From a secondary endosymbiont of Heteropsylla cubana (lineage in GTDB: Bacteria; Pseudomonadota; Gammaproteobacteria; Enterobacterales; Enterobacteriaceae): a stretch of 64,000 nt of DNA. The first letter of the stretch is position 1. Each line of letters starts with the position of its first letter. The stretch covers positions 434,001 to 498,000 of the forward strand of contig NC_018420.1 of assembly GCF_000287355.1 (NCBI RefSeq). Reading direction: 5' to 3'. Below, one piece after another: positions 1-64,000 of this stretch. Under the pieces are notes generated by a model that was not told where the DNA came from, did not search any database, and saw only the letters and a program-made list of their open reading frames with translations. The translations under genes and the position numbers were made by a program.

Positions 1-2104
<2,104 letters not shown>

Positions 2105-2126
2105 CAAGAAGCCCGACAGAGCGGGC
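2105..2126 (-). terminator. Candidate terminator after hflC
   Basis: A GC-rich hairpin with GCCCG and CGGGC arms and a 6-nt loop lies about 35 nt beyond the hflC stop on the minus strand. It is followed by TTCTTGTATT. The arms stand out strongly from the AT-rich surroundings. The U-tract is imperfect, so termination strength is uncertain. Confidence 0.6.
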
Positions 2127-2159
2127 CTGATCAACATTATTGGAAGAGAGAAGGCAGAA

Positions 2160-3179
2160 TTAGGGTTGAGAACTGTTAACCAAGGTATTTTTTGAAGATT
2201 GTATAAATCGAAAGAAATCGCTTTCGGTACTTAATACCATTATATCATTTTTATTAGAAAAACTATTTTCATATGCTACTAAACTTCTTATAAAAGCATA
2301 GAATTCTGGATCTTCGTTGAATGCATCGGCGTATAATTTAGCAGTCGCCGCATCTGCTTCACCCCGAATAATTAAAGCTTGACGCTTGGCTTCAGCTAAT
2401 GTACGAGTCACCTGGTAATCTGCTGTAGCACGTAGCTTTTCCGCTGCTTCTAGACCTTGGGAACGATGACGCCGCGCCACAGCTTCACGCTCAGCACGCA
2501 TACGTTGATATATAGCATCTGATACTTCCGTAGGTAAGTTGATTTGCTTTATACGTACGTCAACAACTTGGATTCCTAACGCATTCATACTGTTCGAGTT
2601 TATCGACGCTTGAGAGTTATGAAAGTCGTTCTCTACTCTATCCGAATCAGAAGCGATTGTGTTATCAGCTGTTATTACTTGTATGTCTTCATCTTCCCCA
2701 GAAGTTCCGTTATTTAGCGCGTTTCTAACATCAGTCATGAGACGATTGCGAGAATCGGTAACAATTCCTTTGACATCTAATTTTCCAAGCTCTGAACGAA
2801 GACGATCTGAAAACTTCCGTTTTAGCAAGATTTCTGCTTGCGAAATATCACCACCTCCAGTAGAAAGATAATAACGACTGAAGTCGCTAATCCGCCATTT
2901 TATATAAGAGTCAACGATTAGATCTTTCTTTTCTAATGAAACAAAGCGATCAGCTTGATTTTCCATCGTTTGAATTCGGGTGTCAAGATTTTTAACAGTT
3001 TCAATAAAAGGTATTTTAATATGTAAACCTGGTTTGTATATCACAGGATTATTAGATTTATCACGTAAGACTTTTGAAAATCTTAAAACAATACCGCGCT
3101 CTCCTTCCTCTACAAGAAATAATGATCCAAAAAGACTGAATAATACTATGATTATAATAAGCAATAAACAATTACGCAT
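2160..3179 (-). CDS. hflC: HflC, membrane-bound modulator of FtsH protease
   Basis: HflC pairs with HflK in a large inner-membrane complex that surrounds FtsH and restrains its degradation of membrane proteins. The 339 residues compare with about 334 in E. coli. There is one N-terminal membrane anchor (about residues 4-22), then a prohibitin/SPFH domain starting at EEGERGIVLRF, and a charged helical C-terminal part (RMRAEREAVARRHRSQG). The motif QADRFVSLEKKDLIVDSYIK typical of HflC is intact. It starts 2 nt after the hflK stop, so the two are almost certainly cotranscribed and translationally coupled. Both partners look fully functional. FtsH itself is not in this window. Confidence 0.97.
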   Translation of the reverse strand: MRNCLLLIIIIVLFSLFGSLFLVEEGERGIVLRFSKVLRDKSNNPVIYKPGLHIKIPFIETVKNLDTRIQTMENQADRFVSLEKKDLIVDSYIKWRISDFSRYYLSTGGGDISQAEILLKRKFSDRLRSELGKLDVKGIVTDSRNRLMTDVRNALNNGTSGEDEDIQVITADNTIASDSDRVENDFHNSQASINSNSMNALGIQVVDVRIKQINLPTEVSDAIYQRMRAEREAVARRHRSQGLEAAEKLRATADYQVTRTLAEAKRQALIIRGEADAATAKLYADAFNEDPEFYAFIRSLVAYENSFSNKNDIMVLSTESDFFRFIQSSKNTLVNSSQP

Positions 3180-3181
3180 TT

Positions 3182-4429
3182 TTACCCTCTCCCTTCGCGT
3201 GTCGTATTGTTACGTTGCGTGTTAGCTTGACGTTGATCAATAACTGATATGTTAGGGTTTCCCTCTCGAGAGGTGGGGTTTTTTATTTTCATATTATTAT
3301 CAGCTAATTGAAATAGATGCATAGTATCGCTTACTGCTGATTTATCTTTCTGATTGCTAATTGACTTATCGCGAGCGACGTCTTCGATTGGAAAAATTAG
3401 AAGATTCTTGTTGTTTTTATCGTTGATAAGAACTTTTCGATTTTTCTTTAAAATGCGCTCCATAGAATCAATATATAAACGCTCACGAGTAATTTCTGGT
3501 GCTGCTTTATATTCAGGTAACACTTTTGTAAATCTCTGCACTTCACCTTCTGCCTCTAGTATAGTCCGAGCTTTATAAGCTTTACCTTCTTCTAATATAC
3601 GTTGTGCTTGACCATTAGCGCGTGGCTGTACTTCATTAGAGTATGCTTCCGCTTCGCGGATATATTGCTGTTCATTTTCTCGGGCTGCGATAGCATCATC
3701 AAAAGCCATCTTTACTTCTTCTGGTGGGCGGGCAGCTTGAAAGTTAACATCTAATAGAGTCATGCCCATATTATAAGGTTGGATAGTTTCTTCGAGAACA
3801 CGTTGGGTATCACTTCGCACTACAGTGCGACCTTCTGTTAGGATTCTATCCATGGTGTATTTACCGATCACTCCGCGTAAAGCACTATCAGTTGCCTGAC
3901 GTAAGCTATCATCAGGATAAATAACACTAAACAAGTAGCGTTCAGGGTCAATCACTTGATATTGAACATTCATTTCGACGCGTACGACGTTTTCGTCAGA
4001 GGTTAACATGACACCAGAGGCTGCTAATTCACGTACTGACTCTACGTTTACTGCGATTACTTTGTCTACAAAAGTAGGTCTCCAATTTAAACCAGGTTGA
4101 ACTATATAACTAAATTTTCCAAAACGCAAAACTACTCCTCTTTCAGCTTCTTTTATTGTATAAAAGCCACTTCCTGACCAGATAACGATAATAGCAATGA
4201 TGATCATGCTGAGATAAAAACTGTGCCTACCTGGTAGGTTGGAATCTATTCTTTTTTTTCTTATTGATGATAATTTGTTAATAAATTGAACGAAGATATC
4301 TCCTAGAGAGAGAGGTCGTTTTATATCTCTCCCTTTTTTTTTATTTCCCGCAGAGTTGTCGCCATTATTACTGCTACTTCCCCATGGGTCTCGGTTATCT
4401 CCGTTGTTCCCAGGCTGATTCCACGGCAT
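3182..4429 (-). CDS. hflK: HflK, membrane-bound modulator of FtsH protease
   Basis: Partner of HflC in the periplasm-facing SPFH complex around FtsH. The protein is 415 residues, close to the E. coli length. The N-terminal Gly/Asn-rich cytoplasmic stretch (MPWNQPGNNGDNRDPWG) is characteristic. One membrane segment lies around residues 70-92, followed by the SPFH domain (KEAERGVVLRFGK) and a coiled-coil region (ENEQQYIREAEAYSNEV). The last ~60 residues are polar and poorly conserved. In E. coli hflX sits between hfq and hflK; here hflX is gone and hflK is preceded by about 1.6 kb without a gene, so it probably has its own promoter. Confidence 0.97.
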   Translation of the reverse strand: MPWNQPGNNGDNRDPWGSSSNNGDNSAGNKKKGRDIKRPLSLGDIFVQFINKLSSIRKKRIDSNLPGRHSFYLSMIIIAIIVIWSGSGFYTIKEAERGVVLRFGKFSYIVQPGLNWRPTFVDKVIAVNVESVRELAASGVMLTSDENVVRVEMNVQYQVIDPERYLFSVIYPDDSLRQATDSALRGVIGKYTMDRILTEGRTVVRSDTQRVLEETIQPYNMGMTLLDVNFQAARPPEEVKMAFDDAIAARENEQQYIREAEAYSNEVQPRANGQAQRILEEGKAYKARTILEAEGEVQRFTKVLPEYKAAPEITRERLYIDSMERILKKNRKVLINDKNNKNLLIFPIEDVARDKSISNQKDKSAVSDTMHLFQLADNNMKIKNPTSREGNPNISVIDQRQANTQRNNTTREGRG

Positions 4430-6068
4430 TGTTTAGCTCCATTTTTTTAACTTTAATTAACCTTGTTTAATAGTAATGCCTCATAGGACACTTCAGATGA
4501 AAATGTTACTAATACTTTTTATATAATCGATACTAGTCAATAATGAGCAATTTTATAACCAGATTGATATTGAAATTTTATCAAGTTACTTTTTTGATAG
4601 AAAGGTTATTTTTATAGCGTAGCATCCATTAATCAGATTAGTCTTTTTATAAGATCCAGAAGTTTTTTTAGGTGTCTTAGAAGGATTATTCTATGAATTG
4701 ATTTAAAATAATAAAACCTTTATCTATTTGACTGGATAGTAATTATGTAGACTGAGGGTTTTTAACCAACACTTTATGAAATAGAACATGATTCTTGATT
4801 TGTTAAGCATTGATAATGGATAACTTTCTTCTGTATATGTTTAGCTCCCATCATAGTATCATTTTCAATGCAAGCTGATCTTAAGTAATCAATGTTATTA
4901 AGAGGTGTGTTGTATTTTTTTAATAGAAATTAGAAGTTCTTATTTTTATTTGTAAATCTATGATTTTATTTGTTTAAACTATTTTACCGGGTCTTATAAA
5001 ATGTGTTTTTTTGGATCTTGTTAGCTATTATTTATTAGGTTAAGTAAGGTCTTAACACCGTTAAGTAGTATAGAGAGATAATTTTAGGAAGATAATATAT
5101 GCATGATATCTGTATTTTCCCTTAAATTTAGTTTAGACAATAATTGTTTATTGCGTGGTAAAATTTCCATTTTTTTGAACATTTTTACTGAATATGAAGA
5201 AAATTATTAAATATCTGATTTAATCACCGAAGGTGTTTTTATGTTAATTGTAAGTACTTTCGTTGTGTTCTAGATCATCTAAAAGGTTAAGTGTTGTATT
5301 AAAAAATATTATTTAGTCTAAATTATAGAAACCAATAAATAGATTTAAAATTTAGATATGTAGATTAAATAGTGTCTTTACTTTTAATTACTGTCAAACA
5401 GAGTAATGATTATCTTTAATATTAATGTAAAAAAAAGTAAGTTATTTAGTTCTATTTTTAACTTTCTATAAAAAAATTTTTATTTTAATATCTTAGTCTC
5501 ATTTACTAAAATGTTTAGTTTGGTTTTGTTTTGATCAAGCTAGATTAATTTATTATTTTAAAACGTTTTTGAGGTATCAAAGTTTAGAATAACAATAGTA
5601 TCACAACTATATATTTTTTTTATTTCTGAGCTAGGTATCATAATTTTTAATTAGTGGTTAATACAGAATGATCAACGAAAGTAGATTGATTGTTTATAAT
5701 TTTTTACGAAATATTTAAGAAAATAGTTTTTTATAAAAAGGTATAGTCATAGTAAAGCGTATTACTTAATTTTTAGAATATTTATTATTTTTTACCCTCC
5801 CTTGCTAATAATCTAACTTAAGTAGCATTGCAGTTTCTCTTTCCTTTAAAATCTACTTCGTATTTTACGCAAGGGGGGCGAGGAGTTTTTCTCTGCATGG
5901 AGACTTTTTGATATAAACTCTATTTTTAAAATATACTATTTATAGTGATTTACTATCTTACTAAGTGTTTAAACGAGAAATATATTCTATCTAATATACA
6001 AAAACTATAAGTGTTTTTCTAGAAAAATAATATAACTTTTAACTATAAACTCTAATAAAATGTGAAGC
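4430..6068. other. Gene-free tract where hflX would be expected
   Basis: E. coli has hflX (about 1.3 kb) between hfq and hflK on the same strand. This 1.6 kb interval is close to that size but I cannot read any HflX motif in any frame. A patch near 5800-5912, including a G6 run around 5873-5878, is more GC-rich than its surroundings and could be a last trace of the lost gene. That is inference only. A minus-strand open frame near 6005-6205 only overlaps the hfq tail in another frame. Confidence 0.6.
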
Positions 6069-6374
6069 TTATTCTTTTTGATTGCTTGCCAGTTTCGGTG
6101 GTTGTATAGAAAGGATGTGAGTATTTTTATAATCGATTGCACTGTCAGTCGAATTAGTATGATGATGAGATATAGGACGTGACGGTACGACAGTAGAGAT
6201 AGCATGTTTATAAACCATTTGGCTGATATTATTTTTCAACAAAATAACAAATTGATCAAAAGATTCAATTTGTCCTTGTAGTTTAATTCCATTAACCAAA
6301 TAAATAGAAACTGAAACACGTTCTCGACGTAATGCATTTAAGAACGGATCTTGTAAAGATTTCCCCTTACCCAT
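6069..6374 (-). CDS. hfq: RNA chaperone Hfq
   Basis: Hfq is the hexameric Sm-like protein that pairs small RNAs with mRNAs. The first 67 residues are almost identical to E. coli Hfq, including [13 protein letters not shown] (residues 8-20), the Sm1 region with FDQF (39-42) and the Sm2 motif [10 protein letters not shown] (55-64, with Lys56 and His57 of the proximal RNA site). The C-terminal tail (residues 70-101) is diverged and Asn/Ser/His-rich, as usual for this disordered part. An in-frame extension runs 51 codons upstream, but the conserved N-terminus [11 protein letters not shown] fixes the start at 6374. Total length is 101 residues against 102 in E. coli. It lies 115 nt after miaA. Confidence 0.97.
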
Positions 6375-6489
6375 TATGTTTTTCCTTAATTTACTTGTTT
6401 TTCTATAAAATAAACGATTTATGTCGTAAACAAACCAGTTTTTATAAAAAGTAGATGTAGTATAAACAATTATACAGATAAATTTTATT

Positions 6490-7434
6490 TTAATTACTAA
6501 TAATTTGTAATATCTTTTTAAGAGCAATAGTTAAATTATCGCTATTTATCCAATGAACGTCTTTCCATCTACGTAGCCAGGTCATTTGGCGTTTAGAAAG
6601 TTGTTTCGTAGCGTAAATTCCTTGATAAACCATCTCTTCATAATTGATTTCATTAGCTAAATAAGACCACATCTGGCGATAACCAACGCAACGAATAGAT
6701 GGCATTTCTTTATTAAGATCACCACGAGAAAAAAGTGTCTTTACTTCATTTTCGAATCCATCGGATAATATTTTATAAAAGCGCTTTTTTATTTTCTGAT
6801 ATTGCACAATCCGGTCAGAGGATGCTATAGCGAATTGATAAACCTGATACTTTAATGATTGACCAGATTTTTTTCTTAGTTCTGTTAAGGTTTTACCTGT
6901 TATAAGAAAAACTTCTAGTGCTCGAGATAATCTCTGTAGGTCATTAGCATGAATACGATTAGCGGAAATCGGATCAATATCTTGTAATTTTCGATATAAT
7001 GTTCTCCAGCCAACAATTTTGGCTTCGGATGTAATATGTTTGCGTATTTCGGAATTAGCACATGGTAAAGGAGATAACCCCTCTAGCAAGGCTTTAAAAT
7101 AAAGCATAGTTCCACCGACAAGCAATGGTATACATCCAGTTTTAGTGATTTCTTGCATTGCTTTAAGAGCATCATGTCGAAAGTCGGCCGCCGAATAAAC
7201 TTCTTTAGGATCTCGAATATCTATTAAGTGATGTGGAGCTTGAATCAATTCAGAAAGACTAGGTTTTGTTGTTCCGATATTCATCCCGCGATAGATTAGT
7301 CCAGAATCAACACTAATAATTTCTACCGGAAAATACTGACGTAATTTTATCGCTAGTGCAGTTTTTTCTGAAGCAGTTGGTCCCATAAAAAAAATTGCTT
7401 TAGGCCAGCAGTGAGCAAATTTAGTTTTAGTCAT
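6490..7434 (-). CDS. miaA: tRNA dimethylallyltransferase MiaA, with altered P-loop
   Basis: MiaA transfers a dimethylallyl group to A37 of tRNAs that read codons starting with U. The 314 residues match the family length. Conserved parts include [15 protein letters not shown] (catalytic Asp), [31 protein letters not shown] and [15 protein letters not shown]. The Walker A motif reads GPTASEKT (residues 18-25) where the family has GPTASGKT, so Glu23 replaces the second glycine; one G-to-A change (GGA to GAA) explains it. The frame is otherwise clean. The gene overlaps the 3' end of mutL by 8 nt, as expected for the conserved mutL-miaA-hfq cluster. Whether the enzyme is active is doubtful. Confidence 0.95.
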
Positions 7435-9697
7435 GATGTAGAGCTTTAATAGCAGTTTCGAAGTTTAATCTTATAAAAAGATTGCGTGGTAGGTATTTAA
7501 GTAAGTGGGGATACAGTTGCTCTGTTTCGGAAATCAATTGTATTGCTTTTACATGATCCCAGTTAAATGATTGTTTTTCTATAAAATAAGCAAGCCACAC
7601 GGTGGCTTGGTGATATGTTATTGATATCTTAGTTTTAAGATAATTAAAAAATTCAGAAATTAATTTATATAAATTTTGTTGCTGTAAAAGAGGGGATTCT
7701 GAACGCAATATTATATAATTTACATTATCTGTTTGAAATGTAATACCTAAATTTATTAGTGGTTGTTGGTTTCGCATGAATGTTGCGATTTCTTGTTTAC
7801 ATAATATTATATGTAGAGGAATTAATAGTGATTGAGTCTGTAGTGTTTTATTTGTAGTTTTCAATTGATTCTCAACAAGGAATCTTCTTGCAACTTTCAA
7901 AGAAAATAACGTTAAAATCTCGTCGGATTTAAGTAGTGTATAGAAAGCTGGTATCACAGTTAAAAATAGACCATACGTAGATAGATTTCTTATAATATTT
8001 TCTTTAATTTTTACGTAGGTATTAACTTTTTTATTACTATAAATAGGATGTATATTGGTTTTATTGGTCTTTATAAAATCTAGATTTTTATTTGTTTCAA
8101 GCGAGTGCTTATCTATTAGATAAGCATGATGACTAATTAGCACCAATTGCATCTTTAATTTATTGTGAGTATAACTATTACTAGCATGGTTAAGGTGATG
8201 AGAAAAAAATATTTTTTTACTAACAGAAAAAGTATATTTTAATTTATGTTGATTAGAGATATTACGTTCTTCTTGTTTTTTTATTTCTATAAAAGTTGAC
8301 AACGGGATTATATTGCGATATATAAATTTTGTTTGATTCGATAAAATTATCTTAAAAAAATACTCGTCATTGTATTTCAAATGGTAGTTACTATATTGAT
8401 TATGCTGATATATTGAAACAATATCCTCGTTGTACTCTTCATCTTTGTTATTATCTTTTATTATTTGTGTGTAATTTCTTTCATATTGGCTTTTTGAATT
8501 TTTGTAATTTAAAGAAAGAAGTTGTCTTGAGGTGGTGAGATCTAACGATAAGACTGGTGTTATTGTAACAATACTTTTTTTTGTTATCCAAAAAAGTGGA
8601 TTCTGATCGATAGTGATTGTGGAAAAACTTACTGCTGATGTTAGGTTGTATTGCAGAGGAGATTCTCGCTGATCAATTACTTTCATTCGTTCACGGGTCA
8701 TATTAGCGTCAAATGTAGTCCTAACTGCTTGATAGATAACATCGTAAATTAATCTTCCTTCGTAACAACCTACATCTTTCTTATCTGGATGGATGTTAAT
8801 ATTTAATTTTTGAGGATCCGTCTGAATAAATGATATAAAAGCTGGTTTTTGTTTTCCTTGTAGGTGATGTTTATATTCTCGTCGGACGGCGAGTTTGATT
8901 AATTTGTTATGAATAACACGTATATTAATACAACTATACTGTATTTCAGGCAGTTTGCTAGCTGATGGATTACCCGCTAAACTGTGAATACTTAAACAAC
9001 TATGTTTCCAAAAAACATTAATATATTGATTTACAAATATTGAACCGCATAGCGCAATAAGTTTCCGACGTTGTTGAGTTGGTTGGTTAATAGCACGATA
9101 TTGTAGAACTGTTGTTCCGTTATGATTCAAAATAAAAGTTACTTTAGATCGTTCTAACGCAATGTAATGTATAACTTCATCAATTTGAATAAATTCGCTT
9201 TTTTCAGAACGAAGAAATTTTTTTCTGGCAGGTGTGTTGTAAAAGGAATCTAGTACCTTTACCGTTGTTCCTATTGGGTGAGCAATAGGTTTTGGTATAA
9301 TACTTAAATCCCGATCTTTAGTGTATACTTGCCATGCTCCGTTTTGTATAGAAGTGCGTGATGTTAACGTTAGACCTGAGACGGCGCGAATGCTACTAGC
9401 TAGTGCTTTTCCGCAAAAACCTAGAGTATTAATAGTGATCAGGTCTTTAAAACAACTGATCTTGCTAGTTATATCACTAGCTAGTGTTAATAAGAGTTTT
9501 TCTTCATTAATTCCTGTTCCATTATCTCGAATGTTGGTCCGATTGATACTTCCACCTTTAATGTTGATTTCAATTTGAGTTGCTTCAGCGTTTAGATTGT
9601 TTTCAATAAGCTCCTTCACTACCGACCCAGGATGTTCAACTATTTCACCAGCAGCGATTTGGCTAGAAAGTTGTAGGGGTAATACCTGTATTGACAT
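7427..9697 (-). CDS. mutL: DNA mismatch repair protein MutL, long linker and degenerate ATP lid
   Basis: MutL links MutS mismatch recognition to MutH and UvrD during repair. The N-terminal GHKL ATPase keeps Glu29, Asn33 and RDNGTGI (residues 57-63). The normally near-invariant GFRGEAL reads GFCGKAL (93-99), and Asp36/Gly38 of motif I are Asn and Glu. The C-terminal dimerisation domain is recognisable through [33 protein letters not shown] and the end AIKALHHD. At 756 residues it is about 140 longer than E. coli MutL (615). The excess lies in a Lys/Asn/Tyr-rich, low-complexity linker around residues 340-520. The frame is open throughout, so selection may still act, but ATPase function looks compromised. 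Confidence 0.93.
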
Positions 9698-9832
9698 AAG
9701 AGTGTGACCTTTTTAACCTCGCCGATTCTTGGAATAAATTTCCGATTCGAAATAAAATAATAAAATATCATATTATTCGTTAAATTTTATATTTTACATA
9801 GAAGAAAATATAGTAATGCACAGCAAGTAGAG

Positions 9833-11401
9833 TCAATTTATAGTCCTATCAAATATTAAAGAATCCCATTGTACTGAGAGAGTAGATGTATCTGTTTCAA
9901 TGCTAGTTAATGAAGCACCTGAAACGATGTTATTTTTTGGAATACGTAATTGTTGTCCTATCCAGATAGTATCTTCTTTAATTTTATTAATCTTTCGGAT
10001 AGAATTGATGCTCACTTTATAGTGACGAGCAATAGAAAACAGGGTTTCATTAATTTTAACAATATGATATTTTACGTTATTCTCAGAGCTAAATTTTTGG
10101 AAAGACTGATTTACTTTAGGGAAAGTTTGAATCGGATGCGCTAAAAAATACGATCGTAGTCCTAGATATAAAGCATTAGCAATCTTATGTTGATACGCAC
10201 TATTACCAAGTAGTTGTGCTTCTCGAGTATTAGTAATAAAGCTAGTTTCTACTAGTAATGACGGAATATCTGGTGAGCGGAGAACTCCTAGACTGGCATG
10301 TTCTGGTAGTTTTTTATGCAAGGGGCCTATTTGTTGTAGTTGAGCTAAAATTTGTAGCGCGATATCGTATCCTACTCGTTGTGAGTAACCGAATTGTAGA
10401 TCTAGTAAAGCATGACTTAAGTAGGGATCTGGATGCGTTCTAGAAAGCAAATCTCCAGTGCCTCCGAGGAGCTCTGACTGTTTTTCATTCCGTTCTAACC
10501 AAGCTGCCATTTCGCTATTGGCTCGTCTTGTAGAGAGAACCCACACTGATGCACCGCTAGCTCTATGATTGGGTGCAGCATCGGCATGAATCGATATGAG
10601 AACACTAGCTCCCTTTTTACGTGCAAAATCAGAGCGCCCTTTTACAGAAACAAAATAATCACTATCACGTGTTAATACTGGTTTAAACATTGCGTCTTTT
10701 TCAAGTAGTATATTTAGTTTTTTAGCAATAGCCATGGTTATATTTTTTTCGCGCAGGCCGTTCGGTCCTATTGCCCCAGGATCTTGTCCTCCATGACCGG
10801 CGTCAATAGCAACAACTATCACTTTTTTATCTACTGATAAATGACAATGCCGTGTTTGTTGTTGAATTTGTGGAGTGGAATTTGGATTAGATCGGCTTAC
10901 GAGGTTTGTTTCGTTGATAAATAGCTTGTTTGATGGTTTTGATTGCCAAGATTGACTAAAAATTACTTTGTTATCATGGGTCGATTTAGCGTGTAAAGTC
11001 GTAGGAAGTTTTTTAGTTAAATTTAAAGGAAGAACAAAACGACCACTAGAATAATTATGGGTAGATTTTACTTTAGATGTGTGATTTAACGCGAAGGTTA
11101 AGCGGACGTTTTGTTTACTGATTGGTGTGTTAAGGTATACAGATTTAACAATGTTCTCACAGCTCAATTCAATAGGAAATCTGTCTTGTGCTGCATCACT
11201 TGCATAGATGTCTAATATCACTGCTTCGGGATTGTGTAGTAATGTAAAATTATATCTTGGTACTTGGTTAAACGTAAATGTTATTTTTGCTGTATTAGTG
11301 CAGTTTTTAATATCGATATCAGATAGCATCGCTGCTTTTATTGATTTTCCTGCACATAAGCTAACTAGTACAAGTGTCATTTTCCAAAACTGAAAGATCA
11401 T
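9833..11401 (-). CDS. amiB: N-acetylmuramoyl-L-alanine amidase AmiB
   Basis: AmiB is a periplasmic zinc amidase that cuts stem peptides from glycan strands during daughter-cell separation, normally activated by EnvC. The 522 residues begin with a signal peptide (about 1-24). An AMIN domain follows (to about residue 130), then a linker and an Amidase_3 domain starting at VVAIDAGHGGQDPGA. The zinc and catalytic residues are present: His203, Glu218, His272 (SIHADAAPN) and Glu385 (VETSFI). The C-terminus has a LysM domain (about 443-488, ending GQQLRIPK). It is longer than E. coli AmiB (445) because of an expanded linker and tail. Its start overlaps the tsaE stop by 4 nt (ATGA), indicating coupling. 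Confidence 0.96.
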   Translation of the reverse strand: MIFQFWKMTLVLVSLCAGKSIKAAMLSDIDIKNCTNTAKITFTFNQVPRYNFTLLHNPEAVILDIYASDAAQDRFPIELSCENIVKSVYLNTPISKQNVRLTFALNHTSKVKSTHNYSSGRFVLPLNLTKKLPTTLHAKSTHDNKVIFSQSWQSKPSNKLFINETNLVSRSNPNSTPQIQQQTRHCHLSVDKKVIVVAIDAGHGGQDPGAIGPNGLREKNITMAIAKKLNILLEKDAMFKPVLTRDSDYFVSVKGRSDFARKKGASVLISIHADAAPNHRASGASVWVLSTRRANSEMAAWLERNEKQSELLGGTGDLLSRTHPDPYLSHALLDLQFGYSQRVGYDIALQILAQLQQIGPLHKKLPEHASLGVLRSPDIPSLLVETSFITNTREAQLLGNSAYQHKIANALYLGLRSYFLAHPIQTFPKVNQSFQKFSSENNVKYHIVKINETLFSIARHYKVSINSIRKINKIKEDTIWIGQQLRIPKNNIVSGASLTSIETDTSTLSVQWDSLIFDRTIN

Positions 11402-11886
11402 GCAAGTGTTTCCTTTAAGGGTCCTAAACGTGTTAGGATTTGCATGCCGATAGAAGTTAAAGCGTTAGTTTCTGCTTGTCGTTCATTTTTATAATATTGA
11501 AGTGTTATCGAAATATCGGCCATTGGTAAGTTATTATTGCCGCGTTGTGGCCACTCTATTAACCAAAGAGCGGTATGATTGAAATAATCACGTATTCCCA
11601 AAAAATCAAGTTCTTCTGGTGTTGTGAGGCGATATAAATCACAATGGTATACTGTCCAATGCAATAAAGTATACGGCTCAATTAAGGTATATGTTGGACT
11701 TTTTACATTGCCGACATGTCCTAATGCACGAAGAAAACCGCGACAAAATGTAGTTTTTCCAGAGCCGAGATCACCATAAAGATAAATTACGCATCCAGAA
11801 CAGGTTGTTTGACAGGAATAAGCGACTGCAGATCCTAATCTCATAGTTGTCTTTTCATTTGACAGGGATATGATATACTTTATCAT
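11398..11886 (-). CDS. tsaE: tRNA threonylcarbamoyladenosine ATPase TsaE
   Basis: TsaE is the ATPase that works with TsaB and TsaD to make t6A at position 37 of ANN-decoding tRNAs, an essential modification. The 162 residues carry Walker A GDLGSGKTT (residues 38-46), SPTYTLIEPY and YHCDLYRL, plus EELDFLGIRDYF and LIEWPQ, all as in the family. E. coli TsaE is 153 residues. It is the first surviving gene of the tsaE-amiB-mutL-miaA-hfq cluster. The E. coli upstream partner nnr is absent, so the promoter must now lie in the AT-rich tract above 11886. Confidence 0.96.
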   Translation of the reverse strand: MIKYIISLSNEKTTMRLGSAVAYSCQTTCSGCVIYLYGDLGSGKTTFCRGFLRALGHVGNVKSPTYTLIEPYTLLHWTVYHCDLYRLTTPEELDFLGIRDYFNHTALWLIEWPQRGNNNLPMADISITLQYYKNERQAETNALTSIGMQILTRLGPLKETLA

Positions 11887-13777
11887 ACTATGCTTTCTAT
11901 AAATTTTGGTAACAAGGAGTAGTAAAAAATAGTTTATTTATATTAAAATATTATTAATAAAAAAATAATACCGTAGGTATTACATTTTTTTTAAAGATTA
12001 AAATTAACAGTATTAAAGGTTTCTTTTAGACTAAAAAATAGCGCGATTTAAAATAAGGAAACTTATTGTCTTTATTAGACGCCGTTCTATTTGATGCTAT
12101 TAGTAAGATTATTTTTATTTAATTTTCATAACGAAAATCATTCCGCATGACTTGCATATATGTAAATTAATATAAATTACGACCTTATATGTATAAAGAA
12201 AAATTATATCTCAAAAATATAGATTTCATAGCTAAACAACTAAGACTAACTGTATTTTTTTATTGTTTAATTAGGTAATCTAGGTGTTTATTTAAAATGG
12301 TGTTATTGTATTAATAATATCGATTATTCAAAAATATTTCATTTGTGCTTCTTGGGTAAGAATAGTCATTTTTTTTGTAATTTATTTATTCACTAACAAT
12401 TGTAGGTACGACAGTTAAAAGGTCGTTTGAGGATTTATTATCCGCATATTTTATATAGGCGTTTATTGTATTTTTCTGATATAAGCTTTTATCTAAGTTA
12501 AATTGTTGGAGTAATCTAAATATTAATGATTTTATCAAATGTTTCTATATTGCGGTATTTGTATATTACGTCATAATCTATAATTGCATAGTACAATGTT
12601 AGTGGTTTTTTTTGTTTGTTCTTGTGGATGATTTTTATTTTTTACATTTCTTAACAACGAATTAACCTCGCTGTATTATTAGATTGATTTTCACTGTTTT
12701 TCTTCGTATTTGCAATTTGGGGAAGTAGGTTAAATAATTAAGAACACGTGTATATTATTGAAGAGGACTTATGAAGTTTAAACCTTTATTTAGATAGGTA
12801 ATTGAAAAGTGTTTGCGTGTCAAAAAGAGCAATAAACATTTATTTTATTAAGCAGAATTCTATAAAATTTTTTAACATTATTTAGGTCTTTTTAAGTTCG
12901 AGATAAAAAGATTGCATACATATTTTATATAATTGAATTTTATAAAGTTTAGATTTAAAAAACTACAGATAACAACAGAATAGATTGTAAATAAAAATCA
13001 ATATCTTGATTATTATAGTTAAGTTTTTTTCGGTGATCTCATTGATAATATATTTTTATTAGTTAGTTATTAATATCTTAAAATATCTAAGCAAGCAGTT
13101 AGAAGCAAACTTTAATTAGTCGATTTTTTACACTTCAAAAAACTTTATAACTGGTGTGATAAAAAGTTATCAAGGTTTCCTTTAATAACATTTGTTAATT
13201 TTTTAGATCTCGGTACAATTAATAATTGTTAGATTATTTTGCAATCAGTACACGCTTAGATAAGCGAAATAAGAAAATTACAGCTCTTAAATCTGAGCTA
13301 TTTAAATACATTTTTAAATAAACTCAATATTTTTAATTATAGGTAAGGTTAAAAACACAAGTTAGGTATAAGGTAATACTACAACTAAATATTATGGAAT
13401 ATGAGTCAATTAGTTTCATACTAAAAACAGGATTATGTTAACTTATGATCTACTGTATGATGTTAATTAATTTGATATTTTAATAGGTCTAAGTAGCGCA
13501 AATCTCCTGGAAAATGCATCATTTGAATTCAATGGTAAATTATGATATTTCTATCAGTTAATAGGGCGAGGCATTGTTCTCTACAAGATGTCGTTATTTT
13601 TTTTCAAGAAAGTAATATTGATTATAATCAATATGATAAAAAGAATTAAGGTGTTTTTAAATCAATTAGATGAGTAGATATAAAAATAGAAATCTAAAGA
13701 TTTACAATCTCCTTAAAAGAAACAATACAAATTCGTAAATAATTTAATATTAATGCGTAAATTTATAAGGAAATTCG
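11887..13777. other. AT-rich gene desert upstream of tsaE
   Basis: About 1.9 kb with no supportable gene on either strand. In E. coli nnr and queG lie upstream of tsaE. I could not recognise either, although a short less AT-rich patch near 13495-13600 may be a relic of something. The right end merges into the promoter of the tRNA-Lys gene. Confidence 0.65.
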
Positions 13778-13805
13778 TTGACTTAGAATACCGTTTTGTT
13801 ATAAT
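13778..13805 (+). promoter_or_regulatory. Sigma70-type promoter of the tRNA-Lys gene
   Basis: A -35 box TTGACT (13778-13783) and a perfect -10 box TATAAT (13800-13805) are separated by 16 nt. Transcription would start near 13812, giving a leader of about 60 nt before the tRNA. The close match to consensus on the right strand, just upstream of a stable RNA gene, makes this the best promoter I can see in the window. TATAAT alone would be weak evidence in such AT-rich DNA; the spaced -35 box is what supports it. Confidence 0.6.
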
Positions 13806-13870
13806 TTTTAAAACATACAAAATCTAATATTTAAATCATAGTAAATTATTTTTTTTATATTGATGTAATT

Positions 13871-13943
13871 GGGTTGTTAGCTCAGTCGGTAGAGCAGTTG
13901 ACTTTTAATCAATTGGTCGCAGGTTCGAATCCTGCACGACCCA
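13871..13943 (+). tRNA. tRNA-Lys (anticodon UUU), 3' CCA not encoded
   Basis: The 73-nt sequence folds as a cloverleaf. The acceptor arm is GGGTTGT paired with ACGACCC, with one T-G pair. The D-loop has GTCGGTAGAGC, the anticodon arm TTGACTTTTAATCAA carries TTT, and the T-arm has GGTTCGAATCC. It is nearly identical to E. coli tRNA-Lys. The discriminator A is followed by TCA rather than the CCA that E. coli encodes, so the terminal CCA must be added by tRNA nucleotidyltransferase. It stands alone, whereas E. coli lysine tRNAs are in multi-tRNA operons. Confidence 0.97.
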
Positions 13944-14486
13944 TCATTTCATTATTAATTTAATATTTTTATACTATATAAAATAAAAGTTTTATCTTTT
14001 TAAATAAACAATAAGATATAAATAAACAATAAGAAAACGATGTAAATCTTATTCAAAGTTAAGATTTTGCAAGTAATTGAATTGTATTAAAATTTTTTAT
14101 TTACAGTATTTTCTCTCGATCTTTATTAATTACAATTAGTAATTTTTACTATAATCTTAATCAATTTTACTGTATAAAAACTCATTGTGACTTTGATCAT
14201 CAGGGAATGTTGTAAACATTATATTGAAATTATTTTTTATTTTTATAAAAAATCAGGATTTTTTAATATTTATTTTTCATTGAAGGTTTTAATATGTATT
14301 TTATGATAATTTAGATAGTCATTAATTATCAATTATAATTTTTTATATAGATTTATTTTTTATGTTAGGAGTTTATTGATAAAATTAAATCAACCTAGAT
14401 TAAATTCTAGTTTTTTTATCTAACCATCTAACTTATAGATACTTTGAAAAAAATTAATGTTCTGTGAAGTTAAATTAACATATAGG
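13944..14486. other. AT-rich spacer between tRNA-Lys and lapB remains
   Basis: About 540 nt without any open frame of interest. In E. coli pyrF follows lapB on the same strand and would fall here; I see no trace of it. No clear terminator hairpin follows the tRNA. Confidence 0.65.
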
Positions 14487-15630
14487 TTACGATGGTATAT
14501 AGATATATTGTTGATCGTCTAACCTTCGAATAGGTTTAATAGAAGCCGATGATTTACAAGATGGGCAACGCCAATAAATGCTTTGAGGGTTAAAATCGCA
14601 TTTTTGGCAATGATATCGAGGTTTAGTATGAATTTGTTCTTCCACAATATTCCGCAGTTTTTGCGAACTTTCTTTCGCACGACTATTTTTTTTGTTTCGC
14701 TCAGATAAAATTTCATTAGTCGGTGAAATAGATGCATTGTTGGATGTTGTTTTAATTGTTGATTAATGTAACCGTGATCTACTTCAGGTCCTTGTTTTCT
14801 TTTAATGATATCTGTGAGTATTAGTTCCGCTGCTGAGCCAACGTTTTCTTCTATACAGCGCTTAAGAAATGTTCTCAATTAATAATTTTTTACTAATCAT
14901 TTCACGATCCTGTTCTAATACTTTAGTTAATTCATCAATTACATTTGTATAATCTTGTTGTTCTATATAGATTCTAGCGCGCATGATAGATACCATTGCA
15001 CTATTTTCATTTGCACCTGCTCCCTTTTTTTTAATAAAAATAGGGCAAAATTGATGTTATTATTATCCAGAACTCTGAGTGCTAGTTTACAGTAAAAATG
15101 CGCAATTTCTACCCGGTATTGTTTTTTTTTCCAAGTTTAACTAATTTTTCAGCGGTTTCTATTTCTTTTAACCATTCGCTAGTTGCTTGATATATTTTCA
15201 AAAGTAGACTTAATGTACTGATTCGAAAGTCATGTTCGTTTATTAACTGATTAAATACATTTTCAGTACAATCATAAAAACCTGTTGCCATATAATTACG
15301 CCCTAGTTGTTGGATAGCTAATAAACGTTGTGAAAAACTTAATGAAGTGCTTTTAATTAACTTTTTGTGAATGCGTAAAGCTGGTCAACTTCGCTTCTGG
15401 ACCGGAATAAATTAACTAGCATTAGATGAGCTTCAAAAGTATTGCTGTTTTTTAACATGTATAAAAATAGGTCTACTGCCTTATTTTGTTGGCTAGATAA
15501 TAAAAAAACTTATTTCTGCAATATGCCCTCCTCGGGAGAGGCGGTTAGGTCTCTGCTGTATGCACTTGCGTCTCATATACCACCCATAAGTCGCAGCTAT
15601 GGGTGGCAAGAGAAACAGTAATTCTAACAT
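14487..15630 (-). pseudogene. lapB: lapB (yciM) pseudogene with several frameshifts
   Basis: LapB is the membrane-anchored TPR and rubredoxin-like protein that guides FtsH to LpxC and so limits lipopolysaccharide synthesis. The remains are nearly full length (1144 nt against about 1170 in E. coli) but broken into at least four frames. In order they read: the N-terminal anchor MLELLFLLPPIAATYGWYM at 15630; QQNKAVDLFLYMLK near 15480; IYQATSEWLKEIETAEKLVK in the block 15109-15291; RTFLKRCIEENVGSAAEL at 14878; and the metal-binding end KPRYHCQKCDF with YWRCPSCKS near 14540-14620. A gap of roughly 12 codons lies near 14880. The zinc-binding cysteines are still legible, so inactivation looks fairly recent. 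Frames were read by eye. Confidence 0.9.
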
Positions 15631-15662
15631 AGTGACGACTCCTTAAATGTAATAACAGATGT

Positions 15663-15880
15663 TTAAGTTAATAACCAGATTGCGCTATTTCTGAGAGATC
15701 TAAGTTGCTGTTTTAAACATTTTATTTTACCTGCAACTTTAGATTAGAGCTATATACATGTATAATTAACTAAAGTGATGCACAAAAGAAAAATTTTTGA
15801 TAATTAAGCGGGTTGTAATCGGCAATTTAGATACAAGTATAAATGAACTTAATCTGACTCAGGAGAGGTTTTAAGAATTG
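15663..15880 (-). pseudogene. lapA: lapA (yciS) C-terminal remnant
   Basis: Directly upstream of broken lapB, in the usual lapA-lapB order, the minus strand reads KVAGKIKCLKQQLRSLR and then stops at 15663. This resembles the C-terminal helix of LapA (ARAERKIKRLENQL in E. coli, as I recall it). Farther upstream only weak matches survive (QIKFIY where LapA has QVTFNY) with stops in between, so the left boundary is a guess. LapA is a small inner-membrane partner of LapB. The identification leans on position as much as on sequence. Confidence 0.5.
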
Positions 15881-18854
15881 ACAACTATTATTATTGACAT
15901 AAAAATCACTTGAATAAGAAACGCATTAGAGATGATTAACAAAATATAATTTTTTAATTATTTAAAATGGCACTGTGGATTTTACTTTAATTAAAGTAAC
16001 TAGTTAGTTTTGTAGTTAACATTTTTATGTAATCTAGATATGTTTTGCGTTAGTAACAATATTATTTTATTTATTTTTTTAATCGTTATTACCTAATTAT
16101 CTATTTATAAATCACGGTCATGCGGATTTATGTTTTTCATTTTGGTTAAGTCGAAATGATCTAAAAGATTGCTTTTGTAGTAACTTAATATTAACAATGG
16201 TTAAATTAATTTTCTCAGATATTTTTACTTACCTTTTCTCGGTAGATCACTAAGTATTATTAATCTTTAATATTTTCTTATAAATGACATTTTAGGTTAT
16301 TCTATTTGAAGATATTTTTCTCATTTTGGATATTTTTTTAGTTGCTTCTTAAGAAAGAATTTTATAAATAAATATTTATGTTGTTTTTAAGATGTTGGTT
16401 AAGAGTATTAGGCTCTTAAAAAGAGGCGGTGATGCAATAAACATTATACATTTAAAAAGGCAATATTGCTTCAGCGAAAAATTAGTTCCTTGTCCGCTTA
16501 AATACAATTATTATTACTTTTCTACAATTAATTTATATTTTTTAAAATTATTCTAGTTATTTTTTTATCAAATTATATAGCATATTAATTAATTTTTATT
16601 AAAATTATGGTTTTAACCGATATATATACTGCTTTAAGTTTAAAAGATATTGCATATATTTTGTCTGCGAAAAACTAAATTCTTTTCTAAGAAAGCGTCT
16701 ATATAATAAGAATTTGTATGCTTATATTAAAAGAAGAGATTAGCGAGATATAGAAAATATTAGATAAATATATCAGGTTATTTATGTTAATTAATTCCTA
16801 TCATATAACTAATGTAAATTTGTTAATAATTTTTATGTAATAGGTTCAATGGATAATATAAGAAGGTTAAGTAAATTTACATTAAGATTCTTAACATAAA
16901 AATTTTATCACTTAAGTAGTGTAGTAAATAAAAAAATATTTTTTGCAAGGATATAGAATAATGATGAGGTTGAATATATCGAATGACATTATCATCTTGA
17001 ACTAAAGCATTGAATATTAGTTGATTGTTAATAAGAAATAAGTCTAAAATAAAATAAATGTTGTTTTAGTATTCCTTTTAATACAGATAAAGTATTTATA
17101 TTTTCTTTAAAATTTTGTTTGGGTAGGGGAGAATCAAAGAATCCCTATCTGTTCACCTGCAATGTGAAAATAATTAAAAGTGTTGTAATGGTAGAAAATA
17201 AGAGAATAATCTAGAGTTGATATTTCAAAAAATATATAGTTACTATAGTTGGTAACTAGTAAAAATATGTTAGTTGTTTTTTTTATATCTAATATGATTA
17301 AAAAGTCATCAAATCTAAAAAATGTTCATATTAAAAAATAGTTCTGAACGTATTTATAATATAAATTTAATGAGTTTTTATTTAGAATTATAGAGGAAAG
17401 TTAAAACGTATTGATTACTTATTAAATCTAATTTTACGATGATAATAATTATCGATAGAACTTTTAAGAGAGCATTAGCACGTTTTTTTTATAAAAAACT
17501 GTACACTATGTTGGTTTTTATGTAATTCTTTTTTTTTAATTTTTTAACAAGTCGTATTAGTTGTGAATGAAAAAAAAGAGAAACATGCTTTCTCCGATAT
17601 AAGAAAATTCTTTGTTGTAAATAAAATCTATAAATTTACTTAGGTATTTTCTAGAGTTGTTAAAATAAATCTCTAATTGTACTCTAAATGATCAATATGA
17701 TTACTATAGCACTAATTACTAACAATCTTATGCTCAAAGTTAAATTTTTTTCTTTTTTTTTAGAGGGATCCTTTCAGTAAATGAAAAAATCAATTTCTGT
17801 TATTATGCGTTATTGGTTTGGTGATATGGTGGCGTGGGGTGCTTGGTATTTTATAAATGTCTGGAACCAAAATATGAAATGTGAAAAAGATTATTATCTA
17901 GTAAAGAAAGATTTTAAATACAATCAGATAAAATTGTACGACTTGGTTGCATAAAAAAATGAAAGGTTAGATTTATAGAAGTAAATCTAGAGCAAGTTTA
18001 GCAAAGATTTTTAATTGCGGTGAGATTTAGTACTAATATAGAAAGTATTTTATCTTCTATAAGATTCAATACTACAGGGATTTTTGGCGACGTATTTTTC
18101 AAGGCTACTTTTATTAATAAAGTTGAGATAATCAATTATCTTCTTCTATTTAAACTGTTTTAGACAGCAAAGAAATTATCTTAAAAGTCTTATCCCGCAC
18201 CCGAAGGAAAAGCGATAAAGAGATCGTATGGCAGTTATATCGAATATATAAAATGAAATCGACAAGTTTTTTATATTTCCTACGCTAGGAAATAATTGGA
18301 TGCATTTTCTACTCAATATATATATTAATGTTCTAGATGCTAAAAAATAATAATAAGTGACTTGCAAGAAGTTTTCAACCTTATTAAAGAGAGTTTTAGG
18401 AAATTGTAAATTTTATTTACCTGCAATAAAATACTCTCATTGTTTTGTTTCGAAAATGCTATAAACAATATATAGGCGATTTTAAGAATGTGACAATCAA
18501 GATTTGAGCTTCCTGGGTTAATTTACATAATAAATTTATTATTTTTTGATAAAATTAAGCAGTTCAGTTAAAAATATCTAATTTAGACCATTATTAATAA
18601 AATGTATTTTAAATGAGATATTATATTTATAAAAATACCTCTATAGATTATGAAGGTTTTCATCACTATTTTTACAGGCAGACTTAAAAGTAGATATAGA
18701 AAAAATAAACAAAATTGAAAAAAAAGATAAGTTGAGAATTGGAAAAACCACTTTAATAAATAGACTGAATAGCAGAGAGTGCGATGTAGATGGTTAATTA
18801 TGATTATATGAGTCTCCGTTAGAGTATATGTAAAAAAAACAAACAGAGGAATAC
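15881..18854. other. Gene desert between lapA remnant and fre
   Basis: About 3 kb dominated by A and T. Apart from the short frame at 17781-17954 (listed separately) I see no gene. Less AT-rich patches near 16420-16500, 17115-17165 and 18180-18230 may be relics. I could not match them to ubiD, the E. coli neighbour of fre, or to any other gene. A 103-codon minus-strand frame at 18583-18894 is hydrophobic low-complexity and overlaps the fre start, so I do not accept it. Confidence 0.6.
17781..17954 (+). CDS. Unidentified 57-codon open frame, possible gene fragment
   Basis: The frame starts MKKSISVIMRYWFGDMVAWG and continues WYFINVWNQNMKCEKDYY before ending at a TAA. It has a basic start followed by a Trp-rich hydrophobic stretch that could be a membrane anchor. 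Its base composition is less AT-biased than the surrounding 3 kb, and a purine-rich AGAGGG lies 13 nt before the ATG, rather far for a ribosome site. I do not recognise it. It could be the 5' end of a decayed membrane or periplasmic protein gene, or chance. No clear continuation is visible downstream in other frames. Confidence 0.2.
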   Translation: MKKSISVIMRYWFGDMVAWGAWYFINVWNQNMKCEKDYYLVKKDFKYNQIKLYDLVA

Positions 18855-19577
18855 ATGATAAGATTGACTTGTAAGGTCTTATCCGTAGATGCAATTACTA
18901 AAACCGTTTATCGTATACGGTTGGTTAGGGCACCGACTTATAATTTTCGTGCCGGTCAGTATTTAATGGTAGTTATGGATCATAATGATATAAGACCATT
19001 TTCTATGGCGTCGACACCACTAGAACAGACTTTTATCGAGCTCCATATCGATGCCTCTTCTTTAAATCTTTATGCACGTAAGCTTGTGGAAGCTGTTATT
19101 AAAACACAAGAGATCACCATAGAGAGGCCTAGAGGGAGCGCTTTTTTACGTGACGATACCGAGCGACCAATTTTATTAATTGCTGGAGGTACCGGTTTTT
19201 CTTACATACGCTCTATTTTACTAACCGTGCTTTCGCTGCAGCCTACACGTAAAGTAATGATATATTGGGGAGGAAAAAAGCGAGAACATCTTTATAAGTT
19301 AGATGAACTAGAAGTGCTTGCTTTACAGTATTCTAAGTTATCAGTGGTACCAGTAGTAGAACAATGTGATGATAAGCAATGGAAAGGGCGTTATGGTACT
19401 GTTATAATGGCAGTAATACAAGATTATAACTATTTAAAACCTTACGATATTTATATTGGAGGAAATTTTAATATGGCAAGAGTTGCGCAAACACTGTTAT
19501 GCAGTGAGTGTAGGGCTGTAGTTGAGCGTATTTTCAGTGATGCTTTTAGTTTAGAGAGAAACTTTTATTTTAATTAA
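18855..19577 (+). CDS. fre: NAD(P)H-flavin reductase Fre
   Basis: Fre reduces free FMN, FAD or riboflavin with NAD(P)H; the reduced flavin feeds iron release and ribonucleotide reductase activation. The 240 residues align over their length with E. coli Fre (233). The flavin-binding motif RPFSMAST (residues 47-54) and the nucleotide-binding IAGGTGFSY (109-117) are intact, as are IYWGGKK and VVPVVEQ. An AGAGGA ribosome site 5 nt before the ATG at 18855 supports the start. The last few residues (SLERNFYFN) extend beyond the E. coli end. The usual upstream neighbour ubiD is not here. Confidence 0.96.
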   Translation: MIRLTCKVLSVDAITKTVYRIRLVRAPTYNFRAGQYLMVVMDHNDIRPFSMASTPLEQTFIELHIDASSLNLYARKLVEAVIKTQEITIERPRGSAFLRDDTERPILLIAGGTGFSYIRSILLTVLSLQPTRKVMIYWGGKKREHLYKLDELEVLALQYSKLSVVPVVEQCDDKQWKGRYGTVIMAVIQDYNYLKPYDIYIGGNFNMARVAQTLLCSECRAVVERIFSDAFSLERNFYFN

Positions 19578-21137
19578 GACTCCATTTGTTTTTTTTCACG
19601 AAAAAGAAGTTATTTAGAGAATAGTAACTTTGATTGCATCTAAATTGCTTCATAAGATTATTGTTCTATATTATAAATTTTATACGCGCAACTCAAATTT
19701 CTTTCATAGAAAGTTATTTTTATTTTAATATTTTATATTTTATTAGTATATCATACTTTAGTTAATTTGTAGAAGTTATTATTTTTTTGTTGAAATCTCT
19801 TATATAGGATTGTTTAATTAAGTATTTTTTACTTTTTTTTTGAGATATTTTATAATTATTGTTTTTTTTGTTTTTTTTTGAAAAATTTTGACTACATTAT
19901 TAGTTTAATAATTAAATTTTATATTTACAATATTTATTAAATAAATAAACTTTTATTTAAATATGGATATTTATGTTTTTCTCTTTCTTATTAGACCCTT
20001 ATTATAATTCCATATTTTTAATAATTTTATTTAATATGTTTAATATATTAAGTTAATTTTAACTAATGAGGTTAGTTTTAAAGTCAATTAGTTTGATGGT
20101 AATATAGTTTTCTTATATGGCTTTATTGATTATACGTTTTTATTGATATTAATATATTGGTGTCAGTTTTTATATATCTTAATTTGTTTTCTTAATGAGC
20201 TATCTTATATTAATAGTTTAATATTTAATATGATTAAAAAGCTAACTTTTTTAAGTTAGATGTTGTCTCGATTAGTAATGAAAAGATGCTGCAATTGTTT
20301 AGTGTTAAGTAAATATTATATTTTTTTTGAAGAGGATTAATAATTTTTTTAAATGATCTAGATTGTTTAGAATAGAAAATTCTAAATTTCTATACTTAAT
20401 TGACTTTAATGTTTAATTTTTTAGTAAATTATTCTTTTCAAAAAAAATTTATTGGTCTTATGCTGCGTAAATAGAATATTATGACCCTTACAAAATTTAA
20501 TACGCACACAATTTATTTCTCTTTTTTTTAAATCAGTTAAAGTTTTAATTTCGTTTTTTTTGAAATAAAGAAGATGTTATAAGGTTAGCCTGTTGAATGT
20601 AAAACAAATATTCAACTAACATAGTTATGTTATTAACTTAAATATATTATCTCTTGTATATCGTATGTAAATACTACGTTTAAGTAATTAATATTATTTA
20701 ATCACACACAAGAATAGAAGAAAATAATATTATTATTAGTACTAAATATTGTACTAGCATAATAAAAGTATTTTGCTTATATACTTATCAAATAGATGAT
20801 TTGATGTTATTTTTTTGATAGTAAAATACTGTAATAGACTTTTTATTAGTTTAACCTCTACATTAGCATATTTTTAAAGCATTAGAAAATTGTGATTCAT
20901 CAGAAAATTTAACTAAGATCTATCATTTAATAACAGTGTCTATCTTAATAGACATACTGTCATCAGTGATAGAAACAAATATATATCTATATTATTTTTT
21001 TAATAAAAAAGGTAATAAATTATATTTTAATGTATAATGTTGCTATTTATTATAAATAGATTGTGTTTGGATTTTCATCTTCTACTTCCGAGTAGAATTT
21101 TAAAAAATTAATTTTAGACGCACTTTGAGTAAAAAAA
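19578..21137. other. AT-rich tract between fre and ffh
   Basis: About 1.56 kb, among the most AT-rich stretches of the window, with many homopolymers of T. I see no gene, RNA or stable hairpin. The ffh promoter should lie near its right end but cannot be singled out among many TATAAT-like words. Confidence 0.7.
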
Positions 21138-22484
21138 ATGTTTGAAAATTTATCGGAACGATTATCGTTAACATTACGTAAAATCAGTGGTAGAGGTCGT
21201 TTGACTGAAGATAATATTAAAAATAGTTTACGTGAAGTCCAAAAAGCGCTTTTAGAAGCAGACGTAGCACTACCAATTGTAAAAAATTTTATTAGTCGGG
21301 TAAAAGAGAATTCCATAGGAAAAGAAATTAATAAAAGTTTTACTCCGGGACAAGAATTTATAAAAATTATTCATGCTGAGTTAATAAAAGCTATGGGTGA
21401 TCAAAATAGCTCACTTAATCTTGCAGTGCAACCACCGGCTGTCGTTCTTATAGTTGGGTTACAGGGTTCCGGAAAAACAACAAGTGTTGGTAAGCTTGGT
21501 AGGTATCTTTATAATCAGAAAAAAAAGAAGGTGCTGATGGTATCTGCTGATGTTTATCGCCCTGCTGCAATTAAACAACTAGAGACTCTTGCTTCAAATG
21601 TAGGTATTTCTGTTTTTTCATCCACTGCTGTTAATGAGATTCCCCTCAATATTGTACGGGAAGCACTGAATCATGCAAAGCGCAAGTTTTATGATGTGTT
21701 GCTTATAGATACAGCTGGTTTTATGCATACAGATAAAGTAATGATGTCAGAAATTATTGCAATTCATTCTGCTGTTTCTCCCATAGAAACTCTCTTTGTC
21801 CTTGATGCAATGACAGGGCAGGATGCGGCTAATGTTGCTAGAACCTTTAATCAATTTCTTCCTTTAACTGGTATCATCCTTACTAAATTAGATAGTGATA
21901 CAAGAGGAGGGGCTGCGCTTTCTATTCGTTATCTTACCGGTAAATCAATTAAATTCATTGGTGTTGGCGAGCAAATTGATGCATTGGAACCATTTTACCC
22001 GGATCGTATAGCTGGACGAATACTTGGTATGGGAGATGTATTGTCTTTAATTGATGATATAAGTAAAAAAATTGATTTTTCTCAAGAAAAAAGAAGTGCA
22101 AAAAAAATAATAAAAGAAGGTGTTTTTGAAATCAATGATTTTTTAAGATACCTTCAAAAAATGCGAAATATAGGTGGTATAGACGGTATGCGGAGCAAGC
22201 TTCCGGCTAATCTTAATTTACAGATAGATGATAAATTATTGAATAGGATGGAAGCCATTATCAATTCGATGACAGCTAAAGAACGTTTAAGTCCAGAGAT
22301 TATTAAAGGGTCTCGTAAACGTCGTATTGCTGGTGGTTCTGGTATGCAGGTTCAAGACATTAACCGATTATTAAAACATTTTAATGAAATGCAGAAAATA
22401 ATGAAAAGAATAAATAAAAATGGTATAGAAAAAATGATTTATAATCTCAAGGAGATGATAACATCTGGTGTTAGATTGCCTTAA
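21138..22484 (+). CDS. ffh: Signal recognition particle GTPase Ffh
   Basis: Ffh binds 4.5S RNA and signal sequences and delivers ribosomes to FtsY at the membrane. The 448 residues (453 in E. coli) comprise the N-domain helical bundle (ALLEADVALP, residues 37-46), the G-domain with P-loop GLQGSGKTT (107-115), and the methionine-containing M-domain with GSRKRRIAGGSGMQVQDINR (391-410), which binds RNA. Two usually invariant spots are changed: DTAGR reads DTAGF (191-195), and TKxDG reads TKLDS (249-253). The rest of the G-domain, including AAIKQLETLA and RGGAAL, is intact. The hydrophobic C-terminus is shorter and poorer in Met than in E. coli. It is presumably essential, so these changes are probably tolerated. 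Confidence 0.97.
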   Translation: MFENLSERLSLTLRKISGRGRLTEDNIKNSLREVQKALLEADVALPIVKNFISRVKENSIGKEINKSFTPGQEFIKIIHAELIKAMGDQNSSLNLAVQPPAVVLIVGLQGSGKTTSVGKLGRYLYNQKKKKVLMVSADVYRPAAIKQLETLASNVGISVFSSTAVNEIPLNIVREALNHAKRKFYDVLLIDTAGFMHTDKVMMSEIIAIHSAVSPIETLFVLDAMTGQDAANVARTFNQFLPLTGIILTKLDSDTRGGAALSIRYLTGKSIKFIGVGEQIDALEPFYPDRIAGRILGMGDVLSLIDDISKKIDFSQEKRSAKKIIKEGVFEINDFLRYLQKMRNIGGIDGMRSKLPANLNLQIDDKLLNRMEAIINSMTAKERLSPEIIKGSRKRRIAGGSGMQVQDINRLLKHFNEMQKIMKRINKNGIEKMIYNLKEMITSGVRLP

Positions 22485-22540
22485 TTTTCCATTGATTATT
22501 TATGAAGAGATAAGTAGAAATTTTATCCCTTTTATGCGGC

Positions 22541-22579
22541 AACCGGGCCCCATCATCCCTGATAGGGTCCGGTTTTTTA
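22541..22579 (+). terminator. Rho-independent terminator between ffh and rpsP
   Basis: A strong hairpin of about 15 bp pairs AACCGGGCCCCATCA with TGATAGGGTCCGGTT (two G-T/C-A irregularities), loop TCCC, and runs straight into T6. It lies 57 nt after the ffh stop and ends about 18 nt before the rpsP start. It is the clearest terminator in the window and separates the two transcription units. Confidence 0.85.
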
Positions 22580-22597
22580 TGAACTAATGAGGGTTTT

Positions 22598-22846
22598 ATG
22601 GTAAAAATTCGTTTAGCGCGCGGTGGAGCAAAAAAACGGCCATTTTATCAAATAGTTGTAACCGATAGTCGTAATGCACGCGATGGTCGTTTTATTGAAC
22701 GTATTGGTTTTTTTAACCCAATCGCAATGGGTCAAGCTCCAGGTATAAGTTTTAAGCTTAATCGACTTCAGTATTGGCTTATGCAAGGTGCAAATATTTC
22801 TAAACGTGTTGCAACTTTAATTAAAGAGTCAAAGAAAAGAGTGTAA
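22598..22846 (+). CDS. rpsP: 30S ribosomal protein S16
   Basis: S16 is an essential assembly protein of the small ribosomal subunit. The 82 residues match the E. coli length and contain [39 protein letters not shown] and the C-terminal [20 protein letters not shown] site lies 7 nt before the ATG. It opens the conserved rpsP-rimM-trmD-rplS operon, with rimM beginning 19 nt after its stop. Confidence 0.98.
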
Positions 22847-22865
22847 TTTTTGTTGGTGGGAATAA

Positions 22866-23414
22866 ATGAGTAAGAAACTTTATGTATCGTCCCCACCTAA
22901 GCAAGTCACCATAGGAAAAACAGGGTCAGCTTATGGAATTAATGGGTGGATTCGAGTCTTTTCTTTTACCGAAAAAGACATAAGTATCTTTGATTATCAA
23001 CCTTGGATTCTTCAAAAATCAAATTTTTGTCACGTGATGAATTTAGAAAACTGGAAACATCATAATCAAGGCTTTATAGTTAAAGTTAAAAACATTGATG
23101 ATAGAGATGCGGCTAGAATGTTAACTAACTATAAAATTATCATTGATTCTTCGAATCTACCTGTTTTAGATAAAGGTGAATATTACTGGAATGATCTTCT
23201 TGGTTGTCAAGTTATAAATTTACTCGGAAATCAATTAGGTAAGGTGGTTTCTATCATAGAAACAGGATCGAATGATGTTTTAGTAGTACAAGATAACTTA
23301 AAAGATGTTTTTAGTATGCAGAAGCAATTAATTCCATTCCTACCTAATAAGGTAATTAAGAGTATTGATCTTAACAAGAAAATTATTAATGTTGAATGGA
23401 ATTTTAATGTTTAA
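22866..23414 (+). CDS. rimM: 16S rRNA processing protein RimM
   Basis: RimM helps mature the 3' domain of 16S rRNA and binds S19. The 182 residues equal the family length. The N-terminal barrel contains [18 protein letters not shown] and YQPWILQK, and the C-terminal PRC-barrel contains [24 protein letters not shown] and [15 protein letters not shown]. It is the second gene of the rpsP operon, 32 nt ahead of trmD. Nothing looks broken, though it is more diverged than its ribosomal-protein neighbours. Confidence 0.96.
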
Positions 23415-23446
23415 TCTATAAATGTTATAGACATAGGAGGGTTAGA

Positions 23447-24190
23447 ATGTGGATTGGGATTATCAGTTTGTTCCCTGAGATGTTCCGTGCTATTACCGAT
23501 TACGGAATAACTGGTCGCGCAGTAAAAAATAGTTTGTTAGTTTTAGAGTTTTGGAATCCACGGGATTTTGCTCTAAATAAGTATCGTGTGGTAGATGATC
23601 ACCCTTATGGGGGTGGTTCTGGTATGATTATGATGTTTCAGCCATTACGAGATGCGATTCATGAAGCAAAAAATATAGCAGGGAAAGGAATAAAGGTAAT
23701 TTATTTGTCTCCTCAAGGACGTAAACTCGACCAGGAAGGTGTAGCTAAGTTAGCTTCTAATTCGAAAATGATTTTGGTTTGCGGACGTTATAAAGGTATT
23801 GATGAGCGTTTAATTACTACAGAGATTAACGAAGAATGGTCGATTGGTGATTATATTCTTAGTGGTGGTGAGTTGGCAGCAATGGTTTTAATTGATTCAA
23901 TATCTCGACTAATTTCAGGAGTATTAGGTAATAACGATTCTTCATCGGAAGATTCGTTTAGTAAAGGATTATTAGATTGTCCACACTATACTCGACCCGG
24001 TGTTTTTTCCAACATTGAGGTTCCTAGAATTCTTCTATCCGGCGATCATAAAAAGATTCGTTTTTGGCGTATGAAACAATCTTTAGGGCGTACTTGGTTA
24101 AGAAGGCCAGAATTGCTTAAAAGTCTAATATTAACGAAAGAGCAAATAACCTTATTAACTGAGTTTCAGGGGGAGTATCAGAATGAATAA
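23447..24190 (+). CDS. trmD: tRNA (guanine37-N1)-methyltransferase TrmD, Glu116 replaced by Lys
   Basis: TrmD makes m1G37 in tRNAs with G36-G37, preventing +1 frameshifting; it is essential in E. coli. The 247 residues begin [20 protein letters not shown] and carry the SAM-binding trefoil-knot segments [13 protein letters not shown] (86-98), [14 protein letters not shown] and [18 protein letters not shown]. Numbering is collinear with E. coli. Arg154 (SISR) and Asp169 (SEDS) are kept, but position 116, Glu in RYEG, is Lys here (RYKG; AAA for GAA). Glu116 is a conserved active-site residue in this family. The tail is about 8 residues shorter than in E. coli. It is third in the operon and preceded by an AGGAGG ribosome site. 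Confidence 0.96.
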
Positions 24191-24265
24191 TTATAGTGAT
24201 TAAATAGAATTAGTTAATAAATGTTAACTTGAACTGATAGTTTACCTCGGATAATAAATAAAATT

Positions 24266-24613
24266 ATGAGTAGAATAATTCAACAGATTGAGAAAGAGCA
24301 GATGAAAATAAACATCCCGGGTTTTCGCCCAGGTGATTCTGTAGAAGTTAAGGTATGGGTTGTTGAAGGTAACAAAAAACGTCTTCAGGCATTTGAGGGG
24401 GTAGTTATCGCTATTCGTAATCGTGGATTAAATTCTGCATTTACTCTTCGTAAGATGTCTAACGGTGAAGGTGTAGAGCGGGTGTTTCAGACACACTCTC
24501 CGCTCGTTGAGAGTATTAAGATAAAACGTTGTGGTGCGGTTCGTCAGGCGAAATTGTACTACCTACGTGAACGTACTGGAAAAGCGGCACGCATTAAAGA
24601 GCGTCTTAATTAA
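24266..24613 (+). CDS. rplS: 50S ribosomal protein L19
   Basis: L19 sits at the subunit interface of the large ribosomal subunit. The 115 residues match E. coli exactly in length, with [55 protein letters not shown] and the end [18 protein letters not shown]. It is the last gene of the rpsP operon, 75 nt after trmD, and is followed by a terminator. Confidence 0.98.
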
Positions 24614-24665
24614 GAGTTTTAGACATTTTTTATAATAACCATTTCTTAATCCACACTCCTTTAAA

Positions 24666-24697
24666 AGGGTTAGGCTTGTTTTCTTAACCCTATTTTT
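24666..24697 (+). terminator. Terminator of the rpsP-rimM-trmD-rplS operon
   Basis: AGGGTTA (24666-24672) pairs with TAACCCT (24685-24691) around a 12-nt loop, followed by ATTTTT. It lies about 50 nt after the rplS stop, where the operon should end. Confidence 0.65.
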
Positions 24698-25831
24698 AAA
24701 CAAGTTATTTAATCATTTTTTTATATTAACAACTTGACATAATATATTATTTATTGTTAGTAAGCGTTATAGCAATAGGGTTTTTATATACTGATCTTTA
24801 GAAAAATTGCGAAATTAAATTCAATTATCTTTTAAGTGGTAAGGTTTTATTTTCGAATAAAGGTCATCTTTTTTTTGGAGATGATCTTTATAATAATGTG
24901 GTGTCATCAATAGATTTTAATTTATGTGAAGTTATATTTTATAAATAGAGTAGTTTTAAAAAAAATTAGTATAATGTTCTTATCTTAATGGGTAAATTCC
25001 TGTTAAATATAAATTTAATTCAATATGCTTAACTTTTTTTTGTAAAGCAATATGTCACTCTGAATAAATTGTACTTAATTTAGATAGAGTATGTATGTTG
25101 TGATAGATTTTTTTTATAATTAAACGATTAATATCTAATTAATATTACGCTCTCATTAATAAAGAGTAGGAAATCCTTTTCTTTTTACTGGATTATAAAC
25201 AAGACAAATCAAGATTGCCTTTAATGTTACTAATAATCTTGTCTAAATATTGATGAAAATAATTTGTTAAATTAAATAGGAGCCTGGCGTTCACATGATT
25301 AGTTAAAGTTAATTAGACAATATAGACTTATCTTTTATAATGCTGATGGCATACATTTTTATATTATTTTCCGTCGTTTATTAATAATTACATTATACTT
25401 TTTATTTTTTTTTTGGATAAAATACTTTATATTTATTTATATATGATTCGAGATTTATTTTTATTCAATAAATTTTTTAGATTGTTAAACTCGTTTATTT
25501 ATTAATTAGTTTCTAATACTAATATTATTGCATAGGTTCGATTGAAGTCTACATAAAACTTTATTATTTTTTTATAAAAATCGATAATAAGGGTCTCTTT
25601 TATTTTATAAAAAAATACTGATCTTAATTAAGATCCTGACTGGAGTTACTCGAATCTGTTTCAAGATTTGTTTGAATTTATTAATGTATTTTGTTGTTAA
25701 CTTATTTTAGTTAAATATTGATATTATTTTAAATTTGTTTTTTTAGTATTTTTATGTCGCAATAACAGAGAGCGCGCTTTTAAGGAATGTTTTGAGTATA
25801 ATGGATATTATAGTTTGATATGAGGTATTTA
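24698..25831. other. AT-rich spacer between rplS and folA
   Basis: About 1.1 kb with no recognisable gene or RNA on either strand. Confidence 0.7.
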
Positions 25832-26320
25832 ATGATTGTTGGTTTGATTGCTGCGCTAGCACGAGATCGTGTTATTGGAGTAAAAAATACTATACCTTTT
25901 AATCTTTCAGCGGATTTAGCTTGGTTTAGATGTAGAACGCTTAATAAGCCGGTGATTATGGGGAGAAAAACTTTTGAATCTATTGGGAGCGTTCTTCCAG
26001 AAAGAAAAAATATAGTCTTAAGTGATCAACCAGATAATAATAGTTCGGTAACTTGGGCTTCTTTTCCAGAACAAGCATTGTTAGAAGCAGGTAAGGTTGA
26101 TGCAGTGATGGTGATCGGTGGGGGTAAGGTTTATGAAACGTTTCTTAATTGGGCTACTCGTCTTTATTTGACTTATATAGATGCTTCTTTAGAGGGTGAT
26201 ACTTGGTTTCCTGATTATGAAATTCATGGTTCATGGTTTTCTACTTTTATTTCATACCATAAAAAAGATTCTAAAAACATTTATAATTATTGTTTTGAAA
26301 TTTTAGAGCGAGATCTTTAA
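25832..26320 (+). CDS. folA: Dihydrofolate reductase
   Basis: FolA reduces dihydrofolate to tetrahydrofolate with NADPH, needed for thymidylate, purine and formyl-Met synthesis. The product is 162 residues. Conserved parts are IAALARDRVIG, the catalytic Asp28 in LSADLAWF, LNKPVIMGRKTFESIG, ERKNIVLS, MVIGGGKVYE and YCFEILERDL. The usual Trp of the PWNLP motif is Phe (IPFNL, residue 23). An in-frame ATG exists 12 nt upstream, but GAGG at 25822-25825 sits 6 nt before the ATG at 25832, and the family begins at this Met, so I use 25832. It has no operon partners. Confidence 0.95.
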   Translation: MIVGLIAALARDRVIGVKNTIPFNLSADLAWFRCRTLNKPVIMGRKTFESIGSVLPERKNIVLSDQPDNNSSVTWASFPEQALLEAGKVDAVMVIGGGKVYETFLNWATRLYLTYIDASLEGDTWFPDYEIHGSWFSTFISYHKKDSKNIYNYCFEILERDL

Positions 26321-29300
26321 TCATAACTGTGTTCTACCGTTATTTTTATATTAAAATAGGTAAAAATCTTAAACAGATAATTTTGTTATTTTAATTTTAA
26401 AAAAGAGCATAATTTTTTATTGAGTAGATAGCAGTTTTATTCTAAAACATTGTTAATACTTGTAAAATATAATAAAATTATAAATTTTTTATTTAAAGTA
26501 AATGTTAAATTTTAATAATTCCTTGTTTTAAACAACTATAGATTTAGAAATGTTTATTATAATTATAAAAAAAATAATTCAAACAAGATGTAACAGTTTT
26601 GTAAAAAGTATTCATATATAATATGATATGTAATCGTGATTACGATATAGTAAAAGTAATTTAAGAGATTAATATCTAATTTTATAAAAAAATAAATATA
26701 TGTGCTCTTTAACAACTGTATTTCTATATAATAATTTAACTAATAATAAAAAGTTCTAATAAGCATGTTGTTAATTTTGATATTTAGATGTACGTATTAT
26801 TAAAACTGTAAAAATAAGAAGTGTAAGATGCGGATATTCTACCTTACATCTATTGAGATCTTTACTTCTCGCTTAATGCTAAATGAATTTATTTAAATAA
26901 ATAAGGGTAGATGTAGAAGTTTTTTCTATCAGGATGCGCTTATTTTGTATTCATGTAATATGTTTGATAGGTCTATATAACTTTTTTTGATCTATGTTTT
27001 TTAAAAAAGATATAGTTATTTTTTTATAAATTCAATTTATTAATACAATTAATATCCAATCTATTTAACATAAAGTATTTTATAAGTAATAGTAATGAGA
27101 AATTAATATTTCCATGTTAAATTACAAAATATTTTAAATTGATTTAATGTGATATAATCAAAAAAATATTTATTTTTATGGTGGCTATTTTAAAAATGGG
27201 TTTTCAGGCGATTTAAGTAGAAAAAAATCATAATTATCAATATTCATATCCGATAAATTTTAGATGAAATATATATTTGGCTCTGTATATTTTGAGGTAA
27301 TTTTATTTGAAAATCGATAGATTTTTTTATAAATAACTTCTATTTTCCTTGTTTAGATATTTTTAAATTTAACAGTTAATTTTTGATAAATTTTAAGATT
27401 TTAGTGAAGGTGAAAAAATTAAAAAATGTTTTCAGGATAAAAGTTCATATGAAAAGTATAAAGTAAATTTGGATATAGAAGAGATGTATTCAAATTTTTA
27501 GCTAATAGTTCTGTATTAAGCTTTAATTTTATTTAATATAAAAATATAATTAATAGTTATATGTACAGTTTCTTTGAATTTAATGTTTTTGCTGAAATAA
27601 TTTTGTTGCAGTTCAGGAATTTTTTATAATTAGATTGGATTTAAAATCATGTTGAAATCTTGCGTATCATTTGTTTTTTTTTATATTATTAATGTAGCTC
27701 AATTAATAGAAATTTTTCATATTATTTAATAAATAGACTATAACTATCTTGAATTAGATTAAAAATCCAGTTATTAAGATAATGTATAAATGTAATCTTT
27801 AATTTATAAAATATCTGCTTTAGAACAATTGTAATAAATTAGTCATTTGTTAAGATAACTCCATTAGAAACAAATAATTAAAGCTATGAAATTAGAAACT
27901 TTTTTTAAAAACTCTCTGCATCGGGTTTTTAATTTTTTATCGAATACTTAATATATTTTTATTGTAGATTGTCTATAAAAAGTTGAATTCGGTTTCATGG
28001 GATCTTAAGTATTCGATTATCTCTCATGGCAACAGATTGTGTTAAGTGGAAAGCCTCGGGTTTAATTCGATTAAAATTGATTTTAGTTTTTTTTGTAAAG
28101 CTAAAAGAATATTTATTTAAATATGTGTATAGAAAATTTCCCGTAAGGAGAAAAAGTAATTACTTTTCTTGAAATTTTAATATAATCATGTTGAACAATA
28201 GCAAGAAAATACTATAGGTAAGAGTGTAGATGTATTATACACTATAATTATAATTTTTAATTGAGTGGAAAATGTTTTTTACTAATTATTCTAATAATTT
28301 TTTTAAAAAGTATTTTATGCGATTTTTTAGCTTAAAGTCAGTCATTTTTCTATTTGTTTGTATGGTTGATTTTTTTTAATTCATCATGATAAGAACGTTT
28401 CAAGTTAATTGAGGTAGAAGTATTTTAGTGAGTCGTTTAGATTAGGGTCTCCTACGCCAGTAAGAAAGAAGTTTTTTTTCTATAGTCTTTGTAATCAATT
28501 TGAGTATATTAATAAATTAACTTTTAAATGATAATAAAAATCATATTCTTAATATATATTAATTAATATACTTTGTTTGACCCTATAACTTTAAATTTAT
28601 TTTATTAGATTTAGTAATATGTTTTACGATAAATATCGTATGCAATTAAGTGAATTATATTCGGGATTAAAAATATATTTATTTTATATTATCCACAAAC
28701 GGGGATAATGAGAATTTTTTACTCTTCTAATTTAAAATGAAAAAATTCACCTATTAGATGAGTCGATAAAATAAAAAAACATTGTAAGATCAAAAGTGGG
28801 TTATCATATAAGGTTTATTTCTAAAATTGTTTAGATTAACGGTGATAATGTTATCAACAAACGGTGATATTTTTAAGTAAAATTTATGTGTTTCCTCTAG
28901 ATTAAGTGTAATGACAAAGCTGGTTATATTAAAATATTCGGTGTTATAGAACTAAAAATTCAGTGTTATTGACTTAATTATTAATTTATGAATGTATAGT
29001 AGAATTTAAGCAAATGAAAAATTAAAAATTTTTTCATTTATTGCAATTTAGAGCAGGAACTTTAAAAAATGCCGGTTGTTTCGAATTTTAGAGATTGGGA
29101 CCAGGATGTTGATGTTAATGTTATTCTCTTTTTTTATTATTATACTTTTGTAATTTAAATACAATAATAATACATTATTGATAAATATGATATGTAAATG
29201 GTTCTGTTTGAATCTTATTTTTAAATAAGGAAATCTCTTTTAAAAAAACACTCCTTTATTAAGTAATTTTTTTACATCTTATTTTTTAGTATAAAATTGT

Positions 29301-29735
29301 TTATACCTAGGAATACGAGTTATTCGTTCTTATCAATAAGTCGTTGAAATTTTTGCTTATTTTAGAGTTATGAATTGAGCAAAAAGACATGTTACATCCG
29401 ATGAATCCTAAATACGTGCATTTTATTCATCAAATTCTATTTAATTATAAAGGAGCGAAACAGGTTTGTTATTAACCACATTTTATTTATTTACTTGTCG
29501 AGTTATACAAGAATTACTTCTCATAATTGAATAAGTTGGTAAAATTATATTTTTAATCGGTATTAAATAAGTATAAAAAATTATTCATAATGGTGTTATT
29601 GCGGCACCTTAATTTTTGTGAAAAAATTAAGACTTTATCTTTTTAAGAAAAATTCGACTATATATTTACTTGTTCTTTTTAATTTATCATATTTTCTTAC
29701 TTTTTTGTTAGAAAATTTTTGTTACATCAAGGTAT
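26321..29735. other. Gene desert between folA and rmuC
   Basis: About 3.4 kb with no supportable gene. In E. coli ubiE follows rmuC on the same strand and would fall at the right end of this tract; I could not find UbiE motifs. A small patch near 28020-28170 is less AT-rich and holds a 48-codon frame starting MATDCVKWKASGLIRLKL, which I do not recognise. Another less AT-rich patch lies near 26820-26950. They may be fossils, but nothing can be assigned. Confidence 0.6.
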
Positions 29736-31214
29736 TTATTCCGCTTGAAGGGTGACATCGACATTTTCAGCAAAAGAGTGAGGAATGTCTGATTGAGGGG
29801 TGATAATAGGTCGTTTGACTTTTATTCCTAAAGCTCGAAATCTTTCTGCTTGACTAATAATATTACCACGTCCTTCATATAATTTATTTTTTGCTAGTTG
29901 ATAACTATTTTTTGCTTTATCAAGGCTTTGACCGATAGCATGGATGTCGTCAATAAAAAGACGTAACTTATCATATAGACGTGTTGCTCGGTCGGCTATA
30001 TGTTGTGCGTTTTTGCTTTGATATTCGTAACGCCAAAGATTATTAATGGTTCGCAATGCAACCAATAATGTAGTTGGACTAACTAAAATAATATTGTGCA
30101 ATAGTGCTTCGCTAATTAGGTCTGGTTGCTGGCTAATAGCTAGAATAAAAGCTGGCTCTATTGGAATAAATAACAAGATGTAATCTAATAAACGCAATCC
30201 TGGTAAGTTTTGATAATTTTTATTACCAAGAAATTTTATATGCGTCCGTATCGAATTGATATGTTCGTTAAGAGCTAATTGACGCTCATGATCATTCTCG
30301 CTGTTGAAGTAGCGTTCGTAGGCTACTAATGATACTTTAGCATCAATAATCACATCCTTTTCTTGAGGTAGTCGTACGATTACATCAGGTTGTAGGCGTC
30401 GCCCATCGTTTTGCTGTATGCTTATCTGTGTTTCAAATTCATGATTTTCACGTAATCCTGATGTTTCTAATACACGTTGGAGTACTACTTCCCCCCAATT
30501 TCCTTGTATCTTGTTATTTCCTTTTAGTGCACGACTGAGATTGATTGCTTCTTGAGCTATTTGAGAATTAAGTTGTTGTAAATTACGAATTTCTTGGGTT
30601 AAAATATGGCGCTCATGTGATTCTTTTCCAAAATTATCTTCTACTTGGCGATAGAATCCCTCTAGTTTTTCTCGTAGAGGTATTAGAAGGCAGTTAAGAC
30701 TTTGCCGATTTTGTTCGTCTATCTTACGTCCGGCATCTGAAAATATGCGGTTGCTTAAATTTTCAAACTGTACTGATAAACGTTGTTCGTTATTTGTTAA
30801 TAAGCGTTGTTTCTCTTCTGATGATTTTTTGTTTTCTTCCAAGCGAATAGAAAGTTTACATAATTCTATTGTCCGGATGTCATTAATTTTCTTTTGCTCT
30901 AGTAGGGCTTGATTTAGCGTTTTACATTTTTCTTGCAAACAAGATATCGATGTTAACTGTTCCTCGGCGCTTGCTAATTTTCCAAATAAACGATGTTGTT
31001 CACACTCGCTGTCGCGGAGCATAATTTCAGTTTGTTTCCGAATATTTTTTTCCTCAATTAGAGCTTCATTTGTTTCTTGTAGTCTCTTTTCGAGACTTAT
31101 TCGTGTTACTGTATTTACCATATTTCGCTTATGCAAGAAAACTTTGGAAATACACCAACCAAAACTTATACCAATAATTGGGCCAATGATATAGAAAAAG
31201 ACACTATAGCTCAT
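29736..31214 (-). CDS. rmuC: DNA recombination protein RmuC
   Basis: RmuC is a membrane-anchored coiled-coil protein with a restriction-endonuclease-like core, known from E. coli for limiting inversions at short inverted repeats. The 492 residues (about 475 in E. coli) show an N-terminal membrane segment (about 4-26), a long coiled coil (about 35-220) and the RmuC domain. That domain contains GNWGEVVLQRVLETSGLRE, QPDVIVRLPQEKDVIIDAKV and LLFIPIEPAFILA. Its survival in so reduced a genome is mildly surprising. It stands alone, with 3.4 kb and 3.7 kb of gene-free DNA on its two sides. Confidence 0.95.
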   Translation of the reverse strand: MSYSVFFYIIGPIIGISFGWCISKVFLHKRNMVNTVTRISLEKRLQETNEALIEEKNIRKQTEIMLRDSECEQHRLFGKLASAEEQLTSISCLQEKCKTLNQALLEQKKINDIRTIELCKLSIRLEENKKSSEEKQRLLTNNEQRLSVQFENLSNRIFSDAGRKIDEQNRQSLNCLLIPLREKLEGFYRQVEDNFGKESHERHILTQEIRNLQQLNSQIAQEAINLSRALKGNNKIQGNWGEVVLQRVLETSGLRENHEFETQISIQQNDGRRLQPDVIVRLPQEKDVIIDAKVSLVAYERYFNSENDHERQLALNEHINSIRTHIKFLGNKNYQNLPGLRLLDYILLFIPIEPAFILAISQQPDLISEALLHNIILVSPTTLLVALRTINNLWRYEYQSKNAQHIADRATRLYDKLRLFIDDIHAIGQSLDKAKNSYQLAKNKLYEGRGNIISQAERFRALGIKVKRPIITPQSDIPHSFAENVDVTLQAE

Positions 31215-34200
31215 ATCACCTCTGGTTAAATAATATTGTTAATAATATAAATAATGAAATGCATTATCTTTAATCTTACCTTATTAGGTATTAGTGATTT
31301 TATAGTTGAGTAGATAAAAGATTATATTATATCTTTAGTTTTTTTGAGATTGAGACATTATGATATAAAAGTTTAGGGTCAGTTTATTATAAACTGGGTT
31401 TTTATGTTTAACTAAGGATGTTATTATTAAATTTTAATGATTTTTTATATATAAAAATGTTTTTATTTAATCAAATAAATAGTTTACGTATCAAAAAATA
31501 CGTAATTTGACCACTAATCAGCTATGTCATTAGGTGGAGGGTTACTATTTTCACTTTTTGTTATTTTTTTCTATCTAGACTTATTATACTTATTGTTTGA
31601 TGTTTTTATATTATACAAATTAAGACTAATGTTATTAATATTAGATTTTTTCTGTTAAAAATAAATGATATACTGGTTAACTAGCAGAAATTGATTTTTT
31701 TAAATGTACATAATACTATAGTTATATAAATTGATTTAAATTCTATGTAATATTAAATATATTTAATATTTTATTGTTAATTTTATTACAGATTGACAAA
31801 ATTAGTGTGAGTAAATTAATCTTATACAATGTACTTTAAATACAGAAGTAGAGATTTAATACATTTATATTAGGAAAAATTCTAGATATAAAAATAGAAT
31901 TTTATAAATCAAATAAACAGACTGTTCACAGTTTAAGTTTTATAGGAAATAGTCGATTATTATATAATAAAGATTTCATAAAAATTAACTAGTGCATATT
32001 AGATATTATTTAGTAAAAACTATAATAAATTAATAAATTTAAAACGCTATTTTTTTTGAATTTTTATAAAAATGTTTATCTCTCTTAATAATCTTTTTTT
32101 CGTGAGTATACAGTTATAATTTTTGATAAATATCTGGGATGTTTTCTTATGATTTTTCAACTTACTAAAAGTTATCAATATACCTATAGAGGATTTAATA
32201 ATAAACTAAAATAGCTCACATCAAAACAAAAAAAAATACCTTTGTTAATAATATAAAATAAGTTTATAGGAAAGCACCCGAAAAGGTTGCAACATGATTG
32301 TATGAATATACATCGTAACTAAATTTCCTTTTAGAAGACGGAAAGATAGACGAATTTATATCAAAACAGTTAATGAATAAAATTTTGACATTAATTTTTA
32401 TTAATAGTTTTAAAATATATGATCAGATCTTTGTTTTTTTTTAATAAATTTCTGTGCTTAGATAACTCTGTGAGTGTTAGGTGGGTAAATAACATCAATA
32501 ACATTCAGATGAATACAGTATGCTAATAAAAAGAAAAAAAATAGATCTAATTAAGCTATTAAGTTAAAATTGTTATAATAAGTAAAATATATTAATAGAA
32601 AACAGAATGCATTTCTTTTTAATAAAGATGATGTTAATGAAAACTGTTTTTTTCATGTGTAAATTATAACTTTTAGTAAAAAACTGACAACAGGCTAAAT
32701 TTAGGTTAATAAAAAATATATTAAATAACATGACCTTTTAAAATAAAATATAGATTTTAAAGTTTTTAGTTTATTTTTTTTGCAGGTTATTTTTTTTAAC
32801 CGAGAAATTATATTTTTATACTAATTTTTTAATAAAAATCTTGACATTAAATAATTAATTCGAAGTTTTTTTGAAAAAAAATTATCTATTAAGAATATAG
32901 AGTATTTTCTCAATAAAAAAGTTTTATTTTCATATTTATATTAACTATTCAACCAATAAAAGTTTGATCCTATTTATACAAATAGACATATAGGTGGTAT
33001 GTAGATTCGTATTGCAGAAGCATTTTTCTTTTTTGTTTTTTTTAAGATTTGTTTAAAATTAATGGTGTTTAGATCATGTTGATGTTAAATTAAAATATGT
33101 TTTTTTAAAATGATAAGATGAATATCTTGATTAGAATATAGCATTTTTAATAAAGATGTTTATATGAGCAGCAAGCTTCTCATTACAAAATGATCAAATT
33201 TCTATTTGATAGATAATATAATTATTATAAATTTATCTACTTGCTGTGATAACCTTATATAAATTTAAAACATTTTTATTATCGGAAAATTCTCGTTCTA
33301 ATTGGAAGAGAAGATAATCGTTAGTTTTTTTATCTTCTTAGCGTAACCTTTATGGTTATAAATTTCTTTATTTCTTAAACAAGAATATGAAAAGTTGAAT
33401 TGATTCTAAGCAACATCGAATTAACATAATAATAGTTTTGAGTGTGTTAATTTATTAAAATTATAAGGGTTTAGAGGGTCTCTTTTCTTAAGTGAAAAAT
33501 AATTTATTAACATAAATTAATGTATAAATGAATATTTTTATCAATGTGATGTAGAATAAAATTTCTTATCTAACAGAATGATTCCATTCCACTTACTATT
33601 TTCCTGTGCTTTATCTACATGTCATCTAATTAGTTATATAACCATACGTAATGTTTTTAAGTATATTGATGTTAATTTGTGATATTTTTACTGATTTATT
33701 GATTCTTTTTTTAAAATTTTTGAGAAATCTACCAAAGAGTAAAGTAGAATAAATAAAATTTATTTTTAGATAACAAGTTGCAAAAAGTGTTTTTTCATAA
33801 AACTAGTAAAGTTTTTATTAATTATTAAAGGTATTTGGTAACGTAGTATAGTGTTTTTTTATTTTTTTATTTACTTGTTTAGAACAAAATTTCTTTATCG
33901 GAAAAATATAATTTTATTTTTAGGATAAATTCTATGCAAGAATATTATAAAAAAATAAAAAACTAATTTAGTAATGAATTAGTTATTAACTAATGATAGT
34001 ATTATTAATATATTTTTATATAAATTAACTGGTTGTTTAAGAAAAAAATATTTAAGACACTAAAATAGTGTCTTTGATTCTTTAAATAGAAATCTATTGC
34101 TATACAAATAAAATGTGTATGTAACTGTTTTTATGCGTTGATATAGTATGTTGATTTTATTTTTTTAATTTAATAGGATTTCCCATAAAAATCATTCAGA

Positions 34201-34919
34201 ATTCTTGGACAAGAAATCATCGAGCGATAATATATCAATGAATCTTAAAGTACTTTAATAAGTTATAGATAACTGGAGTTAAAATAAAAAAATAAAGATT
34301 TTTTTTGATAAAAAGGTGCATTGAAATATAAGAGGAGTAAAGATTCTCATAGTTATTTTTATCTCTATTCTATATTGTTATAGGTAGTAGTATATGTAGT
34401 CTTGCGTAGGTTCATACATACATAATTCATTACCATATTATCCAGTAAGCGATTTCTGAAGATGGGTTCTTTATCTTAAAATTGGTATACAGTTTTTTTA
34501 TTCTGTGCAATAAAATTTATCAGTAACTGTGACCATTTTTAACTAATTTATTTAAAAAACTTTAACATATATTATTTCCAATAAAATTATAGATAAAATT
34601 TTATTTTTATTAAGTAAATTGGGATATAAAATAGATTTGGGGTATAGAAATAATATTAGATTTTTAAAAATTGAAATATATTATTGAGGTAAGCAAACAT
34701 ACATAAAACAAATAGTATTTACAGTTTCTATTTAAAAAACGCTTCTTTTTAAAATACATCCGATATTAAATGACCTGCTTATTAAATAATATTGTATATT
34801 GATTCAATGTTAAATTTATAAAAAATAATGTTATTAAAATAATACACATGATGTAACACATTTACTGATAAAGAAAATTTGTTATTTTTATGTTATTTTA
34901 GAATATATCCATTAAAATG
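31215..34919. other. Gene desert between rmuC and yhhN
   Basis: The longest gene-free stretch in the window, about 3.7 kb, uniformly AT-rich with stops in all frames. I recognise no pseudogene, RNA or mobile element. Confidence 0.7.
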
Positions 34920-35555
34920 TTAAAGATATAGTGATCTGACTATTAAGAAATGCCCTAAAAAGGAAAAAGCAGAAAACATTGCTCTAATGACATTGCATGG
35001 ATACCAATAATAACTAATTGCTAAAATAGCAGTTTTAATAAAAAGTAACACACTTCCCACTAGAATAGAAAAGTGATAGTTAGTATGGTGTTGGTAGTAT
35101 TGTTCTCCTGCAATCCATACCATCAGAATACTAACAATGATACCGATAAATATCGGCTGTTTTAACAATTTATCTAACCCCATCCAAGAATACATCATTA
35201 ATAAGATGCCAGAAGAAAAAAACATTAAGGTTAAGAGCCAGAAGTTTTCTAAAAGCATGTATTGAAAAAATCCTATAATGTAGAATACATAGCTGAAGAA
35301 AAAAGAATGCATGGCATAAATTAGTTGTTTTCTAGACAAGATAAGCAATATGCTACCAAAAAACGTTGCAAGAAGACCAAGAAGAACAAAATAACCAATA
35401 GGTGTGGTATGTTTTTCGAGAGCCTTCCAAGTAAGGGTGATAAGAAGTAAAAATGTTATGCTTTGAAATAACCATAATTGCCAAAGCGGTCCACGGTACG
35501 ACGCGTCAACATAAAGCCATCCTGAGAACATTATTGCTATAAAGGCCCAAAGCAT
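34920..35555 (-). CDS. yhhN: YhhN family integral membrane protein (lysoplasmalogenase-like)
   Basis: The 211 residues form about seven or eight hydrophobic segments and match E. coli YhhN from end to end: WLYVDASYRGPLWQLWLF near the start, YAMHSFFFSYVFYIIGF in the middle, MVWIAGE, and the hallmark C-terminus GHFLIVRSLYL. The family includes eukaryotic TMEM86 lysoplasmalogenases, which cleave vinyl-ether lysophospholipids; the bacterial role is not settled. Where E. coli has GD in the third segment (LLGDALTL, from memory) this protein has GS (FFGSILLIL, residue 68), so an acidic residue thought to matter in the family may be lost. A run of nine G lies 28 nt upstream of the start. In E. coli yhhN is near tusA; here they are 16 kb apart. 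Confidence 0.9.
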   Translation of the reverse strand: MLWAFIAIMFSGWLYVDASYRGPLWQLWLFQSITFLLLITLTWKALEKHTTPIGYFVLLGLLATFFGSILLILSRKQLIYAMHSFFFSYVFYIIGFFQYMLLENFWLLTLMFFSSGILLMMYSWMGLDKLLKQPIFIGIIVSILMVWIAGEQYYQHHTNYHFSILVGSVLLFIKTAILAISYYWYPCNVIRAMFSAFSFLGHFLIVRSLYL

Positions 35556-36562
35556 ATTACTTCCTTTATGAAGTGTATTGTTGGGGGGGGGTAAATATTT
35601 TTATTACACAAAAGGGATTTCTGTATTTGATTAAGAATTATTTGATAAATGAAAATTAAGAGATCATTCTGTTAGCAATATGTTAATATTTACTTTTTTT
35701 TTGCTTATATCGCATACCGATTTAAAGAGATAATATGCGCTATATTATGGATTTATTTTTTGTGTTTTTTTAAAAGTTTTTAATCTAAAAAAAATTACTA
35801 ATTTGTTAATAAGGATTTTAAAGTATAAATAAATTGATTGTATTTTCTTAATGCTAAATTTATAGAAATTACTTTTTTAGTTTAATATATTTTCAATATC
35901 ATTCTTTTAACGCAGCATTTATTTTGGAAAGCCTTATTTCATTAACATTATTGTATTTTTATATATATAATAAAGATAATTTTACTTTTCTAGTATTATT
36001 AGAGCAATATGATAGATAATTTTTGATTAATCTTTGATCAGAAAATGATTTCAAATTTTCGGTTATTTTAAGTAAATGCCACATATAACACTTCAATGTT
36101 AGTATAATCTTATAGAAAATACAATATAACAAGATTTTTATATAAATATATTAATTATAGTGCTTTGTTTAATATATTTTTATTTTTTTATAACAATTGT
36201 TTTTATATTTATTTTTGAATGTTAAACCTATTTTTGAATATATTTTTTCTTCTGGGTCAGGGTCTATAAAATTTTATGATTCTTAAAAGGAAAACTAAAT
36301 AGATGCGTTATCATTCAATAAATCCGTTAAGGTCGTTTTTCATTACAAATGGTAAGTTTATTATATTGTATAAGCATTTTCTGTTAAAAATTATTTTTAA
36401 TTGATATGATGATGTATCATAAAATAATTGATTATTTTGTTTTTTTTTTGCTTTAATGGAGGTAACTTATTTATCATAATGTAATATTCTACAGAAAATA
36501 ATCACCATTATCTTTTTTTTAAATTGATAAAATTACATTTTCGATGTTTATATATTTAAATA
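35556..36562. other. AT-rich spacer between yhhN and lpdA, with a G9 tract
   Basis: About 1 kb without a gene. It contains a run of nine G at 35583-35591, extraordinary in this base composition and just upstream of yhhN (nine C on the coding strand). Nothing else stands out. Confidence 0.65.
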
Positions 36563-36583
36563 GCGGCGGGTAGTAAGCGCCGC
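36563..36583 (-). terminator. Candidate terminator after lpdA
   Basis: GCGGCG pairs with CGCCGC across a 9-nt loop, about 50 nt beyond the lpdA stop. It is followed on the minus strand by TATTTAAATATAT. The stem is GC-pure and conspicuous here, but the U-tract is weak. Confidence 0.55.
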
Positions 36584-36634
36584 ATATATTTACAACAGTA
36601 TTTATAAAAAATTTTTTCGGATATTTTTTAGATT

Positions 36635-38059
36635 TTATACCTTTATTTTTGAATTTGTTAAATCAGTAATAGTTCCTGCGTATATTTCTGCTGCTCGACC
36701 TATAGACTCATATAGTGTAGGATGTGCATGAATTGTGAGCGCAATATCCTCTGCTTCGCAACCCATTTCGATAGCTAAACTAATTTCTCCTAGTAGTTCT
36801 CCACCATTGACTCCAACTACAGCACCTCCAATAAGCTTATGATTTTTAGAATCAAAAAGAAGTTTCGTGATTCCGTTATAGGAGTCAGATGCCATAGCAC
36901 GCCCAGACGCCTTCCATGGAAAAATGGAGCTCTCATAATTAATTCCTTTCTGTTTTGCTTCTTTTTCTGTTATCCCAACCCACCCAACTTCAGGATAAGT
37001 GTAAGCAATTGACGGAATTAATTTTGGATCAAAATAATGTTTTTCACCGGCAATAGCTTCGGCTGCTATATGACCTTCATAACTTGCTTTGTGTGCTAAC
37101 ATAGGATGTCCAACAATGTCGCCAATAGCATAAATGTGTGGAACAGTAGTACGCATTTGCTTATCTACGGGAATAAAACCATTGTTATCCACTTCTATTC
37201 CAGTTTGTATAACGTTAAGTAGATGACCATTTGGTACACGACCGATAGCTACTAGAATAGCATCATAACGTTGGATTGCTAAAGGTGCATTTTTTCCTTC
37301 CATTTTAACATATACACCGTCGCTTCTATCGTCTACTGTGTTAACTTTTGTTTCCAGCATCAGATTGAAATAGGAAGTGATTTGGTTAGTAAATATTTTA
37401 GCGATATCTGAATCCACTGCAGGAATAACTTGATCAAACATTTCCACTATATCAACTTTTGTACCTAAAGATTGGTAAACAGTAGCCATTTCCAGCCCGA
37501 CAACGCCCCCTCCCATAACTAATAATCGGTTAGGTATTGATTTGATACTAAGTGCATCTGTAGAGTTCCATATGCGTGAAGAAGAATTGTCTCGGATACA
37601 AGATAGTTGCATTGGATGCGATCCCGCTGCGATGATCGCTTGTTCAAAAATAACGGTAGTAGTGTTTTCTTCGCTTGTTACATCAATCGTATTAGGGCTA
37701 GTAAATTTACCATAACCATGTATTATATGGATATTACGTGTTTTTGCTAGTGTTTTTAGACCATTAGTTAGTTGATTAACTACTTTTTCTTTCCAGTTTC
37801 GTACGTTGTTGATATCGACGTTTGGGGTTTTTAAAAAAATACCCTTTTCGTTTAATGTTTTAGTTTCAGTAATTACTTTTGCGATATGCAACAATGTTTT
37901 TGAAGGGATACAGCCTACGTTTAAACATACTCCACCTAAATCGGAATAACGTTCTATTATTGCAGTTTTTAAGCCTAGATCTGCGCAGCGGAATGCTGCG
38001 GAATATCCTCCAGGACCAGATCCTACGACTACTACTTGAGTGTTTATCTTTTCGGGCAT
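36635..38059 (-). CDS. lpdA: Dihydrolipoamide dehydrogenase (E3)
   Basis: E3 reoxidises dihydrolipoyl groups of pyruvate dehydrogenase and related complexes, passing electrons to NAD+. The FAD-binding GSGPGG lies at residues 13-18. The redox cysteines are Cys45 and Cys50 in GGVCLNVGC. The NAD-binding GGGVVGLEM, AIGDIVG and the His-Glu pair in IHAHPTLYESIG are all present. An ATG two codons upstream is possible, but AGAGG is 8 nt from the ATG at 38059 and only 2 nt from the earlier one. Starting at 38059 also makes numbering collinear with E. coli (474 residues). It closes the aceE-aceF-lpdA cluster, 243 nt after aceF. Confidence 0.96.
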   Translation of the reverse strand: MPEKINTQVVVVGSGPGGYSAAFRCADLGLKTAIIERYSDLGGVCLNVGCIPSKTLLHIAKVITETKTLNEKGIFLKTPNVDINNVRNWKEKVVNQLTNGLKTLAKTRNIHIIHGYGKFTSPNTIDVTSEENTTTVIFEQAIIAAGSHPMQLSCIRDNSSSRIWNSTDALSIKSIPNRLLVMGGGVVGLEMATVYQSLGTKVDIVEMFDQVIPAVDSDIAKIFTNQITSYFNLMLETKVNTVDDRSDGVYVKMEGKNAPLAIQRYDAILVAIGRVPNGHLLNVIQTGIEVDNNGFIPVDKQMRTTVPHIYAIGDIVGHPMLAHKASYEGHIAAEAIAGEKHYFDPKLIPSIAYTYPEVGWVGITEKEAKQKGINYESSIFPWKASGRAMASDSYNGITKLLFDSKNHKLIGGAVVGVNGGELLGEISLAIEMGCEAEDIALTIHAHPTLYESIGRAAEIYAGTITDLTNSKIKV

Positions 38060-38308
38060 AAACATAACCTCTTAGTTGATTATTCGATAATTTAACTGTC
38101 TATCTAATTTGGTGTGTTTTAATGAAAGAGTATTATTTTTTCTAACCGTTTTATTGTAAGTAACATTTAAAATATTAATTTATATAAAAATTAAAAAAGT
38201 TTATTAATGTAGGTTACTTATCAAGGTTGTTTGCTCTTTGAGAACAAGCTTATTTTTACGGTACTAATATTGAAACGGGGGATCTAAAGTTATTGCTTTA
38301 CTTTGAAA

Positions 38309-39838
38309 TTATAATATTAACCTGCGAATATCAGATAATATTTTATTAATAAATTTGATAAAATGTGCAGCCTCGACCCCATCGATAACCCGATGATCAT
38401 AAGATAGAGATAGCGGTAAAATTAAGCGCGCTATAAATTCTTTACCATTCCATAATGGTTTTATTTCGCTTTTTGATATTCCAAGAATTGCCACTTCTGG
38501 TGCGTTGATGATCGGAGTAAACGCAGTTCCACCAATACCGCCAAGATTTGATATGGTGAAACAGCCACCTTGCATATCTGTCCTTGTTAGTTTATTAGAA
38601 CGAGCGTTTTTTGAAATTGTTATTAATTCTCGCGTGATTTCCAAAATACTTTTTTTATTTACATGATAGAACACTGGCACGAGTAATCCGTTTGGAGTAT
38701 CTACTGCTATGCCGATATTAATATATTTTTTTAACAGAATTTTTTGTCCATCTGTTGATAGTGAACTGTTAAAGAGAGGAAAATGCTCTAGCGCTACAGC
38801 AGCTGCTTTGATTATAAATACAAGTGGAGTAACTTTTATCGTAAGCGTTTTTTGTAACTCTATATTTTGCTGTTTTCGAAAAGATTCCATATCAGTAATG
38901 TCAACTTCATCAAATTGAGTTACATGGGGAATCATTGTCCAATTACGTTGTAGATTTCGACCTGATATTTTTTTAATACGACCAATCTCTACTTCTTCAA
39001 CATCTCCAAATTTACTGAAGTCAACTTCAGGCCAAGCTAAGAGGTCCGGAAACAAGGGACGATTTAAAAACGTAGGTTGATTGTTTTCTTTTTTAATTAT
39101 TTTTTTAATATAATGATGCAAGTCTTCACGTATAATTCGACCTTTTTTTCCAGTTCCTGTGATTTGCGTGAGATTTATTTCAAACTTACGCGCTAAACGG
39201 CGAATGAGTGGTGTGGCGTGTATATAGGAATCATTTTTAAAAAATATATTTCTTTCTTCATTTGTGCATCCTAATATAGGATTAGCAATCTCAGTTTTCT
39301 TCACCTTAACAGCCATAATTTGAGAACCACTCCAAACTTGGTCGCCTATCTTAATCTTAATTTCCTCTATTGTTCCATTAAGCGGAGCAGGGATATCTAT
39401 TAATTCATTATTGTTTTTTACAGTTATTAGGGACTGTAAGGCCGCAATTTTATCGCCTACTTTGACTTTAATCTCGAAAATTTCGACTTGATGGTCTGCA
39501 ATATGTGGGAGGTTAATTTTCTTGCTAATCCAGGATTGATTCGAAGCTGGTGTGTGATTTTTTTCCTGAAAAATTATTTCATCTGAGATTTGATTGTGCT
39601 TATTGGTTTCCTTTTCGAATATCATCATAAGTGAGTCTTTGTGCACTTTATCACCGATATCTACTTTAATTTCTTTTACTATCCCAGAACATGGTGCTGG
39701 CAGCTCCATCGATGCTTTATCGCCTTCAACTATAATAAGTGATTGTTCTAATTCTATTTTCTCTCCTATCTTGACTAGGATTTCAGTGACTTCCGCTTCA
39801 TCTATACCAATGTCTGGTACATAAATTTCAACAGCCAT
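38309..39838 (-). CDS. aceF: Dihydrolipoamide acetyltransferase (E2) with one usable lipoyl domain
   Basis: E2 is the core of pyruvate dehydrogenase and transfers acetyl groups to CoA. The 509 residues contain lipoyl domain 1 (about 1-76), with Lys41 in EGDKASME, and a second lipoyl domain (about 104-178). A peripheral-subunit-binding domain follows (about 207-245, [15 protein letters not shown]), then the catalytic domain with DHRVIDG (His482). E. coli has three lipoyl domains. In domain 2 the EGDKA motif reads KNNNE (141-145), so Asn144 stands where the lipoylated lysine should be and this domain cannot carry lipoate. The frame is otherwise intact. The gene begins 15 nt after aceE, so the two are cotranscribed. 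Confidence 0.95.
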
Positions 39839-39853
39839 TATTTAGGTTCTCTC

Positions 39854-42520
39854 TTATGCTAGACGAGGGTTGAGTTTATTAATGTCGATTCCGAATTCAT
39901 TAATAGCCTGAATTACTATATCATGGTTAATATTTCCATTTTTAGCTAAACCATGTAATGCCGCGACAACCACATAGCTTGAATCTACTTCAAAGTGATG
40001 ACGTAAGTTTTTTCGGCTATCTGAACGTCCAAAACCATCGGTTCCCAATACGTAGAAGTTATTAGTAGGGACAAAATTTCGTATTTGCTCAGCAAAGAGT
40101 TTTATATAGTCTGTAGACGCGACGGTAGGGGAATCATTAAGAATTGTTGCTACATATGGTGTGCGTGGAGTTTCGCTAGGATGGAGCATGTTCCATCGTT
40201 CGCAATCTTGTCCATCACGTGCTAGTTCAGTGAAAGAGGTTACACTATAAACATCAGAGCTTACATTATAGTTTTTAAAAAGAATTTGAGCTGCTTCTCT
40301 TACGTGCCGTAGCATGGCACCTGACCCCATTAATTGCACTTTGTTGGTATAGTAGTTCAGTGTTTCTAATTTATATATTCCTTTAACAATACCTAATTCA
40401 GAATTAGGTGGCATAGCCGGCATCGAATAATTTTCATTGAGTGTCGTTAAATAATAATAGATGTTTTCTGGTTTATCCCCGTACATTCTTTGTATGCCAT
40501 TATGAATAATCACTGCAACTTCATACGCATAAGCTGGATCGTAGGAGATACAGTTAGGGATAGTAAGCGAGTGAATATGGCTGTGACCATCTTCATGTTG
40601 TAAGCCTTCCCCGTTTAATGTAGTTCGGCCAGAGGTAGCACCAATTAAGAAACCTCGAGCTTGTTGGTCTCCAGCTGCCCAAAATAGATCTCCTGTACGC
40701 TGAAAACCGAACATTGAATAATATATATAAAACGGAATCATCGGAAAATCATTGCTGCTATAGGAGGTGGCTGCTGCTAGCCAAGAAGAAGCTGCACCTA
40801 GTTCATTAATTCCTTCTTGAAGAATCTGTCCTTTTTTATCTTCTCGATAATAAGCGACTTGTTCACGATCTTGTGGAGTATATTGTTGACCATTCGGGTT
40901 ATAAATACCTAACTGGCGGAAAAGACCCTCCATGCCGAACGTCCTGGCTTCATCAGCAATAATAGGGACGAGGCGATTTTTAAGTTCCTTCTTTTTTAGC
41001 ATTACATTCAGCGCTCGGACAAATGCAATTGTAGTAGAGATCTCTTTTGTCTGTGTTTGTAGTAACGGTGCAAAATCTTCTAAGGTAGGTAGATCCATTG
41101 GAATGCTAAAATTTTTTGAGCGACTTGGTAAATAACCTAGTAAATTTTTACGTTTGTTATGTAAATAGATATGTTCTGGAGAACCTTGAGGAAAAGTGAT
41201 GTAGGGAAGTGTTTTTATTTTTTCATCAGCAATCATATTTAAGTTAAAACGATCACGAAAATAGCGTAGTCCTTCTATATCTATTTTTTTTACTTGATGT
41301 GCAACATTCATAGCTTCTGCAGTTAAACCCATACCATAGCCTTTAATAGTGTGAGCTAAGATTACTACGGGCTTGTTTTTAATTTTTTTTGCTTTTTCAA
41401 AAGCAGCATAAATTTTCTGAGAATCATGTCCACCACGGTTAAGAGCCCAAATATCTTCATCGCTCATATTGCTTACAAGCGCATTTGTTTCTGGATATTT
41501 ACTAAAGAAATGTTCACGTATATAAGCGCCGTTCTTTGATTTAAATGTTTGATAATCGCCGTCAACAGTTTCATTCATAAGTTGAACAAGTTTTCCTGAA
41601 GTATCTTTATCCAAAAGTGTATCCCATCGGCTTCCCCAGATAACTTTAATGACTTCCCAACCTGCGCCTTTAAAAATATCTTCTAGCTCATTAATAATCT
41701 TTCCATTTCCTACAACGGGACCATCTAGACGCTGTAGGTTACAATTGATGATAAATACTAGGTTATCTAATTTCTCTCGAGATGCGATAGTTATGGCACC
41801 CTTAGATTCAGGTTCGTCCATCTCACCATCTCCTAAGAATGCATAAACGGTCTGATTATTAGTATCTTTTAGATTTCGATGATCTAAATATTTTAAAAAT
41901 TTTGCTTGATAAATAGCGGATATTGCGCCAAGGCCCATAGATACTGTTGGGAATTGCCAGAATTTTGGCATGAGTTTTGGGTGTGGGTAAGATGATAATC
42001 CTTTACCGTCTATTTCCTGTCTGAAGTTATTTATTTGTTCTTCGCTTAAACGTCCTTCTAGAAAAGCTCTTGCGTATATACCAGGAGCAATATGACCTTG
42101 AAAGTAAACAAGATCACCGCCATCTTTATCGTTTTTTGCTCGGAAGAAGTGGTTAAAGCAAACCTCATAAATTGTAGCAGATGATTGGAATGACGCTATG
42201 TGCCCGCCTAAATCCAAATTTTTCTTTGATGCATTTAAAACAATCATCATTGCATTCCATCGAATTGCAGAACGGATGCGGAATTCTAATTCTAAATCGC
42301 CAGGATATTCAGGTTCTTCTTCAACTGGAATGGTATTGATGTATTGTTGTTTATTGATATAATTAGGAATGTTTACCCCACTTCGATTTACTTTTTTTAG
42401 CAATTCATCAATCAAGAAGTGGGCGCGTTCCATACCTTCTTCACGGATAACCGATTCGATTGCCTGGAGCCAATCGCGCGTTTCTATCGGATCCACGTCA
42501 TTGTAAAATGATGTTGACAT
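39854..42520 (-). CDS. aceE: Pyruvate dehydrogenase E1 component
   Basis: E1 decarboxylates pyruvate with thiamine diphosphate and passes the hydroxyethyl unit to the lipoyl group of AceF. The 888 residues equal the homodimeric E1 family (887 in E. coli). Clear landmarks are LVYFQGHIAPGIYARAFLEG, the thiamine diphosphate and Mg motif GDGEMDEPES with IINCNLQRLDGPV, NRGGHDSQKIYAAF (catalytic His), YYSMFGFQRTGDLFWAAGDQ and GFGRSDSRKNLR. No damage is visible. The regulator pdhR, upstream of aceE in E. coli, is missing, so the operon is probably constitutive. Confidence 0.98.
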   Translation of the reverse strand: MSTSFYNDVDPIETRDWLQAIESVIREEGMERAHFLIDELLKKVNRSGVNIPNYINKQQYINTIPVEEEPEYPGDLELEFRIRSAIRWNAMMIVLNASKKNLDLGGHIASFQSSATIYEVCFNHFFRAKNDKDGGDLVYFQGHIAPGIYARAFLEGRLSEEQINNFRQEIDGKGLSSYPHPKLMPKFWQFPTVSMGLGAISAIYQAKFLKYLDHRNLKDTNNQTVYAFLGDGEMDEPESKGAITIASREKLDNLVFIINCNLQRLDGPVVGNGKIINELEDIFKGAGWEVIKVIWGSRWDTLLDKDTSGKLVQLMNETVDGDYQTFKSKNGAYIREHFFSKYPETNALVSNMSDEDIWALNRGGHDSQKIYAAFEKAKKIKNKPVVILAHTIKGYGMGLTAEAMNVAHQVKKIDIEGLRYFRDRFNLNMIADEKIKTLPYITFPQGSPEHIYLHNKRKNLLGYLPSRSKNFSIPMDLPTLEDFAPLLQTQTKEISTTIAFVRALNVMLKKKELKNRLVPIIADEARTFGMEGLFRQLGIYNPNGQQYTPQDREQVAYYREDKKGQILQEGINELGAASSWLAAATSYSSNDFPMIPFYIYYSMFGFQRTGDLFWAAGDQQARGFLIGATSGRTTLNGEGLQHEDGHSHIHSLTIPNCISYDPAYAYEVAVIIHNGIQRMYGDKPENIYYYLTTLNENYSMPAMPPNSELGIVKGIYKLETLNYYTNKVQLMGSGAMLRHVREAAQILFKNYNVSSDVYSVTSFTELARDGQDCERWNMLHPSETPRTPYVATILNDSPTVASTDYIKLFAEQIRNFVPTNNFYVLGTDGFGRSDSRKNLRHHFEVDSSYVVVAALHGLAKNGNINHDIVIQAINEFGIDINKLNPRLA

Positions 42521-45207
42521 GGTTCTATTCCTTATATGTCTTAAAAATTAGTATAATTTTCGTTTTTCTTATTATTTCTACTTCTCTAGAAAATACGAAG
42601 ATAGTGAATGTATTCGATTTTTACTGCTAGGCGTTTGGTTTGTGTTACTATAAATTTCCTGTATTAGGAGAGGATTGACGAAAGTGTTTTTTTTATGGTA
42701 TAGCTTTTGAAAGAACGTAAAATCTACCATTGTTAATCAAATACCAGAATCTTTAAGATGTCATTAAGCATCTCGCATTAGTATAGTTTATTCTTTTTTA
42801 ATGATTTTATGGAATACATTTTATAACATAAAATAGAAAAGAGTCTGTTAAGTGAGATATTTAGATATAAATTTTACTGCTGTTTTAATATGATTGAGTA
42901 ATCATGAAATTAAGATATTTAAAATCTATTAAAGAGTTTTATTTTTAAACTTGTATATAACCTGATATAAAAATTAATGACGCGTTTGTAACATGAATGG
43001 TGAGCAAGAAAAATTTAGTAAAGATGGATTTCTATGTAACATGTAAGGTTAATAAGATTTTAAAAAATTTTGTTTTTCAATCATCAATCTATATTGCGAA
43101 TTTAGTAAATTTTAGCTTTGTTTCATACGAAGAACGTTTAGATACTTTTGGGCAAGTGATATATCATGAATGTAAATATCTTTAAACGTCTTGGCAGCTT
43201 GTTTGTTAAAACAACTTTATGATTTTGTTTCAAAAACATTTATGCTATTTTAGCACTTAATTGTAATGATTTTGTAATAATTAATTATATTAATAACATT
43301 TTTTTTGGAATTTTTATATGCGAGGATATTAAAGGATTCTTCTAATTTAGGTTTGTTAAATTTTTATGTTTTAGAAAATAATGATAAGTATATCAGTAGC
43401 TTATTAATGTTATGTTTTTCAAAAGTTTTCAGTTATAGTTTAATATAAAAATATTATATGAATTTGATTTTTATTAAAAAATATTCTTATAATAAATTAA
43501 CATTTATGTGTTAATTTTAAATTATTTAATCAGTAATGAAGTAGGTTATATGTATAAAATTATATTATAATTATAATGTAATTACATTACATAAATGTTC
43601 TTTTATGTAGTAATGCGGTTGAATTTTATTCCCATTCAGTTTGATTAAAATCAAAATAATTTGAAATCATAAAAAATTTATTAAAAAAGTTATCTTTTTG
43701 GATAAGATTAGTAAATAAGTTGATTGATTTAAACATTTTTCATGGTTATAGTGATATTTAATAAATTGCCAGTCTGTGCTTTAATATAGATAAACTAGAA
43801 AAATGACTTAAATTAGATCTTTGTAATAAAAAATATTTCAATATATACTTATATAAAGTTATACAATAAAATAACATTAAATATTAATATAACTTATTAA
43901 TATGTATTGTAATTACTTTAAAATTCATAAAAATTTTATTAACTAAAAATTATAATATCCGATTAATTACTTTTTGTATACTACATTTATAGTATATTAA
44001 TACTAATGATTATTATTAAATTAATTGGTGATTTAGTCGTTTTACTATTATGAATCATACTGACATTGTATATGAAAAGACTATCGGTTAATTTCATCTA
44101 TTATTGCTTTATATTTTCCTGTCCATTGTTTTAACGTTCTTTAACTAAGATTACAAAACGTTCATAAGTAGATATAACCAATATGTCATGTTTTTTATAA
44201 AATAGTTTAGGTGGATCACTATTTAGATAGTCACAATAAATATATATTTAATTAATTTAAGTTATAAATAATTATTTTAGAATATAAAAAAATTCTTTAT
44301 TTTATATCGTGAGTCTATTTTATTTGTATTATTTTTAAGTTTAAGAAATTCTCTTATTAATCGTGTGTTATCAATGAGCAATTGATAAGATACATCAAGC
44401 TAAATTAATAAGAAAAATAACTTAAATTAAATGGTGTTATTTAGTTAATAAAATAGCACTTTACTTAAAATTAAATCCTAAAAAAGTGAAAAAATAAAAA
44501 ATAGATAGTGAATTAAATATAATATAGATTAATATGTTAAGGATCCATGATAATAGTATTTGGTAATACTTTGTTATTTATAAATGAGCACCATCCTTAT
44601 CATTATAAGGATATTGTCGATATTTTTATAAAATTTAGATATATCAAAATATTCGTATAAGGGCTATTTGATGATGTCAGGATGAATAAAATCATGTTAT
44701 GCCAATAAACATCAGATAATTATTCCTGATTTTTTATTTATTTTAGATTAAATTTCTATTATTTTTTTTATAAATTATCAATAATGTATAACTAAGTTAT
44801 TAAACAAGATAAAAATTATATTAATACAAATCGATTTGAATCATTACCATTAGTTAATAAATTAGTTATTTACAATAGCTATTGTAAGAATAAAATTTCC
44901 ATGATAAAAAAAATCTAATTTTATTGTAATTTATTGCAATATAGAGTTGTTTTTATATTAAATAATAAAAATTTAATTAAAATAAATATGTTAGTGAACA
45001 TTGAATAGCATTTTACTATTTTAAAAATTAATTAAACCAATGGACTGGGATAATTTATAAACATTTTTATATCTTAAAAATTTGAGAGTATACCTACCTA
45101 ACAGTAGATAATAAATCAAAATATGTGAGAAAAAAAATAAGAACCTATATATCTCTAAAGGTAGGTTTGTTGAATAATTAAAAAGTCTTTAATGAGAAAA
45201 GGTACAA
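42521..45207. other. Gene desert between aceE and ribA
   Basis: About 2.7 kb, where pdhR would be expected next to aceE. I find no PdhR motif. A 62-codon plus-strand frame at 42997-43185 (IYIANLVNFSFVSYEERLD) is somewhat less repetitive than chance frames nearby but matches nothing I know. The aceE promoter should lie near the left end. Confidence 0.6.
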
Positions 45208-45256
45208 CCACTCCGTGAAAAGCATACACAGTCTCTACACGGGGGTGGAGTGCCTT
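45208..45256 (-). terminator. GC-rich hairpin after ribA, candidate terminator
   Basis: Read on the minus strand, CACTCCACCCCCGTG can pair imperfectly with CACGGAGTG across about 20 nt, leaving a C-rich bulge. It begins about 10 nt after the ribA stop and is followed by a T-rich stretch (TTGTACCTTTTCTC). The block is far more GC-rich than the adjoining kilobases, like ribA itself. It may be a terminator or a leftover of a structured element. Confidence 0.45.
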
Positions 45257-45265
45257 TATTTATTA

Positions 45266-45865
45266 TTATTCAGATGATCCTTTAAGTAGATGTCCCATCT
45301 TAGCAGCTTTAGTGTCTAGATAGCGAGCATTTTTTGGATTGCGTCCTACGATTAATGGAACTCGTTCATTAATGTGAATTCCTGCTTCGGTTAATATCTC
45401 AACTTTTTTGGGGTTATTGGTTAATAGACGTACCGTTTCAACTCGTAATAATTTGAGCATATCAGCACATAAAGTGAAATCTCGTTCATCGGCAGCAAAA
45501 CCGAGCTGATAATTAGCTTCAACAGTATCTGCCCCTTTGTCTTGTAGTGCATAGGCGCAGATTTTATTCAATAGGCCAATATTACGGCCTTCTTGGCGAT
45601 GATAGAGCAAAATACCACGCTCTTCTTCGGCTATATAGCTAAGTGCTGCTTCTAATTGAAAACCGCAATCGCAACGTAAGCTAAAAAGAGCATCGCCGGT
45701 AAGGCATTCAGAATGAACACGCGTTAACACTGGTTCTGGACCGGTGATATCGCCGTATACCAGAGCCAGATGATCGTGCAGGTTGGCAATTTCCTCAAAT
45801 CCTACCATTAAGAAATCACCCCAGGGTGTTGGCAGTTTGGCTTCTGCCATACGTTTAAGCTGCAT
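45266..45865 (-). CDS. ribA: GTP cyclohydrolase II
   Basis: RibA opens GTP to the pyrimidine precursor of riboflavin, the first step of vitamin B2 synthesis. The 199 residues are very close to E. coli (196). Zinc ligands are Cys54, Cys65 and Cys67 ([15 protein letters not shown]), followed by [30 protein letters not shown] and [12 protein letters not shown] longer frame begins at a TTG four codons upstream, but GGAG at 45872-45875 lies correctly in front of the ATG at 45865, which is also the family start. Base composition is clearly richer in G+C than aceE or lpdA. It is divergent from pgpB, as in E. coli. Confidence 0.97.
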
Positions 45866-46126
45866 TTTGCTCTCCAAAACCTAAAAATGATGCTCATCCT
45901 ACTGCTTGGTACGTTATTTAATTAATTAGTACCAGTGCAAGAAGGCTTACAGATCATTATCCTTTAATGCGATGTCGTTATAAAGTCAACCAATAATGAG
46001 ACGTGTTTCGGTTAACTAAAAACGCAAGGCGTAACTAAAAAAGTTCTTCTGATATTTTAAAAATAGTGTTTATTCTTGTTTTATGCTGCTATATGTATTT
46101 ATACCTATATTTATAAAGGAAATTTA

Positions 46127-46822
46127 ATGTTTAAAATTGCAAAACGTACTAGTATAGGTGCGCTGTTGCTAATGTTTTTCCCATTATTATTCATAGTTAC
46201 TAGATGGCATTGGACGCCAGAAAACAATTACTGTTGGTTAAAATGGATGTACTTTTTGACACAAACTGTAACTCCCCCTTGGGGAACTATTACTACTTTA
46301 GTATTTATTAGCTGGTTTCTCTGGTCTTTACATTATCAGATTAAGTCTACTTTTAGACTACTGTTGATATTAATTATTATGTTATTCATTGGACAAGGTA
46401 TAAAATTTTTTATTAAGTTGTATGTTAAAGAACCAAGACCTTATGTGATTTGGTTAGAAAAAAATAAGGTAATAAGCAAGGAAGCATTTTATAAGATGCC
46501 TCGTAAAATTTGTAATTCTTCGGTAAACTGGAATTTTAAAGAAAAGAAGATTCCGAAATGGTTAGTAATTTATTGGAAGTCCGAAACTCATTTTTCTTTT
46601 CCGTCTGGACATACGATTTTCTCATCCAATTTAGTATTATTGGCTGCAGGTTTGCTTTGGCCACGTCAGTATAAGGTATCTACTATCGCACTAATGAGCT
46701 GGGCTAATGGAGTGATGTTTAGCCGTTTAATGCTTGGTATGCACTGGCCTTTAGATCTTCTCATGAGTGTTATCCTTAGTTGGTTAATCGTTACCATAGG
46801 ATGTTGGTTTATCCAAAATTGA
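46127..46822 (+). CDS. pgpB: Phosphatidylglycerophosphatase B / undecaprenyl-diphosphate phosphatase PgpB
   Basis: PgpB is an inner-membrane PAP2 phosphatase acting on phosphatidylglycerophosphate and undecaprenyl diphosphate, thereby recycling the cell-wall lipid carrier. The 231 residues have about six membrane segments. The three PAP2 motifs are complete: KLYVKEPRP (Lys97, Arg104), PSGH (159-162) and SRLMLGMHWPLD (Arg200, His206, Asp210). An AAAGGA site 6 nt before the ATG at 46127 and agreement with the E. coli N-terminus favour this start over one 17 codons upstream. The C-terminal tail of E. coli (about 20 residues) is absent. In E. coli lapA follows pgpB; here lapAB remains are 30 kb away. 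Confidence 0.95.
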   Translation: MFKIAKRTSIGALLLMFFPLLFIVTRWHWTPENNYCWLKWMYFLTQTVTPPWGTITTLVFISWFLWSLHYQIKSTFRLLLILIIMLFIGQGIKFFIKLYVKEPRPYVIWLEKNKVISKEAFYKMPRKICNSSVNWNFKEKKIPKWLVIYWKSETHFSFPSGHTIFSSNLVLLAAGLLWPRQYKVSTIALMSWANGVMFSRLMLGMHWPLDLLMSVILSWLIVTIGCWFIQN

Positions 46823-47606
46823 ATTTATCTTCTAATCTAAAATATTTTTTATTACTTAAACTTTTACGTGATTTTATTTTTACAAGATTATCTTTATGTC
46901 AAAGTGTAAGACTTTATGTTAAAAGTATAGAATAATAAATTGATTTACTAAATAAAAACAGTTTCTCAAGCAATGTGATTTTTAATAAATTTAGAAGTTA
47001 TTGTGTTTTTTATATGTTGGATATAGATGAGATAATGTCTACATGATGTAGACATCCGATGGAATACTTAAATTTAGATATCAAATGTTTTATTATTACA
47101 TATTAGTTGTTCGAAATTTATATTGAGTCTACTTTTAATATGATAGTAATTCTACCAAGAAAATTAAATTATTTTTTAGAAAATGACACAAATTTTAAAT
47201 TGACATTAAAATGTGTTTGTAATGAAAGTGTGTATTTGAATATTCCTATAAAAAAAGAAGGAGGTGTGATTTTGATTAAAATGCTATGATAAATATAATT
47301 ATTAATAAACATTAGCATATGAATTCTAGTATTATTTTAATAATTAAAAATAGTTGATATAGTTAGTAACTAAACAATTAAACCTTGTTTAAAATTTTAT
47401 ATTAGATTGATATATACATTTAATAATAACATAAAAATAATAAAGTTTATCATAATTTTACAATATTTGTTAAGTGAATTCATATTCATCAAAATATATG
47501 TTTCTTGATTTGTATAATTTTGATAAGATCCATTAACTCGCACCTAGAAAAGGTGTTGTTTAAAAAAGTTGTATTGTGAATATAGTATAAAGTTATTTTA
47601 AAGACG
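46823..47606. other. AT-rich spacer between pgpB and zapA
   Basis: About 780 nt. The 60-codon frame at 47107-47289 begins with TTG, lacks a good ribosome site and is not recognisable. E. coli has 6S RNA (ssrS) just after zapA; I do not see a 6S-like sequence here. Confidence 0.6.
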
Positions 47607-47625
47607 CAGCCCCTAAAAGGGGCTG
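47607..47625 (-). terminator. Candidate terminator after zapA
   Basis: A perfect 8-bp hairpin pairs CAGCCCCT with AGGGGCTG around a 3-nt loop, about 110 nt beyond the zapA stop. On the minus strand it is followed by CGTCTTTAAAAT, a poor U-tract. It might instead close a longer transcript. Confidence 0.5.
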
Positions 47626-47732
47626 GTAATTATAATGATGAAAGCATGGATATATTTTATAGCTATTAGATTAAATAAAATAGACTAAATTACTTATCGT
47701 TATTTCTATCGTATATTTTTTTTGAGTAAACA

Positions 47733-48074
47733 TTATTTGGGTAAACATGCAAATTGATTTTCAGGATTTTCTGTTATGTTTCCTTGTTCAATAAGAGCTT
47801 GTTCGATCGTATGTTGTAGTAAACGAATTCTTTGTTCCATATTTGCTGCATAGTCTCGAGTTTTTAATCGTTCTTGTGCTAATTCGTTGCAGATATTTAG
47901 GGCGGCAATGAAAACAAGTTGTTCTATATTAGTTACTCTAGTTTTTTCTTTTAAATCTTGCAGGCGTTGATTAAGATCTTTTGCGGCTTGATTCAAGGCT
48001 TCTTTTTGTTCGGGGGGGCAATTGATTCTAAATATACGACCAAAAATTTGAATATCTACCGGTTGTGCGGACAT
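47733..48074 (-). CDS. zapA: Cell division protein ZapA
   Basis: ZapA binds and bundles FtsZ filaments at midcell. The 113 residues (109 in E. coli) begin [20 protein letters not shown], contain [19 protein letters not shown] and [17 protein letters not shown], and end in the coiled-coil region used for dimerisation. AAGGTGG lies 5 nt before the start codon. The E. coli neighbours ygfB (upstream) and ssrS (downstream) are absent. Confidence 0.96.
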
Positions 48075-49929
48075 GTGACCACCTTTTTATCTTTTATTGC
48101 TCTATTTCTGACCGTCTATATCAGTATAATATAAAGGTGGTGAGAAGAGTGCATCAAATTCTTAAAAAAAATAGATGGAATTCACAGTTTTATTATGACT
48201 TTGGTTTAGACAAGTGTATATTTTTTCATATTAGCATTATTTTATTTATCTAACGTTTGAAAAATGTTAGATAAATATGTTTTTTTATATAAAATATTTC
48301 ACTTAACTAGCTTATTAATCAAGACCGTTTTCTATAAAATTAAAATTTATTTTATAAATAAGTTATGTTGTATAAAAAAATAGACAAGTTTTTTTTATAA
48401 ATAGATTTTATAGTAATTAATACTATAAGACATCTGTTGATTGATTTTTTAAAAAATTTTAAATACTTTTACAAGTATAGCATTCAAAGAGTTATTTGTG
48501 TATTATGCGTCGATTGACTTGAGTGATTTTTTTTATTCAAAGGGAGATGCAATAGAACGACACAAAATTTATTAATTAACTCTAAATAGAACAATTAATA
48601 TTTTTTATTGTAAGCGTTCTTAGTATTAGTAACTTTTCGAATTGTATTCGTATTAATAATCATTAATTTTGCACTATATCTTATGATGCATGGTTTTTTT
48701 TATCCATATTTTTATAAAAATAGCATGATATTATAATTTTATATAAACTGATGGATATAGGTGAGATTTTTTTTATTTAACAATATTATCTAAATTTTAA
48801 GCAAATTTAAATTATTAACACATATATTTTTTATTAAATGTGTTCGACATATTCACATCAACGAACCATAAGCTAGATTAGGATATAAAATTTTAATCAA
48901 TAATCTTATTTTTTTTAGATTACAATTTAAGTTGATTTTTGGTGCTATTATTATTTTAAATTAGAAAATTAATTTTTAAGATTCTTTAATAAAAATTATC
49001 AATATTATTGTGTACATTTTTTTTAGTTTTTATAGAATTTTCTATCATTTATCGTTAAAGTTAATGTAATCTTTATAATTATTTTAATCCAACTACAATT
49101 TTTATTAAGAGGTGTATCTTGTTATGTTGTTTAGAAGAACAGTAAAATGGATCAAATTGGTAAAAATGTTTTTATATGAAAGTGATAATTTTAGTTATTT
49201 ATTATTAATACTATATTAATATTTATAGTTTCTTTTAGAAAGATACCATTATTTTTACGATTTAAAGAGAGAGTAGATATAAATATTAAGAGGACTTTAA
49301 CTTATAAAATTTCTTATTAAGATTAGCTTGCTAATATAGTTAATTTTTAATTTTTATTTTTTAAGATATGCATTAAGACTTCATATGTTAACTGTAGATT
49401 AAAAAAAGAATAATTAAGAATGTGTATATAAAAATATATTTTATTGAGATTGTGTTAAAGGTTAGTTCAAAACAATTTTTATGAGAACTGACTTCTTGAA
49501 TTAAATAATAATTAATATTATCTAAAAATCCTGTTTATGTATTGAGGTTGATTTTTAAAAATATTCTTTTTAAGAAATTAATTAGGAGCTGTACTAATTT
49601 TTTTCAAAAATATGATTTACATATAAGTAATAATTAAAAAGGATATCAAGTAATAGAAATAATGTTTTTAAAAAATTTTAACACAAGTGATTAAAGCTTT
49701 TAAAGTTTGACTTGATTCAATTAATTGTTTTTTTTACTTTGTAAAGTATTTTGAAAGTTTAAAAAAAACTATTTATTTGATCGTATATTTAAACTTAATT
49801 AACACATTTTTAGATAGATTACTAGAATTATGAGTTTTTTTTAATTTTTGAAATTTGATCGATAAATTGAGTTAAAAATTAAACAATGTTTATTAGCAAA
49901 ATTAATAGAATTAAAGAGAGTAAAATAAA
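48075..49929. other. Gene desert between zapA and fpr
   Basis: About 1.85 kb, highly AT-rich. A 62-codon plus-strand frame at 48065-48253 overlaps the zapA start on the other strand and looks like chance. No RNA gene or repeat seen. Confidence 0.7.
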
Positions 49930-50679
49930 ATGGAAAAATGGGTAACAGGTCACTTAATAGAGATAAAACATTGGACAGAAAATCTATTTACTCTTATTGT
50001 TCAAGCGCCTATCGATCCGTTTATTGCTGGGCAATTTGCTAAGCTTGGATTGGAAATCCAAGGTCAAAGGATTCAACGTGCTTATTCCTACGTAAATGCT
50101 CCAAATAATAATAATTTAGAATTTTATTTAGTTAGTGTACCGAACGGTAAATTAAGTCCACTTTTACATCTTCTCAAGTCAGGCGATACTTTAATAATTA
50201 CTAAACAAGCAAGAGGTTCTTTTGTATTAGATCAGATCCCACCTTCTTGTAAATATTTATGGATGTTAGCAACAGGTACCGCTTTAGGTCCCTATTTATC
50301 TATCCTTCAACATGGTGAAGAATTAACGAAATTCACTAAAATTATATTAGTACATGCAGTCCGATTTGCTAAGGATATGAGTTATTTACCAAAAATGATT
50401 GACCTTGTCCATATTTTTGGTGGAAAACTAAAGATACAAACAATAGTTAGTAGGGAGTCTAGTTTAGGGTCGCTAACTGGAAGGATTCCTGCGCTTATAG
50501 CTGATGGTTCCTTAGAGGCTGCTGTGGGTGTAAAATTGAATGTTAAAGATACTCACGTTATGTTATGCGGAAATCCTTGCATGGTACGAGAAACACAACA
50601 AGTTCTTCAAGAAAAATTGGGCATGTGTAAACATTTTAAAGAAAAACCTGGGAACATTTTTAGTGAAAATTATTGGTAA
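49930..50679 (+). CDS. fpr: Ferredoxin/flavodoxin-NADP+ reductase Fpr
   Basis: Fpr exchanges electrons between NADPH and flavodoxin or ferredoxin, supporting iron-sulfur and radical-SAM enzymes. The 249 residues match E. coli (248). Landmarks are WVTGHLIEIKHWTENLF, the FAD motif RAYSYVNAP (residues 50-58), the NADP-binding ATGTALGPYLS (115-125), VVSRESSLGSLTGRIP-type sequence (IVSRES here) and the closing ENYW, whose Trp stacks on FAD. It stands alone. Together with fre it leaves the symbiont two flavin oxidoreductases. A 68-codon frame overlapping its end is probably not a gene. Confidence 0.96.
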   Translation: MEKWVTGHLIEIKHWTENLFTLIVQAPIDPFIAGQFAKLGLEIQGQRIQRAYSYVNAPNNNNLEFYLVSVPNGKLSPLLHLLKSGDTLIITKQARGSFVLDQIPPSCKYLWMLATGTALGPYLSILQHGEELTKFTKIILVHAVRFAKDMSYLPKMIDLVHIFGGKLKIQTIVSRESSLGSLTGRIPALIADGSLEAAVGVKLNVKDTHVMLCGNPCMVRETQQVLQEKLGMCKHFKEKPGNIFSENYW

Positions 50680-51075
50680 TAGATATTTTTCTTAAAGGTA
50701 GTTGTTCTTTAGAGTTACACTATTTTAGTAATTTAGTAACCAAGGAAGAAAAGTTTTTTATAAGAAATTTTAAGTATTGTTTTATATATAGCACAAAAAA
50801 AACAATTTTAGCTCTTATTAAAGTTGGATTTATCATTTTATTTTTAAATATAAATAATGAATTTTTAAAAACAATATAAATATAATCGAATATGAAAGTT
50901 TTTCATTTACAGTCTTTTTTTTAAATAATTATTAATGAGAAGACCATTCTAATAAGATTAGTATTTATATGCTATAAATTTATTCAATAAATTTAATCGT
51001 TAAAACTTATTATTTGTCTTTAGTTGATTTAATCAACTTAAAAATAGTTTTTTTTAGTTGTTAAGAAGTAGATTT
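50680..51075. other. AT-rich spacer between fpr and tusA
   Basis: About 400 nt between convergent genes. A Lys/Phe/Ile-rich open frame overlaps the fpr end in another frame; it has no ribosome site and no recognisable motif. No clear bidirectional terminator is visible. Confidence 0.6.
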
Positions 51076-51321
51076 TTAATTACCTTTAGATAGCAAATAG
51101 AGATAAGGAATTTTTTTTATTTTTTTTGCTATTAAGGTATGATCCATAAATCGACAGAAATTTACAATATCTTGATTAGTGGAAGGGTCGTCGGAAATTA
51201 TCAGTAAAGTTTGACCGGTATCCATAAGTCGAACGATTTTACGGAGAATCATGAGGGGTTCTGGACATCGGAGGCCGCGAGCATCAAAAGTTTTATCTGC
51301 AGTAGTAAAAAAATCACACAT
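51076..51321 (-). CDS. tusA: Sulfur carrier protein TusA
   Basis: TusA receives persulfide sulfur from IscS and passes it down the Tus relay to MnmA for 2-thiolation of U34 in Lys, Glu and Gln tRNAs. The 81 residues equal E. coli TusA. The reactive Cys19 sits in [16 protein letters not shown], and [12 protein letters not shown] and FCRFMDH follow. The tRNA-Lys(UUU) earlier in the window is a natural substrate of this pathway. The other relay genes are not in the window. Confidence 0.96.
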
Positions 51322-53003
51322 AAAGGTTCTTTAATATAATAATTAAACTAATTTTTTTATTTATATTTATTGATATAACTAATACAATAACAATTGTATA
51401 AAAGTGTTTTTTATTGTAAATACATACATCAAAATTAATGATTTTTTATTAAAAAGATTAGATATTTTAAATAGGTTTGTTGTATTGAATGACTATCTTA
51501 ATTAACTTGATTTGACTCATTAAGATTGAATACATGTTAGTAATTAAGATGCTTTTATATTTTTTTTAAAAATTATTTTATAATTAAAATTATTTATAAC
51601 AGTTAAATATTTTTTTTAACATATTTATCTATTTTCTTGATATTCTATTTTTGAGTTTTTAATTAAGTTGTTTTTAACAATTAATATTACTTTTATATGT
51701 CATAGAGAAAAATGTAGCAATTATTCTATCTAATATATTGGTTGTTATATAGTTGTTTGTTACAAAATTTTCAGTTATCTTTCTTTCTTATTTAGTAAAT
51801 TAGATTCTTTAGAGAAAGTAAGTTTTCAAGATTGGCGATGTTATTGCTTGGTAAGCAAAAAAAATAATTAACTTTAACTAATCTTAATAGTTTTTAACTA
51901 TATATTTAATATTAGTCGCTTTCAGGAAGCGTTATTTTACTTAAATTGTGCAAATAAAAAAATAATACAGTATTTTTTACGTTAATTAAAAATATTTCAC
52001 TAAATTTTTAATTATTTATCAATATCGTATATTTTAACATAACTTTAGTGGATTTAACATATTTAATAAACTTTATAACAAAGATACAAATCTAAAGATA
52101 TGTTTTATAGGAAAACTTGATATGATTGCATTTAAATACTTAAGCGCTTAAAATATGGTTCCTATGATTATATTTTTTTATAAAGATTTTAATTTTTAAA
52201 TTATTTGTTTTTATTATTAATAATGTGTCTTGTTTAATGTTGGTTTCATTAGCAGAGTAAGATTGTTGTTTATATTTCTTATTTTATTTGAGGTGTTAAA
52301 ATAAAATTATTTTACAAAAAAAGTAGGCATATATCTTAATTTTATTATAAAAAAAACAATATAAAAATAAATTGCTCTAATTTATAGAGGTTTTAAAACT
52401 AATCTGTTTAGACCGTTAAGATGTTATCCGAAGGATTATGTATTTTCATGTTCATCGCATCTAGCGAATATTGAATTCATTTATATTAATTAGTCTCTTT
52501 ATAGAGATATTTTAAAGATTTAGTTGCATTGCCTTAAAAAGCGTAATCTTAATCATATTTAATATAGAAGAAATTATTTTTTAAAACAATTATTTATCTT
52601 ACAAGATGAAAGAGTGTTGTGAGGATATAAATTAGATAAACATTATTATTTATAGAATAAATATTTTACTTTAAATTATGTTTTTTAAAAAGATAATATT
52701 CATCATTATTTAGTAACATTAATTAATTAATTAATGTTATGCAAAAAAAAGATAACAGACTTTATATTAATAAAATTAATTAGTATTAAGTTTATAATAA
52801 TTAATAAAATTTATTGATTTTTTTGTCATATCATGTTTGTCGAGTATAAATTAGTTAGAAAAATAAGTTTAATTTGCTACAAGTATAAAATTTTAGTAAA
52901 ATCAACTCTTTTATATTTAGAAATTTTTTATTTTTTTTTAATTAATTTATAAGGTCTCTTTGAGAATATAGTAAGTTTCATTTCACATGTTGAGAACATT
53001 ATT
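51322..53003. other. Gene desert between tusA and rplY
   Basis: About 1.7 kb with no gene, RNA or repeat that I can support. Confidence 0.7.
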
Positions 53004-53288
53004 ATGCTGACTATTAATGCTGCTCTCCGTAGAGAGAAAGGAAAAGGTGCTAGTCGCCGTCTTCGTCTTATAAATAGATGTCCAGCTATTGTTTATGGTG
53101 GTAACACAGATCCAATTGCTATTGAATTAGATCATGATGAAATTTTGAACGAACAACAAAAAAAAAGTTTTTACGTTGAGAAGTTAATTCTCATTATTAA
53201 CAATAAAGAAAATACTGTAAAAGTACAATTTATTCAACGTCATCCATTTAAACCAAAGGTGCTGCATATTGATTTTATTCGAACCTAA
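53004..53288 (+). CDS. rplY: 50S ribosomal protein L25
   Basis: L25 binds 5S rRNA. The 94 residues equal the short enterobacterial form without the CTC extension. Conserved parts are RREKGKGASRRLR, AIVYGG, IAIELDHDEI and VQFIQRHPFKPKVLHIDFIR. It stands alone with 1.5 kb or more of gene-free DNA on each side. L25 is dispensable in E. coli, so its survival suggests continuing selection. Confidence 0.97.
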   Translation: MLTINAALRREKGKGASRRLRLINRCPAIVYGGNTDPIAIELDHDEILNEQQKKSFYVEKLILIINNKENTVKVQFIQRHPFKPKVLHIDFIRT

Positions 53289-54835
53289 AAGGCACTATTA
53301 TTTAGAAATTTATTCTAAAATGTTTTTTTATAAAAGATTAAGGTTTTTTAATTGATGAGAGGGCTTTAAGTATAGGGAAGTTTTTTAAAAAAAACCCCAT
53401 ATATATTTTATAAAAAAATAACTATTGAAAAGTAATTTAGTCAAACTGTTTATTGTAGCCAGTCGATCATTTAATTTTTAAAACATACCATGATTAGTTA
53501 CAGATATTCATTTTATAATAAACATTACAAGTATTACTACTATTACATGTTTTTATAAAAAACATTAATACTGTTGTTGAGGCGCGTTAACAGTTGTAAG
53601 ATGTTAAAATACGCTATTTAAAAATTGATGTTATATAAATAAATATTTTTTTTGATAAATGGTAATAAAAAAATTTATGAAGTTTTGGTAACTTTTAAAC
53701 AGTAATGAAAGTTTTATTTGCTTAGCTGTAATCTAAAATATCTAATATTTTAGATAAATAATTTATACTTATATATTTTATTATTGCAAAGATTTTATCT
53801 TTTAAAACTAGGGTTGTTAGTTTTATAAAAAACATTGATCCCATAAATTTACTTCTTTATGGTCAAATTTTTTATGCGCGATCATACGTTATCTTATGTA
53901 TAAAAAATTATTTATTTTTACAGTGTAAAATTTTTTTATTAAAACAATGATTTTTTGTACAATGTCGATTGTAACTAAGATAGTTATTTTCATTAGATTT
54001 CAGTTTTACAACAAATGAAAATATTTAATTGTCTTAATTGGCTTTTTTACTATAGTTTTTATATTTTAATTATTCTAATCAATCTTTTGATCAAATCATT
54101 TCTCTGAATCAAAAAACTTTATTAGCTTTTTTAACTATAAAATTGGGTTCAGAAACAATGTTATACTAATTCAAAAAGATAAAAATATATAAATTAAAAT
54201 TCAAATTTTGATTTATCTTAAACAAGGAAGTGTAATATATATAGATTCAAAAAATATTTTATATAGGAATCTTTTGTTCTAACTTAATCGTTTAGAATTT
54301 ATATACTACTTTAAATATAAATATATTGAACGTGATAAGATTTGTTGATAATTATCAAAAAATTTTTATTAACAGTATTTTTTTTGATAAAAAATTTATT
54401 GTTTTTTTTAAAATACAAAGAATATGTCTATATCTTTATTAAGTTGTTGATATAAGAATATTATATTTACTTCATTGTATTACTTAGATACTTAACCTAC
54501 TAAAAACTGAATAATGTAGTTTTATTAAAAATTTTGAACATGCTTTCAATTAAACAACAATTTTTTTTGGAACCTAGATTTAACAACATAGGGCTGGGTT
54601 CTTTGAATAATAAAAGTTAGCATAAATAATGTAGACACCAAAGCTACTTACTTAACATGCTTTGCTATTTATATTTAATATGTTTACTTGCTTCTCAGCA
54701 GAATTTAAAGAAATTTGGTAGATCTACTTTGTTTTCTTAATTTTAAGTTAGATCTTGTTACTATATTTTGTTTTCGTTATTACCATTAATAATAAATGTT
54801 TATCAAAGTTGTTAACTAGTTACATTAGTTTGCTA
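53289..54835. other. Gene desert between rplY and trhO
   Basis: About 1.55 kb, AT-rich, no supportable feature. Confidence 0.7.
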
Positions 54836-55804
54836 TTATTTACTAACATGACGTGATTTTTCCGATAAAGTAAATTTTTTTTGACAATTAATGCTACAGC
54901 AACCTAAATACTCTTTAAGACAAGAAAGGCATTGAATAAATAAACGGTTACAAAACTGATTACGACAATTTGTATGACTATCATAGGGGGTGTTACACTG
55001 ATAGCAGTGTGCAATAACGTCTGACGTTATTCGTTCTCCTAAACGTTCATCAAAAACAAAAATTTTGCCAATAAACTTTGTTGGTAATTTTTTCTTCCTT
55101 ATACTATGTATATAGTTAATTATTCCACCGTCTATTTGATAAATATATTTAAACCCATTATATAACATCCATGAGCTAGCTTTTTCACAGCGGATTCCCC
55201 CGGTGCAGTATATTACTATTTTTTTGTCTTTGTGATTTCTTAACATTTGTACAGCTGTAGGTAACTGTTGTCGGAATGTGTCAGAAGGGATTTCTATAGC
55301 TTGGAAGAAATGTCCTACTTCATATTCATAATGATTTCGTATATCAACAAATAGAGTATTTGGATCGTCTGACATCGTATTTACTTCTTCTGCATCTAGA
55401 TACACTCCAACTTTTTTCGGATTAAAAGTAAAATTATTAATTCCGTCAGCAACGATACGTGATCGTACTTTCATGCGTAAGACCCAAAAAGATTTACCAT
55501 TATCATCTAAAGCAACATTCATCCGTATTTTGTCTAGATCTGGATGTGCTTCATATACCGTTTTGCACATATTGTTGAAGTAATGTTTAGGCACACTTAT
55601 TTGTGCATTGATACCTTCATGCGCGATGTAAACACGACCAAAAATGTTTAATGAAATAAATTTCTGATAAAGTATGTCGCGAAATTTTTTTGGATTAGAT
55701 AAATTAAAATAGCGATAGAAAGAAACGGTTGTTCGTGGATGATTTTCCGCCAACATTTGCATCCGTAATTCTTTATTTGAAATTTGATTATATAATAAAG
55801 ACAT
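54836..55804 (-). CDS. trhO: tRNA uridine(34) hydroxylase TrhO (YceA)
   Basis: TrhO makes 5-hydroxyuridine at position 34 of certain tRNAs using O2. The 322 residues (about 350 in E. coli) comprise an N-terminal domain (EPRTT-like [28 protein letters not shown]), a rhodanese domain with the active Cys200 in [12 protein letters not shown], and a Cys-rich C-terminal module ([20 protein letters not shown]). The frame can be extended 7 codons to a TTG, but the ATG at 55804 aligns with the family start. The basic tail of E. coli is missing. It is isolated. Confidence 0.95.
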
Positions 55805-57187
55805 GTTATAAATCCAAGTTAACAAGGAAATGATGAATAGTATTATTCAATTTAAAAATTTATTTCTTAAAAATTAAGTGTTATGGTTGATCAGTTTAAG
55901 TATCTTATTTATTTTTTTTTGAAATTTTTAGGATTAATTTTAATTGTTTAGTATAAGTTGTGTGATTTTTTTTAAATTAACTTTTTAGTCATCATACTTG
56001 CATAAGACTAATATTGCTTATAGTTTTTCTATTTTATAATAAAAAAAAATTAAAAATAAAATATTATTTTTAATTTTAATAAAACTTGATGAGGAGAATT
56101 ATATTTTAAGTGATTGATTGATAAGTATATAAAATTATATAGAGAGATAATACTTATAAAGTTTACGTGTAACCTACACTTTAATTTTAAATAGCTTTGT
56201 TGTAAAGTTTTAATAATGAATTTTATTTTAAAAATTAATTGTTAGTTTTAATTGAAAATAAGTGATTTTTATATTTAATCTATCTGAATTTGAACTTAGA
56301 TACTAAGATTAACTAGTAATTAGCAACTAAGAAGGAATAAGATTTTCAAAGAAATAAATCTTATTAGAGTTTTTAAAATAATTAAATTTGTTTTTATACG
56401 CTTAATATAGAGCATGTTATGTTTTAATAAAACTAACTATATTATATCTATTTATATTTGATTATGTTGTTATTTCCTCTACAAGAAAGTCAGTGCGACG
56501 ACCAATCTATTCTATAAGGTTTTTAAAGATTAATGTAATTGTTTTAATTTTAGCGTTTAAATATAGTAGTCGAAATTTTTATAGGTTATTTTTATGATAT
56601 AATATTAATTGTCAAGATTTTTATCTTGAACTTATTAAAATTGTACGTTTTTTTGCATCAACGAAATGTATCCTATGAGTTTCATTGAATTCGTAAAACA
56701 CTACTCTTCAATCAGAAACTCTTTATATTCTTTTATCATATGCTTCATATGGCATGTCAAGGTTTTAATATCGTTTTCAGTCCTCAGATATAGTTATTAA
56801 ATAATATTATATGCATTAAGTATTTTCTTCTATATTGGATTTATGCTTCTACATTCTTAGTAAGTTTATATTTCATGTATATATGTTTTTTCTCTATGAG
56901 AATTTTTATGTGATAAAAGTGTGAAATATAAAAAAGTAAATATTGGTTTTTTTATTTTATTTCTTGTTGGTTAACAAAAAAATTTTAAATTGTTACTAAA
57001 GGTTAAATTATTTAAATCACGAAAATACAAAAAAAGATAAATATAAGAAATTTGTTTAAGTATTATGACGTTTTTAATAGTTGTTTTTTATAAAATGAAA
57101 TTATTTTTAAAATAAGTAAAAATATATATAAATAATTAAATATTGTTAATTTTTCAGAAAAAATATCCTATGTTCTTGAACGAACAA
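55805..57187. other. Gene desert between trhO and pykA
   Basis: About 1.4 kb of AT-rich DNA without recognisable genes. The right end carries the GTTCTTGAAC palindrome near 57173-57182 and the pykA hairpin. Confidence 0.65.
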
Positions 57188-57211
57188 CACGTCTGCTAAA
57201 AGCAAGACGTG
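57188..57211 (-). terminator. Candidate terminator after pykA
   Basis: CACGTCT(T)GCT pairs with AGCAGACGTG, with a single bulge and a short A/T loop, just 15 nt beyond the pykA stop. On the minus strand TTGTTCG follows. Position and stem are convincing; the U-tract is weak. Confidence 0.55.
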
Positions 57212-57226
57212 ATGCGTTTTATTTGA

Positions 57227-58669
57227 TTATTGAACGCGCAAAATACGATTAGTATTAGTGCTTCCAATCATTTCCATCATGTCACCTTGCGTGATAATTA
57301 CAAGATCTCCCGATACAAGAAATCCCTTATCTCTCAAAAAATTAGTAGCTTGAGTTGCTGCTTTTAGGCCTTCACTATCACTATTAAAATAAACAGGAGT
57401 GACTCCGCGATATAATGAAGTTAGATTTAAAGCATGTTCGTTTCTTGAAAGGGCAAAGATCGGTAGAGCCGAACTGATGCGCGACATGATAAGTGCGGTA
57501 TTGCCTGATTCTGTCATTGAAATAATAGCTGTGATACCTTTTAGATGATTAGCAACATACATCGCTGACATAGCGATACCTTCTTTAATGCTGTCAAATG
57601 TTTTATTTAGTCGATGTTTAGATATATTAATACTAGAAATCTTTTCTGCTCCTAGACACACGTTAGCCATGGCGGAAACTGTTTCTACAGGGTAACGTCC
57701 CGCGGCAGTTTCAGCGGAAAGCATGACCGCATCGGTACCATCAAGCACCGCATTAGCAACATCCATAACCTCTGCTCGTGTTGGCATCGGATTAGTGATC
57801 ATTGATTCCATCATTTGTGTGGCAGTGATTACTGCGCGATTAAGTGTACGAGCGCGGCGAATTAATTTTTTTTGAACCCCTACTAATTCTGGATCCCCAA
57901 TTTCAACTCCTAAATCACCTCGGGCCACCATGATCGCATCCGAGGCAAGGATAATGGCATCTATTATTTCGTTGTTAGCGACAGCTTCTGCACGTTCTAT
58001 TTTTGAGATAATTTTAGCATGACTACCCGCATTACGAGCTAGATGTTTAGCATATTTTAAATCCTCGCTGGTCCGTGGAAAAGATACGGCTAGGTAATCA
58101 ACCCCAATTTGTGCAGCAGTTATAATGTCATCTTTATCTTTTTCAGTTAATGCTTGAGCTGACAATCCGCCTCCAAGCTTGTTTATTCCTTTATTATTAG
58201 ATAAAAACCCGCCTATTTTTACTTCGGTGTAAATTTTTGTAGTTTGTATCTTCCGAACCTTGAGATGTATACGACCATCATCGAGAAGTAGAATGTCACC
58301 TGGTAAAACATCATTGGATAAGCTTTTATAATCAATACCTACTTTTTCTTTATCTCCTTGACCAGGAGCAAGTGATGAATCTAGCAAGAACGTTTGACCA
58401 ACATTCAGTAAAACACTTCCTTCATAGAATGTTGAGATTCGGATCTTCGGTCCCTGTAGATCCCCGAGTATTGCGACGTGCTTTCCGAGTCGGGATGCAA
58501 TTTCACGCACTGATTGTGCTCGAAGAAGATGATTTTTAGCGCTTCCGTGTGAAAAGTTAATACGTAAAACATTAGCACCAGCAACGATTACTTTTTCGAG
58601 GTTATCATCATGGTCTGTAGCAGGACCTAGGGTTATGACAATTTTAGTTCTTCTTAGCCGTTTGGACAT
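57227..58669 (-). CDS. pykA: Pyruvate kinase II
   Basis: It converts phosphoenolpyruvate and ADP to pyruvate and ATP, feeding the aceEF-lpdA complex encoded in the same window. The 480 residues equal E. coli PykA and resemble it more than PykF. Landmarks are [24 protein letters not shown] (69-77), the catalytic Lys223 in [18 protein letters not shown] (249-258) and the long active-site stretch around ATQMMESM and [13 protein letters not shown]. The C-terminal effector domain is complete ([11 protein letters not shown]). There is no sign of decay. Confidence 0.97.
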
Positions 58670-60363
58670 AGATAACTCCGTTAACCTAGGAAATAGTATT
58701 TTTTCTAAAAAAAGTGCTCGGGTTTGTGATTGTTTTTAATAAATGTCTATGATTAGGGTAATCCTTATTTTACAAGCTCTCTATATGAAGTTTATTACTT
58801 TAGAAGACACGAAAGTTTTTCTTTCTGTTTAAAGTAATAACGCTTTAATTGAATGTGATTAAAATATGAAGCTTATATTATATTTTTATATGATTTGAAG
58901 GAGATGATATTAGAGTTATTCACAATTTTGTAGTACGTGTGTTTTTCTAAAAGATTAATTTTCTCGTTAAGAAAAACAGTTTTCGGATTAATCAATCTAT
59001 AGTTTCTGTTTTTTTTCTTTATGAAAATTAAGAGTTAAATTAAAAAAGATGAGATTTAGTTTAATTAACGAGATAATATTAATTATGGTTATATCACTTT
59101 TCTTCACGTTATTAAAAAAGAAGAGTTTTTATTTTTATTTATTATAAATAAGAAAATAGTGTTACTATATTACATAAATTAAAAGTCATATATTTTATGT
59201 ATTTTGAAAATGTCTTTTTATTTAAAGAAAAAGAATATTAAATTAAAATCATTTATTACCTAATTTATTTTTTTTATATTTTAAAAATTAATATTTTATT
59301 AAATAAATTATTAGTTTTAATTGTTGTTATGGTGATTTTTAATTTATAGTTATTATATCATTAGTAATCAAATTTTATTGATAATATTTTGGCGTTAATC
59401 AGATATTAATTAGGTGTTTTATCAATCACTTTAATCGTAACTCTTACATTAATTTTTTTTAATGTAACGTTACTATGATTTTCTTATTACATTGTAGGGT
59501 GGTATATAAATTAAAAAATAATATAATCAGTTATCGTTGTAAATCGTTTTTTTATGCTTTCTGATGTCAGTTAAGCGCGATATCTTTTTGTTTTTGAGGG
59601 TGTTTTTTTTAATTTCTTTATTGTGTAGAAGTTTTGCATTTTTATTTCTTATTAATAAGAAATAATATTGATTTAATATCAATAAATATTGGTTAGATAT
59701 AGTTTATAGATTATTTTTTATATAATAATAATATATAAAGATTATAATTTTAAATTATATGAAAAAATTACTTCTAATAAATAATATATAAATATAGTTA
59801 ATGTTCTGTATTACATCTATATTTTAATATTTTATATATGTGTATCTTTTATTTGAGATAAAAACTTGCATATTTGCGATATTTTTTTTATTTTTTTTAT
59901 TTAATCAATTTAATTTTTTTAGATTCAAAGTTTGATTATGTTAAAAACATGTTTTAGAAGAAATGCTTTACATTTAGAAGAGAAAGATCTCATATAAAAG
60001 TATATAAATATTTATTTATACTAAAAAAACTGATTAAGAGTTAATTAGATTAATAAACTATAAAAATATTTAGGTCTGGTTATCATTCTAGTTATTAGAA
60101 TTTTTCTGGTGTGTGAATTTTCAAGGAATTTATCTATATGTATGTAACTCTATAATGAAAATTACTAAAATTTATGTTAAGAGTAAATATATATAAAGTA
60201 TGATTTTTTTTGTTATAGAAAATTTCTAATCGTTCGAGAAAAAACAGAAGAAACACTATTTTTTAATAAATCTAGGTGCGTTGTTTTAAAGGACTTAATT
60301 ATTGATATTTATCAAGATAAATTAACTTTAAATAAGTCCAGCTTGTTTTCTAGTTTAGGTAAA
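58670..60363. other. Gene desert between pykA and ybiT
   Basis: About 1.7 kb, AT-rich, with no supportable gene or structured element. Confidence 0.7.
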
Positions 60364-61962
60364 CTAATTTATTTTTTTTTGATTAAATAGGTAATTTTCA
60401 TATGTTCCTCTGAAATTAATAATCTTTCCTGGTAAAATTTCAACAATTCTCGTGGCTAGTGAGTTAACAAATTTGCGATCATGAGAAACAAATAGCAATG
60501 TTCCTTGATATAGCTCGAGAGCTATATTTAACGATTCAATTGATTCCATATCAAGATGGTTAGTAGGCTCATCCATCACGATAATGTTTGGCTTTTGCAT
60601 CATTAATTTACCAAATAACATTCGACCTTTTTCACCTCCAGATAAGACAGTTATTGACTTTTTAATGTCATTTTTACAAAATAATAGTTGGCCAAGTAGA
60701 GATCGGACTGTTTGTTCATCGTCAGATGTTTGTTTCCATTGATTCATCCATTCAAATACTGTGATATTTTTAATAAATTCAGCAGTATAATCTTGAGCGT
60801 AGTAACCAATACAGGCATTTTCAGACCATTTTATTTGCCCTTTTTGAAGCGGTAATTTACCGAGCAAGGTTCTTAATAAGGTAGTTTTTCCAATACCATT
60901 ATTACCGATAATTGCTACTTTTTCTCCAGATTCTACTATCATGTTCACCTTCTCTATAACAGGAGAATCGTTGTTAAATCCACAAGATACTTGTTCTACT
61001 TTCACAGCATAGCGAAAGAGTTTTTTTTCTTGTTGAAAGCGAATAAATGGATGTTGTCGGCTAGATATTTGAATAGAGTCAAGTTTTATCTTATTAATCT
61101 GTCGGACTCGGGAAGTGGCTTGTCGAGATTTCGATGCATTTGCACTAAAACGTGCAATAAATGATTTTAATTCTGCGATTTGGGCCTTTTTTTTTGCATT
61201 ATTTGCGATCAGATGTTCTCGTTCTTGTGTTGATGTGATGATATAACTATCATAGTTTCCTGGATAAACGGAGAGCTTTCCATAATCTAAATCTGCTATA
61301 TGTGTGCAGACTGTATTAAGAAAATGGCGGTCATGGGAAATAATAATCATTGTGCTATTACGTGCATTTAGTTCTTCTTCTAACCAGTGGATAGTATGAA
61401 TATCTAAATTGTTAGTTGGTTCATCTAACAGAAGAATATCTGGATCAGAAAATAGCGCTTGCGCGAGTAGTACGCGAAGTTTCCAGCCTGGTGCTACTTC
61501 GTTCATCAGCCCATAATGCTTATCTAAGGAGATTCCGAGTCCTAGTAATAATTCACCTGCACGCGCTTCCGCGGTATACCCATTCATTTCATCATATAGT
61601 AGTTCTAAATCCGCTATTCGGTAGCCTTGTTGTTCAGAGATTTCGGTCAAGGAATAAAGGTGATCGCGTTCTTTTTTAATATCCCAAAGTTCTACGTGAC
61701 CCATAATAACAGTATCTAGTACTCTATTTTTTTCAAAAGAAAATTGATCTTGTCTTAGTTTACCAAGACGTTTGTTAGGGTAGACGCTTACATTACCTGA
61801 AGTGGGAATTAAATCTCCTCCTAAAATTTTCATTAATGTAGATTTGCCACATCCATTCGCACCGATAAGACCATAACGATATCCATTGACAAACTTAACT
61901 GAAATATTTTCAAACAGTGGTTTGTTTCCAAATTGCATGGTGATGTTGTTACTGATAAGCAA
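60364..61962 (-). CDS. ybiT: ABC-F family ATPase YbiT
   Basis: ABC-F proteins are soluble double ATPases that act on ribosomes at the E site; the exact role of YbiT is not firmly known. The 532 residues (530 in E. coli) hold two ABC domains. The first has Walker [10 protein letters not shown] (34-42) and Walker [12 protein letters not shown]. The second has GNNGIGKTT, signature LSGGEKGRM and [11 protein letters not shown]. Between them lies the ABC-F linker with [16 protein letters not shown]. There is no membrane domain, so it is not a transporter. The frame is intact. It is the last gene before a 2 kb gene-free stretch. Confidence 0.95.
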
Positions 61963-64000
61963 AGGATAAACTCTTGAATTATAAAATTGAAGGTAGTCTT
62001 ATTATGTCATAAATTTACATTTTTTTGAGGGGAGAGAGATATTTTTTTTACTATGTATTATTTTTAAGTAAATATTCCAAGAAGGAATTATAATTTAGAC
62101 ACGGATACTTATCAAGTATGTGAAAATAGTCTTTTGATATGGTAGTTAAAACTTAACTAAGTTCGGGGGAAAATGTGCATGATAAATAAATTATGTAAAT
62201 TAATTAGATTATATAAATAATTTTATAAACATTTAGAAATCAATGGTGTATAAAAATATTTTATTTTTATAAAAATATCAATCTTTTTTAATTTTAGTTA
62301 TTAACATAATTATACATGTTATAAACTTCGTACTTTTTAAACTATAATAAATTTAGCATTTTTAATCTATTATTTAAAAGTTATGATTTAAAACATAGAT
62401 ATTTTAGAGATTAGTAATAACATGTTTGACTATTTTAACTGTTTCAAATAAAGTTTATTTTGTTCACTAACTTTAAATAATGAAGTTTTTTAATCAATTA
62501 TTTTTAAAGGTTCGATAAAATTTTAACCTTAACCGTAATATTAGTGTTTATATAATTAATTATACTCTTGCAACTAGTACGATCTCAAACATATAAGATA
62601 ATTAAAGTTTATTACTTAGATTAGATTAATTCTATTAGTTGAATTTACAATAAAAGTAATTTTTAACAGATATAGCTTAATAAATTATTAGTTATTTATG
62701 ATAAATAGAGATAGTTTTAATGCAACTTAGAATGAGTTTATGACTTGATGATAGATTTAGCATCAATGTTTAAATAAAAGTATATCTTTTAATTTTCCTT
62801 TTTAGGTTTTTAAAAAAACACATATTGACTGAATGTCAGGTCTATTTCTAACCATAAATCTAATAAAACAACTTTTAAAAAAATTAATAACTAATTTATA
62901 ATTAGTAAGAAACGTTGTTTGTATCAGTGAAAGTTTTCCAAAAAAGATAAGAAAGAAAATTCTATTAATTATAAATACAAAGAGATACATAGTATTAAAA
63001 AACATATACTCAACCTAATGATTGTAGAATAAACATTATTTAAAATAAATAATTTTTGTAGTAGAAAAATTAATTACTAGATTTTTGCTCGAATAAATTG
63101 AATGTAATAAATTTTGAAAAAATGTTACATGGTTCAATGCATGAAATTAACCTTTTTAATATATTATTAATATAAAGTTAATATTTGCAAAAAGATTAAG
63201 TTTTGTTCAAAGTAGTATTGAATATGTAATTAAACTATTAATAAAAATCTAAGAATAAAAAAATAGAGCTTTAAATAATAGTAAGAGACTACCTCTATAA
63301 TATGTATCTGTTTTTTATTAAAGCAATTATTTTTATTTAGATTCTCATGCCTAAAAAGTTTTTTTAACGTAGTTAAGATACGTTATCTAAGGTTTTTTTA
63401 AATTAAAGAATGAAACGTATGTTAATTAAATAAATTTTATTAAAATTAAAAAAAAGATCTGAAGTTTTTTGTCATGCTAGATACGATACAAATCGTAGAT
63501 TTGTCAGTTAAAAAAAAGTATTTTTTATTATTTAATCGATTGTTGTCGTAACATGGCAACAGTGTGAACACTGTCTAGACATTTTTATGCGAGAAATGCA
63601 TAAAATTAAAGTATTATTAAGTTTACGTTTGCATTTTTGTAGATTCGATCTAGATCTTTATTATACTTTACAATATTCCAGTTATGAAAATAATTTTTCA
63701 GTTCACAATTTTTAAAATATTAAAGAACAAGGAAGTGAACACGCATAATCTGTTTTGTTATTTTTAAGAACGATAAGATTATATCTGTTTTGTGCGGTGT
63801 TTCTCGAATATTAGTAATCAATAATAGTGTTCTTTTACTTTTTAAAAATATCATTAATACGATCGAAAAGATAAAATTATAAATATTAGTAATCAATATG
63901 TTGTTTAAATTATTTAGATGCGTTCTTAATATTAGATGACATTTTCTCTTCTATAATTACATGATTTAATCGTGTAATATTTTTTTGATTTTTTTTATTC
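61963..64000. other. AT-rich tract to the right edge of the window
   Basis: About 2 kb without a recognisable gene. A 67-codon minus-strand frame at 62802-63005 is Phe/Ile/Lys-rich and looks random. A perfect 6-bp hairpin (ACAGTG-TGAA-CACTGT) lies at 63559-63574 in a slightly less AT-rich patch; it has no T-run and no gene beside it. A gene may begin just beyond the edge. Confidence 0.65.

Follow-up and report, generated by a model that had tools for sequence, protein, structure and literature searches.

The trmD gene of the analysed stretch of DNA (the window, 64,000 bases corresponding to bases 434001-498000 of a single-contig genome of 1,121,596 bases, 1.12 Mb) encodes a TrmD with Lys at position 116, where E. 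coli-type TrmD has Glu, and, judged by comparison of sequences, the gene most likely specifies a functioning Lys-type TrmD on which the demand is relaxed. The original prediction, which had presented Lys116 as a departure from a conserved catalytic Glu, was right about the observation and wrong about its rarity.

The gene (23447-24190, plus strand) is an intact open reading frame of 247 aa with an ATG start, and its product is assigned to tRNA (guanosine(37)-N1)-methyltransferase by two NCBIfam equivalog models, TIGR00088 (333.5 bits; cut-off 195) and NF000648 (305.8 bits; cut-off 220). It was the only match in the 1,121,596-base genome, where no second trmD was found. The open reading frame listing shows two frames upstream (22598-22846 and 22866-23414, plus strand), which we take to be rpsP and rimM from the usual operon rpsP-rimM-trmD-rplS, and one downstream (24266-24613, plus strand), presumably rplS. 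The window as a whole (1-64000) holds 27 open reading frames of at least 100 aa at a G+C content of 22-34% per 4 kb, and thus has the look of an eroding genome.

The alignment to E. coli TrmD (1p9p) is gap-free over residues 1-245, as had been claimed, and that to H. influenzae TrmD is likewise gap-free. The CGRYEGIDER motif of E. coli reads [10 protein letters not shown] in the window, and codon 116 (23792-23794, plus strand) is AAA, confirming Lys at this position by sequence and alignment. Both other active-site residues named in the original prediction are kept, the catalytic Arg154 as CGA (23906-23908, plus strand) and the proton acceptor Asp169 as GAT (23951-23953, plus strand). When near-invariant columns are defined as the 70 columns at least 98% constant in larger genomes, the window TrmD keeps 64 of them and differs from larger relatives at six (P58S, E116K, D128N, V137I, P157S, and A166S); R154, D169, D50 and S165 are all kept. 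Codon 58 (TCT, Ser; 23618-23620, plus strand) specifies Pro in 72/72 larger relatives and is statistically tied to Lys/Arg116, as described below. Codon 157 (TCA, Ser; 23915-23917, plus strand) specifies Pro in all 71 larger relatives that could be read here, and among the 77 symbionts without Glu116 the window TrmD is alone in lacking this Pro (76/77 have it). TrmD is a SPOUT-fold enzyme with a deep knot and an active site shared across the dimer. An AlphaFold2 model, built from 17 aligned sequences as a monomer and hence without the dimer-shared site, SAM or Mg2+, reached a mean pLDDT of 79.5 and a pTM of 0.63, with loops 53-60 and 174-183 below a pLDDT of 50; its best 50 matches in the PDB were all TrmD, at a TM score of only about 0.6 and an rmsd of about 14, i.e., with poor overall superposition.

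Among relatives, the exchange of residue 116 is tied to genome reduction. We defined reduced genomes as those of the same family of at most 1.8 Mb (120 genomes, 118 with a TrmD), and residue 116 was Lys in 57, Glu in 41, Gln in 11, Arg in 5, Ser in 3 and Asn in 1 of these 118 TrmDs, i.e., other than Glu in 77, whereas Glu116 was found in 72/72 larger relatives. The latter are the TrmD-bearing genomes of the order outside the reduced list, which include G080 (1.7 Mb, of another family) and fragments in G028, G087, and G093; the counts leave out repeated loci in G047 and G038 as well as the second G087 fragment. Since codon 116 is GAA (62) or GAG (10) in all 72 larger relatives, the step from GAA to AAA requires a single G-to-A change, as originally proposed. 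In the reduced genomes the codon is AAA (54), GAA (40) or CAA (11), and otherwise AGA, AAG, AGT, AAT, GAG, or CGT. A scan of 392 genomes of the same family with a motif demanding Lys, Arg, Gln, Asn, Ser or His at 116 matched 75, every one of which belongs to the 120 genomes up to 1.8 Mb, with no match in the 272 genomes above that size. When each genus of the family was represented by a single genome, residues other than Glu116 occurred in 13/22 reduced compared to 0/37 larger genomes. In genus g133 (about 0.3 Mb), an in-frame TGA is present in trmD (G323) or in proS (G250, G384, and G140), and TGA is perhaps read as an amino acid there.

Column 116 was replaced in 65% of the symbionts (77/118), compared to a median of 4.2% over the 70 near-invariant columns, and among the least diverged symbiont TrmDs (n = 42, with at most 8% of other columns changed) it was the most replaced column of all (25/42). 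AT-biased mutation alone is insufficient to account for this, because the other eight near-invariant acidic columns were replaced in only 0-21% of symbionts, with E130, E142, and D119 changed in at most one of the 118 reduced-genome TrmDs. On the other hand, columns 166 (76%) and 219 (70%) were replaced more often than 116 overall, and D169 was changed in 25/118 (to Glu in 17, to Asn in 6 and to Phe and Ile in one each), indicating that the pattern is partly one of general relaxation. On a tree of the prolyl-tRNA synthetase ProRS, built quickly from one gene with a simple model and leaving out the trait itself (TrmD), residue 116 changed between Glu and non-Glu at least 18 times, compared to 31-41 times in 20 shuffles of the labels; the state of this residue is thus inherited in part and has also switched on many occasions. 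Both Glu116 and other residues occur within several genera.

Residue 58 lies in a loop whose E. coli sequence is YGGGPGM. Pro58 was lost in 42 of 62 Lys/Arg116 symbionts compared to 8 of 51 Glu/Gln116 symbionts (Fisher p 2e-8, kinship ignored; the pooling of Lys with Arg and of Glu with Gln was chosen after a first look at the counts). On 12 supported independent pairs, a mean of 5.6 pairs agreed and 0.4 opposed (median p 0.06, range 0.008-0.73), suggesting that Lys/Arg116 goes with loss of Pro58, an association that is weak once kinship is allowed for. Symbionts with Gln116 kept Pro58 in 10/11 cases, showing that loss of Glu116 does not require a change at 58. Residues 168, 177, and 205 were also considered as partners; they were tied to non-Glu116 when kinship was ignored and, among the columns listed, were unconvincing on independent pairs.

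Lys116 reaches far beyond these symbionts. A motif scan of the genome collection demanding a Lys codon returned at least 120 loci, and the 120 listed are all TrmD with Lys116 by tblastn. Going by record titles, approximately 105 of the 120 Lys116 loci listed belong to Bacteroidota, and the remainder include KSB1, Ignavibacteriae, Gemmatimonadota, Krumholzibacteriia, Calditrichia, Neomarinimicrobiota, and Omnitrophota; among these 120, R154 and D169 were kept in 117/117 readable loci, and residue 58 was Ala, Ser, Gly or Val rather than Pro in 112. Together with the association of residues 58 and 116 in the symbionts, this suggests that Lys116 tends to come as part of a recognisable pair and not as random damage. 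Of 296 genomes sampled across the phylum to which a Prevotella record belongs, 151 contained a match to a motif allowing Glu, Lys, Gln, Arg or Gly at 116 and 145 did not; the 150 matches listed all had Lys (119 AAA, 31 AAG). With these and the 57/118 reduced-genome relatives, the notion that Lys116 is rare across the family fails, and the description of Glu116 as conserved holds for the larger relatives and not for the TrmD family as a whole. Because two Lys116 TrmDs, of Sinomicrobium (L064) and Prevotella (L005), pass the same equivalog models as the window protein, Glu116 was not counted as defining TrmD. Lys is accordingly common in TrmDs that, as far as their sequences tell, would be active, an outcome that the original prediction had itself set against its claim. 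The record L015 (CP034120.1, titled Glaciecola amylolytica) encodes a Lys116 TrmD 41% identical to that of the window; this title may be mistaken, and the Leu tRNA motifs of this genome resemble those of Bacteroidota records.

A PDB search with the Sinomicrobium protein matched 27 sequences, of which the best five all have Glu at 116. Published accounts call Glu116 "highly conserved among TrmD orthologues" (PMC12751012) and the equivalent Glu "strictly conserved" (PMC11187310). Among the literature matches listed, including those for Bacteroidetes, endosymbionts and Buchnera, there was no earlier description of Lys116 in TrmD, nor did we find kinetic data for E116 mutants or an activity measurement for any Lys116 TrmD; the Lys of Bacteroidota and the repeated loss of Glu116 in reduced genomes thus seem to be undescribed within that literature.

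Glu116, R154, and D169 have been named as active-site residues of TrmD (PMC1829167), with D169 the likely proton acceptor and R154 a stabiliser (PMC5372744). The enzyme requires Mg2+, located in a negatively charged pocket and bending SAM (PMC9508554, PMC12471008), and Glu116 may belong to this acidic pocket. Substitutions next to residue 116 serve as a yardstick: in E. coli, growth suffered little from Y115A and to an intermediate degree from G117N (PMC8643618). The essentiality of trmD in E. coli, as stated in the original prediction, has to be qualified, since nonsense and R154A strains are reported to grow, if slowly (PMC8643618). From the residues, their distribution, their repeated changes and the association of 58 with 116, we infer that the enzyme is active, and a structural reason can be suggested. 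Methyl transfer itself would proceed without need of Glu116, with Asp169 taking the N1 proton of G37 and Arg154 steadying the base. Some pressure would keep Glu116 fixed in free-living gammaproteobacteria; in reduced-genome lineages this pressure would be relaxed, and site 116 would move to Lys, mostly by GAA to AAA, or to Gln, Arg, Ser or Asn. Lys or Arg at 116 would be better accepted once Pro58 has been replaced, as by Ser58 in the window TrmD, and Bacteroidota seem to have settled on the similar pair of Lys116 and Ala58 as their normal state. Since Lys116 is widespread in a different phylum and has been acquired repeatedly by reduced-genome relatives, trmD of the window probably encodes a functional variant and is not a broken gene. 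Of the options offered in the original prediction, the best supported is an enzyme that does without this carboxylate. We therefore lean towards a working, perhaps slower, Lys-type TrmD in which Glu116 would be dispensable. Among the points against this reading are the published descriptions of the Glu as conserved, the changes P157S and D128N at near-invariant columns of the window TrmD, the weakness of the 58-116 association under kinship, the share of general relaxation in the pattern, and the tRNAs discussed next, which fit a weaker enzyme as well.

A second option offered was that the tRNA partners have adapted, and this was borne out in part. The window's genome has 38 tRNA genes, in which six of the tRNA classes bearing m1G37 in E. 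coli are represented (with two E. coli records and PMC8643618 as the yardstick for G37). G37 is kept in four of these six expected substrates, tRNA-Pro(UGG), tRNA-Pro(GGG), tRNA-Leu(GAG), and tRNA-Leu(CAG), whereas A37 replaces the G37 of E. coli in tRNA-Arg(CCG) (CTCCGAA vs. CTCCGGA; L325:1501-1574, minus strand) and in tRNA-Leu(UAG) (TTTAGAT vs. TTTAGGT; L311:1815-1898, minus strand). The retention of G37 in both tRNA-Pro genes and in two of the three tRNA-Leu genes that read CUN codons speaks for a working enzyme. It is possible, though we hold it to be clearly the less likely case, that the Lys116 enzyme is clearly impaired and is tolerated because a slowly growing cell with a smaller set of substrate tRNAs depends less on m1G37, with these two tRNAs having escaped through a change from G37 to A37. 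Such an escape would be consistent with E. coli, where loss of m1G37 harms charging and decoding by tRNA-Arg(CCG) (PMC8384417), and where laboratory-evolved trmD mutants gained extra Arg(CCG) tRNAs with A37 (PMC8643618). It would also be consistent with the other symbionts, as among the matches listed from a search confined to 80 of the 120 reduced genomes (with classes transcribed by hand) A37 was found in tRNA-Arg(CCG) in 37/55 and in tRNA-Leu(UAG) in 6/61 readable genomes, five of the latter six having a residue other than Glu116. However, A37 was not significantly tied to residue 116 across these symbionts (Fisher p 0.26 and 0.20), and symbionts with Glu116 also showed A37 in tRNA-Arg (16/27). 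Furthermore, in the 21 genomes of Lys116 records, the tRNA-like Leu(UAG) and Leu(GAG) rows, as judged by eye and with many chance matches, mostly end in G37; A or T stands at the end of a few rows, of which some resemble Leu(CAG). In the Lys116 genomes L045 and L049 (Dyadobacter; G440 and G443), a tRNA-Leu(CAG)-like motif ends in A37, not G37.

An impaired enzyme might also have left its mark on ProRS, at the suppressor sites altered in laboratory-evolved E. coli trmD mutants. Among the 30 symbionts taken first, these sites were changed in 11 of 16 without Glu116 compared to 4 of 14 with Glu116, and alleles identical to those of the laboratory occur, such as E514V in G047. In the controls, which covered 104 of the 120 reduced genomes and 30 larger ones, the rate of change at these sites did not exceed that of randomly chosen conserved ones (P 0.19 for the four invariant and 0.39 for the six near-invariant in larger genomes), and they showed no link to residue 116 after divergence was allowed for (p 0.61 over 104 symbionts). 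What remains in favour of impairment is the least diverged quarter, in which the mean change at the suppressor sites was 0.14 without Glu116 (n = 11) compared to 0.03 with Glu116 (n = 15), the other three quarters showing no steady direction. ProRS compensation as a general link to residue 116 was thus rejected. In several reduced genomes (L472, L477, L479-L481, L483, and L484), the ProRS is about 400 residues long (open frames of 397-416 aa) and the middle of the family profile is unmatched; this part is probably the editing domain.

We consider it unlikely, and offer it as speculation, that Lys or Arg at 116 replaces the catalytic Mg2+ by placing a positive charge in the acidic pocket that holds the SAM-bending ion. 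Still less likely, in our view, is that trmD of the window is on its way to loss and that its product no longer methylates, although all six changes at near-invariant columns would fit this, two of the 120 reduced genomes (G138 and G301) gave no trmD match, a few others have the gene in pieces or with a stop, and E. coli can live without m1G37 (PMC8643618). Speaking against loss are the intact frame, the 64/70 near-invariant columns that are kept, the predicted model, which matches TrmD entries best, and G37 in both tRNA-Pro genes. A sequencing or assembly error at codon 116 is highly improbable, because Lys116 is found in 57/118 reduced genomes with TrmD; it also recurs in the Bacteroidota sample and comes together with Ser58 in the window TrmD.

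TrmD is an antibiotic target, and an inhibitor paper of 2025 reports an ionic contact with Glu116 (PMC12751012). If Lys116 enzymes work, as we favour, such contacts would not be transferable to bacteria with Lys116, above all Bacteroidota, and the active-site trio of E116, R154, and D169 would shrink to two. The reason for the Mg2+ need of TrmD is called unclear in a review (PMC9508554), and Lys-type TrmDs offer a natural set of variants for asking why a methyltransferase needs this ion. If Lys/Arg116 did stand in for Mg2+, TrmDs that need no metal would have evolved independently in Bacteroidota and in many symbionts with reduced genomes, and m1G37 would be uncoupled from the cellular Mg2+ level. 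The wider pattern, in which a described active-site Glu is Lys in sampled Bacteroidota and has been lost repeatedly in reduced genomes, is worth testing.

Compared to the E. coli and H. influenzae enzymes (1p9p and 4yvi), the window TrmD has R154, D169, S165, and D50 in common, but Lys116, Ser58, and Ser157 in place of Glu116, Pro58, and Pro157. The reduced-genome relatives with Lys116 are of the same family, share the residue and often have Ser58 (19) or Gly58 (7), yet on the ProRS tree they represent repeated separate changes and not one ancestor. With the Lys-type TrmDs of Bacteroidota and other phyla, the window TrmD shares Lys116, a mostly non-Pro residue at 58 and the kept R154 and D169, and it is 42% identical to the TrmD of Sinomicrobium. 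In contrast, the 120 Lys116 loci listed mostly have His114 (115), Ala or Ser at 177 (96) and Val or Ile at 180 (94), where the window TrmD has Arg, Asp, and His, respectively.
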